NCBI RefSeq assembly: GCF_000515255.1
Contig: NZ_KI911559.1
Location: 2,126,824-2,190,823 of the forward strand
Direction of reading: 5' to 3'
DNA length: 64,000 bases
DNA from: Rhodovibrio salinarum DSM 9154
GTDB lineage: Bacteria; Pseudomonadota; Alphaproteobacteria; Kiloniellales; Rhodovibrionaceae
Shown in pieces: positions 1 to 64,000 of the stretch. Below the pieces are notes generated by a model that worked only from the letters and a program-made list of their open reading frames with translations, did not search any database and was not told the DNA's origin. Numbering within the stretch: position 1 is the first letter of the stretch; each line of letters begins with the position of its first letter. The position numbers were made by a program, and so were the translations under genes.

Positions 1-40
1 TCGAGCGCTTCCACAATCAGGATCGAGCACGGGGCGTGGC

Positions 41-44
<4 letters not shown>
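1..44 (+). CDS. thiO: C-terminal end of an upstream gene, probably glycine oxidase ThiO (partial)
   Basis: Only the last 13 codons are present, in frame 3, ending in the TGA at 42-44. That stop overlaps the ATG of thiS by the ATGA arrangement. The residues start with Glu-Arg-Phe, as in many ThiO C-termini (an Arg-Phe motif near the end). ThiO supplies dehydroglycine for thiazole synthesis and commonly sits directly before thiS in alphaproteobacteria. The identity rests mainly on position and on this short tail, so it is an inference. Confidence 0.45.
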
Positions 45-1711
<1,667 letters not shown>

Positions 1712-2113
1712 TAAGCGGGCGCTCCTGTTTACCGGATATTTATGTTTATCCAATAACGGGGCAGCCCATTCGCTTTTCACAAAAAGACGTACGTCCGTTT
1801 GGGGGTGATGAGACATCTACCTTGCCGTTCTAGGCCTAGGTCGCTAGGCTATCGGGGCGAGCGAGGGGTGTATCCGGTGGGTGGTTACTTGGAATCAGGT
1901 CGGCTGCGCTGACTGGACCGATGTCAGAGCCTTTTAAGGTTTCCACCCGTCCGACGCGCGGTGCTGGTTCGATCGTTCTGGTGCGTCCCGGGCCGGAGTT
2001 AGGCGGGCTTTAATGATTGAAGCTACCTAGTCGCGGTGCGGGCGTCATCTTTCGGTTGGCGCTTGGTATGGCAGTGCGTGCACTTCAGGACGCCAGAGGA
2101 ACGAAGCCGATCG
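1712..2113. other. Intergenic region between thiE and the M23 peptidase gene
   Basis: No convincing gene. It contains one small perfect hairpin (GCCTAG, 4-base loop, CTAGGC at 1834-1849) without a T-tract. The reading frame of the next gene stays open upstream to 2036, but the residues there look non-protein-like and a better start lies at 2114. It presumably carries the promoter of the downstream pair. Confidence 0.4.
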
Positions 2114-3943
2114 ATGCCGAAGCGATCCCATGATCGATCTCTCACGCAGCAAGACCCCGGTGGGGCGGCGCGCGCCGACGAACAGGACGACCGCGCCTCC
2201 CGCCCGGGACGGCGGTCCGGCCAACACGCTCACCGCTACCTCCACCCGCATGAACGTCCTGCGGTCGGTTGGCGTGACCGGCTGCGCGCCTGGCAGCATC
2301 GTGTCTTCCCGTCACGTCAGCTGATTTTGCGCAGCGAGGCTGGGGTGCACGCGATCACGCTGGGCAGCCGCCTGCAGCAGACCGTTGCGGCGGGTGTGCT
2401 CGTGGCCCTGCTGTGGACCGCCGGTGCCGGGGTTGCGCTCTATTGGCAAAGCGAACGGATCGACGGGACAACGCGCGAACTCGCAGCTGCGGAGCGCTCC
2501 TACGCCGACCTGATGGCCGAGGTCGATTCGGCGCGGAAGAAGATGGTCGATCTGGCAAGCACGCTGGATGACGCGCCTCCCGTGCCGACCGCCGAACCGC
2601 AGGCGGGTGCGGACGCAGACGGACAGGCGCCGCTGCCGCAGGAGATCGGCCGCTTGAGTGCGGCGCTCGACGCGCTGGCGGAGCGCAACGGCCGGCTGAA
2701 CGACCAACTCGCCGAGCGCGAGCAGGCGTTCGATGCGCTGAAACAACGCAACGCCGAATTGCAGGCCGAGCAGGTCCGCGTCGATAAGGCGCTCAAGCGC
2801 GCACAGCAGGCGCTGTCGGACGCACAACTCAACCGCACCGACCTGCATACGCGGGTGAGCGAGTTGCGCGCGGAGCTGCGCGCCGCCCAGGCGCGCCAGC
2901 AGGCCAGTCAGCAGAATGCGTTGAGCTTGAAGAGCAGTGTGGCAAAGCTGCGCGAGCGTTTGGAGATCACGCGTGAGGAATTGGCCGCGAGCAGTGGCCG
3001 CGCACGCGCCCTGGAATCCGAGTTGCAGGCAACTCGCGAGACGCGCGAGCGGCTGCAAGGTGAGCGTGCGCAGCTGGCCTCCAAGGTGAGCCGGTTGGAG
3101 AATGCGCTGGGTCAGCGCGCGAGTGGCGCTTCTAGCGGGAGTCTGGGGGAGCGGATTGCCGGGCTGGAACAGGCGCTGATGGCGGCCGAACAGCGCGGCG
3201 ACGATCTTGCCGAGGTGCGCGAGGCCCTGATGGCGGAGATCGACGATCTGCACGCCAAGATGGAGCAGTTGCGCGCCCGGCAGAGCGGACTGGTCGTGCA
3301 ACTGAGCGAACGCACTCGGCCGGGTCTAGCCGCGATCGAGAGGACCGTCGCGATGACGGGGATGGACGTCGATGCGCTGGTCAGGCGGGTTCAGGAAACC
3401 AAGACTGCCAGCGGGGGGCCGTTCATCCCGGCGTCCTTCGAACTCCCGGGATCAGACGCGGCGTCGGACGATCTGGTTCGGCTCGACCGACAGACCCGCC
3501 GGTTGGCAGCCCTGCAGACGGCCATGAGCGCGATGCCGCTGAGCCCGCCGGTCGACAGCTTCTGGATCTCCAGCAATTTCGGCAAGCGCAAGGACCCGGT
3601 CAATGGCCGCTGGGCGATGCACGAGGGGATCGATCTTGCTGCCACGGCAGGTTCCCCCGTGCTGGCAACCGCGCCAGGCACGGTGACGTTTGCCGGACGC
3701 AAATCGGGCTATGGCCGTGTGGTCATCGTTGACCACGGGTTCGGCATCAAGACACGTTACGCACATCTGCGCTCGATCTTGGTCGAGCAGGGGCAGCGCG
3801 TGGGGAACCGTGAGAGGGTCGGGGCCCTCGGCAGTACGGGGCGCAGCACCGGACCGCACGTGCACTACGAAGTGCGTGTGGCGGGGGAGCCCCTGGATCC
3901 CAAAAAATTCCTCAAGGCAGGCAAACATGTTTTCAAAGAGTAA
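2114..3943 (+). CDS. Membrane-anchored coiled-coil M23 (LytM) peptidoglycan endopeptidase
   Basis: A 609-residue protein in three parts: a basic, proline/arginine-rich cytoplasmic N-terminus of about 85 residues with one membrane span near 90-111; a long coiled coil rich in Glu, Arg, Gln and Ala (about 115-430); and a C-terminal M23 domain. The M23 zinc ligands are visible (His and Asp in HEGID, then HVHYE), plus TGRSTGPH. Such enzymes cut peptide crosslinks in the periplasmic wall. The next gene is a bactofilin overlapping by 17 bases; M23-bactofilin pairs are known to control local wall growth and cell shape. ATG 2114 was chosen, with AGAGGA 13 bases upstream; the frame is open further 5'. 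Confidence 0.9.
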   Translation: MPKRSHDRSLTQQDPGGAARADEQDDRASRPGRRSGQHAHRYLHPHERPAVGWRDRLRAWQHRVFPSRQLILRSEAGVHAITLGSRLQQTVAAGVLVALLWTAGAGVALYWQSERIDGTTRELAAAERSYADLMAEVDSARKKMVDLASTLDDAPPVPTAEPQAGADADGQAPLPQEIGRLSAALDALAERNGRLNDQLAEREQAFDALKQRNAELQAEQVRVDKALKRAQQALSDAQLNRTDLHTRVSELRAELRAAQARQQASQQNALSLKSSVAKLRERLEITREELAASSGRARALESELQATRETRERLQGERAQLASKVSRLENALGQRASGASSGSLGERIAGLEQALMAAEQRGDDLAEVREALMAEIDDLHAKMEQLRARQSGLVVQLSERTRPGLAAIERTVAMTGMDVDALVRRVQETKTASGGPFIPASFELPGSDAASDDLVRLDRQTRRLAALQTAMSAMPLSPPVDSFWISSNFGKRKDPVNGRWAMHEGIDLAATAGSPVLATAPGTVTFAGRKSGYGRVVIVDHGFGIKTRYAHLRSILVEQGQRVGNRERVGALGSTGRSTGPHVHYEVRVAGEPLDPKKFLKAGKHVFKE

Positions 3944-4481
3944 GTCGCAGTCGGCCACGTCCTCCACGCAGGCCACCTCGCCTGCGGGGGCTCAGGCCTC
4001 CGCGCGCGCGACGAAGTCTGGCGGTGGGGTCCCATCGATTGTGAGCAAGGACCTCGCGATCACCGGCGACCTCGTCTCGGCGGGCGACATTCAGATTGAT
4101 GGCCAGGTGAAGGGCGATGTCGCGGCCGATACCCTGACGATCGGCGAGCAGGGGCAGGTCGAGGGGAAGGTGCGGGGCGAGCGCGTGCGCGTCTGCGGCA
4201 CGGTCGAAGGTGAGATCGAGGGTGGCACGGTGACACTCGCCGCAAGTGCGCGTGTTCAGGGGGATGTGGTGCACGACAGTTTGGCGATCGAACCGGGCGC
4301 CCGCCTGGAAGGTCATTGCCGGCGCCGTGCCGCGACAACCGCCGCGCAGCCGGCCACTCGGGAAACCGCAGCCAAAACGGCGCCGGTAGCCGAGAAGGAC
4401 GCCGCTTCCGGGAAACGGCAGAGCGGGGCAGCAGACAAGGACCGTGCGTTCGGCAACGGCACAGCGTCTAACGCCACCTGA
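3927..4481 (+). CDS. Bactofilin
   Basis: A 184-residue cytoskeletal protein. A disordered Ser/Ala-rich N-terminus (about 1-35) leads into the bactofilin beta-helix (about 38-130), with repeating turns such as GDIQIDGQVKGDV, GQVEGKVRGERV and GTVEGEIEGG, then a Lys/Ala/Thr-rich tail. Bactofilins polymerise without nucleotide at the membrane and place cell-wall enzymes. The start is ATG 3927 inside the end of the M23 gene, with AAGGCAGG just upstream, so the two are translationally coupled. A much longer open frame begins at 3690 but overlaps the M23 catalytic domain and is not the start. Confidence 0.92.
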   Translation: MFSKSKSQSATSSTQATSPAGAQASARATKSGGGVPSIVSKDLAITGDLVSAGDIQIDGQVKGDVAADTLTIGEQGQVEGKVRGERVRVCGTVEGEIEGGTVTLAASARVQGDVVHDSLAIEPGARLEGHCRRRAATTAAQPATRETAAKTAPVAEKDAASGKRQSGAADKDRAFGNGTASNAT

Positions 4482-4512
4482 AAAGCGGGGCAGGGCGCAA
4501 TCCGCTGCGTTC

Positions 4513-5523
4513 CTACCCCTCGGCGATCAGTTCTGAGAACCGTGCGGCATCCACGTTGCCGCCGGACAGCACCAGGGCGATCGTTTGGTCGCGTGCGTCC
4601 AGCTTACCGGACAGCAACGCGGCGAGCGTGACCGCGCCGCCGGGTTCAACCACCAGCTTCATCCAGGCATAGGCAAACGCCATTGCAGACTGCACCTCGG
4701 CGTCGCTGACCGTAAGGCCCCTGACCCCAAGCCGTTGCAGGATCGGAAAAGTCAGCTGGCCTGGCATCGGCGACAGCAGGGAATCGCAGATCGACCCGGT
4801 GGCGGTTTCGTTGCCGACCCGCGTGCCGGCGCTAAGGGAGCGGGCGGTATCGTCGAAGCCAGCGGGCTCGACCGTGTGGATGTGCGTCTGCGGCGACAGC
4901 GCCGCGAACGCGATCGCCGATCCGGCCGTCAGTCCACCGCCCCCGCAGCAGAACAGGGCGTGGTCGATCCTGTGGCCGGCCGCATCGGCCTGCCGCGCGA
5001 TCTCCGCGCCGCAAGTGCCCTGACCGGCGATCACATCGATGTCGTCGTAGGGGCGGACCAGTGTTGCGCCCGTCTCCGCCACGAGGGCGTCGCTCAGAGC
5101 GTCCCGGTCCTCGTGGTGGCGATTGTACAGGCGCACGGTCGCGCCATAGCCGCGTGTGTTGTCGATCTTCATCCTGGGCGCATCGGATGGCATCAGGATG
5201 GTTGCCGGCACGCCCAGCAGCTGCGCGGCGGCCGCGACCCCCTGGGCATGGTTGCCGCTGGAAAAGGCGACGACGCCGCGCGCCCGTGCGGTCTGATCGA
5301 GTGCCGTGAGTTTGGTGTAGGCGCCGCGGAACTTGAACGCGCCCGTGCGTTGCAGCGTTTCCGGTTTGACCAGCACACGCGCGTCTGTGCGGCGGTCCAG
5401 TTCCGGAAAGGACAAGAGCGGTGTGCGGACCGCCACCTTGTCCAGTCGATGGGCGGCCGTCTGGATGTCATCGAATGTCGGGGGAGTGGACTCGGGCATG
5501 ACGGTCTCGTGGGCGGTGTGCAC
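4513..5523 (-). CDS. PLP-dependent threonine/serine dehydratase-like enzyme
   Basis: A 336-residue fold-type II PLP enzyme. The PLP lysine is in TGAFKFRGA, followed by SSGNHAQGVA, a glycine-rich phosphate loop (CGGGGLTAG) and a late SGGNVD. It matches the catabolic threonine ammonia-lyase/serine racemase/3-hydroxyaspartate dehydratase group and lacks the regulatory ACT domain of biosynthetic IlvA. The likely reaction is deamination of threonine or serine to an oxoacid; the exact substrate cannot be read from sequence. The GTG start at 5523 gives the full frame; ATG at 5499 is an equal candidate that removes eight residues. It converges with the bactofilin gene. Confidence 0.85.
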   Translation of the reverse strand: MHTAHETVMPESTPPTFDDIQTAAHRLDKVAVRTPLLSFPELDRRTDARVLVKPETLQRTGAFKFRGAYTKLTALDQTARARGVVAFSSGNHAQGVAAAAQLLGVPATILMPSDAPRMKIDNTRGYGATVRLYNRHHEDRDALSDALVAETGATLVRPYDDIDVIAGQGTCGAEIARQADAAGHRIDHALFCCGGGGLTAGSAIAFAALSPQTHIHTVEPAGFDDTARSLSAGTRVGNETATGSICDSLLSPMPGQLTFPILQRLGVRGLTVSDAEVQSAMAFAYAWMKLVVEPGGAVTLAALLSGKLDARDQTIALVLSGGNVDAARFSELIAEG

Positions 5524-5661
5524 CCGCCCACCATAGAGGCGTCGTCAGTCGTGTCCATCGGCGGCTGTGCCTTCAACGGCAGGGGATGAGTCCCCATGTC
5601 ACAAGCATTGGGGTAACGCGCGGCGTTGTGGCGCGGCCCGGTCGCGTGAGGAGCGAGATCG

Positions 5662-6165
5662 ATGAGTCACGCCAAGAACCTTGCCGTTGCTAGTACGCTT
5701 GTGGCGTTGCTCGCGGGCTGTGCCAGCGGGCCGCCGCCGGTCAAGCCGACCTCGGGCGACCTGGAGCAGTTGCGCGCGGCTGAGCAGCAGGCGCTGGAGG
5801 ATGCGCGGACCGGCCAGTCGGTCAATTGGCATAATCCGAAAACGGGGCACAGCGGCAGCGTCACGGTGCTGGAAACCGAAACTGCGGAAGAAACCGGCCG
5901 TGGCCAGCCCTGCCGGCGTATTCAGCGGGTCTTCTCTGCGGACGAGACGACGCGTAGTGGCAATGCCTATGCCTGTCGGACTCCCAACGGCGACTGGACG
6001 ATCGAACGCGAGGACAGCCTGCTCACCCGCGCACAGCGACAGCGGGCCGAACGCAGGGCGTTGCCGTACTGGCCGCACTACCACTATCGCCATTTCCCGT
6101 ACGGCTATCCCTATCGCGCGGGCAGTGGCGTCTCGTTCGGCGTTGGGGTCAGCGACAGCTTCTGA
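5662..6165 (+). CDS. Surface-antigen-type lipoprotein
   Basis: A 167-residue protein with a lipoprotein signal: a hydrophobic stretch followed by LAGC, with Cys20 as the lipidated residue. The mature part contains NPKTGHSGSVTV, GQPCRRIQRVF and ACRTPNGDW, the pattern of the 17-kDa surface antigen/RT0821-Lpp0805-like lipoproteins. The C-terminus is rich in Tyr, His and Pro and ends near a Gly/Ser/Val stretch. Predicted location is the inner leaflet of the outer membrane; function unknown. A strong ribosome site (GAGGAG) precedes the ATG. It converges with the dehalogenase gene. Confidence 0.8.
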   Translation: MSHAKNLAVASTLVALLAGCASGPPPVKPTSGDLEQLRAAEQQALEDARTGQSVNWHNPKTGHSGSVTVLETETAEETGRGQPCRRIQRVFSADETTRSGNAYACRTPNGDWTIEREDSLLTRAQRQRAERRALPYWPHYHYRHFPYGYPYRAGSGVSFGVGVSDSF

Positions 6166-6186
6166 GCCCCGTTTCGGGACGCGCCC

Positions 6187-6873
6187 TCAGCAGCCCAGCA
6201 GGTCGGCGATCTCGTCCAGCGTTGTTGCGACCGCTTTGGGCGTTCCGGGAAGCTGTTCCGGGGATGCGCCGAAACGGTTCAGCCAGATCACCTGAAAGCC
6301 GAAATACGCGGCGCCGCAGGCGTCCCAGGCGTTGGCGGAGACGAAGGCGATCCGTTCGGCTGCAACGCCCATCCGTTCGACGCCCAGCTCGTAGACGCGC
6401 GGGTCGGGCTTGTAGACGCCCACCGGTTCGACCGAGATGACGTCGTCCAGGCGTTCCCGCAGGTTGGCGCTGTCGGTCGCGGCCGTGAGCATGCGCGGCT
6501 CGCCGTTCGACAGGATCGCGGTGCCGATCCCTTTGGCCCGGATGCGGTCCAGCGTCTGCGGCACTTCGGGATAGGCGTCCAGGGTGAGGTAGAGTTCGAG
6601 CAGGCGCTCGCGCAATTCCCGGTCGTCGAGACCGTGCGCGGCCAGCGCGTGATCCAGGGAGTCCGCGGTGATCTGGTAGAAGTCGGCGTGCGCGTGCATC
6701 AGGCTGCGCAGCCAGGTGTATTCCAGCTGTTTGCGTCGCCACAGCTGCGAGACCGGATCAGCCTTGTCCCCCAGCGCACCGGCTTCCTGGGCGACGGCGG
6801 AATGCACGTCGAATAGCGTGCCGTAGGCATCGAACAGGCAGGCGCCGATGTCGGCGAAGTTGGAAGCGGTCAT
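6187..6873 (-). CDS. Haloacid dehalogenase, type II (L-2-haloacid dehalogenase family)
   Basis: A 228-residue HAD-superfamily hydrolase. The catalytic aspartate is in LFDAYGTLFD. HAD motif II is ILSNGEP, the motif III lysine is in VGVYKPDPRVY, and the acidic motif is FVSANAWDACGA (the type II dehalogenase pattern with Ser-x-Asn-x-x-Asp). The family replaces the halogen of 2-haloacids with hydroxyl through an aspartyl ester; many chromosomal members have unknown physiological substrates. It stands alone, convergent with the lipoprotein gene and divergent from dapA. Confidence 0.88.
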   Translation of the reverse strand: MTASNFADIGACLFDAYGTLFDVHSAVAQEAGALGDKADPVSQLWRRKQLEYTWLRSLMHAHADFYQITADSLDHALAAHGLDDRELRERLLELYLTLDAYPEVPQTLDRIRAKGIGTAILSNGEPRMLTAATDSANLRERLDDVISVEPVGVYKPDPRVYELGVERMGVAAERIAFVSANAWDACGAAYFGFQVIWLNRFGASPEQLPGTPKAVATTLDEIADLLGC

Positions 6874-7185
6874 GGTGTATGAAAGCCTTGCGGTTCAGGG
6901 GGAGCCCCCAAGCGAACCCTGTTGGCCGGGCGATGACAAGTCCCGATCGCAGCTGTGCACGCTGCGCAGGCCCGCCGGAATCGCAGGCTGGCCAAGGCGT
7001 CCGACTGGTGTTGGCGCATGTCTTGCCGCGTTTTGGGCGAAGGTCTATGGTCCGCGCGCTGCGGCGCCCGGGGTGGTTGCGCCGCTGTTGCGATAGGCGC
7101 GCCGCCTACCCATGTCCGCATTCGGGGTGTGGTGGCTGGCGGACGGGCCGGTGCGAAGCAGACCAGCGAAACGGAGATAAGAACG

Positions 7186-8073
7186 ATGGCCGCGCCGATG
7201 TTCCAGGGGTCTTTTTGTGCGTTGATCACACCGTTCACCGAAAACGGGGTCGACGAGAAGGCGTATGCCGAGTTCATCGAGTGGCAGATCGACGCGGGCA
7301 CCGATGGGGTGATCGCGTGTGGCACGACCGGCGAGTCCCCGACCGTCAGCCACGAGGAGAACAAGCGGATCAATGAGCTGGCGGTGAAGACGGCGAACGG
7401 CCGTGTGCCGGTGATTGCGGGGACCGGCTCCAACAATACGCTGGAAGCCATCGACATGACCCGTCATGCCGCCGCGGCCGGGGCGGACGTGGCGCTGGTG
7501 GTCACGCCGTACTACAACAAGCCCAGCCAGGAGGGGATGTACCAGCACTTCAAGGCGGTGCACGACGCCACCGACATCCCGATCATGATCTACAACATCC
7601 CCGGGCGCTGCATCGTCGACATGGACCCGGAGACGATGGGCCGGCTGGCACAGCTGCCGCGGATCATCGGCGTCAAGGACAGCACCAACGACATCAAGCG
7701 TCCGTTCAAGACGCGCGAGACCTGCGGCGAGGACTTCGTGCAGATGTCGGGCGAGGACGCGACGGTGATGCCGTTCCTGTCGATGGGCGGGCATGGCTGC
7801 ATCTCGGTGACCTGCAACGTGGCCCCGCGCCTGCTGGCGGAGATGCACGACGCCTGGGCAGCCGGCAATGTGGAGCGTGCGCAGGAGATCAACGATCTCT
7901 TGATGCCACTGCACGCCGCGATGTTCTGCGAGCCGAGCCCGTCTGCGGCGAAGTACGGCGCGAGCCTGCTCGGTCTCGCCGATGAGCGGGTGCGTCTGCC
8001 GATCGTTCCCTTGAGCGACGCTGCGAAGCAGCAGGTGCGTCAGGCGATGTCGCACGTCGGCCTGTTGTCGTAA
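7186..8073 (+). CDS. dapA: 4-hydroxy-tetrahydrodipicolinate synthase
   Basis: A 295-residue class I aldolase-fold enzyme that condenses pyruvate with aspartate semialdehyde, the first step committed to lysine and meso-diaminopimelate. The pyruvate loop is ACGTTGESPT, the tyrosine of the triad is in YNIPGRC, and the Schiff-base lysine is in GVKDS. ATG 7186 follows a GGAG at 7173-7176; the open frame extends upstream to 6955 with unlikely, Arg/Trp-rich residues. smpB follows after 33 bases on the same strand, a common arrangement. Confidence 0.96.
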   Translation: MAAPMFQGSFCALITPFTENGVDEKAYAEFIEWQIDAGTDGVIACGTTGESPTVSHEENKRINELAVKTANGRVPVIAGTGSNNTLEAIDMTRHAAAAGADVALVVTPYYNKPSQEGMYQHFKAVHDATDIPIMIYNIPGRCIVDMDPETMGRLAQLPRIIGVKDSTNDIKRPFKTRETCGEDFVQMSGEDATVMPFLSMGGHGCISVTCNVAPRLLAEMHDAWAAGNVERAQEINDLLMPLHAAMFCEPSPSAAKYGASLLGLADERVRLPIVPLSDAAKQQVRQAMSHVGLLS

Positions 8074-8106
8074 CCGCGCGGGCCCAGAGAGTAACAGACC
8101 AAATCC

Positions 8107-8616
8107 ATGGCGACAGCGAAGGAGAAGCAGCGTCAGCGCCGCGGCAAGAACCCGTTCACCGAAACGGGCACGGTCGCGCGCAACAAGCGGGCGCGCCACG
8201 ATTTCCAGATCGAGGAGACGGTCGAGGCCGGCCTGCAGCTCTACGGCAGCGAGGTGAAATCGCTGCGCCTGGGCCGGGCGTCGGTCGGCCAAGCCTACGC
8301 CGGCGAGAGCAAGGGCGAGTTGTGGCTGTGGAACGTGCACATCGACGAGTATCCGCCGGCGATGTTCAACCACGATCCCAAGCGCCCGCGGAAGCTGCTG
8401 GTGCACAAGCGCGAGCGCGACAAGCTGTTGGGGGCGCTGAACCAGAAGGGCTACACGCTGGTCCCGATGGATATTCACTTCAACTCGCGCGGGCTTGCCA
8501 AGCTCACCCTCGGTCTCGCCAAGGGCAAGAGCAAGGTCGACAAGCGCGAGGACGAGAAGAAGAAGGCCTGGGAACGCGAAAAGGCCAAGGTGCTGCGCGA
8601 ATACAAGAAGATGTAG
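8107..8616 (+). CDS. smpB: SsrA-binding protein SmpB
   Basis: A 169-residue tmRNA partner for rescue of stalled ribosomes. The motifs are clear: ARHDFQIEETVEAGLQLYGSEVKSLR in the OB fold (only part quoted here: GSEVKSLR), KLLVHKRE, and a long basic C-terminal tail (DKREDEKKKAWEREKAK) that enters the decoding centre. The N-terminus is slightly extended and basic. It lies 33 bases after dapA, so the two are probably co-transcribed. Confidence 0.96.
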   Translation: MATAKEKQRQRRGKNPFTETGTVARNKRARHDFQIEETVEAGLQLYGSEVKSLRLGRASVGQAYAGESKGELWLWNVHIDEYPPAMFNHDPKRPRKLLVHKRERDKLLGALNQKGYTLVPMDIHFNSRGLAKLTLGLAKGKSKVDKREDEKKKAWEREKAKVLREYKKM

Positions 8617-8668
8617 GCGCCTGGGGCGCTCGTCGGTGCGTTCGCGTGCCTCAGCGCTCCCTGCGCGC

Positions 8669-9331
8669 TTATCGCTTCCGGCACAGCGTCAGCCCGTCGC
8701 CGATCGGCAGCATCGACAGGCTGACGCGGTCATCGTCGCGCAGCTTGGCGTTGAACGCCCGGATCGCTTCGGTGTCGGCGTCGCGCGCGTCCGCCTCGAT
8801 CACCCGGCCGTGCCACAGCGTGTTGTCGACGCAGATCAGGCCGCCAGGGCGCAGCAGCTTGAGGCAGCGCTCGTAATAGCCGTCGTAATTCTCCTTGTCG
8901 GCGTCGATGAACGCCATGTCGTAGCGCGCTTCTTCGCCTGCGGCCAGCAGGGCATCGAGTGTCTGCAGCGCGGGCTGCAGGTGCAACTGGATACGCTCGT
9001 TCAGGCCCAACTCCTCCCACACCTTTCGGGCAATGCGGGTGTAGTCCGCGCTGACGTCGCAGGCGACCAGCCGCCCGTCGGCGGGCAGGGCCAGCGCCAT
9101 CCAGGCGGCTGAGTAGCCGGTGAAGGTGCCGATCTCCAGGATCGCGCGCGCGCCTGTCAGCTCCGCCAGCAGGTGCAGAAGCTGCCCCTGCTCCGGAGCG
9201 ACCTGCAGATCCGGATTGGCCATCCGCGCGGTTTCGTCGCGCAGCCGCGTCAGCGTATCCGGCTCGCGCAGCGAGGTCTGCAGCAGATAGGCGTGCAGGT
9301 CTTCGCTCAGGCCCAGGGTGTGGCGGGTCAT
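8669..9331 (-). CDS. Class I SAM-dependent O-methyltransferase (CCoAOMT-like)
   Basis: A 220-residue methyltransferase. SAM motif I is ILEIGTFTGYSA, the acidic post-motif is DGRLVACDVS, and metal/substrate-binding acids lie in FIDADKENYDGYYE and GLICVDNTLW, as in cation-dependent caffeoyl-CoA/catechol methyltransferases. It probably methylates a small catechol-like molecule in the cytoplasm; the substrate is unknown. ATG 9331 was preferred; the frame is open to 9424 but the added residues are Arg-rich and unlike the family. Confidence 0.88.
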   Translation of the reverse strand: MTRHTLGLSEDLHAYLLQTSLREPDTLTRLRDETARMANPDLQVAPEQGQLLHLLAELTGARAILEIGTFTGYSAAWMALALPADGRLVACDVSADYTRIARKVWEELGLNERIQLHLQPALQTLDALLAAGEEARYDMAFIDADKENYDGYYERCLKLLRPGGLICVDNTLWHGRVIEADARDADTEAIRAFNAKLRDDDRVSLSMLPIGDGLTLCRKR

Positions 9332-9528
9332 CGGTCGTGGCTCGTGCGATTGGAGAGGACGTGTGCGGCCTGGAATCGTGGCCCCGGATCGGCGGACGAG
9401 CAAGACCTCACGGCGTAAAAGCAAAACGGCTCAGTGCGTGCTTGCCGCTCAACCCGGCGATCGTGTATGTCCGGGGCGTGTCAGGATCACGGGGCGTCCC
9501 GCATGCGGGCGACACCGTGGAATGCGTC

Positions 9529-9605
9529 CGGGGCGTAGCTCAGCCTGGCAGAGCGCCTGCTTTGGGAGCAGGAGGCCGTTGGTTCGAATCCAGCCGCCCC
9601 GACCA
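9529..9605 (+). tRNA. tRNA-Pro (anticodon TGG)
   Basis: A complete 77-base cloverleaf with encoded CCA. Acceptor CGGGGCG pairs with CGCCCCG, the D arm is GCTC...GAGC, the anticodon stem is CCTGC/GCAGG with loop TTTGGGA (anticodon TGG), and the T arm is GTTGG-TTCGAAT-CCAGC. The 3' half (9561-9600) recurs almost exactly at 13206-13245, marking it as the likely attachment site of the islet that follows. Confidence 0.97.
9561..9600 (+). repeat. attL-like repeat inside tRNA-Pro
   Basis: From the anticodon loop to the acceptor stem of tRNA-Pro. It matches 13206-13245 at 39 of 40 positions, the one difference being at 9573 (a versus c). Confidence 0.75.
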
Positions 9606-9679
9606 GACTTTTCAATGGGTTAGGCATCTGTAAAAGGCGCGTTAAACTTCTGGAAGAGTTTAACGTTAAACGCATGATT

Positions 9680-9701
9680 GTGGAACGTGCTCTAATCGTT
9701 C
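9680..9701 (+). repeat. 22-base direct repeat, copy 1
   Basis: Identical to 13302-13323. It starts with GTGGAACGTG and ends in ATCGTTC. Both copies lie shortly after a tRNA-Pro 3' end (74 and 52 bases), so the duplicated context extends past the tRNA fragment in patches. Confidence 0.7.
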
Positions 9702-9712
9702 CGCGATCGTTC
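9698..9712 (+). promoter_or_regulatory. Possible LexA (SOS) box
   Basis: GTTC, seven bases, GTTC: the published alphaproteobacterial LexA consensus spacing. The second copy near 13320 has GTTC-N7-GGTC, one mismatch. SOS control is common in integrated elements, but no clear gene starts just downstream, so it could be chance. Confidence 0.25.
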
Positions 9713-10101
9713 TATCACGTGCAGCACTGGTCGGCCCCGAAACGTGGGTGCCGGTCTCTCCGCGACGTCTTGGTGGGCGATGCGCAGTCCCACCCATACG
9801 CCGGCAGTGAACAGGTCGGCGCCGCCGATCACGGCCAGCAGGGGCGCCAACGACAACCTGCTGATGATCCTGTCCGAGACGGACGTCCGCGCGCTGCTGC
9901 GCTATATTGTCTACTCCACCGTGTTCGCCGCGATGGCGGCTGTGACCTGGTGGTTCGGCGAGCGGGCCATGACCCCGCCGGCGCTGAAACACCGCGAGTG
10001 GTGAAGCCCAAACGGAAGGTAGCCGCTCATAGCAGGATCGCCCCCAACAGCTGCCACCTCCTCCGCCGTCATGGTCGGCTGCCCCTGACCCGGAGCGGCC
10101 G

Positions 10102-10779
10102 TTAACCGTTGCGCTTTCCGCGTTTTTCCTCGGCTTCCTCACGTATTGCCTGAAGTTCCTGATGTACGTCGTCTTTTGTCATTGTTTCAATTTTAACGCG
10201 ACCTTGTGGTGTAATTATTTTTTGTATGGATTTAGAGATTTTTGTGAGTGCATCCGCTATTTCATGTTCCGCCGGTGTACCTAGAGTTACCAACCCCTTA
10301 AAAGCACTAACATCCATTTTCTGCGTCGTAGTTTCCTTCTTTCCATACGTATTCTCGTAATTTACGATGATTGTGAAGGGTTTCAATAGCGTATTGTCTT
10401 CGTCATCAAATAATTCATGGCCTACGTTTAGGAAGGTTTCAATTTGATCGCCAGGTGGGAGGACGGGTATGGGTGGTCGACTAGGTGTTTGACGAAAGCT
10501 CAAAACAAACTTATTGAAATTATCTTCATCCGCATCTCGGCCAATTTCCACATTATATGCCGGGCCATTCCCGACATTACCGATAACAATATTCAGGCAC
10601 GTTTTATGTCTTCGGTCGATGCTTAGATATGCGATCACTTTGGGTTCAGTGCCGGCCTGTCGTAGTCGTCTATTTTCTTCGACAAGCGCCTTCGTAAGAC
10701 GAGTAGAAACTATAGCACTTCCGGCGATCACAACCGTGGCGATCGCCGTTACAATACCCATAATTAACGTCGCATTCAT
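10102..10779 (-). CDS. Membrane-anchored protein of unknown function (islet)
   Basis: A 225-residue protein I do not recognise. One N-terminal membrane span (about 5-25, Ile/Ala/Val-rich) is followed by a short basic helix, then a beta-rich domain with regularly spaced hydrophobic strands (for example VIAYLSIDRR, CLNIVIGNVGNGPAYNVEIG, FTIIVNYENTYGKK). The GNVGNGPAYNV pattern recalls periplasmic or cytosolic beta-sandwich modules found after a single span. The C-terminal helix is highly charged. A good ribosome site (AAGGA) precedes ATG 10779. It is AT-richer than the chromosome and codirectional with the other three islet genes. Confidence 0.7.
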   Translation of the reverse strand: MNATLIMGIVTAIATVVIAGSAIVSTRLTKALVEENRRLRQAGTEPKVIAYLSIDRRHKTCLNIVIGNVGNGPAYNVEIGRDADEDNFNKFVLSFRQTPSRPPIPVLPPGDQIETFLNVGHELFDDEDNTLLKPFTIIVNYENTYGKKETTTQKMDVSAFKGLVTLGTPAEHEIADALTKISKSIQKIITPQGRVKIETMTKDDVHQELQAIREEAEEKRGKRNG

Positions 10780-10872
10780 GGACAGTATTCCTTCGTGTAA
10801 TCGTTCCTATGACCGGTACTTTCAGAGATATTGTAACCCGCCGATGGCCAGCCAGCACCAGTGCCCTCGCTC

Positions 10873-11352
10873 TCAACCATGATTCTTTGCGAGCGTACGG
10901 GCTTTCTCCTCTCGAGCAGCGAGATCCTGGTAGCGCTTGCCTAATCCATCGCTCCGCCGAGCGTTCCACGCCTCAAGGAACCGAAGTTCAAGAGAGTAAG
11001 CTTTCGCCTTACGAAGGATAATCGCGATGCGCCAAGCGTAGTAGGGTGCTGGGTACATGCCAGATTCGTAGTAGTGGGTTACCCCGTCGCGGACGATTTC
11101 GATGTGCTCGGACAGATTGTTGTCAATCGAACGCAAACGTTGACGGAACTCTTCCTCGCCGCCGCTCGGGTCAACCATACCGCGGTGACCCGTTGCCTCG
11201 CCGTACGTCTGGCCCGAAAGCATACCGGACGCAGCCTCGCTAAAGTGCCGCTTCTTGAGCTTTTGGCTCTCGACTGATGTGAGTGCCGGACGGTTTTCGA
11301 TCAGCTCGCAAAGATTGCGGACAGCTTGCAGATCTTGATTCTTAAGTTGCAA
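10873..11352 (-). CDS. Uncharacterised protein, helical (islet)
   Basis: A 159-residue soluble protein, start TTG at 11352 with no strong ribosome site. The C-terminal half reads YPAPYYAWRIAIILRKAKAY followed by a Leu/Glu-rich helix, a pattern seen in TPR-like solo-helix proteins where a Tyr-Pro-Trp-Arg-type motif starts a helical pair. Function unknown. A run of 15 C followed by 8 T lies about 90-115 bases upstream of its start, which could affect its promoter. The weak start codon makes the exact N-terminus uncertain. Confidence 0.65.
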   Translation of the reverse strand: MQLKNQDLQAVRNLCELIENRPALTSVESQKLKKRHFSEAASGMLSGQTYGEATGHRGMVDPSGGEEEFRQRLRSIDNNLSEHIEIVRDGVTHYYESGMYPAPYYAWRIAIILRKAKAYSLELRFLEAWNARRSDGLGKRYQDLAAREEKARTLAKNHG

Positions 11353-11443
11353 AGCGCACTCTGTGTAATCGTTATCTCGTGGTTATGTTCTTCTGCGCGC
11401 GAGCGACAGATTGAAGAAGAGTAACATGCTTAGTCGAGCGTTG

Positions 11444-11466
11444 CCCCCCCCCCCCCCCTTTTTTTT
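11444..11466. repeat. Homopolymer tract C15-T8
   Basis: Fifteen C residues (11444-11458) run directly into eight T residues (11459-11466). It sits between two islet genes and upstream of the minus-strand gene starting at 11352. Tracts of this length slip readily during replication, and also during sequencing. Confidence 0.9.
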
Positions 11467-11470
11467 GTAA

Positions 11471-11490
11471 CCGCTCCTGGCACGAAGCTG
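11471..11490. repeat. Intergenic 20-base repeat, copy 1
   Basis: CCGCTCCTGGCACGAAGCTG, 19 of 20 identical with 11984-12003. A third, weaker copy (CCGCTCGTGGCCCAAA) starts at 13007. All lie between islet genes. They resemble decayed copies of a dispersed intergenic repeat, which is my inference. Confidence 0.55.
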
Positions 11491-11552
11491 ACGTACAGTT
11501 TCTATTGGAACATGGTTTAGTTATACTGACCGGAGGTGCCCGACGTTAAACT

Positions 11553-11915
11553 TTAATCATTCCATAGGATTTTGATAGCAAAAACAATCGTGAAGAAACA
11601 TGCTATCCACAAGACGACGGGACCAGAAGACCCGCGAAATTTAAACCCAAGCGCATCAATTTCAATTGGACCATCCTTCTCTTGCCGGAGAAACACCACA
11701 ACAATAAAGGCACCTATCGCCGCCATCGGCAATCCGACGATTGTAGAAAATTGGCGCACAACAAGTTCAGTCGAGATTGGATCATTTTGTAAGAGGTACT
11801 CAAAGAACCAAGTGAAAATAAATATCAATGCAACAAAAATTGAAAATATCGCGGACACGAAAGCTGCACGTCCGGGACCCGAGCCATCTTTGCCTTTTGG
11901 GTCGCGCTCGTCCAT
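11553..11915 (-). CDS. Small integral membrane protein (islet)
   Basis: A 120-residue protein with a polar N-terminus (MDERDPKGKDGSG) and three predicted spans: about 18-40 (Phe/Ile-rich, ending FFEYLL), 60-78 (GLPMAAIGAFIVVVFL) and 98-116 (VVLWIACFFTIVFAIKI). Between spans 2 and 3 is a short loop, EIDALGFKFRGSSGP. This last motif is common in small membrane proteins of unknown role found near defence or prophage genes. ATG 11915 was chosen because the residues further upstream (to 12017) are coded by the intergenic repeat. I cannot assign a function. Confidence 0.65.
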   Translation of the reverse strand: MDERDPKGKDGSGPGRAAFVSAIFSIFVALIFIFTWFFEYLLQNDPISTELVVRQFSTIVGLPMAAIGAFIVVVFLRQEKDGPIEIDALGFKFRGSSGPVVLWIACFFTIVFAIKILWND

Positions 11916-11983
11916 CGCTCCAAGCAATCCGTGTTCAAAATCCAAAGCTTTAAAATAGCATAGGTCTACGCGTCCTAGAAGGT

Positions 11984-12003
11984 CCGCTCCTGGCCCGAAG
12001 CTG
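11984..12003. repeat. Intergenic 20-base repeat, copy 2
   Basis: CCGCTCCTGGCCCGAAGCTG; pairs with the copy at 11471-11490 (19/20). Confidence 0.55.
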
Positions 12004-12107
12004 CCTGAAGGCCTCACACAACCCGCGTCCGGAACTCCCTCGACACCGGACGGCGACGAAGACGGACCACTCTTCAGGGCCTGACCCAGAGCGGTCGCTG
12101 TGTCTTA

Positions 12108-12132
12108 AACCGGAGGCAGTCAGCCTCCGGTT
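12108..12132 (-). terminator. Hairpin at the 3' end of the 281-residue islet gene
   Basis: Perfect 10-bp arms (AACCGGAGGC and GCCTCCGGTT) around a 5-base loop that contains the stop codon of the minus-strand gene, followed on that strand by TTAAG. The T-tract is short, so termination strength is uncertain. Confidence 0.55.
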
Positions 12133-12965
12133 AGCCGCTTACTGGCCTCATGCCATCTTCGAAAAAGATCATCGAACTTATTGGCGCAATCGATATCGTA
12201 AAATGCAAGCAGCGACTCGTGACATTGGATAAGACTAAAAAGAGCATCATACATGAATAAAACAGCTGGCCACGAAGGGTCGGGTGCCAAAACAAGCTGG
12301 TCGGAAGGAGTTTTGTGAAGGCCGATCATATTCAACGCGTACGCGTCAAAATGTGTTACGGAACTGAATTGCTGATAGATAGGCGCATATAAATCACCAA
12401 GTGTTTGTCGATCCAAGGCGGTACTGGATGGAGGTTGAAGCTTATCTCTCTTGTCTGCCATATCGCTTAAAGGCAGAGAATTCCAGCGTTCCAGATACCC
12501 TTTTTGTTTTTTCGTTGGTATATCCACCATCCAATCTTCTATAGTTACCCCACTGTTTTCGAGTTCTTCGCGTTGGGAAGAGGTGAGGTTTCGAAATATT
12601 TTGTTCGCTTTTGCATAGTAACTACCAATATATTTCACCATTTCGGCGTGATCTGGCTGTCGAGCCAACCAAGACAAGCGAACCGTTTGCTCGTAACGAT
12701 CCCTAATTAACGACATAGCTGGGAGAGATAACGCCCAAGAAGCGGAGAGGCGAGCAGAGACACTCGTTGTTTCCGAAATATATAATAAACGGGTAAATAA
12801 GTGCTGTCGCGGCGTCTCTTCTAATTGAAGATGGCCACCTAGTGCTTCATGAAAATCATCAAAACACTGAGACAGAATCTTTTCTATTTCAGCAACTGGT
12901 GGATGCTGGAGATAGGGTCCCAGGTGGTTCGGCACCTGTGCCCTGCTTTGCGAGCTATCGGCCAT
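12120..12965 (-). CDS. DUF5677-like protein of unknown function (islet)
   Basis: A 281-residue, mostly helical soluble protein. A central helix reads SLIRDRYEQTVRLSWLARQP, followed by a charged region, WMVDIPTKKQKGYLERWNSL and LYAPIYQQFSSVTHFDAYAL. The arrangement (Arg-x-x-Tyr-Glu helix, then a later Ser-Ser-x-x-His-x-Asp/Glu) resembles DUF5677-type proteins, whose biochemical role is not established. The assignment is from pattern memory and is tentative. Start ATG 12965. Codon use is AT-richer than neighbours outside the islet. Its stop codon lies inside a terminator-like hairpin. Confidence 0.7.
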   Translation of the reverse strand: MADSSQSRAQVPNHLGPYLQHPPVAEIEKILSQCFDDFHEALGGHLQLEETPRQHLFTRLLYISETTSVSARLSASWALSLPAMSLIRDRYEQTVRLSWLARQPDHAEMVKYIGSYYAKANKIFRNLTSSQREELENSGVTIEDWMVDIPTKKQKGYLERWNSLPLSDMADKRDKLQPPSSTALDRQTLGDLYAPIYQQFSSVTHFDAYALNMIGLHKTPSDQLVLAPDPSWPAVLFMYDALFSLIQCHESLLAFYDIDCANKFDDLFRRWHEASKRLTGG

Positions 12966-13205
12966 GGCGACAACGATAACACCTCTAATTCAGGTATGTT
13001 AGATGACCGCTCGTGGCCCAAACCGGGCGCGGCAACGAGCGAGCGCTGGGTCCGTAGTGCCCCCGAAAGCTGTCTACAGGGATCGTTCAGTCTGGGTTGA
13101 ACCACTAGACGTCCGACCGATCGCATCCAACTTTGCCCCATATCAGGGGGTAAATTGGACGGATTGCGGTTGGATAACTGGCGGAAAACTGCGACAGGAG
13201 ACTGA

Positions 13206-13245
13206 TTTGGGAGCAGGCGGCCGTTGGTTCGAATCCAGCCGCCCC
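13206..13245 (+). repeat. attR-like tRNA-Pro 3' fragment
   Basis: A copy of the tRNA-Pro sequence from anticodon loop to acceptor strand (39/40), followed by ACCA. One base of the acceptor strand (the G at 9601) is missing, and there is no 5' half, so it is not a functional tRNA. This is the expected scar of a tRNA-targeted insertion. Confidence 0.75.
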
Positions 13246-13249
13246 ACCA

Positions 13250-13738
13250 ATAAAATCAGATGGTTAGCTAGAGTCTCGCGTGGCGCGTCCAGCTCTCGGC
13301 CGTGGAACGTGCTCTAATCGTTCTGCCGTCGGTCTGTCCCAAGCTTGCGGTTGGTTTGCACGGGCGCGCGGGATTTATGTCCATTGTCCGACCGTAGGTG
13401 GGCCAGCCGCTGCGCGATTACGATCACGATCAGGTCACGCTAACGGTCGAGCCTGCAGACAATGCGAAGGGTGGCCTTGGCGATTGGGACGTCCCTATCA
13501 TCACCTTCTCGCGCGTATACGCGGTCAACGGTAACGTGAAAAGATAGTCGGGCGACGTGGATGAGAAGCGCCGTGTACGGGGCGCTCGCTAAATCGTCTA
13601 GCGTATTCTACTATCCGGGGAATGCGGGCTCCAAGTACCCGTCAGGCGGGCAATCTTCCGTTCTCGGCTGGATCTCCGGTGCCCGCTAACGTGCCTGCCT
13701 GGATTTCTTGACCGAGACCAGAGGGGAAAGCCGGACCT
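13250..13738. other. Region between the islet and the LysE gene, with a gene remnant
   Basis: It contains the second 22-base direct repeat (13302-13323). On the plus strand, 13398-13547 is an open frame of about 50 codons with balanced, protein-like composition (for example TLTVEPADNAKGG and DWDVPIITFSR) ending in TAG. It lacks a good start and is probably the C-terminal remnant of a lost gene. Nothing else is evident before the LysE ribosome site. Confidence 0.4.
13302..13323 (+). repeat. 22-base direct repeat, copy 2
   Basis: Identical to 9680-9701; similarity continues weakly for about 10 further bases. It lies outside the right tRNA fragment, 52 bases after the ACCA. Confidence 0.7.
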
Positions 13739-14344
13739 ATGCAGATCGAGCATCTGATCGCGTTCAACATCACCTTGCTTCTGGCGATTGCGAGCCCGGG
13801 CCCTGCCTTGCTGATCGCCATGCAAACAAGTTTGAGCAGTGGGCGGCGGGCCGGCGTCGCGATCGGGGTCGGCCTCGGCCTGATGGCATCGATCTGGACC
13901 GGTCTGGCGCTGGTCGGTCTGAATGCGCTGTTCGAGTTGTTGCCCTGGTTTTATGGCGTGGCGACTTACATCGGGGCCGGGTATCTCGTCTACATCGCCT
14001 GGCATATGTGGCGGGACGCCAAGGAGCCGATCAAGGCCGATGTCAAACTGGACCGCCATGCCTTCCGGCAGGGCTTCCTGGTCAACCTGTTCAATCCGAA
14101 GTCGATGCTGTTTGCCGCCGGCGTCCTGATCGCGATCTTTCCTCCGGAGATGACGATGGCGGAAAACGCGGTCGTGGTGCTCAACCACCTCGTCATCGAA
14201 TGGATCTTCTACACCGTGCTGGCCATCGTCATGAACAGTCAGGCCGTCAAGCGCCAGTACATGAAGGCCAAGGCGGTGATCGACCGTGTCGCGGGCATGG
14301 TATTGTGCGCGCTGGCGATCCGTCTGGTGCTCAGCAGTCATTGA
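13739..14344 (+). CDS. LysE/RhtB family amino-acid exporter
   Basis: A 201-residue inner-membrane protein with about six hydrophobic spans. The family signature is present: SPGPALLIAMQTSLSSGRRAG after span 1, then GAGYLVYIAWHMWRD, and FLVNLFNPKSMLF at mid-protein. The family exports amino acids or homoserine lactone-like compounds; the substrate here is unknown. A GAGGGGAAAG ribosome site precedes ATG 13739. It stands alone, just right of the islet remnant region. Confidence 0.9.
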   Translation: MQIEHLIAFNITLLLAIASPGPALLIAMQTSLSSGRRAGVAIGVGLGLMASIWTGLALVGLNALFELLPWFYGVATYIGAGYLVYIAWHMWRDAKEPIKADVKLDRHAFRQGFLVNLFNPKSMLFAAGVLIAIFPPEMTMAENAVVVLNHLVIEWIFYTVLAIVMNSQAVKRQYMKAKAVIDRVAGMVLCALAIRLVLSSH

Positions 14345-14622
14345 CCTTGTGGTCTCCCCCGGCTTTCACGCCGACGGCTGTCTTGACCGGGCTTGAGCGC
14401 GGGGGTAGGGGGAAGAGAGCAATGCGGTGGGTCGCTTGCAACGCGCGGTCCGGGACCAGCCCGGTTGGCGGAGGGGCGCCCATCGACGGGAGCGTCTGCG
14501 TGCGCCGTTTCGGCCGGCACGAGGCTGCGGAAGCGGGCGCCGCGCGCGGGGTCCCAGGCAGCCCGGGCTTGTCCGATGGGCACGGCACGACGCGTTGACG
14601 CAAGGACGGCAAACGAGACGTC

Positions 14623-14928
14623 ATGCAAGCGCGCATCTATCAGCTACCCAAGACCGCCATGCAGTCCGGCAAGGCCAACACCAACCGCTGGGTTCTGGAG
14701 TTCGAGCCCGAACACAAGCGCGAGGTGGAACCGCTGATGGGCTGGACCGCGTCGAGCGAGACCCAGACCCAGGTGCGCATGTGGTTCGCCTCCCAGGAGG
14801 AGGCGATCGCGTTCTGCGAGCGCGAAGGCTACATGTATTCGGTCGAGGAGCCGCGCCGGCGCGAGGTCAAGCCCAAGGCCTATGCCGACAACTTCAAATA
14901 CGGCCGCCTGGGCGTCTGGACGCACTAG
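14623..14928 (+). CDS. NADH dehydrogenase (complex I) accessory subunit, NDUFS4-like
   Basis: A 101-residue protein of the ETC complex I / NDUFS4 (18-kDa, AQDQ) family. Typical motifs are the opening ARIYQLPKTAMQSG, NRWVLEFEP, MGWTASSETQTQVRMWF (middle part), ATS-type FASQEEAIAFCEREGY, and the C-terminal YADNFKYGRLGVWTH. It is a supernumerary subunit on the matrix/cytoplasmic arm, found in alphaproteobacteria and mitochondria, and usually encoded away from the nuo operon, as here. The 278 bases before it hold no recognisable gene. Confidence 0.93.
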   Translation: MQARIYQLPKTAMQSGKANTNRWVLEFEPEHKREVEPLMGWTASSETQTQVRMWFASQEEAIAFCEREGYMYSVEEPRRREVKPKAYADNFKYGRLGVWTH

Positions 14929-14955
14929 GGGCGTTCAAGCCTGCCTGTTGCTTCT

Positions 14956-15032
14956 GCGCCCGTAGCTCAACCGGATAGAGCACGCGCCTTCTAAGCGCGT
15001 GGTTGCAGGTTCAAGTCCTGCCGGGCGCACCA
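14956..15032 (+). tRNA. tRNA-Arg (anticodon TCT)
   Basis: A 77-base cloverleaf with encoded CCA. Acceptor GCGCCCG/CGGGCGC, anticodon stem CGCGC/GCGCG with loop CTTCTAA (anticodon TCT), T arm GCAGG-TTCAAGT-CCTGC. Five T residues and a GC-rich hairpin follow within 20 bases. Confidence 0.97.
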
Positions 15033-15127
15033 CCTTTTTGCGCGCTTCTCGAGCGCGCCGACTGCTGGACACCACCCGCAAGACTCGCGTGTGAGGTGCC
15101 ATGGCGGACCGGTTGGGGACTCAATTC

Positions 15128-15448
15128 ATGAAGACTTATAGGGTATTCGCCGGTCTTGCGGCGGCGATGGTGTTAGCCGCCGGCACGGGCGCGGCCGCGA
15201 CCACGCTGCCCGATGTGCGTGAGCCGGCCAGCTATGACAAGCCAAGACCGGTGCGCACGGCGATCGAGCGGATGCAGAAGACCCTGGCCGATCATGCCGA
15301 GGATAACTGGCAGGCGCAGCGTAACGCGGGCATCTGCGAGGACGCGGCCCGGCGCCTGCACGACTACGTGACCTCCCAGGCCTATACCGCCGAGTTGGGC
15401 GAGCAGCTTTGGCGTGAGTGCCATCAGGCCTACACCGGCGTGGAGTAA
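15128..15448 (+). CDS. Small secreted protein of unknown function
   Basis: A 106-residue protein with a cleavable signal peptide (basic MKTYR, hydrophobic Ala/Val core, likely cut after GAAA). The mature part is helical and charged, with two cysteines (in AGICEDAAR and WRECHQAY) that could form a disulfide in the periplasm. No family recognised. I chose ATG 15128 because it begins at a typical signal peptide; the frame is open to 15101. It converges with modC. Confidence 0.7.
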   Translation: MKTYRVFAGLAAAMVLAAGTGAAATTLPDVREPASYDKPRPVRTAIERMQKTLADHAEDNWQAQRNAGICEDAARRLHDYVTSQAYTAELGEQLWRECHQAYTGVE

Positions 15449-15461
15449 CCGGCGCTTTGGG

Positions 15462-16586
15462 CTAGGACGACGCCGTTTCAGTTGGCGTCGGCTCCCGGGC
15501 GCGGCCGACGTTATAGCGGTCGATCGCCACGGCCTTGATCAGCGCGTGGACGGGGGTGCCGACCGTGAGGCCCAGCCGGCGCAGCGAGCGCTTGGTGATC
15601 CGGGCCCACAGGGTGTGGGCACCTATCTGGACGCTGAGGTCGACCAGCGCCCCCGGATCGGTCCCGATCTCGGCGACGGTTCCCTGCAGCACGTTCAGAA
15701 TGCTGCTGTCCTGCGGCGGCGATAGCGCCAGGGCGACGTCGCGGGCGCGGATCCGTACCCGCAGGCGCGCGCCCTCGACTAGGTCGAGTTGGCGGACGAA
15801 CAACTCTCCGCCCTCGAATGTCAGCGCGCTGAGCTGGTCCGCCGGTTCGTGCCGGGCGACCGAGACGGGCAGGGTGGCGCCCGCCTCATAACGACCGGTC
15901 AGGGGGCGCAGTTCCAGGCGGCCGGTGACCTCCTCGACCGGGCCGGTGGCGGCGACTTGGCCGTCGTCGAGCAACACCATCGTGTCCGCCAGGCGGACGA
16001 TCTCCTCCATCGCGTGGGTGACGTAGACGATCGGCAGGTCCAGCTCGTCGCGCAGCCGCTCGATGAATGGCAGCACCTCTTCCTTGCGTGGCTGGTCGAG
16101 GGACGCCAGCGGCTCGTCCATCAGTAACAGGCGTGGCCGGGCGAGCAGCGCGCGCCCCAGGGCGACACGCTGCTTCTCCCCGCCCGAGAGGTCGCGCGGA
16201 CGGCGGCTCAGCAAGTCGCCGAGGCCGAGTAGCGCCACCACCTGGTCCAGCGTGACGCCGGCCGCGTCCTTGGGCGCGCGTTTGGCGCCATACAGCAGGT
16301 TGCCGCGCACCGAATAGTGCGGGAACAGCCGGCCTTCCTGAAAGACATAGCCGATGCGGCGGTTTTCGGGCAGCAGATCGATCCCGTGGTCGCTGTCGAA
16401 CAGCACGCTCTCGCCCACGGCGATCCGGCCGGCGTCTGGACGCACCAGACCTGCCAGCGCGTTGACCAGGCTGGTCTTGCCCGCGCCGGAGCGGCCGAAC
16501 AGCGCGACGATCCCTTTGGCCGGGCAGGTGAAGTGCGCGTTCAGGCCGAATGGTCCCAGGGATTTGACGACGGAAACGTCGAGCAT
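15462..16586 (-). CDS. modC: Molybdate ABC transporter ATP-binding protein ModC
   Basis: A 374-residue ATPase. Walker A GRSGAGKTS, signature LSGGEKQRVALGRAL, Walker B LLLMDEPLASLD and the switch histidine in YVTHAME are all intact. The C-terminal third (about 290-365) is the TOBE/Mop domain (VLQGTVAEIGTDPGALVDL, LWARITKRSL) that binds oxyanions and can inhibit transport. It powers molybdate uptake with ModB and ModA, encoded just upstream on the same strand, and lies three bases beyond the modB stop. Confidence 0.95.
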   Translation of the reverse strand: MLDVSVVKSLGPFGLNAHFTCPAKGIVALFGRSGAGKTSLVNALAGLVRPDAGRIAVGESVLFDSDHGIDLLPENRRIGYVFQEGRLFPHYSVRGNLLYGAKRAPKDAAGVTLDQVVALLGLGDLLSRRPRDLSGGEKQRVALGRALLARPRLLLMDEPLASLDQPRKEEVLPFIERLRDELDLPIVYVTHAMEEIVRLADTMVLLDDGQVAATGPVEEVTGRLELRPLTGRYEAGATLPVSVARHEPADQLSALTFEGGELFVRQLDLVEGARLRVRIRARDVALALSPPQDSSILNVLQGTVAEIGTDPGALVDLSVQIGAHTLWARITKRSLRRLGLTVGTPVHALIKAVAIDRYNVGRAREPTPTETASS

Positions 16587-16589
16587 CGC

Positions 16590-17282
16590 TTAGCCCGCGA
16601 TCCGCGCTTTGACGCGGCGCGCCAGGAGTTCGGAGGCCGCGAGCGCGACCAGAGCGAGCACGACCGAGATCGCCGCCATGCGCAGCGCGCCGGATTCACC
16701 ATCTGGCTGTTGGACCAGGCTGTAGAGCGCCAGCGGCAGGGTGCGCGTTTCGCCCGGGATGTTTGAGACGAAGGTAATGGTGGCGCCGAACTCCCCTAGG
16801 CTGCGGGCAAAGCCCAGGATCGCACCGGCCAGCAGGCCGGGGGCGGTGAGCGGCAGCGTAATGGTCACGAACACTTCCAGCCGTCCGGCGCCCAACGTGC
16901 GCGCGGCCGATTCCAACCGCGTATCGACTGCCTCCAGCGATAGTCGGATGGCGCGCACCATCAGGGGGAACGCCATCACCGCGGCGGCGAGGGCCGCGCC
17001 CTGCCAGGTGAAGGCGATCGTGACGCCGAGACTCTCATCGAGCCAGCCGCCGACCGGCCCCTGACGCCCGAAGGTTAGCAGCAGCAGGTAGCCCACCACC
17101 ACCGGCGGCAGGACGAGAGGCAGGTGTACGACACCGTTCAGCAGTGTCTTGCCCGGGAACTCCCGTCGGGCCAGCAGCCATGCCACCGCAAGCGCTGCCG
17201 GCAGGCCAGTTGCAACCGCCCAGACCGCCACGCGCAGGCTTAAGGTGAGCGCTTCCTGCTCGAGTTCGGTGAGGGCGATCAT
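16590..17282 (-). CDS. modB: Molybdate ABC transporter permease ModB
   Basis: A 230-residue inner-membrane permease with five to six spans. It carries the cytoplasmic EAA loop near the middle (ESAARTLGAGRLEVFVTITLP), which contacts ModC. HLPLVLPPVVVGYLLL and GAILGFARSLGEFGAT are typical of ModB/CysT-type permeases; the latter contains the conserved Arg-x-x-Gly-Glu. It starts ten bases after modA ends and modC follows closely, so modABC forms one operon. Confidence 0.95.
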   Translation of the reverse strand: MIALTELEQEALTLSLRVAVWAVATGLPAALAVAWLLARREFPGKTLLNGVVHLPLVLPPVVVGYLLLLTFGRQGPVGGWLDESLGVTIAFTWQGAALAAAVMAFPLMVRAIRLSLEAVDTRLESAARTLGAGRLEVFVTITLPLTAPGLLAGAILGFARSLGEFGATITFVSNIPGETRTLPLALYSLVQQPDGESGALRMAAISVVLALVALAASELLARRVKARIAG

Positions 17283-17291
17283 GCGGGGCGT

Positions 17292-18074
17292 TTAGCTGCC
17301 GGCTGCCGACGCGGCGACGGTGAAGCCGTGCTTGCGGAAGATCGCCTGGGCGGTCTGCGATTGGAAGAAGGTGTAGAGCGTATCCACCTCCGGGCCCTGT
17401 GCACCGTCGACGCGGGCGAGCGGATAGTGGATCGGCGGGTGGCTGTCGGCGGGCAGGGTTGCGACCGTTTGCACATCGTCGCTGATCCGGGCGTCGGTTG
17501 CGTAAACGATTCCGGCAGCCGTTTCGCCCCGGCCGACCAGGGCCAGAGCGGCGCGCACGTCGGCTGCGAAGGCCGCGCGCTCACGTACCTTGGTCCACAG
17601 ACCAAGTGTCTGGAGCGATTGCTTGGCGTAAATCCCGGCCGGAACATGGGCCGGGTCCCCAAGCGCCAGGCGCTTGTCGCCGAGTGCCTTGGGCAGATCC
17701 TGGATATCGCTTGGAAAATCGGTGCCTTTCGGCGTCACCAGGACCAGTTGGTTGCTTAGCAGGTCGATCCGGCTATCGGGCACGATGGCGTTGCGCTCTT
17801 CAAGGTAGTCCATCCAGCCTTCGTTGGCGGAGAGATAGAGGTCCGCCGGTGCCCCGCGGGCGATCTGCTTCGCCAGCGTCGAGGATGCGGCGAAGGACGC
17901 CCGGACCGGTGTTTCGGGGTGCGCGTCACGAAACGCCGAGAGTACGGTCTGCACCGCGTTGGTTGTGCTGGCCGCGGCGAACACGGTCAGCGTCGTCCCG
18001 GCCTGAACCGGCCAGGCCAGCAGCAACAGCGCGGCAACCAGACCCCCGCGAAGCCATCTATGTCTCACGTGCAA
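17292..18074 (-). CDS. modA: Periplasmic molybdate-binding protein ModA
   Basis: A 260-residue substrate-binding protein with a signal peptide cut near VQAGT. The opening of the mature protein, LTVFAAASTTNAVQTVL, contains the Ala-Ala-Ser oxyanion loop. SFAASSTLAKQIARGAPADLYLSAN is the second ligand loop (in part), and AAGIVYATDA the third. It delivers molybdate or tungstate to ModBC. A palindromic ModE-type site lies 26 bases upstream of its start, so expression is probably repressed when molybdate is plentiful. Confidence 0.95.
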   Translation of the reverse strand: MHVRHRWLRGGLVAALLLLAWPVQAGTTLTVFAAASTTNAVQTVLSAFRDAHPETPVRASFAASSTLAKQIARGAPADLYLSANEGWMDYLEERNAIVPDSRIDLLSNQLVLVTPKGTDFPSDIQDLPKALGDKRLALGDPAHVPAGIYAKQSLQTLGLWTKVRERAAFAADVRAALALVGRGETAAGIVYATDARISDDVQTVATLPADSHPPIHYPLARVDGAQGPEVDTLYTFFQSQTAQAIFRKHGFTVAASAAGS

Positions 18075-18099
18075 GCCCCCACTCGGAACGAACGACAGG

Positions 18100-18121
18100 G
18101 CTATATTCCGTCATATATAGC
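18100..18121 (-). promoter_or_regulatory. ModE-type operator upstream of modA
   Basis: A perfect inverted repeat, GCTATAT, 8 bases, ATATAGC, centred 36 bases before the modA start. It fits the known ModE/Mo-box pattern of two TATA-rich half sites (CGnTATATA and its complement). A ModE-like regulator is encoded 1.2 kb away at 19281-19643. Confidence 0.75.
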
Positions 18122-18256
18122 GCAAGGTCAAAGCCGGAGGCCTGTCGACGGCTCGTGCCGCCAAAAAAGCTTGAGCAACAACAAAGGTGTTCAGGCATTC
18201 ATTTTATAAACAGCACCTTATAAGGCGCACCCGAGGTTGTGTGTTGCCGCCAAGCG

Positions 18257-18280
18257 AAAACACGATCAGGCAAGCCTGAT
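18257..18280 (-). terminator. Terminator of the phosphodiesterase gene
   Basis: On the minus strand ATCAGGC, two-base loop, GCCTGAT is followed by CGTGTTTT. It lies about 25 bases after the stop of the gene ending at 18304. A separate 10-base palindrome, CCTTATAAGG, is at 18216-18225. Confidence 0.6.
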
Positions 18281-18303
18281 TCATCTTGTCCGTGAACCGC
18301 GTG

Positions 18304-19230
18304 CTAGCGGTCCAGCACGGCGTTCAGACGGTCGGGATAGTTGGTGAACAGGCCGGTGACGCCCCAATCGAGCAATTGGCGCATCGTTGCCTTGTCGTTG
18401 ATCGTATAGACGTGCAGCCCGAGGCCGGCTTCGCGCACCGTTTCGACAAACGCGGCGTCGATCACCTGCCGGTCTTTGTAGGTCAGGTTTGTGCCGAGTC
18501 CCACGGCGTAGTCGTTGATTGCCGCCAGGTCGGCCTCGGTGAGGTTCGCCGGTCCGGGCGTGACGTCGCTCCACTCCTTAAGGGCAGCGCCCTCTTCATA
18601 GCCCTTGGGGTGGTACCAGACGAGCTGTACCAAAGGGATTTCGGGGTTCAGGGCGTGCGCCCTCTCGAGCGCATCCTGACTGAACGACTGGATAACGATC
18701 GCGTTCGCCTCGACCAGGCCATGGCCTTCCGCCCAATTGACCAGCGCCTCGCTCAGGCCAGGGTTGGCGTCCGGCGACTTGATCTCGATGTAGTACTTTT
18801 CGTCCGTCCCGTAGCGCGCGACGATCTGGTCCAGGGTCGGTACCCGCAGCCCTTCGAAAGCGCTGTCTGCCTTGTCCGGATTTTCAGCGTTGAACCAGCT
18901 CCCAGCGTCCAACTGCTGCAGTTCGGACAGCGTGAACTCGCCCAGCTTGCCGGAACCGTCGGTCGTGCGATCGACCTTGGTATCGTGGAACGCCACCAGC
19001 TTGCCGTCGCGGGTGAGTTGGGCGTCCAGTTCCAGATAGTCGGCGTTCAGCGCGCGGGCTTTGTCGAACGCCGGCAGGGTCGCCTCCGGCGCGTGTCCGC
19101 TGGCGCCCCGGTGGGCGATGTTCAGGACTTTGCCCTCCGGCGCCAGCGGATCGGCCTGAGCCATGGGGCCCAACGTCATCACGGCCCCGATAACGGTGAT
19201 GCCCACCAAGTTTGCGGCGAAAGCTCGCAT
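18304..19230 (-). CDS. Secreted glycerophosphodiester phosphodiesterase (GlpQ-like)
   Basis: A 308-residue protein with a signal peptide (about 1-27, ending AQA). The GDPD domain shows the catalytic HRGASGHAPE, ELDAQLTRDGKLVAFHD with metal-binding Glu/Asp and the second catalytic His, and EIKS. It hydrolyses glycerophosphodiesters to glycerol 3-phosphate and an alcohol in the periplasm, salvaging carbon and phosphate. Start ATG 19230 is preceded by AGGAG. A 545-residue open frame reaching 19941 is a shadow, because it would overlap modE and metC. Confidence 0.93.
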   Translation of the reverse strand: MRAFAANLVGITVIGAVMTLGPMAQADPLAPEGKVLNIAHRGASGHAPEATLPAFDKARALNADYLELDAQLTRDGKLVAFHDTKVDRTTDGSGKLGEFTLSELQQLDAGSWFNAENPDKADSAFEGLRVPTLDQIVARYGTDEKYYIEIKSPDANPGLSEALVNWAEGHGLVEANAIVIQSFSQDALERAHALNPEIPLVQLVWYHPKGYEEGAALKEWSDVTPGPANLTEADLAAINDYAVGLGTNLTYKDRQVIDAAFVETVREAGLGLHVYTINDKATMRQLLDWGVTGLFTNYPDRLNAVLDR

Positions 19231-19280
19231 GATCACACTCCTGGTTCCGATATATTGCGCGTGTCGGGGTGGGGCGTGGG

Positions 19281-19643
19281 CTACGCCGAACTCTCCGGCG
19301 ACTCGTCGGCCAGAAGGGCTTGGAACGCGTCCAGGTCGTCGCCGACGGCCGTCCGTGCCTTCTCTTCCATCGCGCGGTAGCGGGCCAGCACGTCCCGTCC
19401 CAGGTCCGTCACCCGCGCGCCGCCGCCGCCCTTGCCGCCGGCGTTCGTCTCGACCAGCGGCGCTTGGAAGCACTTGTTCATCGTGTCGATCAGCAGCCAG
19501 GCGCGGCGGTAGGACATGCCCATTGCCCGCGCGGCCCCGGAGATCGAGCCGGTGCGCGCGACCGCGTCCAGCAGGTCGGCCTTGCCCGGGCCGATCGCAG
19601 TAGCCTCGCCCAGCAGGACCCGCAGGCGTGCGTTGGCCGACAT
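19281..19643 (-). CDS. Short ModE-type transcriptional regulator (DNA-binding domain only)
   Basis: A 120-residue protein equal to the N-terminal winged-helix part of ModE: LLDAVARTGSISGAARAMGMSYRRAWLLIDTMN (helix-turn-helix, quoted partly), then a Gly-rich wing (AGGKGGGGARVTDLGRDVL). The two molybdate-binding Mop domains of E. coli ModE are absent, so how it senses molybdate is unclear. Such solo ModE-like proteins are common in alphaproteobacteria. The likely target is the palindrome before modA. It begins 10 bases after metC ends, in the same orientation, so the two may be co-transcribed. Confidence 0.9.
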   Translation of the reverse strand: MSANARLRVLLGEATAIGPGKADLLDAVARTGSISGAARAMGMSYRRAWLLIDTMNKCFQAPLVETNAGGKGGGGARVTDLGRDVLARYRAMEEKARTAVGDDLDAFQALLADESPESSA

Positions 19644-19652
19644 AACGGTCGC

Positions 19653-20843
19653 TCAGCCGGCCGCGCGGGTCAGGCGGGCGAACCCAGCGTCGAGGTCGGC
19701 GATCAGGTCGTCTGGATCCTCCAGTCCGATGTGCAGACGGATCACGGGGCCTGGCGCCTCCCACGTCGTTGCCGTGCGGTGCGGGTCGCTTGGGATCGCG
19801 AGGCTTTCGAAGCCGCCCCAACTGGCGCCAAGGCCGAACAGGTCGAAATGGTCCAGCATCGCCGCCACGGCTGCTGGCGCGTAGGGCTGGGCGAGCACGA
19901 TCGAGAACAGACCGCTCGCCCCATCGAAGTCGCGCTGCCATAGATGGTGCTGGGGATGCTCGGGCAGGGCGGGGTAGCGAACCTCCGCCACCTCCGGTCG
20001 CTCCTGCAGCCAGGTCGCGACCTTGAGTGCGCTCGCCTGATGGCGTTCCAGGCGGACACCCATGGTCCTGAGTCCGCGCAGACCGAGGTAGACGTCATCC
20101 GGGCCGGCGAAGCCGCCCATGGTGTAGACGGTCTCCCGCAGCCGGTTGGCCCAGGCGTCGCTCGCGGTCACGGCACCCAGCATCGCATCGGCGTGGCCAA
20201 CGATGTACTTGGTGGCGGCCTGCACCGACAGGTCGACCCCGTGCTCGATCGGCCGGAAGAACAGCGGCGTGGCCCAGGTGTTGTCGATGATGGTCGCCAC
20301 GCCGCGCGCCTTCGCCGCGGCGGCGAGAGCCGGCACATCCTGCACCTCGAAGGTCGAGGAGCCGGGCGACTCCAACACGACGGCGACAGTGTTGGCGCGA
20401 ATGCGTGCGTCCAGTCCGGCGCCGTCGATCAGCGGATCGTAGTAGTCGACCTCGACGCCGAAGCTGGTCAGCATCTGGTCGGCGAACTTGCGGGTCGGTG
20501 CATAGACGCTGTCGGCCAGCAACACGTGGTCGCCAGCCTTCGCCACCGTCAGCAGGGCTACCACGACCGCCTGCAGGCCGTTGCCGAGCGCGACCGTGTC
20601 GGCGCCACCCTCCAGCTCGCTCAGTGCGTCCTCCAGCATCTGGTGAGTGGGCGTACCGAAGCGGCCGTAGACCGTTTCGCCCTTCTCGAATCGACGCCGG
20701 CCGCTCGCCTTGAAGGTCGCGGTGTCCGGGGCGATGACGGTGGAGGCGTGGTAGACGGGTGGGTTCACCGCGCCGTCGAAACGGGCTGGGTCGCGGCCGA
20801 GATGTCCCAGACGGGTGTCGCGCTTGAAGCGCTTGTCGCTCAT
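19653..20843 (-). CDS. metC: Cystathionine beta-lyase (PLP, Cys/Met metabolism)
   Basis: A 396-residue fold-type I PLP enzyme. The PLP lysine is in SVQAATKYIVGHADAM, preceded by ATIIDNTWATP (aspartate holding the pyridine nitrogen) and VYGRFGTPT. The SSTFEVQDVP and LGLRGLRTMGVRLERH segments favour beta-lyase, which converts cystathionine to homocysteine, pyruvate and ammonia; a gamma-lyase role cannot be ruled out. ATG 20843 was selected; the frame is open to 20987 but those residues match a structured leader rather than protein. modE follows. Confidence 0.9.
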   Translation of the reverse strand: MSDKRFKRDTRLGHLGRDPARFDGAVNPPVYHASTVIAPDTATFKASGRRRFEKGETVYGRFGTPTHQMLEDALSELEGGADTVALGNGLQAVVVALLTVAKAGDHVLLADSVYAPTRKFADQMLTSFGVEVDYYDPLIDGAGLDARIRANTVAVVLESPGSSTFEVQDVPALAAAAKARGVATIIDNTWATPLFFRPIEHGVDLSVQAATKYIVGHADAMLGAVTASDAWANRLRETVYTMGGFAGPDDVYLGLRGLRTMGVRLERHQASALKVATWLQERPEVAEVRYPALPEHPQHHLWQRDFDGASGLFSIVLAQPYAPAAVAAMLDHFDLFGLGASWGGFESLAIPSDPHRTATTWEAPGPVIRLHIGLEDPDDLIADLDAGFARLTRAAG

Positions 20844-21207
20844 CGTGCGTTCCGGATGTGGTTGTGACTGCCAGATGTTTTCCGGATGCGATCCTTTCAC
20901 GCGGGCGCCTGCGGGCCAAGCCCGCGCATGTGGATTGGCTGGGGGCTGTTTTGCACAGATACGCGCCGGATCGCATGCACGCCTCAAGGTGAATGGCGTT
21001 GATTTCTATTCAACCAGGCGCTGATTTTGTTGCCTTTGTCCCCCTGATCCGACAGTGTTTCACGACCGGTTCGGGGATAGAAACTGGCCTGCATGAGATG
21101 GGCCGCTGCCCCCATCAAGGAACGTAAGCGCCCAGGACGAGGCGCAGGCGTGACTGACCGGTCTACTCAAAAAAGAATACGACAAACGCGAACAGGGAAA
21201 ATCAGGC
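20844..21207. other. Divergent intergenic region between metC and aapJ
   Basis: It contains the metC leader structure (see 20886-20976) and, on the plus side, about 200 bases that should hold the aapJ promoter. I see no gene and cannot point to a clear -35/-10 pair. Confidence 0.4.
20886..20976 (-). promoter_or_regulatory. Structured 5' leader of metC
   Basis: On the minus strand a 9-base element, ATGCGATCC, is exactly complementary to GGATCGCAT 73 bases later, enclosing a perfect hairpin GCGGGC-TTG-GCCCGC (20911-20925). The second element lies 43 bases before the metC start. It may be a methionine- or SAM-responsive RNA, but I could not match it to the SAM-II or SAM/SAH consensus. Confidence 0.35.
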
Positions 21208-22245
21208 ATGAGAAATTTCAAGCTGTTGGCAGCCGCTGCTGTCACGGCCGCCGGTGTCGCCGGCGTTGCAGCCGCCCCCACCGCGCAGGCCGGTGAGGTG
21301 ATGGATTCGGTGATGGAGAACGGCACGCTGCGCTGCGGCGTGAACACCGGTCTGGCCGGCTTCTCGATCGCCGACGACCAGGGCAACTGGACCGGCCTCG
21401 ACGTTGAGTACTGCCGCGCCGTGGCGGCTGCCGTGCTCGGCGATCCGGAGGCCGTGCAGTTCGTCGAGCTGTCCGCGCAGCAGCGCTTTACGGCACTGCA
21501 GGCGGGCGAGATCGACATCCTGTCCCGCAACACCACCTGGACGCTGACCCGTGATGTCTCGCTCGGCATCCACTTCGCCGGCGTGACCTTCTACGACGGT
21601 CAGGGCTTCATGGTGCCCGCCGACCTCGGCGTGGACAGCGCAAAGGACCTGTCGGGTGCCAGCGTCTGCGTACAGTCCGGCACCACCACCGAGCTCAACC
21701 TGGCCGACTATTTCCGGGCTCAGGGCATGGACTTCGAGCCGGTTGTCTTCGAGGGCTTCGAGGAGTCCCTGAGCGCCTTCTTCGCTGGCCGCTGTCAGGT
21801 CTACACCACCGACAAGTCCGGGCTTGCGGCGATCAAGTCGGTCGATGCGCCGGATCCGGACGCTTACAAGATCCTGCCCGAAACGATCTCCAAGGAGCCG
21901 CTGGGCCCGAGCGTGGCGCGCGGTGACGACGAGTGGTTCGCGGTCGCGAAGTGGGTCCTGTTCGCGCTGATCCAGGCCGAGGAGTCCGGCGTCAACAGCG
22001 AGAACGTCGACGAGATGATGGACAGCGACAATCCGACGATTAAGCGTATGCTTGGCCAGTCGGGCGACATGGGCGAGAAGTTGGGCCTGGATCCCAAGTG
22101 GGCCTATCGCGCCATCAAGATGGTCGGCAATTACGGTGAGATCTACGCCCGCAACGTCGGTCCGGAGACCCCGCTCGGCTTGGAGCGCGGCGTCAACGAT
22201 CTGTGGACCGAAGGCGGCCTGATGTACGCCCCGCCGATCCGTTAA
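21208..22245 (+). CDS. aapJ: General L-amino-acid ABC transporter substrate-binding protein AapJ
   Basis: A 345-residue periplasmic protein with signal peptide (MRNFKLLAAAAV..., cut after AQA). LRCGVNTGLAGFSIADDQGNW and GLDVEYCRAVAAAVLGD mark the AapJ/BztA class, followed by LSRNTTWTLTRD in the ligand cleft and VCVQSGTTTELNLADYF. It captures a broad range of L-amino acids (Glu, Asp, Gln, others) and is the first gene of the aapJQMP operon. A conserved cysteine pair distinguishes this group from generic polar amino-acid binders. Confidence 0.96.
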   Translation: MRNFKLLAAAAVTAAGVAGVAAAPTAQAGEVMDSVMENGTLRCGVNTGLAGFSIADDQGNWTGLDVEYCRAVAAAVLGDPEAVQFVELSAQQRFTALQAGEIDILSRNTTWTLTRDVSLGIHFAGVTFYDGQGFMVPADLGVDSAKDLSGASVCVQSGTTTELNLADYFRAQGMDFEPVVFEGFEESLSAFFAGRCQVYTTDKSGLAAIKSVDAPDPDAYKILPETISKEPLGPSVARGDDEWFAVAKWVLFALIQAEESGVNSENVDEMMDSDNPTIKRMLGQSGDMGEKLGLDPKWAYRAIKMVGNYGEIYARNVGPETPLGLERGVNDLWTEGGLMYAPPIR

Positions 22246-22424
22246 CGCCTGCCAACGGGACCGCTGGCTTCGGCCGCTCCCTTCCGTGTGCCGTTCCGCC
22301 GTGCGCAGCCGGGTCTGCGTGGGGCGGGGCGTGGCGCGGTCCTGCGGCCGGCCGGCGGTTTCGGGTGCTGGCCTAACGCTCCCGTATTCCGGCTATATTT
22401 TTGATACGAAGGTCAACGATCGCT

Positions 22425-23633
22425 ATGACCGATCAGGCTGACCGACGTGCCGGCGCGCAGTCTCAGGCTTCGCCGCAGGCGACGCCTGTGTGGCGTGACC
22501 CGCGTACCCGCGCGATCATCTGGCAGGTGCTCGTCTTGGGCGGGGTCATCGCGCTCGGCGTCTATCTCGTCCACAATACGCTCGCCAACCTCGAGGCCCG
22601 CTCGATCCGTACCGGCTTTGGCTTTATGGATCATGAGGCCGGCTTCGCGATCGGCGAGAGCCCCCTGGTCGATTACACAGCCGCGGATTCCTATGGCAAG
22701 GCGTTCGTTGTCGGGCTGTTGAACACGCTGCGGGTCTCGCTCATCGGGATCGTTCTGGCGACCATCATCGGCGTGATCATGGGGGTCGCGCGGCTGTCGT
22801 CGAACTGGCTGGTGGCCAAGTTGGCCTCGGTCTACGTCGAGGTTATGCGCAATATACCGGTGCTTTTGCAGCTTTTCTTCTGGTACGGCGCGATTTCCTA
22901 CCTGCTCCCGGCCGTACGCCAGGCGTTACAGCTCATGCCGGGTGTCTTTCTGTCGAAGTCCGGGCTGCGGTTCGCCGTGCCGGTCGCCGATCCGGTGCAC
23001 CCCTGGATGGGGTTGGCATTCCTCGCCGCGATCGGCGGGTGCGTCCTGTATTACCGCTGGTCGAAGCGGCGCCAGGCGCAGACCGGCGTGGAGCCGCGTC
23101 TGGGCTTGCCGCTGGCCGGCTTCCTGATCGGCTTGCCGGCGCTTGTCTGGCTGATCGGTGGCGCGCCGACGGCGATGGATGTGCCGGAGCTAACGACCTT
23201 CCGCTACCAGGGCGGCACTAGCGTATCGCCGGAGTTTCTGGCGTTGCTTCTGGGGCTGACCTTCTACACCGCCGGGTTCCTGGCGGAGATCGTCCGCGCT
23301 GGCATCCTCGCCGTTCCCCACGGGCAAACCGAAGCGGCGAGCGCGCTTGGCCTGCGGCGCAGACAGGTGCTGCGCCTCGTGCTGTTGCCGCAGGCGCTCA
23401 GGATTATCGTGCCGCCGACCACCAACCAGTATCTGAACCTGACCAAGAACTCCTCGCTGGCGGTCGCGATCGGCTATCCGGATCTGGTGTCGGTCGCCAA
23501 CACCTCATTGAACCAGACCGGGCAGGCGATCGAGTGCATCTCGATCATGATGGCCTGCTACCTGACGATCTCGCTCACCATCAGTTTCTTCATGAACTGG
23601 TACAACAAGCGCATCGCGCTGGTGGAGCGGTAA
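22425..23633 (+). CDS. aapQ: General L-amino-acid ABC transporter permease AapQ
   Basis: A 402-residue inner-membrane permease with about eight spans. The C-terminal EAA region reads GQTEAASALGLRRRQVLRLVLLPQALR, followed by PPTTNQYLNLTKNSSLA, as in AapQ/BztB. It partners with AapM to form the channel for AapJ-bound amino acids. I used ATG 22425; an upstream TTG at 22401 is in frame. A 179-base gap after aapJ, GC-rich with inverted repeats, may hold a partial terminator that lowers permease expression relative to the binding protein, as is usual. aapM starts 5 bases after its stop. Confidence 0.95.
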   Translation: MTDQADRRAGAQSQASPQATPVWRDPRTRAIIWQVLVLGGVIALGVYLVHNTLANLEARSIRTGFGFMDHEAGFAIGESPLVDYTAADSYGKAFVVGLLNTLRVSLIGIVLATIIGVIMGVARLSSNWLVAKLASVYVEVMRNIPVLLQLFFWYGAISYLLPAVRQALQLMPGVFLSKSGLRFAVPVADPVHPWMGLAFLAAIGGCVLYYRWSKRRQAQTGVEPRLGLPLAGFLIGLPALVWLIGGAPTAMDVPELTTFRYQGGTSVSPEFLALLLGLTFYTAGFLAEIVRAGILAVPHGQTEAASALGLRRRQVLRLVLLPQALRIIVPPTTNQYLNLTKNSSLAVAIGYPDLVSVANTSLNQTGQAIECISIMMACYLTISLTISFFMNWYNKRIALVER

Positions 23634-23637
23634 GGCC

Positions 23638-24771
23638 ATGAACATGTCCGATACCGGTACCCCCGGCCATCAGCAAGGCAGCCGATCCCCGCAGCGCAAG
23701 CCGCCTGCAACCAGCGTGGGTGTGCTGGGATGGCTGCATGCGAACCTGTTCAACGGCTGGTTCAACACGCTGCTGACCGTGCTATCCCTTTACCTTCTAT
23801 GGACGGTCGTACCGCCGCTGTTCGACTGGCTGTTTTTCGACGCGATCTGGGCCAACGTGCCGGCCGAGGTCTGCCGTGAGAGCCGCGGCAGCGGCGCCTG
23901 CTGGGCCTTCATCCGCGATAGGTATCGGCTGATCCTGTTCGGCACCTATCCGTTCGAAGAGCAGTGGCGCCCGTTGGTCGGGGTAATCGTACTGCTGGCG
24001 GTGATCGCGTTCAGCTGTTTCCGCCGCTTCTGGCGACCCTGGCTGGCGTTGGTCTGGCTGGGGGCGCTGCTGGTCTATCTGATGCTGTTGGGCGGCGGCG
24101 TGTTCGGGCTGAGTTCGGTCCGCACGGACCTGTGGGGCGGTCTGCCGCTGACCCTGCTGCTGGCGGTGGTCGGCATCGTGGTCGCCTTCCCGCTGTCGCT
24201 GCTGCTGGCGCTCGGCCGGCGGGCGGAGCACATGCCGATCGTCAAGGCGATCTGCGTCGGCTACATCGAGCTGATCCGTGGCGTGCCGCTGATCAGTTTG
24301 CTGTTCATGGCATCTTTTATGCTGCCGCTGTTCATGCCCACCGGGGTAACCATCGACGCGCTGATCCGCGCCCAGGTCGCGATCATCGTGTTCGTCAGCT
24401 CCTACCTCTCGGAGGTCATTCGCGGCGGGTTGCAGGCCCTGCCGCGCGGCCAGTACGAGGCGGCGCAGGCGATGGGCCTGACCTACTGGCAGATGCAGCG
24501 CAAGATCATCCTGCCGCAGGCGATCAAGATCTCGATCCCGCCGATCGTGAACACCTATCTAGGCATGTTTAAGGACACCTCGCTGGTCGCGATCGTGTCC
24601 CTGACCGATCTGTTGCTTGCGACCCGGCAATCATTCGCTGACCCGGAATGGCGGCCCTTCTTCGTTGAGGGCTACGTCTTCATCGCCTGCATCTACTGGA
24701 GCTTCTGCTTCTTTATGTCGAAGTATTCGCAATACCTCGAGCGCGCGCTCTCTACCGACCATACGCGCTAA
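23638..24771 (+). CDS. aapM: General L-amino-acid ABC transporter permease AapM
   Basis: A 377-residue inner-membrane permease. It has several N-terminal spans, a periplasmic loop containing two cysteines ([13 protein letters not shown]), and a C-terminal transport module with the EAA loop [25 protein letters not shown] and [17 protein letters not shown]. It matches AapM/BztC. It starts 5 bases after aapQ and is followed by aapP 29 bases downstream. Confidence 0.95.
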
Positions 24772-24799
24772 GCCGCCACGCGATCAGGAATACCACACC

Positions 24800-25609
24800 A
24801 TGAGCGACACCCACGGCGTTACCGCTGACGAGAAGAACCGCGAAGCCGCCCGGCGCATGCCGGCCCCGGAGAATGACGCGATCATCGAGATGCAGGACGT
24901 GAATAAGTGGTTCGGCCAGTTCCACGTCCTTAAGGACATCAACCTGGCGGTCAACCGCAAGGAACGGATCGTCGTCTGCGGCCCATCCGGCTCGGGGAAG
25001 TCGACCCTGATCCGCTGCGTCAACCGGCTGGAAGAGCACCAGGCCGGCAAGATCATCGTCGACGGAGTCGAGCTTACCAACGACATCAAGAAGATCGAGC
25101 AGATCCGCCGCGAGGTCGGCATGGTGTTTCAGCACTTCAACCTGTTTCCGCATCTGAGCGTGTTGGAGAATCTCACCCTCGGTCCGATCTGGGTGAAGAA
25201 GGAGCCGAAGGCCGACGCCGAGGCGACCGCGATGCGGTATCTGGAGCGGGTGAAGATTCCGGAGCAGGCGCACAAATACCCGGGCCAACTCTCCGGCGGC
25301 CAGCAGCAGCGTGTCGCGATCGCGCGCTCCCTGTGCATGAACCCGAAGGTCATGCTGTTCGACGAGCCGACCAGTGCACTCGATCCCGAGATGATCAAGG
25401 AAGTGCTCGACGTCATGATCGAACTGGCGGAGACCGGTATGACCATGGTCGTGGTTACCCACGAGATGGGCTTCGCGCGTACGGTCGCCGACCGCGTGAT
25501 CTTCATGGACGAGGGCGAGGTGATCGAGCAGAACCCGCCCGAGGAGTTCTTCCACAACCCGCAATCGGAGCGGACGAAGTCCTTCCTGAGCCAGATTCTG
25601 AAGCACTAG
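24800..25609 (+). CDS. aapP: General L-amino-acid ABC transporter ATP-binding protein AapP
   Basis: A 269-residue ATPase. Walker [11 protein letters not shown]-loop [10 protein letters not shown], signature [13 protein letters not shown], Walker [15 protein letters not shown] and switch VTHEMGFA are all intact, and the match to polar amino-acid ATPases of the GlnQ/AapP type is strong. It energises AapQM. ATG 24800 begins a short polar tail before [13 protein letters not shown]; the frame is open to 24617 in the end of aapM, which is a shadow. Confidence 0.96.
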
Positions 25610-26133
25610 GACGGGTGCGATAAGCGGGCGCGTGCCGATGCCCACTTTCGATAGGGCCTTCGAAGCCGATTAGCTGACTAAGTAAGTCTGCCCTGCGAGC
25701 AAAGCGGACGGTCGAGCTTGCTGGCAAGGTCGTGGTGTCTGGGCGCGGCCTCTTGTCCTGTTACCTCGATGCCTAGACGCTTTAAGTGCTGAGAACATCC
25801 GGTGATCGACGCCGGCAAGCTGAATTCGTCTGTTCCCCATTGGTGTATCGCGAGCGATGCGCGTGACCCGCGAAGAGGCTCCTATTGCTCGCGCTAAACG
25901 ATAAATAAATTGTACCGAGAAGAAATAAATTTTATCACATGATAAGTGTATTATGCCGGATGTTCAGCTGTAGTATAGCCCTATGTATATTTTCGACATG
26001 AATTATTTGGCAATTTATGTTTTTTTTACTCCTAAGGTGTGAAAATCAAATTTGGAAATAGGGGGTCGAACAGCTTTTTTGCCTGATCCTGGAAGTGAAA
26101 TATGAATATGTAGGTTGGTGGAAACTAAACGTT
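25610..26133. other. Intergenic region with AT-rich promoter zone before the chemoreceptor
   Basis: The first 280 bases have normal GC and no gene. From about 25890 the DNA becomes strikingly AT-rich up to the chemoreceptor start. A perfect palindrome, TTATCA-CA-TGATAA, lies at 25932-25945. The AT-rich block is the probable promoter and leader of the chemoreceptor gene, and its composition differs from the rest of the window outside the islet. Confidence 0.45.
25932..25945. promoter_or_regulatory. Palindromic candidate operator
   Basis: TTATCA, two bases, TGATAA in the AT-rich upstream zone of the chemoreceptor gene. No cognate regulator is nearby, so the role is a guess. Confidence 0.3.
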
Positions 26134-28332
26134 ATGAAGAAGTTTGGTGCACGAATGTCTGTCCTTAACAAGTTGAAGGTGAGTACACGTCTCATTGGCG
26201 GGTTCACGATGCTTACCGTTCTTGCGATGGGGCTTGGCGCTGTGGGCTGGTTGTCGGTGCGGAGTATCGATACCGAGCTGAGCGGAATTTCGGAGGTCGC
26301 GGCCCCGGCGATCGAAACGACCGACGATCTGATCGCCGACATGTGGCAAAGCACCAAAGTCGCCCACGAAGTGGCCGGTGCCGAGACGCTCGATGAACTG
26401 ACGAGTCTCGAGCAGGATCTGACACGGCTCAGGAAGGGGTATGCCGCGTCCGAGCGCGAACTCGACGCGGTCGTTGATGATCCGGCGATGCAGCAGCCGC
26501 TCGAGGCCGCGCGCCCCCTTAAGAGCGACTATGACGGCCTGTTGGGTGATTTGGTTGCCGAACAGCGAACTTTGCTCAGTGAGCGTTCGGCCGCGCGCGA
26601 GAACGTGCGGGCGTTCGAGAAGGTCGACGCCAGTTTGAAAGCGCAGCTCACCGGGTTTGCGGACCGTAACGAGTCGCAGATGGCGGAAGCCAAGCAACGG
26701 GGTAATGAACTCGCGCGATCTGGCGCGAGTGGCCGTGCGGTCAACGGGGTCCTCGGCGATCTGTTCGATAAAGACTATCCGGTCGTAGAGGCGTCTCTCA
26801 AGCTTCGGGCCCTCGTGGGTGAGATGGGCGCCGTTGCCCGATCGTATCTGGCGGAAACGAAGCTTGCCGATCTGAATCCGATCGAAGCGCGTTTTTTAGA
26901 GCTAAACGAGCAGATAGATCGCTATCTCGCAGTCATGACCACGCATGTTGAGAGCCCGGGAGGCAAGCGGGATCTGCAGAGCCTGAAGTCTGGCTTTCTG
27001 GCGTGGCGTGATCAGATCATCGGGCAGTCAGGGCTGTTCCAGGAGCAGGCCGCCTTTCTCCAGGCGCGCGCCAATCTTAAGGCAGGTCTTGCGCGCGCGC
27101 AGACGGCCGCGGACGAGACGATCGCTTCGCTCGACAAGGTGGCCATTGCGGCGGATGCCTTCAGCAAGGAGTCCGATGCCGATGCCGCAGCCGCGGTAAG
27201 CCAGGCGAGCATGATCATCCTGGTTCTCATCGCCGCTGCCACCGTCGTGGCCGGTGGGCTCATCCTGATCGTCGTGTCCACGGTGACAAATCCGATCAAG
27301 GCGATCACCGACACCATGCGCAAGCTGGCGGATGGCGACAGCAGTGTGACGGTGCCTGGCGCCGGCCGCTCCGACGAGATCGGCGAAATGGCGGGTGCGG
27401 TACAGGTGTTCAAGGACAACGCCCTGGAGAAGGAGCGCCTGGAAGCCGAGCAAGAGGAAGCCGAGAAGCGGGCCGAGGAAGAGAAGCGTCAGGCGATGCA
27501 GGATCTCGCCAACCGGTTCGAGAGCGAGGTTGGCAGCATCGTCGAGATGGTCAGCTCTGCGGCGACCGAGTTGCAGGCAACCTCTCAGCAGCTTTCGGCG
27601 GCGGTTGAGGAGACTGAGGCGCAGACCAGCGCAGCTGCCACCGGCGCGGACCAAGCGTCGGGAAGTGTGCAAACGGTTGCTTCGGCCGCAGAAGAGCTGT
27701 CCGCAGCCATTCAAGAGGTTAACGGTCAGGTCTCCAATGCGGCCGGCAAGCTGCAATCGACCGCTCAGGGCGCCCGCAATGCCGAAACCAAGATGGACGA
27801 GCTCCTGAAATCGGTCGGTCAGATCGACGAGGTGGTCGAGCAGATCAGTGACGTGGCCGAGCAGACCAATCTGCTTGCCCTGAATGCGACGATCGAGGCC
27901 GCCCGCGCCGGCGAGGCTGGCAAAGGCTTCGCCGTGGTGGCCCAGGAGGTCAAATCCCTGGCCAATCAGACCCGGCAGATGACCGACAACATCGCTAGCC
28001 AGCTTGCGACGGTGAAGCAGGCCTCTCAATCGGCCGTCGATGGCACGCGCACCATCGTGGGCGAAGTCGAGACGATCAACGAGACGACCGGCACCATCGC
28101 GGCCTCGGTCGAGGAGCAGACGGCGACCACCTCGGAGATCAGCCGGAGCGCTCAGGAAGCGGCTAAGGGCACAGATGCGGTGTCCGGCAACCTGGGCAGC
28201 GTCAAGGAAGCCGCCAGCCATACCGCCCAGGCGTCAGGCAGCGTCAGCCAGGCCGCGGATGACTTGGCTCAGCAGGCCGAGGGGCTGAAATCTGCGGTTC
28301 AGACCTTCCTGTCCGAGGTCCGCGCCGCCTAG
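26134..28332 (+). CDS. Methyl-accepting chemotaxis protein
   Basis: A 732-residue chemoreceptor: TM1 at about 19-41, a roughly 320-residue helical periplasmic ligand domain, TM2 near 352-375 ([20 protein letters not shown]), a HAMP domain ([18 protein letters not shown]), then the signalling domain with the invariant hairpin tip [18 protein letters not shown]-type sequence (here [35 protein letters not shown]). It signals through CheW/CheA. No CheR-tethering pentapeptide is seen at the C-terminus (ends FLSEVRAA). The start is uncertain: GTG 26095, ATG 26134 and ATG 26155 are all in frame. The ligand is unknown; the size suggests a two-bundle (HBM-like) sensor. Confidence 0.93.
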
Positions 28333-28478
28333 CGCACGTATGTCTTCAGCGCCGCTGGCACGGACCGAACTCGGGTTTTGTGTCGGCGGCGCTGTGTGGT
28401 TCCGACCCGATCAGCACTTTGACGAACAGCGGATAAAGTCCGCCTCACGTGGTAGCGGGTTTTCGCCTGCGATGGTGG

Positions 28479-29492
28479 CTAGACCGGTGGGATCAGGCCG
28501 GTCATCCGCGGGTCGTCGATCCGTTTCTGCTCCCGCTCGACCGGCGTGAAGCCAAAGCGCTGATACAGCGTGAGCGCCTTGGGATGATCGAGGGTGCAGG
28601 TGTTCACCGTGACCTTCTCGGGCGCATAGGACCACGCGATGTCGAGCGCGGTGCCCAGCAGATAGCGCCCCAGGCCCTGGCCTATAAACTCCGAGGTCAC
28701 GCCGAGGTAGGCGAGGTCGATTACCTGCTCGTAGCGCCGGTCGATCTCCGCCATGCCGGCCGGGCTGCCGTTGCAGTACAGGACGTACACCTCGACGTCC
28801 GGATTGGTGATGACGCGCTCCAGTGCGGCGTCGTCCAAGGCGCGCCGTTCCCACCACAGCCAGTCGCGACCGATCGTGTTGTACAGGAAGCGGTAAAAGG
28901 CGATCGTTGGTGGTTCCGCGCGCATTAAGGCAACGCGCTTGCCCGCCGGGGCGTTGGGGGCGGGGTCTGCCGGCGGCTGGGTCATCTCCAGGTAGGTGAT
29001 CGTAATGTCCAGTTTGCCGAATTCGTCCGGCTGGACACGATCCTCCGGTGGCGCGCCGGGGCTGGTCAGCCAGCGGCCCCATACGCCGACATCCTGCGCC
29101 TCGTAGCCAAGCGCCAGATAGAACCCTTGTGCGGCTTGGTTGCTGCCGCGCAGCATCAGCTGTGCCTTGGGAATCTGCTGCTCGGACAGCCACAGCTCGC
29201 CCGCCCGGACCAACTGGCGGGCATAGCCACGGTTCCGATGGTTGGGATGGACGCTTAGATAGTACATCCAGCCACGCCGGCCGTCGTGCCCCAAGCCGAT
29301 CGAGGCCACGATCCGCCCGGCCGCACGTCCGACCAGCAGGTGCGCGTTGTCGGCTTCCAGGAAGCGCGCGACATCGGTTGCAGGATCGTTGTACCAGCGG
29401 GTGAGTTCGCAGCTCTCCCACAAGGCGATCACCGCATCGCGGTCGGCGTATTCGGCCGCCTGGATGTGGAAGTCGTCGTCGGCGTCGGTCAA
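28479..29492 (-). CDS. Tandem GNAT-domain acetyltransferase
   Basis: A 337-residue protein with two acetyltransferase domains. Domain 1 (about 8-145) is YpeA/RimI-like, with YLSVHPNHRNRGYARQLVRAG as the acetyl-CoA loop and the NQAAQGFYLALGY helix. Domain 2 (about 170-330) has WLWWERRALDDAAL, VLYCNGSPAGMAEID, TSEFIGQGLGRYLLG and DHPKALTLYQRFGF. Both acetyl-CoA loops look intact. The two types normally occur as separate proteins. It lies downstream of cysK-alaX-sseA on the same strand, 40 bases after sseA, and its substrates are unknown. Confidence 0.85.
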   Translation of the reverse strand: MTDADDDFHIQAAEYADRDAVIALWESCELTRWYNDPATDVARFLEADNAHLLVGRAAGRIVASIGLGHDGRRGWMYYLSVHPNHRNRGYARQLVRAGELWLSEQQIPKAQLMLRGSNQAAQGFYLALGYEAQDVGVWGRWLTSPGAPPEDRVQPDEFGKLDITITYLEMTQPPADPAPNAPAGKRVALMRAEPPTIAFYRFLYNTIGRDWLWWERRALDDAALERVITNPDVEVYVLYCNGSPAGMAEIDRRYEQVIDLAYLGVTSEFIGQGLGRYLLGTALDIAWSYAPEKVTVNTCTLDHPKALTLYQRFGFTPVEREQKRIDDPRMTGLIPPV

Positions 29493-29532
29493 AGCGCAGA
29501 TATCCTTGGGCGTTTGCGCGGGGAGGTGGCGC

Positions 29533-30399
29533 TCAGGCGCGACCGTTTTCCACCGGCATGTTCAGCTCTTCCCGGCCCCAGTCGGTCCAGGAGCCATCAT
29601 AGAGCGCGATGTCGCGGTAGCCGGCAACGTGCAGGGCCAGGTTCAGGACGGCGGCGGTGACGCCGGAACCGCACGAGGTGACGACAGGGCGCTTGGGGTC
29701 GATTCCGGCTTCGCCCAGGAGACGCTGCAACTCCTCCGGGCTTTTCATCGTGTTCGTCTGGGGGTCGAGCAACTCGGTGAAGGGGAGGTTGGCCGACCCG
29801 GGAATATGTCCGGTGCGCAAGCCTTCACGCGGCTCCGCGACTTCGCCGGCGTAGCGCTCAGGCGCACGGACGTCGACGATCTGTTCTTTCTGGCGGGTCA
29901 GCTCGCGGTTCACCTGATCGCGGTCGCGCAGCATCGTATTGTCGAACCGCGCGGTGAAGTGACGCTCCTCACCGGCGCGCCCCTTGCCATCCTCGACCGG
30001 TTTGTCCTCCGCCAGCCATTTGGGCAGGCCGCCGTCCAGGACCGCGACGTCGCGGTGGCCCATGGCGCGGAACATCCACCAGACACGTGGGGCGGAGAAG
30101 ATGCCGCGCTGATCGTAGACGACGATCCGGCTACCGTCGCCGAGACCCAGCTTGCGTACCTTGGCGGAGAACTTCTCCGGCGGCGGCATCATGTGCGGCA
30201 GGTCGCTCGTGGTATCGGCGATCTCGTCGATGTCGAAGAAGACCGCGCCCGGGATATGCTGCTGCTCGAACGCCGCGCGTGCGTCCACGCCTTCGTGCGG
30301 CAGGTAATAGCTCGCATCGACGATCCGCACGTCGGGGGCGCGCAGATGCTGATAGAGCCAGTCGGTGCTCGCCAAGGCGTCTGGATTGGTGCGCGTCAT
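29533..30399 (-). CDS. sseA: 3-mercaptopyruvate/thiosulfate sulfurtransferase
   Basis: A 288-residue protein with two rhodanese domains. The first is inactive-like (SGDGSRIVVYDQRGIFSAPRVWWMF, partly quoted), while the second holds the active-site loop CGSGVTA in VVTSCGSGVTAAVL, the mercaptopyruvate-type loop. It transfers sulfur from 3-mercaptopyruvate (or thiosulfate) to thiols or cyanide, linking cysteine breakdown to sulfane sulfur. ATG 30399 begins a typical family N-terminus; the longer frame to 30957 is a shadow of alaX. It sits in a probable operon with cysK and alaX. Confidence 0.93.
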   Translation of the reverse strand: MTRTNPDALASTDWLYQHLRAPDVRIVDASYYLPHEGVDARAAFEQQHIPGAVFFDIDEIADTTSDLPHMMPPPEKFSAKVRKLGLGDGSRIVVYDQRGIFSAPRVWWMFRAMGHRDVAVLDGGLPKWLAEDKPVEDGKGRAGEERHFTARFDNTMLRDRDQVNRELTRQKEQIVDVRAPERYAGEVAEPREGLRTGHIPGSANLPFTELLDPQTNTMKSPEELQRLLGEAGIDPKRPVVTSCGSGVTAAVLNLALHVAGYRDIALYDGSWTDWGREELNMPVENGRA

Positions 30400-30452
30400 C
30401 GCAGGTCCTTCGTTGTCTGCTCGCAGGCGGTCCGGTGTGCGGGGGACCGCCG

Positions 30453-31160
30453 TCAGTCCACCAGGTGAACGTTGATCCGGCGGTTCTGCTTGCCCTTGCT
30501 TTCGACTTTGCCCACGCGCACGGCGCCGATCTCGCGCGTGTTGGCGACGTGGGTGCCGCCGCAGGGCTGGTAGTCGACCTCGCCGATCCGCACGGTGCGT
30601 ACCCAACCACCGTCGACCGGCGGTTTGACCGACATGGTGCGGACCAACTGCGGGTTGGCTTCCAGCTCCGCGCTGGAGATCCAGTCGGCCGTGACCGCGT
30701 GGGCGCCCTCGATCAGCGCGTTCAGGTCGCGCTCGAGGGCTTCCTTGTCGACGCTTTCGCCTTGCAGCGCGAAGTCGAGGCGGCTCTTCTCCGCACCGAT
30801 CTGCCCACCTGTGACCGGCCCGTCGACCAAGCTGCACAACAGATGCAGCGTCGTATGCATACGCATCAGCCGGTGCCGCCGGTCCCAGTCCAGTTCCGCC
30901 GTGACCGTGTCGCCAGGCTGGGGCAGGGCGGCGTCCTCGGCCGGGATCAGCAGACACCCCTGACCGTCTTCGGTCTTGCGGGTGTCGCGGATCTGTATCT
31001 CGCCACCGGACCAGAGCAGCCGGCCGCTATCGCCCGGCTGCCCGCCGCCCATGGGATAGAACACGCTGCGGGTGAGCAGGATTCCCGCCTCGGCATCGGC
31101 CGAAACGACCTCCGCCGTGCAGCTGTGCGCGTAGGCGTCCTGGCGGAACAGCAGTTGCAT
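30453..31160 (-). CDS. Alanyl-tRNA editing protein AlaX
   Basis: A 235-residue stand-alone editing factor homologous to the editing domain of alanyl-tRNA synthetase. The N-terminal beta-barrel part contains FYPMGGGQPGDSG; the zinc-binding motifs are HTTLH and CGGTH in the C-terminal part. It hydrolyses Ser-tRNA(Ala) or Gly-tRNA(Ala). The size corresponds to the medium AlaX-M class. It starts 12 bases after cysK ends, on the same strand. Confidence 0.92.
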   Translation of the reverse strand: MQLLFRQDAYAHSCTAEVVSADAEAGILLTRSVFYPMGGGQPGDSGRLLWSGGEIQIRDTRKTEDGQGCLLIPAEDAALPQPGDTVTAELDWDRRHRLMRMHTTLHLLCSLVDGPVTGGQIGAEKSRLDFALQGESVDKEALERDLNALIEGAHAVTADWISSAELEANPQLVRTMSVKPPVDGGWVRTVRIGEVDYQPCGGTHVANTREIGAVRVGKVESKGKQNRRINVHLVD

Positions 31161-31172
31161 CGCGGTGTCCCT

Positions 31173-32177
31173 CTAGCTCTCCAGCCAATCCGGAAGCGGC
31201 AGACCCTTCTCGCGCAGGAACGCCGGATTCCAAAGTTTGGAGACGTAGCGCGTGCCCCAGTCGCACAGGATGGTGACGATGGTATGCCCGGGTCCGAGTT
31301 CCCGGGCCAAGCGCTTGGCGCCGGCGACGTTGACGCCGCTGGAGGCGCCCATCACGAAGCCCTCGTGCTTCAGCAGGTCGAAGACGACCGACACACTTTC
31401 CTCGTCCGGGATCTGGAACGGGAAGTCGATCTCCAGGTCCTCCAGGTTGCCGGTGATCCGGCCCTGGCCGATGCCTTCGGAAATCGAGGAACCTTCCGCC
31501 TTCAACTCGCCATGAGCGTAGTAGTTATAGAGCGCCGCGCCGGGCGGGTCGGCCAGACCAACCTTGAGTTCCGGGTTGCGTTCCTTGAGCGCCATCGCGG
31601 TGCCCGCCAGCGTACCGCCCGTGCCGACCGCGCAGATGAAGCCGTCGACCTTGCCGTCGGTCTGACGCCAGATCTCCGGGCCGGTGGTCTCGTAGTGGCC
31701 GCGGCGGTTCGCCTGGTTGTCGAACTGGCGGGCCCAGATCGCGCCGTTCGGCTGGCTCTGGTTCAGCTCTTCGGCCAGCCGGCCGGAGACGTGGACGTAG
31801 TTGTTCGGGTCCTTATAGGGGACGGCCGGCACCTCCTTCAGCTCCGCGCCGCACAGCCGGAGCATGTCCTTCTTTTCCTGGCTCTGCGTCTCCGGGATCA
31901 CGATCACCGTGCGGTAGCCGCGCGCGTTGCCGACCAGGGCCAGGCCGATGCCGGTGTTGCCGGCGGTGCCCTCGACGATCACGCCGCCGGGTTTGAGCGC
32001 GCCGCGCGCTTCCGCGTCCTGGATGATTGCCAGCGCTGCGCGATCTTTCACCGAACCGCCGGGGTTCAGGAACTCGGCCTTGGCGAGAATCTCGCAGCCG
32101 GTTTCTTCCGAAGCTTGGCGCAGGCGCACCAGCGGCGTGTTGCCGATGGTGCCCACGAAGCCGTCTCGAACGTCCAT
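31173..32177 (-). CDS. cysK: Cysteine synthase A (O-acetylserine sulfhydrylase)
   Basis: A 334-residue PLP enzyme making cysteine from O-acetylserine and sulfide. The PLP lysine is in NPGGSVKDRAAL, the substrate loop is EGTAGNTGIGLA, and the phosphate loop is AVGTGGTLAG. The C-terminal segment ILCDWGTRYVSKLW is longer than in E. coli CysK and belongs to a branch common in alphaproteobacteria. I used ATG 32177 (MDVRDGFVGTIG), which matches the family start; a longer frame begins at 32249. It heads a cysteine/sulfur gene group with alaX and sseA. Confidence 0.93.
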   Translation of the reverse strand: MDVRDGFVGTIGNTPLVRLRQASEETGCEILAKAEFLNPGGSVKDRAALAIIQDAEARGALKPGGVIVEGTAGNTGIGLALVGNARGYRTVIVIPETQSQEKKDMLRLCGAELKEVPAVPYKDPNNYVHVSGRLAEELNQSQPNGAIWARQFDNQANRRGHYETTGPEIWRQTDGKVDGFICAVGTGGTLAGTAMALKERNPELKVGLADPPGAALYNYYAHGELKAEGSSISEGIGQGRITGNLEDLEIDFPFQIPDEESVSVVFDLLKHEGFVMGASSGVNVAGAKRLARELGPGHTIVTILCDWGTRYVSKLWNPAFLREKGLPLPDWLES

Positions 32178-32265
32178 CAGATCGATCCGTTTTTTAGCCG
32201 TTAGCGGAAAGCGGGTCGCGAGACTAGGGCGGCCCATGGGCCCAAGCAAGAGCCGGGATCGCCCC

Positions 32266-32943
32266 TCACGCGCCTGGAGCTGATGCCCCCGCGCGCTCGC
32301 GCAAGCGCGTCTGGTTCAGCGCCAGCCAATACAGGGCCATCACGGTCGGCGCGTTGTCGGCCGGGCCCTGTCCCAAAAGGTCGAAGGCTGCGTCGAAGGC
32401 CATTGCGCGGGCGTGGATGTCCTCGTTTTCGTGATCAAGCCCGTGCAGTCCGCCGGCGTTCGTGGCGTCGATCAATCCGCAATACAGGCGGATCGTCTCG
32501 CTGCTGCCGCCTGGGGTGGCGAGGTAGTGCGAGATCGGGATCAACTCTTGCAGGTGAAGGCCGGATTCCTCGTCCGCCTCGCGCCGGGCGACGTCGTCGG
32601 GGTCTTCATTCGCTTCGATGATTCCAGCCACCACCTCGATCTGCCAAGGTGGCATCCCGCCGGCGAGCGCGCCGGGGCGGAACTGCTCGATCAATACCAC
32701 TTCGTCGCGCACCGGATCGTACGGCAGAACAGCAACGGCATGGCCGCGCTCGAACACCTCCCGGGTCATCGGCTCCGACCAGCTTCCGTCGTGCTTGCGA
32801 TGCCGAAGCTGGTAACGATCGATCCGGAAGAAGCCTTTGAATGGAGAGTCCGCCGCCAGGATCTGAACGCTGTCGGGCGTGTCGGCGTCGCTCAACGGTC
32901 GGTCGGTCGGCAGGCGCGTGGCGCGCGGCTGATCGGCGGTCAT
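32266..32943 (-). CDS. NUDIX hydrolase, ADP-ribose pyrophosphatase type
   Basis: A 225-residue protein with a perfect NUDIX box (GIIEANEDP...READEESGL, fitting GX5EX7REUXEEXGU). The upstream PPWQIEVVAG and the VLPYDPVRDEVVLIEQFR strand are typical of NudF-like ADP-ribose pyrophosphatases, which cut ADP-ribose to AMP and ribose 5-phosphate. The late ATPGGSSETIRLYCG segment also fits. Same strand as cysK but separated by 88 bases; it diverges from the hydrolase-OsmC gene. Confidence 0.92.
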   Translation of the reverse strand: MTADQPRATRLPTDRPLSDADTPDSVQILAADSPFKGFFRIDRYQLRHRKHDGSWSEPMTREVFERGHAVAVLPYDPVRDEVVLIEQFRPGALAGGMPPWQIEVVAGIIEANEDPDDVARREADEESGLHLQELIPISHYLATPGGSSETIRLYCGLIDATNAGGLHGLDHENEDIHARAMAFDAAFDLLGQGPADNAPTVMALYWLALNQTRLRERAGASAPGA

Positions 32944-33113
32944 AATAGCGTCCTTGGCGGATCGTGGTTCGCGATGGCGCTAGAGCCTATGGCATGCGTC
33001 GGCGACAGCGAAATGGCAGGCTTGTGACGACCATACCCGGCTTCCGACGTCCGTTCCGCGTGTACGGGCAGGGGCGGGCATGCCTAGAGGTCAATCTGAA
33101 AGGGCCATCAGCG

Positions 33114-34370
33114 ATGACGGTGTTGAGTGAACGTGTGAGCTTTCCGGGGTCCCAGGGGCACGAATTGGCGGCACGGCTCGACCGCCCGGAAGCGCGGCCG
33201 CGGGCCTATGCCCTGTTCGCGCATTGCTTCACCTGCACCAAGGACCTCTATGCCGCCCAGCGGATCGCGGCCGCGCTGGCCGAACAGGGGGTGGCTGTGC
33301 TGCGCTTCGATTTCACCGGTCTCGGGCACTCGGAAGGCGAGTTTGCCAACACGGATTTCACCTCCAACGTCGACGATCTGGTGCAGGCCGCCGATTTCCT
33401 GGCCCGCGCGTACGACGCCCCGCAGCTGCTGATCGGACATTCCCTGGGCGGCGGCGCAGTGATCGCGGCGGCCCGGCGCATTCCCGCAGCTCGGGCGGTG
33501 GCCACGATCGGCGCCCCGGCGGATCCGGAGCACATCCGCCACTTGTTTGCCGACAAGCTTGACCAGATCGAGGCGCAGGGTACGGCGGAGGTCGCGCTTG
33601 CCGATCGGCGGTTCACCATCTCGCGGCGGTTGCTCGAGGATATCGCCGGACAGACCCTGCACGACGATCTGGCCCATCTGAAAAAGGCCCTGCTGGTGTT
33701 CCACGCGCCGCGCGACGAGGTCGTGGGGATCGACAACGCCTCGACGATCTTCACCGCCGCCAGACATCCCAAGAGCTTCATCTCGCTCGACGACGCCGAT
33801 CACTTGTTGCGGCGGAAGGCGGATGCCGTCTACGTCGCCCGTACGCTCGCCGCCTGGGCGGAGCGCTACCTCGAGACGCCGGAAACGGATGACGCAAGCG
33901 CGGCGACGCCATCGGCGGAAGGCGAGGTTGTGGTTCAGGAAACCGGCGCCGGCCTGTTCCAAAATGCGGTGCGCAGCGGCCACCATCGGCTGCTGGCCGA
34001 TGAACCGCGGGAGGCTGGCGGCACCGATACCGGCCCGTCGCCCTACGATTTCCTGCTCACGGCGCTTGGCGCTTGCACCTCCATGACCCTGCGGATGTAC
34101 GCCAGTCACAAGAACCTGTCGCTGGCACGGGTTACGGTGCGCCTGAGGCACCAGAAAATCCACGCCGAGGATAGTGGCTCAGGAAGCGGCAAGGCCGACC
34201 TCCTGACCCGCAGGATTCGGCTGGAAGGCGACTTGACCGCCGCGCAGCGCCAACGCCTGCTTGAGATTGCAGACAAATGTCCGGTGCACCGAACGCTCGA
34301 AGGCGATATTCGCGTACGCTCCGAACTCGATACGCCGGACTCGCTAACTCCCGGTCAAGGAAGCTCGTAG
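33114..34370 (+). CDS. Alpha/beta hydrolase fused to an OsmC domain
   Basis: A 418-residue two-domain protein. The N-terminal hydrolase (about 1-255) has LFAHCFTCTKD, the nucleophile elbow GHSLGG, an acid in HAPRDEVVG and the catalytic His in LDDADHLL. The C-terminal OsmC domain (about 275-410) has the two redox cysteines in GACTSMTLRMY and DKCPVHRTLEG. OsmC domains reduce organic hydroperoxides. This fusion is known in other bacteria; the substrate link between the domains is not established. ATG 33114 was chosen over a frame open to 32964. Confidence 0.93.
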   Translation: MTVLSERVSFPGSQGHELAARLDRPEARPRAYALFAHCFTCTKDLYAAQRIAAALAEQGVAVLRFDFTGLGHSEGEFANTDFTSNVDDLVQAADFLARAYDAPQLLIGHSLGGGAVIAAARRIPAARAVATIGAPADPEHIRHLFADKLDQIEAQGTAEVALADRRFTISRRLLEDIAGQTLHDDLAHLKKALLVFHAPRDEVVGIDNASTIFTAARHPKSFISLDDADHLLRRKADAVYVARTLAAWAERYLETPETDDASAATPSAEGEVVVQETGAGLFQNAVRSGHHRLLADEPREAGGTDTGPSPYDFLLTALGACTSMTLRMYASHKNLSLARVTVRLRHQKIHAEDSGSGSGKADLLTRRIRLEGDLTAAQRQRLLEIADKCPVHRTLEGDIRVRSELDTPDSLTPGQGSS

Positions 34371-34450
34371 TACCCTTAGGCCCAATGGAATGGGGCGATC
34401 TGGCGATCGGCTGGATGACGGCCGGACGCGTAGCATAGAAAGCTAAACCA

Positions 34451-36211
34451 ATGCTGCCCAGGATTGAAAGACGACCCTTCCTTGGCCTTCAAAGGCGTGA
34501 CGCGGCGCTGCTGAAACGTCCAGACGGCCGCTATCCGCACGCGTACGTGCCGGAATTGGCCGACAATTTCGCATCCGGGCGCGTCGACCGGCGGGGGTTC
34601 CTGCGTACGGCTTGCCTGCTCGGGGTCTCCGCGGGGGCGGCCTATGCCTTTGCCGGTGTGGTGGATGGTGGCGCGATGGCACCGCCGGCGCGCGCGCAGG
34701 CTGCCCCGCAACAGGGCGGGGAACTGCGCTTCGCCATGGAGGTGATGGAGATCACCGACCCGGCCGCGTTCGAGTGGCCGCAGCAGGCGAACGTGACCCG
34801 TTGGATCGTCGAGTACCTGACCCGGACCGGGCCGGATAACGTGACGCTGCCCTACCTTGCGGCGGGTTGGGAAGCGTCGGACGACCTCAGGACCTGGACC
34901 TTCACGTTGCAGCGGGAGGTGCGCTGGTCGAACGGCGATCATTTCACCGCCGATGACGTGGTGGCGAATTTCCAACGCTGGTTGGATCCGCAGCGCGGGT
35001 CGTCGAACCGCTCGCTGTTCGATGGCTTGGGCGAGCAGGTGTCGGTTGCTGGTCCGGGCGACCTGTCGCAGACGCAGATGCGCCTGCGGAACGGAGCGGT
35101 CGAGAAGGTCGACGCGCATACGGTCCGCTTGCATCTCTCGCGTCCAGACCTGTCGATTCCCGAAAATCTGTACAACTATCCAGCCGCCATCCTGCACCGT
35201 GACTTCGACGCAATGGGCGGCGACCTGCGCGCAAATCCGATCGGGACCGGGCCCTACCGGCTGGCGGGCTTCCAACCGGGGGAAGAGGCGCTGCTGATCC
35301 GTCGCCCGGGCGGCTATTGGGGGGAGCCGCCGCACCTGGACGCGATCCGTTATATCGATCGGGGGTTGAGCCGCCGGCAAATGCTGGGAGCGCTGCTGGA
35401 CGACGAGGTCGACGGTGTTCAAGAGGTCGATGTGGGCGACCTGAAGGCGGTGGAGGGTGTCTCGGGCATCGATCTGCATGCTGTTCCCACGGCACGCACC
35501 GGCGTTTGCCGGATGCGGGTCGACCGGCCGCCGTTCGACGATCTCCGTGTGCGTCAAGCGGTCCAGCGCGCCGCGGATAACCGCGAATTGCTGACCCACG
35601 GGTATGACCGCCGGGGCATGCTGGCGGAAAATCATCACGTTGGCCCGATGCACCCGGAGTACGCAGCCCTCCCGCCCGTTCCGCGCGACCCCGGGCGGGC
35701 CCGTGCGTTGTTGAGCGCGGCCGGCTATCCGGATGGGCTCCAGCTCACCATCGCCGTCGGCAACGTGCAGGGGCCGTGGGAGCAGCGCGTGGCCCAGTTG
35801 TTACAGCAACAGCTCGCGCAGGCGGGGATCGATCTGCGCCTGCAGGTGATGACCCCGGGCGAGTATGCCCGGCAGTGGAAGGACGTCACCTTCGGCATAA
35901 CCTCCTGGACGCACCGCCCACTTGGGGTGATGGCGTTAAACCTGGGCTATCGCTCGGGGCAGGCGTGGAACGAGACCGGCTACGCCAATCCGGAATTCGA
36001 TGCCAAGCTCGATACGGCGAACAGTCTGCTCGATCCCAACGAACGCCGGGAAGTGATGGCGGAGGTCGAGCGCATCCTGCAGGACGATGCGGTGATGGTG
36101 CAGCCGTTTTGGCGCAACCAGTATGTCGCGACCCGCAGCCGGGTGCGGGGCTACCAGACGCATCCCACGCAATATCATCAGTTTCAGGACGTCTGGCTGG
36201 ACGACGCCTAG
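34451..36211 (+). CDS. Tat-exported ABC transporter substrate-binding protein (peptide/SBP_bac_5 family)
   Basis: A 586-residue binding protein. The N-terminus is about 45 residues longer than a plain signal (PYVPELADNF-like HAYVPELADNF), then a twin-arginine motif, DRRGFLRTA, and a hydrophobic stretch ending near ARAQA. The mature part shows LEYLTRTGPDNV-type opening (VEYLTRTGPDN), WTFTLQREVRWSNGDHFTADDVV and NPIGTGPYRLAGFQPGEE. It should bind a peptide, opine or related solute in the periplasm. No permease or ATPase gene is adjacent, so its partners lie elsewhere. Confidence 0.9.
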   Translation: MLPRIERRPFLGLQRRDAALLKRPDGRYPHAYVPELADNFASGRVDRRGFLRTACLLGVSAGAAYAFAGVVDGGAMAPPARAQAAPQQGGELRFAMEVMEITDPAAFEWPQQANVTRWIVEYLTRTGPDNVTLPYLAAGWEASDDLRTWTFTLQREVRWSNGDHFTADDVVANFQRWLDPQRGSSNRSLFDGLGEQVSVAGPGDLSQTQMRLRNGAVEKVDAHTVRLHLSRPDLSIPENLYNYPAAILHRDFDAMGGDLRANPIGTGPYRLAGFQPGEEALLIRRPGGYWGEPPHLDAIRYIDRGLSRRQMLGALLDDEVDGVQEVDVGDLKAVEGVSGIDLHAVPTARTGVCRMRVDRPPFDDLRVRQAVQRAADNRELLTHGYDRRGMLAENHHVGPMHPEYAALPPVPRDPGRARALLSAAGYPDGLQLTIAVGNVQGPWEQRVAQLLQQQLAQAGIDLRLQVMTPGEYARQWKDVTFGITSWTHRPLGVMALNLGYRSGQAWNETGYANPEFDAKLDTANSLLDPNERREVMAEVERILQDDAVMVQPFWRNQYVATRSRVRGYQTHPTQYHQFQDVWLDDA

Positions 36212-36308
36212 CCGAGTGCGATGTCCGTCATGCTGTTCCCTTGCCCACGTCGATCGGCTACGACCGGGCTATCGATCGAGGGCGAGAGTTCGCTGAGAGG
36301 GGGACCGC

Positions 36309-36677
36309 GTGGAGGCGAGCTGGCAGTTGCAGATCCTGGTGCTGGTCGCGGTGATCGCAGCGGCCGCGGTGACCGGGCTCAAGTTTTACGAAGATCGCAA
36401 GATCCGCGATCTGGCGTTCTGGCTACGACGCACCTATCCGCAGAGCTACGAGAAGCTGCCGTGGGTTGTGCGCAACGCCAATCGCGCGGCGGCGGTGGAG
36501 GCGTTTCGCCAGAACCCGGATATCGAGGACGCGGAATTGGAGCGCCGCTACGTCGAGGCGCGGCGGAGCCGGCGCTGGCAAGTGATTGGCGTGGCGACGG
36601 CAATCACGGCGGTGGCGATTGCTGTCGCCGGGCACGAGTTCCTAGGCTGGACACTGGTGCGGGGGCCGCGGCCGTGA
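36309..36677 (+). CDS. Two-span membrane protein of unknown function
   Basis: A 122-residue protein with an N-terminal span (about 7-24), a charged helical middle (YEDRKIRDLAFWLRRTYPQSYEKLPWVVRNANR, partly quoted) and a C-terminal span (about 92-112). The GTG start at 36309 has a strong ribosome site, AGAGGGGGA, directly upstream. The family is unrecognised. It follows the binding protein by 97 bases and converges with a small minus-strand gene. Confidence 0.7.
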   Translation: MEASWQLQILVLVAVIAAAAVTGLKFYEDRKIRDLAFWLRRTYPQSYEKLPWVVRNANRAAAVEAFRQNPDIEDAELERRYVEARRSRRWQVIGVATAITAVAIAVAGHEFLGWTLVRGPRP

Positions 36678-36699
36678 GCCGAGCTGACGAGTCTGGCGG

Positions 36700-36921
36700 T
36701 CACCAGTCCTCCCACTCGTCAGGCCCCAACGGCACGTCGCTGGGCCCTGGCCAGCCGAGACCCTGATCTCCGGGCATTGAGCGCAGCACGCTGGCTGCGA
36801 ACAGACAGGCTGCGGCACCTTCGGGATCGTGCGTCCGGATGTCGGATGCAACGCGGCGCAGTTCCGCAACCTGCCGGCTGAAGCTGGTACTGGAAAGGGA
36901 ATTGGGCCGCCGCTGGGCCAT
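36700..36921 (-). CDS. Small protein of unknown function, 73 residues
   Basis: A 73-residue, soluble, acidic-tailed protein with a near-ideal ribosome site (GGAGG, five bases before ATG 36921). It contains a helix (RQVAELRRVASDIRTHDPEGAAA) with an alanine-rich continuation (CLFAASVLRSM), then a Gly/Pro-rich, Trp-containing tail ending EWEDW. It lies at the 3' end of a longer shadow frame (to 37206), but the ribosome site decides the start. Unknown function. Confidence 0.6.
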   Translation of the reverse strand: MAQRRPNSLSSTSFSRQVAELRRVASDIRTHDPEGAAACLFAASVLRSMPGDQGLGWPGPSDVPLGPDEWEDW

Positions 36922-37121
36922 GAAACCTCCGCCACACTGAAGTCGATCGCGCGCTTGGCGCTGCTTTGAGACGGTCGCGCCAACAGGCTGCCGGCTGCCG
37001 TGGTTGGGGCACTGCGGCGCGGTCCGTGGCATGGGAACGTCAGTGCCTCGCGTATTGTTCGTTTGGTGGCCCTGAAGGTTGCTGCTCGCCGACGCGGTTC
37101 GCTGTCTCTGCCGATTGTTTC

Positions 37122-37199
37122 CTAGACGCTGACTGTGGCGATAAAGAACAGCATCGCGAGACCGACGGTTGGAGTACCGGCAATATACTCTTGCGCCAT
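37122..37199 (-). CDS. Candidate 25-residue membrane microprotein
   Basis: MAQEYIAGTPTVGLAMLFFIATVSV: quoted here in short parts as MAQEYIAGTP and TVGLAMLFFIATVSV. AAGGA lies 8 bases before the ATG. The peptide has a polar head and a single hydrophobic helix, like many small bacterial membrane peptides. No other coding sequence occupies this gap (36922-37292). The evidence is only the ribosome site and composition, so it may be chance. Confidence 0.35.
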   Translation of the reverse strand: MAQEYIAGTPTVGLAMLFFIATVSV

Positions 37200-37292
37200 G
37201 ACACATTTTCCTTGTCCGTCCAAAACCTTCTGATCATTCAACGGTAAAACCGGATCAAAGGTCCCGTCCTTCCAATTGTTCGCATTGGGAAA

Positions 37293-37703
37293 TCACTCGA
37301 TATCGGCGCCTTTGGACGATTGATCTTCCAAACGCTCCGATTCTTTGATGAGCGCACGTGCGATGATGGTCCCGGCCAGGACGGCAAGCGTGTTCACCGT
37401 GCCGTCGATCACCTCGGCGCTGCGCCAGGGCAGGGCCGCCTGTAGGCCTTCGATCGCCCAGCCGTACAGGATGACGCCGATAACAGCCGGTCGCCATAGC
37501 GCGGCGGGCAGGCTGAACGCCGCGCCGCCGCCCAGGACGAGATAGGCCAGAGCGTGGAAAACCTTATCTGCGCCTTCGGCATCCGTCGGGGCAACATCGG
37601 GCAGTACCGACAGCACCAGGACGAGGCAGACGGACATGCCCCATAACACCTGTATCGCGCGTAGCAGGGGCGGGCGGCGTAGTAGCTGGACAAGTGCGCC
37701 CAC
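37293..37703 (-). CDS. VanZ-like membrane protein
   Basis: A 136-residue integral membrane protein with four spans. The sequence DKVFHALAYLVLGGG between spans 1 and 2 is the VanZ-like signature, and later WRSAEVIDGTVNTLAV supplies the conserved Asp-Asn pair. VanZ-like proteins are linked to glycopeptide resistance or envelope processes in some bacteria; here the function is unknown. GTG 37703 is the start used. The C-terminus is polar (SERLEDQSSKGADIE). Confidence 0.8.
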   Translation of the reverse strand: MGALVQLLRRPPLLRAIQVLWGMSVCLVLVLSVLPDVAPTDAEGADKVFHALAYLVLGGGAAFSLPAALWRPAVIGVILYGWAIEGLQAALPWRSAEVIDGTVNTLAVLAGTIIARALIKESERLEDQSSKGADIE

Positions 37704-37970
37704 GAAACCGTGCCCGCCTTTAAATAAGGATAGTATTGTTCTGCGCCAAGAAGATAAAAACTCCTATGTTGTTATCGATGTTAGCGGTCACGATGACGTG
37801 TTGCGACGGTAGAATCGTTAATACGAATTATCTTGTGGCTTTTTCAGGGCCGAGCCGGAGGTGATCGCCGGCAGCTACGGCCGAATCCATTAGATGGATT
37901 TGATTGACCCCTTTTGCATCCCAACAGATAGTGCAGCTTCGGCGGCAAAGCCGAGTGCATTAAGGGAGAA

Positions 37971-38387
37971 ATGATGTCTACCGACTACAAGGAAGTCCGC
38001 GGCAAACGAGGTGTTCTCGGCGTGATCCTGCTGATCAGCAGGCCTGCGAAGACCTGGCGGGCCGTCGCATACGCGATTGTGTTGGCAGGGCTGACCAGCG
38101 CCGCGCTGCTTGGTGCGGCCGGCTCGGTGTCGGCGCAGGGCCAACTCCCAGAGTACGATTTCGAAAAGTACTGTGAACAGGCCGCCCAGACGAACGACGG
38201 TAGTAACATGACCGAGCAGGGGTGCCGCGATCAGGAACGTGCTGCCCGGCGCTGGCTCCAGGACACCCGAGTCTCAGCGGAGATTTACGACTACTGCGAC
38301 AGTGTCGCCAGCATGTCCGGCGGCAGCTACTTTATCTTGAAGGCGTGCATGCAGCATGAACGACAGGCGCGCGACGCTAAGCAGTGA
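37971..38387 (+). CDS. Secreted protein with an internal cysteine repeat
   Basis: A 138-residue protein. A 30-residue basic lead and a hydrophobic signal (ending near VSAQG) are followed by two similar units: YCEQAAQTNDGSNMTEQGC-RDQERAA and YCDSVASMSGGSYFILKAC-MQHERQA. Each has two cysteines 17-18 residues apart, which suggests two disulfide-closed helical hairpins in the periplasm. No recognised family. GGGAGA precedes the tandem ATG codons at 37971. It has no close operon partner. Confidence 0.7.
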   Translation: MMSTDYKEVRGKRGVLGVILLISRPAKTWRAVAYAIVLAGLTSAALLGAAGSVSAQGQLPEYDFEKYCEQAAQTNDGSNMTEQGCRDQERAARRWLQDTRVSAEIYDYCDSVASMSGGSYFILKACMQHERQARDAKQ

Positions 38388-38452
38388 CGCGGAAAAGATC
38401 ACCAGCGCTGGTTACACCGTTGTGATGCAGAAAATCGAGGGCGGCCAAAAAG

Positions 38453-38526
38453 TGGAGGCCCGGGCCGGAATCGAACCGACGTGCGGGGATTTGCAGTCCC
38501 CTGCATCACCACTCTGCCACCGGGCC
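38453..38526 (-). tRNA. tRNA-Cys (anticodon GCA)
   Basis: A 74-base cloverleaf on the minus strand with encoded CCA and the U discriminator typical of tRNA-Cys. Acceptor GGCCCGG/CCGGGCC, anticodon stem GGGGA/TCCCC with loop CTGCAAA (anticodon GCA), T arm GTCGG-TTCGATT-CCGGC. Confidence 0.97.
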
Positions 38527-38787
38527 ATCTGTTAAAAGCCGCCTTCGCACGCGGCGAAACGGTCGGTGCCGCGCGTTCGGGGCGCACGTATAATGAGGCC
38601 TCCGGAACCGGTCAAGCGGCCACAGATGTGCCAAGGCATCACCATGCCGGTCCGGCGTTGCTTCGCTGCGCGGTTCACGCCTATAACGGCGCGCGGACAG
38701 GCGATTGTCGCAAAGCGACGGCGCACCACTTTTGTGGTATGCGCGTAACGGATCCCCCTTTCCGACACCGCTCGAGCGAGAGGACAC

Positions 38788-39447
38788 ATGGTCGATTACG
38801 CCACCGCGCGGATGAATATGGTGGAGAGCCAGCTGCGCACCAACAAGGTCACCGACCAGCGCGTGCTGGAGGCGTTCGAAACGATCCCGCGCGAGCGGTT
38901 CGTGCCGGATCACCTGCGCAGCCTGGCCTACGTCGACGAGGACCTGCGCCTGAAGGACGACCGCTACCTGGTCGAGCCGATGGTCCAGGCCCGGTTGATG
39001 GACGTTGCCGACATCCGCGCCGAAGATGTCGTGCTCGTGGTCGGCGCGGGGAGCGGCTACGCCTGTGCGATCCTGGCGACGATCGCTGCGACCGTGGTCG
39101 GCCTGGAGAGCGATCCGGAACTGGCCAAGCTGGCCGAGAGCGCCCTGCAGGAGCAGGGCGTCGACAACGCCGTGGTGATCCAGGGCGAGATGAACAAAGG
39201 CTATCCCAAGCAGGGTCCCTACGATGTGATCCTGCTGAACGGGGCGGTCGCCGAAGTGCCGAAAGCGCTGACCGATCAGCTGAGCCCCAAAGGCGGTCGC
39301 TTGGCGACCGTTGTGCGCAGCGACAGCGGTCCGGGTAAGGGGACGGTGTTCGAGCGCTGGGAGAAGGCGGTCGGCCGGCGTACCCTGTTCGATGCCAACA
39401 CGCCCGTGTTGCCCGGCTTTCACAAGCAGCCCGGATTCGTCTTCTAG
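38788..39447 (+). CDS. pcm: Protein-L-isoaspartate O-methyltransferase
   Basis: A 219-residue SAM methyltransferase that repairs isoaspartyl residues. It begins with MVESQLRTNKVTDQRVLEAF, has the family's PRERFVPDHLRSLAYVDEDL, SAM motif I VVGAGSGYACAIL and ILLNGAVAEVP. This short alphaproteobacterial type is often next to tolC. A GAGAGGA ribosome site precedes ATG 38788. tolC follows on the same strand. Confidence 0.93.
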   Translation: MVDYATARMNMVESQLRTNKVTDQRVLEAFETIPRERFVPDHLRSLAYVDEDLRLKDDRYLVEPMVQARLMDVADIRAEDVVLVVGAGSGYACAILATIAATVVGLESDPELAKLAESALQEQGVDNAVVIQGEMNKGYPKQGPYDVILLNGAVAEVPKALTDQLSPKGGRLATVVRSDSGPGKGTVFERWEKAVGRRTLFDANTPVLPGFHKQPGFVF

Positions 39448-39560
39448 GCGCACCCGCCTCTTAGGCATTCGGTGCCCGCTTTCGCGTCCGGCTGTGTGAA
39501 CCGAACGATACGCGCGAATGCGCCTTGCGCGCGATGCTGCCAAAGGACATCCGCTTGCCC

Positions 39561-41051
39561 ATGACCGCCCCCCGACTTTTGCGTCGACACGTCAGCTTCC
39601 GCCGCTGGGCGCTTCAAGGCGCCGTTTCCGCCGCTGTGATCGCCGTGGCCGCCTTGCAACCGGCGGGGGCCTCGGCCGAGAGCCTGCAGGAAGCGCTCGC
39701 CAACGCCTACCGCACCAACCCGAACCTGGAAGCCGCGCGTCGGTCGCTGGGTGCCACCAACGAGGCGGTGCCGCAGGCACGTTCCGGCTGGCGGCCAAGC
39801 GTCACGGTGCAGGGGCAGGCCGGCCGTCGACGTACGGATACGGAAATTGACGGCTCCAGCCCCATTCGTCAGGGCGGGGTCGAGACGACGACGCCGCTGA
39901 GCACCTCACTGGAAGTGCGCCAGCCGCTCTACCGCGGCGGTAGCACGGTCGCCGGTATCGACCGCGCCGAATTTGAGGTGAAGGCGGAGCGCGCCAATCT
40001 GGCATCGACCGAACAGGAAATCCTGTTTCGGGCAGCGCAGGCGTACATGGATGTCTGGCGCGACCAGGCGGTGCTGCGCCTGAACGAGAACAACGTCGAG
40101 GTCCTTCGGCGCCAGCTGCAGGCGACTCGCGACCGCTTCGAGGTAGGCGAGGTGACCCGCACCGATGTGGCGCAGGCCGAGTCGCGCCTGGCCGGAGCCC
40201 TTGCGGACCGCACGGACGCGCAGGGGCAGTTGAACGCCAGCCGGGCAACCTACAAGGAAGTGATCGGGCGGATGCCGGAGAGTGTCGAGCAGCCGCCCTC
40301 GCCGGATGAGCGTCTGCCCGCGAGCCTGCAGTCCACCGTCTCCCAGGCCCGTTCGGAGAATCCAGAGGTCGTCGCGGCTGAATTCACTTACCGCGCACGG
40401 CGTGAGGAGACCCGCGAGGTTGCGGGCCAGCTGCTGCCGCGGGCCGACCTGGTGGGCGAACTGTCCTATGGCGACGAGACGTCGAGCGCGGGCACGTCCA
40501 CGGAATCCGCTGAGGTGCGCGCGGAGTTGACCATCCCACTGTATCAGCAGGGGCAGGTCTATTCGCAGGTGCGCGAGATCAAGCAACGCGCCAATCAGGC
40601 GCGGCTCAATCTGCGTGGGGCGCGCAACACCGCCGAGGAGAATGCGGTCAGCGCCTGGGAAGACCTGCAGGCCGCGCGCGCCCAGATCGAATCCCTGGAA
40701 GAGCAGGTCCGGGCCGCGGACATCGCGCTGGAGGGCGTGCGTCAGGAGAACCAGGTTGGCGCCCGCACCGTGCTAGACGTTCTGGATGCCGAGCAGGAAC
40801 TGCTCAACGCCCAGGTCAACCTGGTGGGCGCTCAACGCAACGAGATCGTGGCCGCCTACAACGTTCTCCAGGCGGTCGGCAAACTGAACGCCCGGGCGAT
40901 CGGCCTGGACGTCGAGATATTCGAACCGGAGCGCAACTACGAAGCCGTCGCCGGCAAATGGTTCGGTTGGGGGCTGCCGGAAGAGCAGGCCGCCCAGCAA
41001 AGTGGTCGTGATACCACGGCTACCAGTGCAGACGGCAGCGCGCCCCCCTAA
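39561..41051 (+). CDS. tolC: TolC-family outer-membrane efflux/secretion protein
   Basis: A 496-residue outer-membrane channel of type I secretion and drug-efflux systems. A signal peptide (cut near ASAE) is followed by two OEP repeats: SLQEALANAYRTNPNLEAARRSLGATNEAVPQARSGWRPS-type opening (quoted partly) and the later AAEFTYRARREETREVAGQLLP. Long coiled-coil helices (Gln/Glu/Ala-rich) form the periplasmic tunnel, and GARTVLDVLDAEQELLNAQ is a typical late motif. ATG 39561 is preferred (AAAGGA upstream); two earlier in-frame ATGs exist (39525, 39534). popZ lies 94 bases downstream. Confidence 0.93.
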   Translation: MTAPRLLRRHVSFRRWALQGAVSAAVIAVAALQPAGASAESLQEALANAYRTNPNLEAARRSLGATNEAVPQARSGWRPSVTVQGQAGRRRTDTEIDGSSPIRQGGVETTTPLSTSLEVRQPLYRGGSTVAGIDRAEFEVKAERANLASTEQEILFRAAQAYMDVWRDQAVLRLNENNVEVLRRQLQATRDRFEVGEVTRTDVAQAESRLAGALADRTDAQGQLNASRATYKEVIGRMPESVEQPPSPDERLPASLQSTVSQARSENPEVVAAEFTYRARREETREVAGQLLPRADLVGELSYGDETSSAGTSTESAEVRAELTIPLYQQGQVYSQVREIKQRANQARLNLRGARNTAEENAVSAWEDLQAARAQIESLEEQVRAADIALEGVRQENQVGARTVLDVLDAEQELLNAQVNLVGAQRNEIVAAYNVLQAVGKLNARAIGLDVEIFEPERNYEAVAGKWFGWGLPEEQAAQQSGRDTTATSADGSAPP

Positions 41052-41145
41052 GCTGCGTGGTTACGGGCTGTTGCGTTCGGGTTTTCTTCATCAACATGCT
41101 ATTACCTGACGGGTCGGCAGATTCCTCGCGGTCAAGGACGTCCTG

Positions 41146-42264
41146 ATGAGTGACAGCAAGCGCGACGGCGGCGAGCCGTCGATGGAGGAAATCCTCGCCT
41201 CCATCCGCAAGATCATTTCCGAAGACACGGCGGAAGACGGGACGAAAGACGCCCAGGAGCGTGGCGACAAGTCGGATCAAGGCGACGCGCAAAGCGCTGA
41301 CGACGCCGACCAATCCGACGCAGACGATGATGTGCTGGATCTGGATGAGGAGGCCGAAGACGATTCGCCCCTCGATTTGGGGGCGGAGGCTGAAGAGGAG
41401 GCCCCGCTGGATCTGACAGAGGAAGACGAGGACTCCCCCCTGGGTCTGACGCAAGAAGACGAGGCTTCGCCCCTCGACCTGACGGAAGAAGACGAGGAGT
41501 CCCCGCTCGATCTGACGGAAGAATCGGAAACGCCGTCGGCCACGACCGAGGGCGATACCGAGGACGGCGAAGACTCCGAGGCGGCTTTGGACCTGGACGC
41601 GTTTGCCGACGGGGACGCCGAAACCCCGGACGAAGCGCAGGAAGCCGCCGACAGTGTCGAGGAGTCGTTCGGCGCGGACGACGATATCGGCGACCTGGAG
41701 GACGAGCCGGAAACGCCTGAACCGTCCACAGCGGCCCCATCCGACCCCGATGAGGATGAGGCCGGCGCCGAGCCGGATGCGCCGGATGACGAGGACGACG
41801 ACGACACGCCTTTCCTTGCAGATCCGTTCGAGGAGGCGCAAGCCGGAGCCGAGGCCCCTGACTCTTCGGCGGAGGCGGCGGTCGCCGCGGGGGCAATGGC
41901 CGGTGCGGTCGGTGATGAGTCGCGCAAGGCCAGCCAGGAGAAGGCCAACCAGGAGTCCGAGCGTTCGCAGGACACCGCCACGCCGCTGGGCCCCGAGGAT
42001 CAGCGCGTGATCTCCGAAAACGCCGAGCAGCAGGCGGTCGAGCAGCTCACCTCGCTCGCCCGGCAGGCTGAAGGCGCGCCTGGCGATTCGACGGCCGACA
42101 ACGTCGATCACATCCTGGCCCGCATGGTCCGCGACGCCTTGCGGCCGCAGTTGCGCGAATGGATGGACCGGAACCTGCCACAGATCGTCGAGCGGATCGT
42201 GCGCGAGGAAGTTCAGCGGATGACTCGCCGCGCCCAGGGCCTGGACGACGACACCAAGTATTAG
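41146..42264 (+). CDS. popZ: PopZ-type cell-pole organising protein (DUF2497), long acidic form
   Basis: A 372-residue protein with the PopZ architecture: an N-terminal helix (SMEEILASIRKIISED, residues 12-27), a very acidic disordered middle (about 28-290) and a C-terminal oligomerisation region (VDHILARMVRDALRPQLREWMDRNLPQIVERIVREEVQRM, quoted partly). PopZ forms a polar condensate that anchors the chromosome origin and recruits pole proteins. At 372 residues it is about twice Caulobacter PopZ, mostly from the acidic linker, which includes 11-residue repeats. In other alphaproteobacteria the next gene is valS; here an insertion sequence separates them. Confidence 0.9.
   Translation: MSDSKRDGGEPSMEEILASIRKIISEDTAEDGTKDAQERGDKSDQGDAQSADDADQSDADDDVLDLDEEAEDDSPLDLGAEAEEEAPLDLTEEDEDSPLGLTQEDEASPLDLTEEDEESPLDLTEESETPSATTEGDTEDGEDSEAALDLDAFADGDAETPDEAQEAADSVEESFGADDDIGDLEDEPETPEPSTAAPSDPDEDEAGAEPDAPDDEDDDDTPFLADPFEEAQAGAEAPDSSAEAAVAAGAMAGAVGDESRKASQEKANQESERSQDTATPLGPEDQRVISENAEQQAVEQLTSLARQAEGAPGDSTADNVDHILARMVRDALRPQLREWMDRNLPQIVERIVREEVQRMTRRAQGLDDDTKY
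41365..41532 (+). repeat. 11-residue tandem repeats in popZ
   Basis: Five degenerate units of about 33 bases encode SPLDLGAEAEEE, APLDLTEEDED, SPLGLTQEDEA, SPLDLTEEDEE and SPLDLTEESET. Each pairs a short hydrophobic Pro-Leu-x-Leu with an acidic run. Confidence 0.85.
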
Positions 42265-42292
42265 TCGGCCGCGCTTTGCGCCGTGCGCCTGC

Positions 42293-42302
42293 GCGTGCGT
42301 CG
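42293..42302. repeat. Target-site duplication, left
   Basis: GCGTGCGTCG, identical to 43570-43579, directly abutting the left end of the insertion sequence. Confidence 0.85.
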
Positions 42303-43569
42303 CACGGCAACGAGTCCGGGTTAACGGGCGGCAGAGGTGAGGATCTTCTGGAGGTAGTCGGTATTCCAGCCGGCGATTTTCCGGGCGGTTTTCAGGGAGT
42401 TTTTGTCTTTGCCGCGTCGCAGGATGTTGAAGGCGAAGCGCCTGACCAGCGCCATGTTCTTGGCGCCGTGCCCGCGGCGCAGGCGCGAGAGGTCCTCCTT
42501 GAAAGTCACGTCGAGCACCCAGTGCAGACTCTCGATCCCCCAGTGGCCGCGGATCGCCTGGGCGGCGCGCTCGGGGGTGAGTTTGGCAGAGGAGAGGTAG
42601 TACCGGATCTGCTCGCTGACGTGGCCGGCCTTCTCGCTGCGAGTGGTCGTCTGGATCAGGCAGGCCAGGCCGGGAAACCGCGGTTCGCCGGGATAGCGCC
42701 GGTTGCCGCCGAGCCACGCGATATCATGGCAGACCCGGTAGGTCCGGGTTTCCAGCCGGCCATGGTCCTTGTCGACGACCTCCAGACTGGGCAGCCCGGC
42801 GCTGGCGGGGTCGGTGAAGAAGAGGTCGGCCTCCGCGTGTAGGCTGGGCTGGTTGGTCTTGAGCGCGACGACGTAATCCGCTCCGGCCTCCTGGATCGCG
42901 GCGGCGACCGCGGGCGTGGCGCCGATCGCGTCCACAGTGACCAAAGCGCCGTTGACCGGCAGGCGCCCCAAAATGGCGCGGATCGCTGCGGTCTCGTTGG
43001 CTTTGTCCGGCACGGCTTCCTGCGCCAGGACGAGGCGCTCGTTGGACGCCCAGGCGGAGACCAGATGAAGCGCCGCCTGGGCGGCATTGGTATCGTGGCT
43101 GCGCCGCAACGTCTTGCCGTCGAGCGCGACGACCTCGGGGCCATCTGGCCGCAAGTCGGCCACCCAGGCCATGAACGCCGCCTCGAACAGCGCGGGATCG
43201 ATCCGGTTCATCACAGTTCGCAGCCAGTCCTCCTTGGGCACGCCGAAGTAGAACTCTCCGTGTTGGCGCAGGAACGCCACGTGGCTGTCGCCCCAAGCCA
43301 CGATCTCGTCGTAGTCATCGCATCCAGCGATGGTGGCGCTGGTCACCAGGAACAACAGCTCCGACAGCTGGAAGCGAACCCGCCACGGATCGCGGGGATC
43401 CTCGACCCGGCTGAAGTGCTGCAACAAGAGGCGCAGACTATCGCGGGGCGGCGCCTGATCCATCCGCAGGTCTCCTTTCGAACCGGGGAAACCTGTTTGA
43501 ATCAAACCGCTCCGCGTCGGCACCAGCGAAATCCGTACCTCACCGCGTTAACCTGAGCAGGTTGCCGTG
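42303..43569 (-). mobile_element. Complete ISAs1-family insertion sequence, 1267 bp
   Basis: Imperfect inverted ends: CACGGCAAC, then a variable stretch and GGTTAACG, at 42303 onward, and the complement at the 43569 end (GTTAACC ... GTTGCCGTG). A perfect 10-bp target duplication flanks it. One intact transposase fills the element, so it is recent and probably active. It separates popZ from valS. Confidence 0.9.
42321..43463 (-). CDS. ISAs1-family transposase
   Basis: A 380-residue DDE transposase. The N-terminal domain (LRLLLQHFSRVEDPRDPWRVRF, partly quoted; LSELLFLVTSATIAGCDDYDEI) is the DUF4338-like leader of ISAs1 proteins. The DDE parts include VVALDGKTLRRSHD (first Asp), LVTVDAIGA (second Asp) and the late RGHWGIESLHWVLDVTFKED (Glu). 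ATG 43463 has GGAG just upstream, and it ends 18 bases from the left inverted end. No frameshift is seen. Confidence 0.93.
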   Translation of the reverse strand: MDQAPPRDSLRLLLQHFSRVEDPRDPWRVRFQLSELLFLVTSATIAGCDDYDEIVAWGDSHVAFLRQHGEFYFGVPKEDWLRTVMNRIDPALFEAAFMAWVADLRPDGPEVVALDGKTLRRSHDTNAAQAALHLVSAWASNERLVLAQEAVPDKANETAAIRAILGRLPVNGALVTVDAIGATPAVAAAIQEAGADYVVALKTNQPSLHAEADLFFTDPASAGLPSLEVVDKDHGRLETRTYRVCHDIAWLGGNRRYPGEPRFPGLACLIQTTTRSEKAGHVSEQIRYYLSSAKLTPERAAQAIRGHWGIESLHWVLDVTFKEDLSRLRRGHGAKNMALVRRFAFNILRRGKDKNSLKTARKIAGWNTDYLQKILTSAAR

Positions 43570-43579
43570 GCGTGCGTCG
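43570..43579. repeat. Target-site duplication, right
   Basis: GCGTGCGTCG, the exact repeat of 42293-42302. Confidence 0.85.
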
Positions 43580-43708
43580 TCCGGCCCCTTGCTTCACCCG
43601 GCAGATTGGCTAGGTTGCGCGCGGTACGACGCGCGGCCTTGGTATTGGCGTTTCAATAAGCCGCGCGACCAACGGTTCATTCCTGCGCGAAGGCTTTAAG
43701 GCACGTCC

Positions 43709-46438
43709 ATGCTCGACAAGACATTCAACCCGGCCGAGGTGGAGCGGAAATTTTACGACGTCTGGCGGAAGTCCGGCGCCTTCCGCTGCGATCCGGATAG
43801 CCCGGCCAAGCCGTTCACGATCATGATGCCGCCGCCCAATGTGACGGGCAGCCTGCACATGGGCCACGCGCTGACGTTCACGCTGCAGGACGTGCTGATC
43901 CGGCATAAGCGCATGGCCGGCTACGATGCGCTCTGGCAGCCGGGGATGGACCACGCCGGCATCGCCACCCAATCGGTGGTCGAGCGCACGCTAGCGCAGG
44001 AGGGCAAGAGTGCGGCCGAACTGGGCCGCGCGGCATTCCTGGAGCGGGTCTGGGACTGGAAGGAGAAGTCCGGCGGCACGATCTCCCGCCAGCTGACCCA
44101 CCTGGGCGCCTCGCCGCATTGGGAGCGCGAGCGCTTCACCATGGACGACGGCCTGTCCAAGGCCGTGCGCAAGGTATTCGTCGAGTTGCATCGCCAGGGG
44201 CTGATGTACCGCGACCAGCGTCTGGTCAACTGGGACCCCAAGCTGCACACCGCGATCTCCGACCTGGAGGTCAATCAGGTCGAGGTCGACGGCAAGCTCT
44301 GGCACTTCAAGTACCCGGTGGAGGGTGAAGAGGACAGCTATATCGTCGTCGCCACCACCCGGCCGGAGACCATGCTGGGCGACACCGGTGTGGCCGTGCA
44401 TCCGGAGGACGAACGCTACCAGCATTTGGTCGGCAAGCATGTGATCCTGCCGCTGGTCGGCCGGCGCATTCCGATCGTGGCCGACGAGTGGGCGGATCCG
44501 GAGACCGGCTCCGGCGCGGTCAAGATCACCCCCGCGCACGACTTCAACGACTTCGAGGTTGGCCGGCGCTGCGGGCTGGAGGTGATCAACGTTCTCGACC
44601 GCGACGCGGCAATCAACGAGAACGCGCCCGAGGACTATCAGGGCATGGACCGCTTCAAGGCGCGCAAGCAGATCGTCGCGGACCTCGAGGCCCAAGGTCT
44701 GGTTGCGGAGATCGAGGAGCATCGCCACTCGGTGCCGCACGGCGACCGTTCCGACGTGCCGATCGAACCCTGGCTGACCGACCAGTGGTACGTCGACGCC
44801 AAGACGCTCGCGCAGCCGGCGATGCAGGCGGTGCAGGACGGGCGCACCCGGTTCGTGCCGTCGAACTGGGAAAACGTCTATTTCGAGTGGATGCGCAACA
44901 TCCAACCCTGGTGCGTGTCCCGGCAGATTTGGTGGGGGCACCAGATCCCGGCTTGGTATCCGCTGGATGCCGAGGGCGCGCCGGCCGGCGAGCCGTTCGT
45001 CGAGATGGACGCGGACGCGGCCCAGGCCGAGGCGGAGCGCCGGCTGGGCAAGACGGTGCGTATCCTTCAGGCCGAGGATGAGACGCCGGCGGACAATCGG
45101 GGCCTGGACGGCGAGGTCGTGTATCTGCGCCGCGATCCGGACGTGCTCGATACCTGGTTCTCCAGCGCACTCTGGCCCTTCTCCACGCTCGGCTGGCCGG
45201 ACGAAACGCCGGAGCTTGCGAAGTACTACCCGACCGACGTGCTGGTGACCGGCTTCGACATCATCTTCTTCTGGGTCGCCCGGATGATGATGGCCGGCCT
45301 GCACTTCATGGGCGAGGTGCCGTTCCACACCGTCTACATCCACGCCCTTGTGCGCGATGCCCACGGGCAGAAGATGTCGAAGTCCAAGGGCAACGTGATC
45401 GACCCGCTCGACATCTGCCAGCGCTACGGCGCGGACTCGCTGCGCTTCACCCTGATCGCGCTGTCGGCCCAGGGCCGCGACGTCAAGCTGTCGGAAGACC
45501 GGGTCGAGGGCTACCGCAACTTCGCGACCAAGCTGTGGAACGCCGCGCGTTTCTGCCTGATGAACGGCGTCGCGCCGGATCCGCAGTTCGACCCCGCGCA
45601 GGTGGAGCAGGCGGTCAACCGCTGGGCGGTCGCCAAGACGGTGCGCGCCGCCCAGGGCGTCGACGAGGCGCTCGGCGCCTACCGCTTCAACGATGCGGCG
45701 AGCGCGCTCTACCAGTTCACCTGGCACCAGTTCTGCGACTGGTACGTCGAGTTCGCCAAGCCGATCCTGCAGGGCGACGACGAAGCCGCGAAGGCGGAGA
45801 CCAGCGCCACCATCGCCTGGGTGATGCAGCGGCTGCTGCACCTCTTGCACCCCTTCATGCCGTTCCTCACCGAGGAGCTGTGGGAGCAGTTCGGCGGCGG
45901 GGAGGACAACCGTCTGATCACCGGCGAGTGGCCGCGCCTAGGCGACGCGCTGCTCGACGCCGATGCCGAGGCGGAGATCGACTGGGTTACGCGCACGATC
46001 GGCGAAATCCGCACGGTGCGCGGCGAGATGAACGTGCCCAACAAGGCCGAGGTGCCGCTGCATGTCGAAGGCGCCAGCGACGCCACCAAGGCGCGCCTGG
46101 ACCGGCACGCCACCTTGATCCGGCGGCTTGCCAAGCTGTCGGAGATCCGTGCGCTTGACCAGGTCGATACCCGCGGGGCGGCGCAGCTTCTGATCGACGA
46201 AGCGACGGCGGTGCTGCCGCTGGCCGAGATCATCGATCTCGCCCAGGAACGCCAGCGCCTGCAGAAGGAGCTGGAGAAGCTCGATCAGGAGATCGCCAAG
46301 TACGACAAGAAGCTCGGCAACGAGAGCTTCCTGCAGAAGGCGCCGCAGGCCGTGGTCGACGAACAGCGCGAGCGCCGCGCGGATGCCGTGGCCTCGCGCG
46401 AGAAGCTGGCGACCGCACTGGAGCGTCTGGCGGGGTAG
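43709..46438 (+). CDS. valS: Valyl-tRNA synthetase
   Basis: A 909-residue class I synthetase. The HIGH-type motif is PPNVTGSLHMGHAL, the KMSKS motif is KMSKSKGNVIDPLD, and the CP1 editing domain contains TTRPETMLGDTGVAV. The anticodon-binding helical domain and a C-terminal coiled coil (EIIDLAQERQRLQKELEKLDQEI, partly quoted) complete the ValS architecture. It charges tRNA-Val and is essential. The upstream insertion sequence ends 140 bases before its start, so it now depends on a promoter in that gap or within the IS. Confidence 0.97.
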   Translation: MLDKTFNPAEVERKFYDVWRKSGAFRCDPDSPAKPFTIMMPPPNVTGSLHMGHALTFTLQDVLIRHKRMAGYDALWQPGMDHAGIATQSVVERTLAQEGKSAAELGRAAFLERVWDWKEKSGGTISRQLTHLGASPHWERERFTMDDGLSKAVRKVFVELHRQGLMYRDQRLVNWDPKLHTAISDLEVNQVEVDGKLWHFKYPVEGEEDSYIVVATTRPETMLGDTGVAVHPEDERYQHLVGKHVILPLVGRRIPIVADEWADPETGSGAVKITPAHDFNDFEVGRRCGLEVINVLDRDAAINENAPEDYQGMDRFKARKQIVADLEAQGLVAEIEEHRHSVPHGDRSDVPIEPWLTDQWYVDAKTLAQPAMQAVQDGRTRFVPSNWENVYFEWMRNIQPWCVSRQIWWGHQIPAWYPLDAEGAPAGEPFVEMDADAAQAEAERRLGKTVRILQAEDETPADNRGLDGEVVYLRRDPDVLDTWFSSALWPFSTLGWPDETPELAKYYPTDVLVTGFDIIFFWVARMMMAGLHFMGEVPFHTVYIHALVRDAHGQKMSKSKGNVIDPLDICQRYGADSLRFTLIALSAQGRDVKLSEDRVEGYRNFATKLWNAARFCLMNGVAPDPQFDPAQVEQAVNRWAVAKTVRAAQGVDEALGAYRFNDAASALYQFTWHQFCDWYVEFAKPILQGDDEAAKAETSATIAWVMQRLLHLLHPFMPFLTEELWEQFGGGEDNRLITGEWPRLGDALLDADAEAEIDWVTRTIGEIRTVRGEMNVPNKAEVPLHVEGASDATKARLDRHATLIRRLAKLSEIRALDQVDTRGAAQLLIDEATAVLPLAEIIDLAQERQRLQKELEKLDQEIAKYDKKLGNESFLQKAPQAVVDEQRERRADAVASREKLATALERLAG

Positions 46439-46699
46439 GGCGCCTCAGGTGTTGCGGCAGCCGTTAGGCTTCCTCGACACGGCCCATACGAGCCTGTTGA
46501 GGATAAGGCGGCGTTCATAAGCCATTGGATTTTCAACATAGGCCCTGCTGAACAGGTCGGGCGGGCCGTGTGTGTCGCCGCACACTTAACGGGTCACCGC
46601 CTGCGCACCTCAGCCATTCCGACAAAACCGTTGGCTGCCCTGGAAAGCCGTCGCTATCCTCGCGCCAGCTGCACATGAGATGAGGGGAGAGAAGGCGCC

Positions 46700-48439
46700 A
46701 TGCCGCTCGACGAGAACCAAAAGCGCCACTTCGACAAGTCCAAGCTGCCCAGCCGCCATGTGACGGTCGGCCCGAACCGGGCGCCGCACCGCTCGATGTA
46801 CTACGCCATGGGGCTGAGCGAAGAGGAGATCGACCAGCCGTTCGTCGGCGTGGCGACCTGCTGGAACGAGGCCGCGCCCTGCAACATCGCGCTGTCCCGT
46901 CAGGCGCAGGCGACCAAGTCGGGCGCCAAGGAAGCCGGCGGCACGCCGCGCGAGTTCACCACGATCACCGTCACCGACGGCATCGCGATGGGCCACCAGG
47001 GTATGAAGTCCTCCCTGGTCAGCCGCGAGGTGATCGCGGATTCCACCGAACTGACGATGCGCGGCCATTGCTACGACGCGCTGGTCGGCATCGCCGGCTG
47101 CGACAAGTCGCTGCCGGGGATGATGATGTCGATGGTCCGGCTCAACGTGCCCGCCGTGTTCATGTACGGCGGCACCATCCTGCCCGGGCGCTTCAAGGAC
47201 CACGACGTCACCATCCAGGACGTCTTCGAGGGGGTGGGCGCGCACGCCGCCGGCACGATGAGCGACGGCGACCTGCACGACCTGGAGTGCCATGCCTGCC
47301 CGTCGGCGGGCTCCTGCGGCGGCCAGTTCACCGCCAACACGATGGCCTGCGTTTCCGAGGCGATCGGGCTCGCGCTGCCGGGCTCGGCCGGTGCGCCGGC
47401 GCCCTATGAATCGCGCGACGAGTATGCGCGTGCCTCCGGCGTTGCGGTGATGGACCTGTTGGAAAAGAACATCCGCCCGCGCGATATCGTTACCCGCAAA
47501 TCGCTGGAGAATGCGGCCACCATCGTTGCGGCCTCCGGCGGGTCGACCAACGCGGCGCTGCACCTGCCGGCGATCGCGCACGAGGCGGGGATCGACTTCG
47601 ATCTGCACGAGGTCGCGCGGATCTTCCGCAAGACCCCCTACATCGCCGACCTGAAGCCGGCCGGGCGCTACATCGCCAAGGATCTGTTCGAGATCGGCGG
47701 CGTGCCGGTGCTGATGAAGGCACTGTTCGAGGGCGGCTACCTGCACGGCGACTGCCTGACGGTCACCGGCAAGACGCTGGCCGAGAACATGGAAGCGTTC
47801 ACCTTCCCGACCGACCAGGACATCATCCGCCCGACCAGCGATCCGATCTCCACCTGGGGCGGCGTGGTCGGCCTGCGCGGCAACCTCGCCCCGCAGGGCG
47901 CGATCGTGAAGGTCGCCGGCCTCGACAACCTGAAGTTCACCGGCCGCGCGCGCTGCTTCGACTGCGAGGAGGACGCCTTCGAGGCCGTCTCCAAGCGCGA
48001 CTACCAGGAAGGTGACGTGCTGGTGATCCGCTACGAGGGTCCGCGCGGCGGCCCCGGCATGCGCGAGATGCTGGCAACCACGGCGGCGATCTACGGCCAG
48101 GGCATGGGCAAGAAGGTGGCGCTGATCACCGATGGCCGCTTCTCCGGTGCCACGCGCGGCTTCTGCATCGGCCACGTCGGCCCCGAGGCGGCCGTGGGCG
48201 GCCCGATCGGCCTGCTGCGCGATGGCGACACGATCGTGATCGACGCCGACGAGGGCACGCTCGACGTCGAGCTGTCGGATGCGGAACTGGCCGAACGCCG
48301 CAAAGCTTGGCAGCCGCGCGCGCACGACTACCAGGCCGGCACGCTGTGGAAGTACGCCCAGACCGTCGGCGATGCCGAGAAGGGCGCGGTGACGCACCCC
48401 GGCGGGGCTGCCGAGACGCACTGCTACGCGGATATCTGA
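46700..48439 (+). CDS. ilvD: Dihydroxy-acid dehydratase
   Basis: A 579-residue iron-sulfur enzyme of the IlvD/Edd family, converting dihydroxy-isovalerate and -methylvalerate to the oxoacid precursors of valine, isoleucine and leucine. The cluster cysteines are in [24 protein letters not shown] and [19 protein letters not shown]; the C-terminus has the [21 protein letters not shown] substrate loop. The motif order fits the [2Fe-2S] plant-like type used in many alphaproteobacteria. The 260 bases before it contain no gene. Confidence 0.95.
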
Positions 48440-48637
48440 ACCTCGGCAGAGAGCCGGGCAGTGGTTGGGGATGCGGCCATTAGGCCGCATCCCACCAAGT
48501 AACTGAAAATTTCAGCGTAAAGCCCCGAAATCGCATAGAGTTCCCCGCCCTGAACAGGGGTGGCAAGCGCCTGTCTTGTAGGACGAGCCACGGCTATCGC
48601 ATCGGCTCGCGTCACCTCATGCCGAGGAGCCCGCGCA

Positions 48638-50152
48638 ATCGCCCGCATCGCTGTCGCCGGCTTTCAGCACGAGACCAACACCTTCGCGCCGACCAAGGCG
48701 GACTTCGACGCCTTTGCGATCCCCGGCGCCTGGCCGGGGCTGCTGCGTGGAGATGAGGTGATCGCGGGCACGCGCGGGCGCAACCTGCCGATCGCGGGCT
48801 TCTGCGACGCGGCGGAGGCAGCGGGGCACACGCTGCTGCCGCTGTCCTGGACCGCCGCCAGCCCGAGCGCGCAGGTCACCGACGACGCGTTCACGCGGAT
48901 CGCCAACCAAATCCTGGAGGACCTGTCGCAGCAGGTCGATCTGGACGCGGTCTACCTCGACCTGCACGGCGCGATGGTGACCGAGAGCCTGGACGATGGC
49001 GAAGGGGAACTTCTGGCGCAGGTGCGCGCGCTGGTCGGCGATCAACTGCCGGTCGTCGCCAGCCTGGATCTACACGCCAACGTCTCCCCGGCGATGGTCG
49101 ACCGGGCTGACGCCCTGATCGCCTATCGGACCTATCCCCATGTCGACATGGCCGAGACGGGGGCACGGGCGCTGCACCACTTGGACGGTCTCCTAAACGG
49201 CACCGCCGGCCGGAAAACCGCGTTCCGCCAGATCCCCTTTCTGATCCCGCTCACCGCCGGCTGCACCGTGACCGAGCCTGGGCAGGGCGTCTACGCGCGC
49301 TTGGCCGAGATCGAGGCCGCGCAGCCCGGCGTTACCCTGTCGTTCAATTGCGGCTTCCCGCCGGCGGATGTCCCTGATGCCGGGGGCAGCGTGATCGCCC
49401 ACGCGCGGGATCAGGCGACGGCCGATGCCGCGGCGGACGATCTCGCGGCCTACGTGACCGAGCGGGAGGGCGCCTTCGGTGCGGATATCCTCCACGCGGA
49501 CTCGGCGGTTGCGCGGGCCATCGAATTGGTGCGTGGCGGCCATCGGCCGGTCGTGTTGGCGGATACACAGGATAACCCAGGTGCCGGCGGCAACGGCGAC
49601 ACCACCGGGTTACTGCGCGCGCTGTTGGATCAGGGGGCGGACAACGTCCTGGCTGGCCTGCTGCACGATCCCGAGGCCGCGCAGGCGGCGCATGACGCGG
49701 GCGAGGGCGCGGTCCTATCCATTGCGCTCGGCGGTCGAACGCCAGGCGACAGGCCGTTGGAAACGAACGTAAAAGTGGCGGCGCTTGGGAACGGGCAGGT
49801 GACCGGCGTCGGGCCCTTCTACCGCGGTGCCCGCCTGCAGCTTGGGTCTTGCGCGTTGCTGGAGCTGGCGGATGGCGCTGTGCGGGTCGCGGTGGTCAGC
49901 CGCAAATTGCAGGCGGCCGACCGCGCGCCCTTCCTGCATCTGGGAGCCGATCCGGCGGCGGCGGCGATCCTGGCGCTCAAATCCTCGGTGCATTTCCGCG
50001 CGGACTTCGCCCCGATCGCCAGCGACATCCTGATCGCTGCTGCGCCGGGGCCGAACCCGGTCGACCACACCCAGCTTGCCTATCACCACCTGCGCGGCGG
50101 TGTTCGCCTGATGCCGAACGGCCCGACCTTCCTGGGCGCGTCGCGCGGCTGA
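48638..50152 (+). CDS. M81-family metallopeptidase (MlrC-like)
   Basis: About 504 residues. The family opening RIAVAGFQHETNTFAP contains the metal-binding HETN; further motifs are LDLHGAMV, SLDLHANVS (metal His), YRTYPHVDM and ADTQDNPGAGGNGDTT. The founding member MlrC cuts linearised microcystin; most members are of unknown substrate. The start is unusual: the only in-frame standard start is GTG 48560, which adds 26 untypical residues, whereas GAGGAG at 48624-48629 lies 8 bases before an ATC codon at 48638. I place the start at 48638 tentatively. Confidence 0.85.
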   Translation: MARIAVAGFQHETNTFAPTKADFDAFAIPGAWPGLLRGDEVIAGTRGRNLPIAGFCDAAEAAGHTLLPLSWTAASPSAQVTDDAFTRIANQILEDLSQQVDLDAVYLDLHGAMVTESLDDGEGELLAQVRALVGDQLPVVASLDLHANVSPAMVDRADALIAYRTYPHVDMAETGARALHHLDGLLNGTAGRKTAFRQIPFLIPLTAGCTVTEPGQGVYARLAEIEAAQPGVTLSFNCGFPPADVPDAGGSVIAHARDQATADAAADDLAAYVTEREGAFGADILHADSAVARAIELVRGGHRPVVLADTQDNPGAGGNGDTTGLLRALLDQGADNVLAGLLHDPEAAQAAHDAGEGAVLSIALGGRTPGDRPLETNVKVAALGNGQVTGVGPFYRGARLQLGSCALLELADGAVRVAVVSRKLQAADRAPFLHLGADPAAAAILALKSSVHFRADFAPIASDILIAAAPGPNPVDHTQLAYHHLRGGVRLMPNGPTFLGASRG

Positions 50153-50246
50153 ATGGCGGCCCCGCTTCCGACGTCCGAGGCGCATCCTGAGCTGGACGCG
50201 CGGGACGCGTTTAAAGCATGACGATCAGGAGGTTACTGGGCAGAGC

Positions 50247-51044
50247 TTACCCCCAGGGGCCAGGCCGCTTGTTGCGCGGCTGGCGGCGTGCCGTGCCGGG
50301 GCTTGGCTGGGTCGATTGCTGGCGCGGCGGGCGCTTGATGCGGATGCCCTTGGGATGATTGCCGCCGCCCCATAACGGGACCGACTTGTGGCGGAACCCG
50401 GCGATCAGCGCGGCGCCGGCGGCAAAGCCCCCGATGTGCGCCCACCAGGCGACCCCGCCGCTGGCCCCGCCGCCGAGCGCGGCGAACAGCTGGAAGCCGA
50501 TCCATCCAACCAGTAGAAGCCAGGCCGGGAAGCGCAGCGGGAAGAAAAACAGCAGGATCGTCACCCAGGCCTTCGGGTGCAGGATCAGGTAGGCGCCCAG
50601 GACGCCCGAAATCGCCCCCGAGGCACCGATCATCGGCGTGGTCGAGCCCGGCGCGATCAGCACGTGGCTGAGTGAGGCCGCCGCCCCGCAGATCAAGTAA
50701 AAGACCACGAACCGGCCGTGACCCATCGAATCCTCGATGTTGTCGCCGAACACGCCCAGGAACAGCATGTTGCCGGCCAGGTGCATGAACCCGCCGTGCA
50801 GGAACATCGCGGTGATCAGCGTCGCCCAGGCCGGCAGGACCGCCAGGTCCGGCGACAACTCCCGCACGCCCATGAGCACCGCCGGGATCAGCCCGAACGA
50901 GTAGGCGATCGCCTGCGCCGCTTGCGGGCCTGCGGCCGCCTGCAGGATGAACACGACGATACAAGTCGCGATGATCGCCCAGGTCACGATCGGCCGGGCA
51001 ATCATGATACGCGGGTTGTCGTCCTGCAGGGGGATGAACGGCAT
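50247..51044 (-). CDS. Rhomboid-family intramembrane serine protease
   Basis: A 265-residue membrane protein with six to seven spans. The catalytic serine is in IGASGAISGVLGAY, the histidine in WWAHIGGFAAG, and HGGFMHLAGNMLFL supplies the conserved His-x-x-x-Asn of span 2. Rhomboids cut transmembrane substrates within the bilayer. The C-terminal 50 residues are a basic, Pro/Arg/Gln-rich cytoplasmic tail. It is separated from the next gene, the GFA protein, by 78 bases and reads in the same direction. Confidence 0.93.
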   Translation of the reverse strand: MPFIPLQDDNPRIMIARPIVTWAIIATCIVVFILQAAAGPQAAQAIAYSFGLIPAVLMGVRELSPDLAVLPAWATLITAMFLHGGFMHLAGNMLFLGVFGDNIEDSMGHGRFVVFYLICGAAASLSHVLIAPGSTTPMIGASGAISGVLGAYLILHPKAWVTILLFFFPLRFPAWLLLVGWIGFQLFAALGGGASGGVAWWAHIGGFAAGAALIAGFRHKSVPLWGGGNHPKGIRIKRPPRQQSTQPSPGTARRQPRNKRPGPWG

Positions 51045-51122
51045 GGCGGATCTTTCGGGCGCGGGGCGGGGGTGCTGGCTCGGAGTATGGCGTCAGCCGG
51101 ATGCGCCGGCCAGTGGCCGTTG

Positions 51123-51527
51123 CTATTCCTGTCCGCTTTCCGGCAGGTCCGGGTCGAGCGTCAGCCAGGACAGGCGGCTGTCGGTCCAGATGTGCCGCTG
51201 GGCGGGGTGGCGGTCGGCGTCGTCCAGGGTCGCCAGGGTGACGTCCAGCTCACCGGCGGCCGCGTCGGTTTGGAAGGTAATCTGACAGCCGCAGCCTGGA
51301 CAGAAGCCGCGTGTGGCGCCGGGCGAAGATTGCCAACTTCGCAGTTGCCCCGTCGTAAGGGTGAACGCGTCCGGCTGGACCGTGAACCAGGTTACCGCGA
51401 CGGCCCCGCTGGCCCGACGGCACATCGTGCAGTGACAGTGCGCGACATCCCCGATTGGCGCATCGACACGGTAGCGCACCTGCCCGCACAGACAGCCGCC
51501 GGTGTGCGAACCGGTGCCCCCGGTCAT
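51123..51527 (-). CDS. GFA family (CENP-V/glutathione-dependent formaldehyde-activating) protein
   Basis: A 134-residue zinc protein. The family motifs are present: GGCLCGQVRYRV, CHCTMCRRASGA and FCPGCGCQITFQ, giving the cysteine ligands of two zinc sites. GFA proteins were named for glutathione-dependent formaldehyde activation, though most have no known substrate. The ATG at 51527 overlaps the xthA stop by ATGA, so the two are translated together. Confidence 0.92.
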   Translation of the reverse strand: MTGGTGSHTGGCLCGQVRYRVDAPIGDVAHCHCTMCRRASGAVAVTWFTVQPDAFTLTTGQLRSWQSSPGATRGFCPGCGCQITFQTDAAAGELDVTLATLDDADRHPAQRHIWTDSRLSWLTLDPDLPESGQE

Positions 51528-52297
51528 ACGTCCAACTCGCACACCACCGGCGTGTGGTCCGAGGCTTTCTCCCAGGCGCGCGGGGTGGTGTCGATCCGGC
51601 AGTCTGACACGCGATCGGCGGCCTGCGGGGACAGCAGCAGGTGGTCGATCCGCAGGCCGTCGTCGTTGCGGAAGGCGGCGCCGTAGTCCCAGTAGCTGTA
51701 AACGTGCCGGTCGCTGTGCAGGGCGCGCCAAGCCTCTGTATAGCCAAGATACTGCAGCGCCCGGAAGCGGCTGCGCGTTTGCGGCTTGCACAGGGCATCG
51801 TCGGCGAAACGTCCGGGATCGTAGACGTCGTCATCCGTGGGCGCGCAGTTGTAGTCGCCGCCCAGCACGACGATCTCCTCGCTGCGCAGTAGCTCTTCGG
51901 CGCGGGCGCGTAGCCGGTCCATCCAGGCCAGCTTGTAGTCGTATTTCGGCCCGTCCGCCGGGTTGCCGTTCGGCAGGTAGATCGAAGCCACCCGCACACC
52001 GCAGGTGCGTGCTTCGATGTAGCGGGCCTGGGTGTCGTCATCGTCGCCGGGCAGGGCGGTGGCCGTCACCTCGATCTCGCCCTTGGAAAGAAGCGCGACA
52101 CCATTGTAGCTCTTCTGCCCAATCACCGCGGCCTCGTAGCCGGCGGCCTGGACTTCCATGTACGGGAAGCTGTCTTCGGTGCACTTCAGTTCCTGCAACA
52201 GCACGACATCCGGCTGGGTCTGACGGGTCCAGGCAGCCAGGTGGCCGGCGCGCTGCTTGATCGAATTGACGTTCCAGGTGGCGACGGTGATTGTCAT
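51524..52297 (-). CDS. xthA: Exodeoxyribonuclease III
   Basis: A 257-residue AP endonuclease/exonuclease of the XthA type. Catalytic elements are ATWNVNSI, LLQELKCTED (metal Glu), GGDYNCAPTDDDVYDP (nucleophile-orienting Asp/Asn), DGLRIDHLLLS and the final ASDHTPVV (His-Asp). It removes abasic sites and 3' blocks during base excision repair. It overlaps the GFA gene by 4 bases. The 286 bases before it hold no gene. Confidence 0.94.
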   Translation of the reverse strand: MTITVATWNVNSIKQRAGHLAAWTRQTQPDVVLLQELKCTEDSFPYMEVQAAGYEAAVIGQKSYNGVALLSKGEIEVTATALPGDDDDTQARYIEARTCGVRVASIYLPNGNPADGPKYDYKLAWMDRLRARAEELLRSEEIVVLGGDYNCAPTDDDVYDPGRFADDALCKPQTRSRFRALQYLGYTEAWRALHSDRHVYSYWDYGAAFRNDDGLRIDHLLLSPQAADRVSDCRIDTTPRAWEKASDHTPVVCELDV

Positions 52298-52583
52298 GTC
52301 TTTCCCGCGAGTTAGGACGGGTGTTTCTCGACGGTCCGCGTGCGCGTTCCCTTACGCGGTTCGCCAAGGGTCCGCAAGGTAGGCTGGACGCTTCTGGTCG
52401 ATGATGTCGGGCGGCCAGCGGCAAAGCCAGTAGCGTTTTCCCACGGTGCAGCCAGCCCGAGCCGCATATTAGCTGAGCTTGGGGTCATGTCGGTCACTCG
52501 TTGTTTGCTGGCGCGCGTTGCGGTCGCCATCGTCCGGAGCGTTGAGATGACACCCTATCAAGAGCGATCAGGAGCCAGCCACC

Positions 52584-53828
52584 ATGACCACCGACCCGCA
52601 TCGCGCGCGACCCCGCCACCTTCTTCAAAGCCGGGCTGCCTGGGCGCCGGACGGGGGCATCGGCGCCGCAACCGGTCCGGTCGTCGACATGGGCGAGTTC
52701 GGGAGTTACGCCGGCCCACATCGCTTGATCGCCGCCGAGAACGCAGGCGAACAGGTACGCCTGACCTGGGATGACGGGGCGACGGCGGATTTCCACCGTC
52801 TGTGGTTGCGCGATAATTGCGCCTGCGCCGACTGCCGGCATCCGCAGACGCGGGAGCGTACGGTCAAACTGGTCGACATCGACGAACCCGGCCGCCCGAG
52901 CGTGAGCGCGGACGCGGATGGCGCGCTTACCTGCACTTGGGCGGATGGGCACGTGAGCCGCTTCGACCCGAACTGGCTGCGTCAGCGCCGGCCGGGAATG
53001 GAGACCGACGCTCAGCCCACGCCACGGCTGTGGACGGCTGCGCGCATGGCCGACGGCCTGCCGAGCGTCGACCATCATGCGGTGATGCACAGCGACGACG
53101 GCTTGCGTCAGTGGCTGGATGCGCTGACTCGTGACGGCGCGGCCCTGATCACCAACGGGCCGACGGACCTGAACGAGGTGGTGCGCGTTGCCGAGCGGAT
53201 CGGCTGGCCGCGCGAGACCAACTTCGGCCGGCACTTCGATGTCGTTTCCAAGCCGAACCCGAACAACGCCGCCTACACTGCGATCCGGCTGGAGCCGCAC
53301 GTCGACTTGCCGAACTGGCAGCGGTCGCCGGACTTCCAGTTCCTCTATTGCCTGGAGAACGAGGCCGAAGGGGGCGAATCCCTGCTGGTCGACGGCTTTG
53401 CCGTCGCCGGCGCGCTGGCACAGGAAGATCCCGAGGCTTTCGAGACGTTGTGCACCTTGCCGATCGACTTCCGTTTCCAGGACAGCGGCAACGACATCCG
53501 TTTCCGCGCGCCGGTGATCGGTCGTGATCCCGATGGCACGCTTCGCGAGATCCGGTTCAACAACTGGATTCGCGACGCGCAGCCGATGCATCCGGAAACG
53601 GCGGAGCGCTTTTACCGCGGCTACCGCCGCTTCTGGGAGCTGCTGCGTGATCCGCGTTACATGATCCGCTTCCAACTCAAGCCCGGCTGCATGATGGCGT
53701 TCGATAACCTGCGTGTTCTGCACGGACGCGAGGAGTTCTTCCCGAACACCGGCAAGCGCCATCTGCAGGGCTGCTACATCGACCGCGATCTGGTCGACAG
53801 CCGTCTGCGGGTTCTGGAGCGTAGCTAG
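52584..53828 (+). CDS. Gamma-butyrobetaine dioxygenase-like enzyme (TauD/TfdA superfamily)
   Basis: A 414-residue Fe(II)/2-oxoglutarate dioxygenase with the BBOX architecture: an N-terminal DUF971-like domain with cysteines (LWLRDNCACADCRHPQT) and a catalytic jelly roll with iron ligands in EPHVDLP and LRVLHGREEF and a distal Arg in HLQGCYIDRD. The family hydroxylates gamma-butyrobetaine to L-carnitine, or related trimethylammonium substrates. GGAG lies 9 bases before the ATG. Adjacent are a LysR-type regulator and a betaine-binding protein, which fits an osmolyte-handling locus. Confidence 0.88.
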   Translation: MTTDPHRARPRHLLQSRAAWAPDGGIGAATGPVVDMGEFGSYAGPHRLIAAENAGEQVRLTWDDGATADFHRLWLRDNCACADCRHPQTRERTVKLVDIDEPGRPSVSADADGALTCTWADGHVSRFDPNWLRQRRPGMETDAQPTPRLWTAARMADGLPSVDHHAVMHSDDGLRQWLDALTRDGAALITNGPTDLNEVVRVAERIGWPRETNFGRHFDVVSKPNPNNAAYTAIRLEPHVDLPNWQRSPDFQFLYCLENEAEGGESLLVDGFAVAGALAQEDPEAFETLCTLPIDFRFQDSGNDIRFRAPVIGRDPDGTLREIRFNNWIRDAQPMHPETAERFYRGYRRFWELLRDPRYMIRFQLKPGCMMAFDNLRVLHGREEFFPNTGKRHLQGCYIDRDLVDSRLRVLERS

Positions 53829-53844
53829 CCTGAACCGATTTCTT

Positions 53845-53872
53845 CGCCGCGGCCGGGACACCGGCCGCGGCG
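53845..53872. terminator. Bidirectional hairpin between the dioxygenase and LysR genes
   Basis: Perfect 12-bp arms, CGCCGCGGCCGG and CCGGCCGCGGCG, with a 4-base loop, placed between two convergent stop codons. There is no T-tract on either side, so strength as an intrinsic terminator is uncertain. Confidence 0.6.
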
Positions 53873-53874
53873 GC

Positions 53875-54765
53875 TTATTCTGTCTGGCCGCGCAGCCACT
53901 CCACGAACCGTTCCGCATCCGGGGCAAGCGGGGCGTTGGTCGGCCAGACCAGGAAGAAGGCCTCGTCGGTCTCGAGCGCGGTGTCGAACGGCGCAACCAG
54001 CGTGCCGCGCGCGAGCTGTTCGGCGGCCATGCAAGTGCGCGACAGGGCGACGCCGAGCCCCCGTTCCGCGATCGCGAGCGCGGTGACGGCGGTGTCGAAA
54101 TGATCGCCCCCGCTGCCGTCGACCGTTGCGCTCAACCCGGCCGCGTCCAGCCACCGTGGCCAGGTCACGCGGAAGCCGATGGTGTGCAACAGCCGGTGCT
54201 GGGCCAAGCTGTCTGGCGCTTTCGCCAGGTCAGTCGCCACCGCCGGGCTCGCCACCGGGAAAACGCGGTCGACCGTGAGGCGTTCGCAATGCAGCCCCGG
54301 CCAGTCGCCGTCGCCGTAGCGCACCTCCAGGTCGGCTGCGCCGGCCTCGAACTCCAGATCCCAGATCGTCGACACCAGCCGCAGGTTTACGTCCGGCGCC
54401 TGGGCGTAGAAATCGGCCAGCCGCGGCGCCAGCCAGGCGACCGCGAAGCCCGGCGTGACGCGCAGGGTGATCCGCTCGCGCCGGACCGGTCCGAACACCT
54501 CACGGGTACCGCTGCCGATCCGTTGGAAACCGTCCTGGACCGCGGGCAGATACGCCTTGCCGGATTCCGTTAGTTCCAGCCGGTGGGGCAAGCGGTCGAA
54601 CAGCCGTTCGCCCAGGTGCGCTTCCAGCAACCGGACGTTCTGGCTGATCGCCGATTGGGTCACGCCGATTTCCCGACCCGCCTGGGTGAACGACATCAGT
54701 CGCGCCGCCGCCTCGAAGGCGCGCAGCCAGTTGAGTGGCGGTAGGGACGGCGGATTGGCGGTCAT
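53875..54765 (-). CDS. LysR-family transcriptional regulator, GcvA-type
   Basis: A 296-residue regulator. The HTH reads LNWLRAFEAAARLMSFTQAGREIGVTQSAISQ (partly quoted), with DRLPHRLELTESGKAYLPAVQDGF following, which is the GcvA/BetI-region type found in many proteobacteria. The C-terminal effector domain has typical strands (RVTPGFAVAWLAPRL, FDTAVTALAIAERGLGVAL). GGAGG five bases before ATG 54765 fixes the start. It is divergent from the betaine-binding protein and convergent with the dioxygenase, so either or both are likely targets. Confidence 0.9.
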   Translation of the reverse strand: MTANPPSLPPLNWLRAFEAAARLMSFTQAGREIGVTQSAISQNVRLLEAHLGERLFDRLPHRLELTESGKAYLPAVQDGFQRIGSGTREVFGPVRRERITLRVTPGFAVAWLAPRLADFYAQAPDVNLRLVSTIWDLEFEAGAADLEVRYGDGDWPGLHCERLTVDRVFPVASPAVATDLAKAPDSLAQHRLLHTIGFRVTWPRWLDAAGLSATVDGSGGDHFDTAVTALAIAERGLGVALSRTCMAAEQLARGTLVAPFDTALETDEAFFLVWPTNAPLAPDAERFVEWLRGQTE

Positions 54766-54981
54766 AAATGCCTCCATTAGCCAGGCTTGGGCTCCGGGGC
54801 GCACATTAGTTGTTTGGCGGGGGTGCGGCAAAGCGCGCAGGGTCTGCAGCATCGAAGGCGCAGTAACGCGTGGGGTTTTTCACGGACCCGCGCGCCGGCC
54901 GGCAACGTTGACACGGGCAGGATCCCGCCTGGTCGGCCGCGCTTGAGCTGCGAAACGCGATAACAACGGGAGGCTTTTAAT

Positions 54982-55938
54982 ATGATCCATCATCGCGTCA
55001 CCACCGGCACCAAGGCTCTGGCGGCGGCGATCGCGCTGTCGCTGGCCGGGCTGGCCGGCAGTGCGGGCGACGCGCGTGCCGAGGGCGACATCCGCATCGG
55101 CATGCAGCCCTGGCCAGGCGTCACGGTCAAATCGCAGGTCGCGCTGCAGATCCTGGAGGCGATCGGATATCCGGCGAGCATCAAGGAACTGAGCCCGCAG
55201 TTCGTCTACCAGGGCATGAAGACGGACGATGTCGACGTGACGCTGGGGGCCTGGATGCCGGCGCACAAGTCGATGGTGCAGCCGCTGGTCGACGCCGGTG
55301 CTGTGCAGGAATACGCGATCAACCTGGACGGCGCGATCCAGGGCCTCGCGGTGCCGACCTACGTTTGTGGCTCGGGCATCGAGACGGTCGAGGATCTGGT
55401 CGCCAATGGCGAGCAGTTCGATCGTACGATTTACGCCATCGGCGCCGGCGCGGCGATGACGGAAGCGTTCCAGAAGGCTGTTTCAGACGATTACAAGGGC
55501 CTGGGCGATTGGAAGGTCACGGCTTCCAGCGTTTCCGGCATGCTCTCGCAGGTTGAACGGAAGACTCGCAAGGAAGAAGCGGTCGTCTTTCATGGATGGA
55601 AGCCGCACTGGATGGCGGTGAAGTTCGACCTCTGCTTCCTGAAGGACGATGCGGACAGCGAGATCGCCGGGCTGGACACCGACGTCTGGACGATCACCGC
55701 AAGCGGCTGGGCGGAGTCCAACCCGCAAGCCGCGAAGTTCCTGAAGCAGTTCAAGGTCGATACCGAGACGCAGAGCCGCTGGATCTACGACTACTCGTAT
55801 GAGGATACGCCGGCTGAGGAGGTCGCCGCCGCCTGGCTGGCGAGCGAACCGGCACAGCTGTCGGCCTGGCTGGACGGTGTAGAAGCCGCCGACGGAACGC
55901 CCGCGCTCAAGAAGCTCAAGGCGTCCATGGCGAACTAG
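54982..55938 (+). CDS. Glycine betaine/choline-type ABC substrate-binding protein
   Basis: A 318-residue periplasmic protein with signal peptide (about 1-33, ending ARAEG). It has the OpuAC/ProX-like fold: RIGMQPWPGVTVKSQVALQILE, then TLGAWMPAHKSM and HGWKPHWMAVKFDL, whose tryptophans form the aromatic box that binds quaternary amines. It should capture betaine, choline or carnitine-like solutes for osmoprotection. No permease or ATPase is adjacent within the window. It diverges from the LysR gene and is followed by a strong hairpin. Confidence 0.88.
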   Translation: MIHHRVTTGTKALAAAIALSLAGLAGSAGDARAEGDIRIGMQPWPGVTVKSQVALQILEAIGYPASIKELSPQFVYQGMKTDDVDVTLGAWMPAHKSMVQPLVDAGAVQEYAINLDGAIQGLAVPTYVCGSGIETVEDLVANGEQFDRTIYAIGAGAAMTEAFQKAVSDDYKGLGDWKVTASSVSGMLSQVERKTRKEEAVVFHGWKPHWMAVKFDLCFLKDDADSEIAGLDTDVWTITASGWAESNPQAAKFLKQFKVDTETQSRWIYDYSYEDTPAEEVAAAWLASEPAQLSAWLDGVEAADGTPALKKLKASMAN

Positions 55939-55954
55939 GACCGGAGCGCGCAAC

Positions 55955-56003
55955 GGTCTGCGGCGGATCGGTCGACGTGAGGCTGACCGATCCGCCGCAG
56001 ACC
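55955..56003 (+). terminator. 19-bp perfect stem-loop after the betaine-binding gene
   Basis: Perfect 19-bp arms with an 11-base loop, 17 bases after the stop codon. No T-tract follows. It may stabilise the mRNA 3' end or stop transcription. Confidence 0.65.
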
Positions 56004-56086
56004 GGGCGCGATGGTCGGCGAACGATATCTTACGGATCGACCCACCGTCGGAGAGTTACCGGCGGATTTGAACAGGAGCCTAATTC

Positions 56087-56248
56087 ATGCGCGCGATCGT
56101 CGCCCGCGAGCATGCCCATCGGCTGGAGAAAGCGCTGGCGTGGCGCTTGAACGTTCGTCGCCGTGAACTGCGCGATTGGTTGAAAGTGGGCGGACTCGCA
56201 ACCGCGATGCTCGCGCTGACCGCGATGTCGCGCGTGGTGTTGGGGTAG
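56087..56248 (+). CDS. Small basic membrane protein, 53 residues
   Basis: Too short for usual ORF cut-offs. ATG 56087 has AGGAG 8 bases upstream. The peptide is basic and amphipathic at first (EHAHRLEKALAWRLNVRRREL), then has one hydrophobic segment (VGGLATAMLALTAMSRVVL). That layout is typical of small inner-membrane peptides. No family recognised. The following 170 bases up to cspA hold nothing clear. Confidence 0.55.
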   Translation: MRAIVAREHAHRLEKALAWRLNVRRRELRDWLKVGGLATAMLALTAMSRVVLG

Positions 56249-56419
56249 GGCGCAGGCTCGCGTTCACGCACCGCAGCAGACCGGCATGGCAGGCCAGAAG
56301 CCAGCACAACGGCGATCGCGCCGAACAACGAAGACGCAAGCGCAATAGCAGCAAGAACGACAGCACGCTCTTGCCCGGCGGATAATCGACCTTCGGACTC
56401 GCTGGGGCCCGATGACCGG

Positions 56420-56629
56420 TTATTCGACGATGCGTAGCTGGTCCGCGGCTTGCCGGTTATCGCGGCCGGGGGTCAGCTCGAATTCGATCCGCTGGCCTTC
56501 CTGAAGGCCGGGCAGACCGGCGCGCTGCACGGCCGTGATGTGCACGAACGCATCCTTGCCGCCTCCGTCGGGGGCGATGAAGCCATATCCCTTGGTGGTG
56601 TTGAACCACTTCACCGTACCAGTCGCCAT
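56420..56629 (-). CDS. Cold-shock domain protein
   Basis: A 69-residue single cold-shock domain with the RNA-binding motifs KWFNTTKGYGFI and DAFVHITAV. It acts as an RNA chaperone. A GAGGA ribosome site precedes ATG 56629. The 105 open codons to 56734 upstream are a shadow; the region there likely forms the regulated 5' leader common to cold-shock genes. The GYGFIAPD core and GKDAFVH spacing are standard. Confidence 0.95.
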   Translation of the reverse strand: MATGTVKWFNTTKGYGFIAPDGGGKDAFVHITAVQRAGLPGLQEGQRIEFELTPGRDNRQAADQLRIVE

Positions 56630-57131
56630 TGCGCTATCCTCGTTTCTGCACGCTTCTGTCGTCTGTTCTGCACGGTCGCCGAGGGTACGCCCGGGCCGTG
56701 TTTTTGATGGCGCGATCTGTCGCTTGACGTGCATTTAGCCGCGCACCTCATCCGTCTGCGGTAGGAACGCCCAGAGGCAGAACTGTCTGGAACGCAGAGG
56801 ATGACATTCCAGTCAGCGTCGCTCTGCAGCGCTTCCCATGGATGGTTAATTAGGCCTTAACTGTTTTGTGCCGGCAAGCGCCAAAATGGGGCTAAAGCCG
56901 CCTTTCGTTCGGGTGCGCGGCATGGGGTCACAGCGATGTCGCGATCTGGCGGGTGTTTCTTCGCATAGGATACAGACCGTCCAGTGACCGGCTGCTAGGA
57001 TAAGCTGGTGTGATGAACAAACCGGGCCCACAAGCAAGTGGGCCCTTCCGATGTCGTCACCTTTGGGCGCGGTTTTCTGACAAGCGGTGAGGGAAGCTGT
57101 CGCCGACATCGGTATTATGGGAGAGGAAGCT
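56630..57131. other. Intergenic region with a stable hairpin
   Basis: No gene apparent. GGGCCCAC-AAGCAA-GTGGGCCC at 57024-57045 is a perfect 8-bp hairpin followed by TTCC; it could end an RNA transcribed rightwards from about 56850. The first 130 bases are probably the cold-shock leader and promoter. Confidence 0.4.
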
Positions 57132-57320
57132 ATGCTCGACGGGGAGTTCCCGCCGCAAGATGACGACATACGGCTGCGCGCCCGCCCGCAATTGCGGCAC
57201 AGCGCTTGGGCGAAGGCGAAACTTCGCCTGCTGGAGTATTGGGACTATCCGCCGGCTGCGCTGTTCTGGTTGATCCTGACCGCCGGCACGATCGCGGCCC
57301 TCAAGATCGCCGGCCTATAG
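57132..57320 (+). CDS. Small membrane protein, 62 residues
   Basis: A 62-residue protein: an acidic N-terminus (MLDGEFPPQDDDIRL), a basic stretch (KAKLRLLEYWDYPP) and one C-terminal membrane span (AALFWLILTAGTIAAL). GAGAGG six bases before ATG 57132 supports this start; the frame is open to 57087. Unknown function. Confidence 0.6.
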   Translation: MLDGEFPPQDDDIRLRARPQLRHSAWAKAKLRLLEYWDYPPAALFWLILTAGTIAALKIAGL

Positions 57321-57402
57321 CCGCAGCAACCGTTCCCGTGACGTTGTCCGGACGGTTGCTTTCCGGCGTTTGACCCGCCGATGTGTAGGGTCGACGTGTT
57401 GG

Positions 57403-58125
57403 TTAGTGTGGCCGGCCGTCGTACTGGCTGTCCAGGATGACCACCTCTTTGGCGCCATGGCCTTCGCGAACTTCCTCGGCGGCCTGGAGCGCATTCTCAA
57501 GCGTGGAGAACGACGGGTTCCAGGGCGTGAAGGCCGGCTGCTCGTTGCCGTCCAGCACGGCATAGAGACGGTAACCGTCTTCGTCGTGTCGGATCTGGAT
57601 CTCGTTGTCGATACGAGTGATCGGCCCGATCACGAACAGCCGCTCGATCTGGTGCTCGGCGTCGGGGAACAACTCGTCCTTGTAGACTTCCGTCTCCTCG
57701 ATGCCGCAGTTGAAGTGGGCCGCCGTCTTGCGGAACAGTGCTTCGGAGGCCTCGTTATCGGGCGCTACGGTCGTCTCGATGAAGCGCACGTGCAGGCACT
57801 CCTCGCGGGTTAGAATCTCCTGCAGCATGCCGGAGGCGATGCCCAAACCCTGGAACTTGTCTCGGACGTTGACCTGCCAGACGAACAGGCGGGTGTGGTC
57901 GCTCGGCAGGAGGTAGGCCGTCACCATGCCCGCGACCTCGCCGTCGACCTCCGCCACCACGCTGGTAGCCGAGAAGTTCCGGGCGATCATGAAGTAGGCG
58001 TAACCCGAATTGACGTCGAGCGCGGCGGCCTCGTCGACCATCTTCCAGATTTCCGCCCCGTCGTCGACCGAGGGGGTGCGGTAGGTGATCTCGGGCTCGT
58101 TGCCGGGGGTCGCGTCGTCGGCCAA
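57403..58125 (-). CDS. ectA: L-2,4-diaminobutyrate N-acetyltransferase EctA with a C-terminal extension
   Basis: 240 residues. The GNAT core (about 14-169) carries the EctA motifs: RTPSVDDGAEIWKMV, LDVNSGYAYFMIARNF, FVWQVNVRDKFQGLGIASGML (acetyl-CoA loop), ETTVAPDNEAS and the closing LFVIGP. It makes N-gamma-acetyldiaminobutyrate in ectoine synthesis, a salt-stress osmolyte. About 70 extra residues follow (DEDGYRLYAVLDG, STLENALQAAEEV, AKEVVILD), not part of the normal 170-190-residue enzyme. The ectB and ectC genes are not adjacent. Confidence 0.88.
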   Translation of the reverse strand: MADDATPGNEPEITYRTPSVDDGAEIWKMVDEAAALDVNSGYAYFMIARNFSATSVVAEVDGEVAGMVTAYLLPSDHTRLFVWQVNVRDKFQGLGIASGMLQEILTREECLHVRFIETTVAPDNEASEALFRKTAAHFNCGIEETEVYKDELFPDAEHQIERLFVIGPITRIDNEIQIRHDEDGYRLYAVLDGNEQPAFTPWNPSFSTLENALQAAEEVREGHGAKEVVILDSQYDGRPH

Positions 58126-58300
58126 GGGCTTGATCCATGTCGGTTAGAAAAGGGGGCGGCGTTGTGCCGCGTGCAGGCACCTTACCATCGGATGACGCTT
58201 TTGTCGCGCCGCAGCACGGTAGTGGTCCGAGAGCATTGCCTACGTAAAAGTCTTGTCCTTCGGGATGAGACTGGCAGACGTTGGCCTGTGTGGAGTCTTC

Positions 58301-60283
58301 TTACCCGTTCAGCACGGCCAGGAAATCGTCCGCATAGCGCTCCAGCTTGCTGCGGCCGACACCCGGAAGGCGGGCGAAGTCGCTGGTTCCGCGGGGACGG
58401 CGATGGACCATCTCCAGCAGCGTGGCGTCGGTAAACACCACATAGGGCGGCACGCCGGCGCGCTCGGCCAGGTCGCGGCGTTTGGCCCGAAGGGATTCGA
58501 ACAGGTCGGCGTCCGCGCCGTCGAGGTCGTGTGCCGGCGATCGCCGACCGCCGGCCTTCTGTGTCCCACGCGATGGGCGCAGCTTTTCCGGGTCGGCGCG
58601 CAGCGTCACGGTCTCCTCGGCGCGTAGTACGGGGACCACTTGTTCGCGCGGCCCCAGGCGGAGCACGCCGTGGTTCGCCATATCGACCTTGAGCAGGCCC
58701 TGGGCGACCAACTGGCGCAGCACGGAATGCCAGCGCTTCTCCGACTGATCCATGCCCTGGCCGAATACCTGCAAGCGGTCGTGGCCGCGCCGCTGGACCT
58801 TCTCACTTGTCTTGCCGAGTAGCACGTCGACGACGTGACCGGCCCCGAAGCTCTGGCCGACGCGGTAGACGGCGGAAAGCGCCAAGCGTGCTGCATGCGT
58901 GCCGTCGACCGCCTCCACCGGCTCCAGGCAGGTGTCGCAATTGCCGCAGGGGTCGGTGGTTTCGCCGAAATACGCCAAAAGCACCTGGCGGCGGCAGCGG
59001 GTGGTCTCGCAGAAGCCGAGCAGGGACTCCAGCTTGCGCCGCTCGACCAGCTTGATCTCCTCAGGCGCGTTGGAGTCGTCGACCATCCGACGCAGGTTCG
59101 CGACGTCGGTCATGCCGTAGACCATAAAGACTTCCGCCGGCAGACCGTCGCGCCCGGCGCGGCCGGTCTCCTGGTAGTAGGCTTCCAGCGATTTCGGCAG
59201 GTCGAGGTGGCAGACGAAGCGCACGTCCGGCTTGTCGATGCCCATGCCGAAGGCGATCGTGGCGACCACCACGACCCCGTCTTCGCGCAGGAAGCGGGTA
59301 TGGGCATTTGCGCGCGTCTCGGCTTCCAGCCCGGCGTGATAGGCGACCGCGTCGACGCCCTGCTTGCGCAGCATGTCCGCGGTGTCCTCCACCTTGCGCC
59401 GCGACATGCAGTAGACGATGCCGCTTTCGCCCGGATGGTCGCGGCAGATGAAATCGGTCAGTTGTTTGCGTGCCTGGCCTTTGACCTGCACCCGGTAGCG
59501 GATGTTCGGCCGGTCGAAGCTGGCAACGAAGGCGCGGGCGCCGTCGAGACCGAGCTGATGCTTAATGTCTTGGCGCGTGCTTTCGTCTGCCGTGGCGGTG
59601 ACGGCGATCCGCGGGGTGTTCGGGAAGCGCTCGCCGAGCGCGCTGAGCTGCCGGTAATCGGGGCGGAAGTCGTGGCCCCACTGACTGACGCAGTGCGCCT
59701 CGTCGATCGCGAACAACGACACCTGACAGCGTTCCAGTTGATCCAGCAGGCCCCCCAGCAGCAGCCGCTCGGGTGAGACGTAGAGCAGGTCGAGCGCGCC
59801 GGAATCGAGATCGCGGCGGATCTCCCGCACCTCTTCAGGCGTGCGCGCGCTGGTGAGCGCCGCGGCGTGTACGCCGGCCTGGCGGAGTTGCTGAACTTGA
59901 TCGTCCATCAAGGCAATCAGGGGCGAGACCACGACCCCCGTGCCAGGCCGCGCGAGGGCCGGAACCTGGTAGCAGACCGACTTGCCGCCACCGGTTGGCA
60001 TCAGCACCAGGGCGTCCTGTCCCTGGGCCACGTGATCGACCACCTCGCCCTGCAGCGGCCTGAAGTCCTCGTGGCCGAAAACTGCTCGCAGCACCTCGCG
60101 CGGCGCGCGCCAGGCGGCGCCGACACGTCGCCCGTCGGTGTCGGCAAGCGACGGATGACTGGGGTCGGGTGTGGCCTGCAAGGGAGTGAAAACCGATATC
60201 GTTGGAGTCACGACGCGGGTGGCGCGCCCGCCTGCGGTCAACGGCGACTCGTCGGGTCGGCGCGCAATGTACCGCCCCTTCAA
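58301..60283 (-). CDS. recQ: ATP-dependent DNA helicase RecQ
   Basis: A 660-residue RecQ helicase. Helicase motifs: [17 protein letters not shown] (Walker A), [15 protein letters not shown] (DEAH and aromatic-rich loop), VTATAD, and [10 protein letters not shown]. The zinc-binding RQC follows ([18 protein letters not shown]), then a winged helix and a C-terminal HRDC domain ([24 protein letters not shown]). It unwinds recombination intermediates. The first 60 residues are poorly conserved, so the exact start is uncertain. Confidence 0.95.
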
Positions 60284-60378
60284 TGCCCGCCCGAGCGCGT
60301 GCGATCAAGGTTGGGCGTGGTGACGTCGACCACCCTGGACCGGTCTTAAGTATCGCCACCGACCGAAGGTAACGCCAT

Positions 60379-60414
60379 ATCCCAGACCAAAGCCGGATCC
60401 CAGACCAAAACCGG
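60379..60414. repeat. Two tandem 18-base repeats
   Basis: ATCCCAGACCAAAGCCGG is followed directly by the same 18 bases with one change (G to A at position 14). They lie in the promoter region of the sugar dehydrogenase gene and could be binding sites or slippage. Confidence 0.7.
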
Positions 60415-60476
60415 ATCTGGGCGCCGGCGCATACGAGAGCGGACGAACCAGGACAGCTCACGAGGAGGCCCGCATC

Positions 60477-61640
60477 ATGCTGCGATTCCGACCCTTCGCG
60501 CCGTTCCACGCCGTGATTGCAGCCGCGGGCGTGGCGGTGATCGCCGCTGCCTGTCCCCAACCGGTCGCGGCTGCCGAGCGCTTCACAACCGAACGCGCCC
60601 AGCTTACCGTCGAGCCGGTCGCCGAGGGGCTTGTGCACCCCTGGGGACTGACCTTCCTGCCCGATGGCGACATGCTGGTGACCGAACGCGCCGGGCGATT
60701 GCGCATCGTGAGCCCGGACGGCCGGATTTCGGAGCCAGTCGCCGGACTGCCGGAAATCTGGTCGCGCGGGCAGGGCGGTTTGCTCGACGTGGTCCTGGGG
60801 CCGGACTATCCCGAAACCGGGCGGATCTACTTCTCTTTCAGCGAACCGGGTGATGGTGGTGCCAGCACGGCCGTGGCACGCGCGGTGCTGGATCGTGGTG
60901 ACCTGAGGCTCAGCGACGTCGAGGTGATCTTCCGCCAGCAGCCCAAGAGCGGGGGTGGCCGACACTTCGGCTCCCGCTTGGTATTCGCGAACGACGGCAC
61001 GCTGTTTATCACCATCGGCGATCGCGGCCAGCGCACCCGCGCGCAGACCTTCACCATCAATCGCGGCCAGGTCATCCGGATCAACCCCGACGGTACGATC
61101 CCCGAGGATAACCCTTTCGTCGGCGTGGACGGTCGCTTGCCGGAGGTCTGGTCGTACGGTCACCGCAATCCCCAGGGGGCGGCGCTGCATCCGCAGACGG
61201 GCAAGCTCTGGATTCATGAGCACGCCGCGCAGGGCGGCGACGAAGTGAACGTGCCCGAAGCCGGCAAGAACTATGGCTGGCCGGTGATCCACTATGGCGA
61301 GGACTATGGCGGCGGCCAGTTCGGCGAGGGAACGCACAAGGAAGGTATGGAACAGCCGATCTACTACTGGGACCCCTCGATCGCGCCGTCGGGCATGGCC
61401 TTCTACACCAGCGACCGGGTGCCGGCCTGGCAGGGTGACCTGTTCGTCGGCGCGCTCAAGTACCGGATGCTGGTGCGCTTGGATATCGAAGAGGGCGAGA
61501 TCGTTCACGAGGAGCGGATGCTGGGCGACCTGCGCCAGCGTATCCGGGCGGTCGACCAGGGCCCCGACGGCAATCTCTACTTGCTGACCGACGCGCGCGA
61601 CGGCCAAATCCTAAAGGTCTCCCCGACGCCGTTGTACTGA
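60477..61640 (+). CDS. Secreted PQQ-dependent sugar dehydrogenase-type protein (YliI/Asd family)
   Basis: A 387-residue beta-propeller with signal peptide (ending near VAAAE). Family motifs: VEPVAEGLVHPWGLTFLPDGDMLVTER, LLDVVLGPDYPETGRIYFSFSE, RHFGSRLVFANDG, SYGHRNPQGAALH, and EHAAQGGDEVN. It oxidises aldose sugars in the periplasm using PQQ and passes electrons to the respiratory chain. GAGGAGG 8 bases before ATG 60477 supports the start. It diverges from recQ across 193 bases that hold the tandem repeats. Confidence 0.92.
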   Translation: MLRFRPFAPFHAVIAAAGVAVIAAACPQPVAAAERFTTERAQLTVEPVAEGLVHPWGLTFLPDGDMLVTERAGRLRIVSPDGRISEPVAGLPEIWSRGQGGLLDVVLGPDYPETGRIYFSFSEPGDGGASTAVARAVLDRGDLRLSDVEVIFRQQPKSGGGRHFGSRLVFANDGTLFITIGDRGQRTRAQTFTINRGQVIRINPDGTIPEDNPFVGVDGRLPEVWSYGHRNPQGAALHPQTGKLWIHEHAAQGGDEVNVPEAGKNYGWPVIHYGEDYGGGQFGEGTHKEGMEQPIYYWDPSIAPSGMAFYTSDRVPAWQGDLFVGALKYRMLVRLDIEEGEIVHEERMLGDLRQRIRAVDQGPDGNLYLLTDARDGQILKVSPTPLY

Positions 61641-61745
61641 ACAGCGCCTTTACCCTTCGAACGGCAAGCGCGCGTCTGTTCTGTGCGCACCGTGGCGGCA
61701 AGCATCGCGTGCATGCGGCTGGGCGCTCTATCGTCTTGTCCATCA

Positions 61746-61757
61746 CTTAAGCTTAAG
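61746..61757. promoter_or_regulatory. Palindrome before the SQR-like gene
   Basis: CTTAAGCTTAAG, a perfect 12-bp palindrome, about 100 bases before the start; an AATATGAT -10-like hexamer follows 3 bases later. A regulator bound here would block the promoter. Confidence 0.35.
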
Positions 61758-61855
61758 CTAATATGATTGTCTGCCAACGATCGCCTTGCGGCGGCTGCGG
61801 CCAATAAGAGCCTGGCCAAAGGCCCTTTAGACAGAAGCCCTGGGGAGGGTAGGCG

Positions 61856-63172
61856 ATGACTCACGTGGCGATCATGGGTGGGGGCATCGGTGGCGTGTCG
61901 ATGGCCTACGAGTTGCGTCACCACCTCGGCCGGCAGGTCGAGATCACGCTCGTTTCGGACCGCGATACCTTTCAGTTCACCCCCAGTAACCCCTGGGTCG
62001 CGGTCGGCTGGCGCACGCAGGAGAAGGTCGAGGTGCCGTTGCGCCCGCATCTGGCGCGCCACGGCATCGCGTTTGTCCCGACCGGGGTCAAGCAAGTCCG
62101 GCCCGATGCGAACCGGCTCGAGCTCGCGGATGGGCAGACCCTCGACTACGACTACCTCGTGGTCGCGACCGGCCCGGAATTGGCGTTCGACGAAATCCCC
62201 GGCTGCGGTCCGCATGGCGGGTATAGCCAAAGCGTGTGCACCACGCCCCACGGCAAACAGGCTTTCGAGGCGCTGGAGGCGCTGTGCGCCGACCCCGGTC
62301 CGGTCGTGGTGGGCGCGGCGCAGGGGGCCAGTTGCTTTGGCCCGGCCTACGAATACGCCTTCGTCCTGGACCGGGAACTCCGCCGGCGCAAGCTGCGCCA
62401 CAAGGTGCCGATGACGTTCGTGACCGCGGAGCCGTATATCGGGCACCTCGGTCTGAACGGGGTCGGCGATACCAAGGGGATGCTGGAATCCGAGCTGCGT
62501 AACCGCGACATCCCCTGGATCACCAACGCCAAGACCGAGCGGATCGATGCGGAAACCCTGCATGTCGTCGAGGTCGACGACGACGGCAAGGACAAGCGCC
62601 GTCACGCGTTGCCGGCCAAAATGTCGATGATCCTGCCGCCGTTCCGCGGCATCCCGGCGCTAGAGGGCACGGGCGATCTGGTGAACCCGCGGCGGTTCGT
62701 GCAGATCGATAACTTTCAGCGCAACCCGACCTATACCAATATCTACGCGGTCGGCGTATGTGTCGCGATTCCGCCGGTGCAGAAGACACCGCTGCCCTGC
62801 GGCGTGCCCAAGACCGGTTTCATGATCGAGACGATGGCGAATGCTGCCGCGCGCAACATCCGCGATCAGATCGACGGCAAGCCGGCCAGTTATGTCGCCA
62901 CCTGGAATGCTTTCTGCCTTGCGGATTACGGTAACGGCGGGGCGGCGATCCTGGCGGTCCCGCAGACGCCGCCGCGCAACATCAACTGGGCGGTCGAGGG
63001 GTGGTGGGCGCACTACGCCAAGGTCGCCTACGAGTGGTACTTCATGCGCAAGCTGAAGAAGGGCATCGTCGAGCCGTTCTACGAGAAGTGGGTGATGCGT
63101 CTGTTGGGGGCGAACAAGGTACACAAGGAACCGATGGTCCATCAGCAACCGCCCAGGCAGGCCGCGGAATAG
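61856..63172 (+). CDS. FAD-dependent sulfide:quinone oxidoreductase-like flavoprotein
   Basis: 438 residues. The FAD-binding Rossmann motif is IMGGGIGGVSMAYELR; a second dinucleotide motif is ATGPEL with the paired VGAAQGA. Three cysteines suit the SQR mechanism (QSVCTTPHG, VGVCVAIPP, LPCGVPKTG), and the C-terminal helices are amphipathic for membrane docking. It probably oxidises sulfide, or a related sulfur donor, to sulfane sulfur and reduces quinone. It could belong to a less studied SQR-like group. The next gene is a MarR regulator with a cysteine-rich tail. Confidence 0.85.
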   Translation: MTHVAIMGGGIGGVSMAYELRHHLGRQVEITLVSDRDTFQFTPSNPWVAVGWRTQEKVEVPLRPHLARHGIAFVPTGVKQVRPDANRLELADGQTLDYDYLVVATGPELAFDEIPGCGPHGGYSQSVCTTPHGKQAFEALEALCADPGPVVVGAAQGASCFGPAYEYAFVLDRELRRRKLRHKVPMTFVTAEPYIGHLGLNGVGDTKGMLESELRNRDIPWITNAKTERIDAETLHVVEVDDDGKDKRRHALPAKMSMILPPFRGIPALEGTGDLVNPRRFVQIDNFQRNPTYTNIYAVGVCVAIPPVQKTPLPCGVPKTGFMIETMANAAARNIRDQIDGKPASYVATWNAFCLADYGNGGAAILAVPQTPPRNINWAVEGWWAHYAKVAYEWYFMRKLKKGIVEPFYEKWVMRLLGANKVHKEPMVHQQPPRQAAE

Positions 63173-63278
63173 GCCTGCGACCGTTCGTTCGCGCGACTCC
63201 GATCCCAAGGGTGCCCGCAGGTCTCACGTCGATGTGACCCGGGCTTCGCCCTTTTCGTGTGTGCTTCCCCTAGGCAAA

Positions 63279-63296
63279 ATAGTTTGAAAACGCTAT
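63279..63296. promoter_or_regulatory. Imperfect palindrome before the MarR gene
   Basis: ATAG, 10 bases, CTAT: an 18-base, MarR-operator-like site about 65 bases before the ATG, overlapping an AT-rich promoter stretch. Only 4-base arms, so weak evidence. Confidence 0.25.
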
Positions 63297-63361
63297 CATT
63301 GTATCTGCACCCGAACGGATGCGGATCTTCCAACCGTACGGGCAGCTAATGGAGAGAACGC

Positions 63362-63958
63362 ATGCAACCGGAAACGCTGGCCGGATTGTTGAGCCATTTG
63401 GGCCGTGCAGGCGAGCCGGAGGGTGCGTGTAGCGGTCTGACGAGCGCGCAGCTTTCGGCGTTGCGGTATCTGGCGCGCGCCAACCCGATGTCGCGCACCG
63501 CCTCTGCCCTGGCCGCTTACCAAGGGACGACGCGCGGTACGGTCTCGCAAACGGTGAAGGCGCTGGTACAGGCCGGCTACGTCACCCGGACGCCTTCGGA
63601 CGCCGACCGGCGCACGGTGCGCCTGGATTTGACGCAAGCGGGTTGGGCCAAGCTTGAGCAGGCGCCGAATGATCGGCTGGTCGCTGCGGTCGCCCGGCTG
63701 CCGCAGCACCAACGCGCCGTACTCGCCGACGCGGCGATGTCGCTCAACGGCGCGCTTTCGGCCCAGGATTCAGAATGCGGCTTCGGGACCTGCGAAACCT
63801 GCAAACACCGGGAAGACACCGACGACGCGCAGGCTGATTATTGCTGCCATTCCGGTTGTGCACTGGGATCGGGGGACCAGGATTGCCTGTGTGCCTCTTA
63901 CCGGCCGCGCTTCGATCTCGCGGCGGCGTTGCCGACCACAAGCGGGCGAGCGACATGA
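63362..63958 (+). CDS. MarR-family regulator with cysteine-rich C-terminal tail
   Basis: 198 residues. The winged helix (about 25-120) has LTSAQLSALRYLARANPMSRTASALA, TRGTVSQTVKALVQAGYVTR and DRRTVRLDLTQAG. The tail (about 138-185) holds ten cysteines: CGFGTCETCKH, YCCHSGCAL, CLCASYRP. Such a pattern suits binding of zinc, an iron-sulfur cluster or sulfane sulfur, so it probably senses redox or sulfur state. GGAGAG lies 6 bases before ATG 63362. Its neighbour is the SQR-like gene, a likely target. Confidence 0.88.
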   Translation: MQPETLAGLLSHLGRAGEPEGACSGLTSAQLSALRYLARANPMSRTASALAAYQGTTRGTVSQTVKALVQAGYVTRTPSDADRRTVRLDLTQAGWAKLEQAPNDRLVAAVARLPQHQRAVLADAAMSLNGALSAQDSECGFGTCETCKHREDTDDAQADYCCHSGCALGSGDQDCLCASYRPRFDLAAALPTTSGRAT

Positions 63959-64000
63959 TCCGCCTTCCCGACGGCAGCGTTACCGGCCAGGGAGAAGACG
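63955..64000 (+). CDS. Start of the next gene (partial)
   Basis: The ATG at 63955 overlaps the MarR stop by ATGA, so translation is coupled. Only MIRLPDGSVTGQGED is in the window. The product cannot be identified; co-operon with the MarR and SQR-like genes suggests a sulfur or redox role. Confidence 0.4.
   Translation, partial: MIRLPDGSVTGQGED

Follow-up and report, generated by a model that had tools for sequence, protein, structure and literature searches.

A putative decayed islet without a recognised integrase behind a tRNA-Pro gene of Rhodovibrio salinarum

The tRNA-Pro gene with a TGG anticodon in Rhodovibrio salinarum DSM 9154 is followed directly by about 4.9 kb of foreign DNA, which extends from position 9606 to about position 14548 of the window analysed here (64 kb, bases 2126824 to 2190823 of the complete 4,176,524 bp genome). 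This DNA is an ordinary tRNA islet of a known kind, apparently decayed and without a detectable mover. The explanation that we favour, and consider probable, is that it is a decayed CIME-like remnant of a site-specific insertion at tRNA-Pro(TGG) that accreted onto the remnant of an earlier element. The features of the locus are listed in Table 1.

Table 1. Features of the tRNA-Pro locus, in window coordinates.
Feature	Position	Strand	Evidence
tRNA-Pro, anticodon TGG, intact, integration target	9529..9605	+	ARAGORN, Rfam tRNA
attL-like core, tRNA anticodon stem/loop to 3' end (putative attL role)	9557..9605	+	direct repeat and ARAGORN anticodon
Sub-terminal repeat, copy 1	9680..9716	+	shares its first 22 bp exactly with copy 2
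P1, 225 aa, one N-terminal membrane span, phrog_11802	10102..10779	-	PHROGs 9.5e-18; hydropathy
P2, 159 aa	10873..11352	-	three plasmid proteins, aligned over their C-terminal ~145 residues
P3, up to 154 aa, three membrane spans, start GTG 12017 or ATG 11915	11553..12017	-	hydropathy
P4, 281 aa, DUF5677	12120..12965	-	3.2e-9, above cut-off
Displaced tRNA-Pro 3' fragment, attR-like core	13202..13249	+	2 mismatches in 44, one-base deletion
Second foreign segment (unit B), ragged right end	13250..14548	.	empty-site comparison
Sub-terminal repeat, copy 2	13302..13338	+	first 22 bp identical to copy 1
LysE-type exporter gene, 201 aa	13739..14344	+	PF01810 9e-35
Ancestral flank, counterpart of the 85 bp gap after tRNA-Pro in R. 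sodomensis	14549..14622	.	alignment
Small conserved gene, 101 aa, next after tRNA-Pro in relatives	14623..14928	+	locus comparison
tRNA-Arg (TCT), conserved neighbour	14956..15032	+	ARAGORN

The 3' half of tRNA-Pro is repeated downstream

ARAGORN places the anticodon at position 35 of tRNA-Pro(TGG). A copy that begins at the anticodon stem/loop lies 3.6 kb downstream, with 42 of 44 bases equal between 9557-9600 and 13202-13245, and the alignment reaches through the CCA end with one base deleted (13202-13249). An earlier note on this DNA had described a 40 bp repeat with one mismatch (9561-9600 and 13206-13245), which we confirmed as part of this 44 bp repeat. The runner-up 44-mer anywhere in the 64 kb window matches at just 26 of 44 positions. 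Genome-wide, the best other match to tRNA-Pro(TGG) is tRNA-Pro(CGG), at 92%.

GC content over the 3.6 kb islet stretch is 0.504; stretches of this size average 0.648 overall, and outside the islet none falls below 0.592. The interval is thus richer in AT than its flanks, as had been noted, but this does not hold for its first ~500 bp (9606-10100), where GC content is 0.624.

Relatives carry an empty site that sets the extent of the foreign DNA

The nearest named relative among our searches is R. sodomensis, in which the methyltransferase adjoining the tRNA is 77% identical. Its tRNA-Pro (locus L039) is 100% identical to tRNA-Pro(TGG) and is followed by a gap of 85 bp, the small gene found at 14623 in the window, and tRNA-Arg. 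The 101 aa small gene, which we take to be ETC/NDUFA4-like, had no match to an NCBIfam model. A comparison of this kind had been proposed in the earlier note, and the empty site seen in R. sodomensis and in other relatives supports insertion at tRNA-Pro.

We searched 57 relatives for tRNA-Pro and the small gene. Among the matches listed, both genes were on one contig in 45 relatives; in the remaining 12, including G001 from the same family, they were on separate contigs or were not among the matches listed. The gap between them, again among the matches listed, did not exceed 231 bp in 34 of the 45 and measured 0.6 to 8.2 kb in the other 11, where other DNA intervenes, so tRNA-Pro and the small gene are not always adjacent. 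Closer examination of 21 loci (8 that already had both genes and 13 added regions, several picked for a long gap) gave a gap below 100 bp in 10. Apart from tRNA-Arg, same-strand matches to the tRNA 3' half did not exceed 22 bp in any of the 21 loci. We also considered an insertion hotspot common to these relatives and rejected it, as the 11 long-gap loci, all included in these 21, lack a same-strand match above this length, tRNA-Arg aside. By eye, the ORFs in four of these 11 look like ordinary genes, and no integrase was noticed among them.

Judged by the empty site of R. sodomensis, the foreign DNA starts at the tRNA on the left and stops at about 14549 on the right. The ancestral flank is recognised by an alignment of the ~75 bp before the small gene (14549-14620) with the R. 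sodomensis gap, with a score reached by 6 of 1000 shuffles. The islet of about 3.7 kb ending at 13249 that was first proposed is therefore too short on the right. As the ancestral flank resumes only at ~14549, the LysE-type exporter gene is also inside the foreign stretch; nothing in the R. sodomensis locus matches it.

A repeat of this type could also be left over from a tandem duplication of tRNA-Pro unrelated to integration, as degradation of a second gene could leave a 3' half-copy, and G001 does have two tRNA-Pro copies (99%). However, these copies are on separate contigs, no tandem tRNA-Pro pair was seen at the site, and we found no 5' half ahead of 13202. The interval is filled by foreign DNA, and the 21 loci offer no comparable 3' half. 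We regard this origin as very improbable.

A 22 bp motif follows both tRNA 3' ends

A 37 bp sub-terminal repeat (86% identity) begins 75 bp and 53 bp past the two tRNA 3' ends. Allowing up to 3 mismatches, its 22-mer occurs at two sites only in the whole 4.18 Mb genome, namely the copies at 9680 and 13302. The same 22 bp sequence behind both tRNA 3' ends suggests two accreted elements. The DNA between the tRNA end and the motif is unlike at the two junctions (1432 of 3000 shuffles score equally well), and no tRNA fragment was detected at the right end of unit B, where the best candidate matches at 23 of 49 positions, so the second unit is deduced from one motif.

A 20 bp form of the motif (up to 2 mismatches) was found in two of 385 sampled genomes of the class, the host genome and one other (G367). 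The nine copies in G367 form the end of a dispersed palindromic repeat and lie in stretches without tRNAs. Given this resemblance, the motif may belong to a repeat family instead of an att site. Scans of viral contigs gave no exact copy of the 22 bp motif. Unit B also contains a 49 aa ORF (13398-13547), for which searches of plasmids, phages and PHROGs gave no match. The LysE-type exporter has relatives elsewhere, the best of them 55% identical (G048).

These observations can alternatively be read as a single element of ~4.9 kb (9606 to ~14548), in which the fragment at 13202 and the motif arose by internal duplication or were a piece that the element already carried. Such an element would account for the lack of a tRNA fragment at ~14549, for the absence of both foreign segments from the empty site, and for the duplication of the 22 bp motif as well. 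Base composition argues against it: GC content is 0.44 to 0.55 in P1 to P4 and 0.59 to 0.60 in 13250-14344. The fragment is close to this shift in composition, although GC content has already reached 0.56 in 12966-13205. We consider a single element unlikely, but the least unlikely of the alternatives, and prefer two accreted units.

The cargo genes have no recognisable joint function

Between the repeats there are four ORFs on the minus strand, in agreement with the four genes that were reported there. Hydropathy gives one membrane span for P1 and three for P3, which matches their initial description as membrane-anchored and three-span proteins, and the assignment of P4 as DUF5677-like was borne out (37.5 bits against a Pfam cut-off of 27.1). 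P1 has three weak phage matches (1e-3), one of which is to an ORF in the Z region of a P2-like phage annotated as "putative lysogenic conversion protein" (24%, 1e-3). P2 had five plasmid matches, of which the best three have E-values of 1e-14 to 3e-12 and two of these are annotated as HIRAN-domain proteins; Pfam HIRAN scores in the plasmid matches are below the cut-off, and upstream of P2 no HIRAN remnant was found (best E-value 0.54). In the plasmid search, the one made for it, P3 matched a Rhizobium plasmid protein (48% over 67 residues). P1 and P4 have no match in plasmids, and P1, P2 and P4 have no relatives in viral contigs. A literature search on DUF5677 turned up one paper, which concerns Salmonella case severity.

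Homologues of P1 and of P4 were each found in 3 of 336 other sampled genomes. Two of the P4 homologues are weak (3.7e-4 and 9.2e-4), and the best, a fragment, aligns with residues 85-170 and 233-278. None of these sampled genomes has homologues of both proteins, which suggests that the genes do not travel together. By eye, each of the three P1 homologues stands alone among unrelated genes, as does the best P4 homologue. Across 204 compared loci, none from another genome has two of the five proteins (P1 to P4 and the LysE-type exporter). Nothing here shows P1 to P4 acting together. One P1 homologue has a DNA methyltransferase gene and transposition genes in its vicinity, also judged by eye.

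The proposal that the islet carries defence cargo was not sustained, as PADLOC on the five ORFs gave only a weak match of P4 to PDC-S52 (0.0018, 16.1 bits). Single-sequence structure predictions were poor and unusable (mean pLDDT of 42.3 for P4 and 37.3 for P1). Promoter-like and terminator-like sites were not above shuffles (5 vs 3.5 and 6 vs 5.7, respectively). An integron cassette was considered on account of 20 bp repeats near P3 and was rejected, since exact copies occur only twice in the genome and in 0 of 189 others.

No integrase was found among the islet ORFs, and no evident tRNA-Pro candidate among the tyrosine recombinases of the genome

The islet had been described as lacking an integrase, and indeed family searches with the submitted island ORFs turned up no integrase. 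The nearest PF00589 match in the genome is ~79 kb from the islet. The PF00589 search identified four tyrosine recombinases: a XerD-like and a XerC-like recombinase, both slightly below their equivalog cut-offs, a third that is Xer/integron-like and under all cut-offs, and a fourth of 705 aa that starts 84 bp after tRNA-Gln. ARAGORN predicted a 91 nt tRNA-Pro(CGG) ~2.4 kb from the third recombinase. This place is absent among the listed genome matches to the window tRNA-Pro, and we doubt that the predicted tRNA is real. In this genome-wide search, which covered tyrosine recombinases, no candidate tRNA-Pro integrase is evident. No relative with the P1 to P4 genes plus an integrase was found.

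The earlier note had raised the possibility of a trans-mobilised satellite, that is, an element that still excises by means of a helper integrase. The genes lie between highly similar att-like repeats with no integrase found inside, as would be expected of such an element. On the other hand, the genome offers no evident integrase for tRNA-Pro, we found no second islet and no recurring gene set in the compared loci of other genomes, and the 20 bp motif occurs outside the host in one of 384 sampled genomes, where it has no tRNAs nearby. A mobile satellite is therefore improbable.

Discussion

We propose that an incoming element bore an attP copy of the tRNA 3' half and recombined with the chromosome in the anticodon loop. 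The element's own 3' half would have rebuilt the tRNA (attL, 9557-9605), while the old 3' half would have been displaced to 13202 (attR). The segment from 13250 to ~14548 with the LysE-type exporter is most likely what is left of an element that had used the same site before, because the same 22 bp sequence stands behind both tRNA 3' ends; a younger element with a similar end would have inserted in front of it. The integrase and transfer genes may have been lost, or may always have been supplied in trans. The islet would now be CIME-like: att-flanked cargo with no recombinase of its own, mobile only upon the arrival of a matching integrase.

A bolder reading takes the tRNA repeat and the 22 bp motif as the signature of a family of islets not described before. 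Such islets would lack an integrase, enter tRNA-Pro by mobilisation in trans and each deliver a few orphan cargo genes in a row, and two of them would be stacked here. We think there is little chance that this is so, and return to the decayed, accreted remnant in comparing the islet with known systems.

The Islander collection has 3919 tRNA/tmRNA islands, 3760 of them with 3' fragments and 2083 anticodon-centred, according to the parts of that report used here (PMC4383910). The islet resembles islands of the Islander type, as the same portions describe them, in its intact tRNA with a displaced 3' fragment on the same strand, its anticodon-centred site, and the empty site in relatives. It differs in having no integrase gene, which Islander requires there (PMC4383910). 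The islet, a clean case of a tRNA-bounded islet without an integrase, would thus escape Islander and other island finders for which an integrase is obligatory.

CIMEs and the accretion of tandem islands have been reviewed, and our comparison draws on sections of that review (PMC5704250). The likeness to the CIMEs and accreted tandem islands in these sections lies in the att-like flanks and in the probable second, decayed element adjoining (PMC5704250). Core repeats are present on either side of P1 to P4 as putative att sites, and no integration or transfer family was found among the islet ORFs submitted, as in CIMEs. Unlike the CIMEs of those sections, no functional ICE/IME partner was seen at the islet site (PMC5704250).

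The third comparison is with Dehalococcoides, for which excerpts of one report give 15 ssrA islands without an integration module (PMC3146451). The Dehalococcoides islands in these excerpts involve a serine recombinase, tmRNA and many tandem repeats, whereas the islet involves a tRNA and one or two units (PMC3146451). What the two share, on the same excerpts, is that they are cargo islets that lie behind an RNA gene, are bounded by a 3' repeat, and occur in tandem (PMC3146451).

Repeats and homopolymer tract within the islet

A 20-bp direct repeat (95% identity) occurs around the islet gene P3. Its two copies flank P3 if translation starts at ATG 11915, the second lies inside the gene if it starts at GTG 12017, and a third copy, with three mismatches, is located further along the islet. 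Exact forms of this repeat were detected neither elsewhere in the R. salinarum genome nor in 189 other sampled genomes.

A homopolymer tract made up of 15 C and then 8 T is located approximately 90 bp upstream of the start of P2 (minus strand), and its C run is the only homopolymer run of at least 9 in the 64-kb window. The tract could be a slippage-prone site or a weak point of the assembly. Outside the islet, a further dip in GC content reaches 0.53.

Coordinates of sequence features
Feature	Locus	Position	Genome position
20-bp repeat, first copy	window	11471-11490	
20-bp repeat, second copy	window	11984-12003	
20-bp repeat, third copy	window	13007-13026	
C/T tract	window	11444-11466	
GC dip	window	25000-27000	
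705-aa integrase adjoining tRNA-Gln, with large genes after it	L183 (outside window)	8451-19001	2218450-2229000
302-aa Xer/integron-like recombinase	L185	1812-2720	~3991811-3992719

Related sequences and recombinases elsewhere

A palindromic intergenic repeat containing GCTCTAATCGTTC is present in nine near-identical copies (loci L187 and L189-L196) in another sampled genome, G367, which also carries a fragmentary homologue of the DUF5677 gene P4.

Elsewhere in the R. salinarum genome, the large genes behind the 705-aa integrase have, by eye, the appearance of what we take to be a BREX-type system. The 302-aa recombinase has an odd C-terminus and is perhaps truncated; presumably it is similar to recombinases found beside IS91-type transposons.
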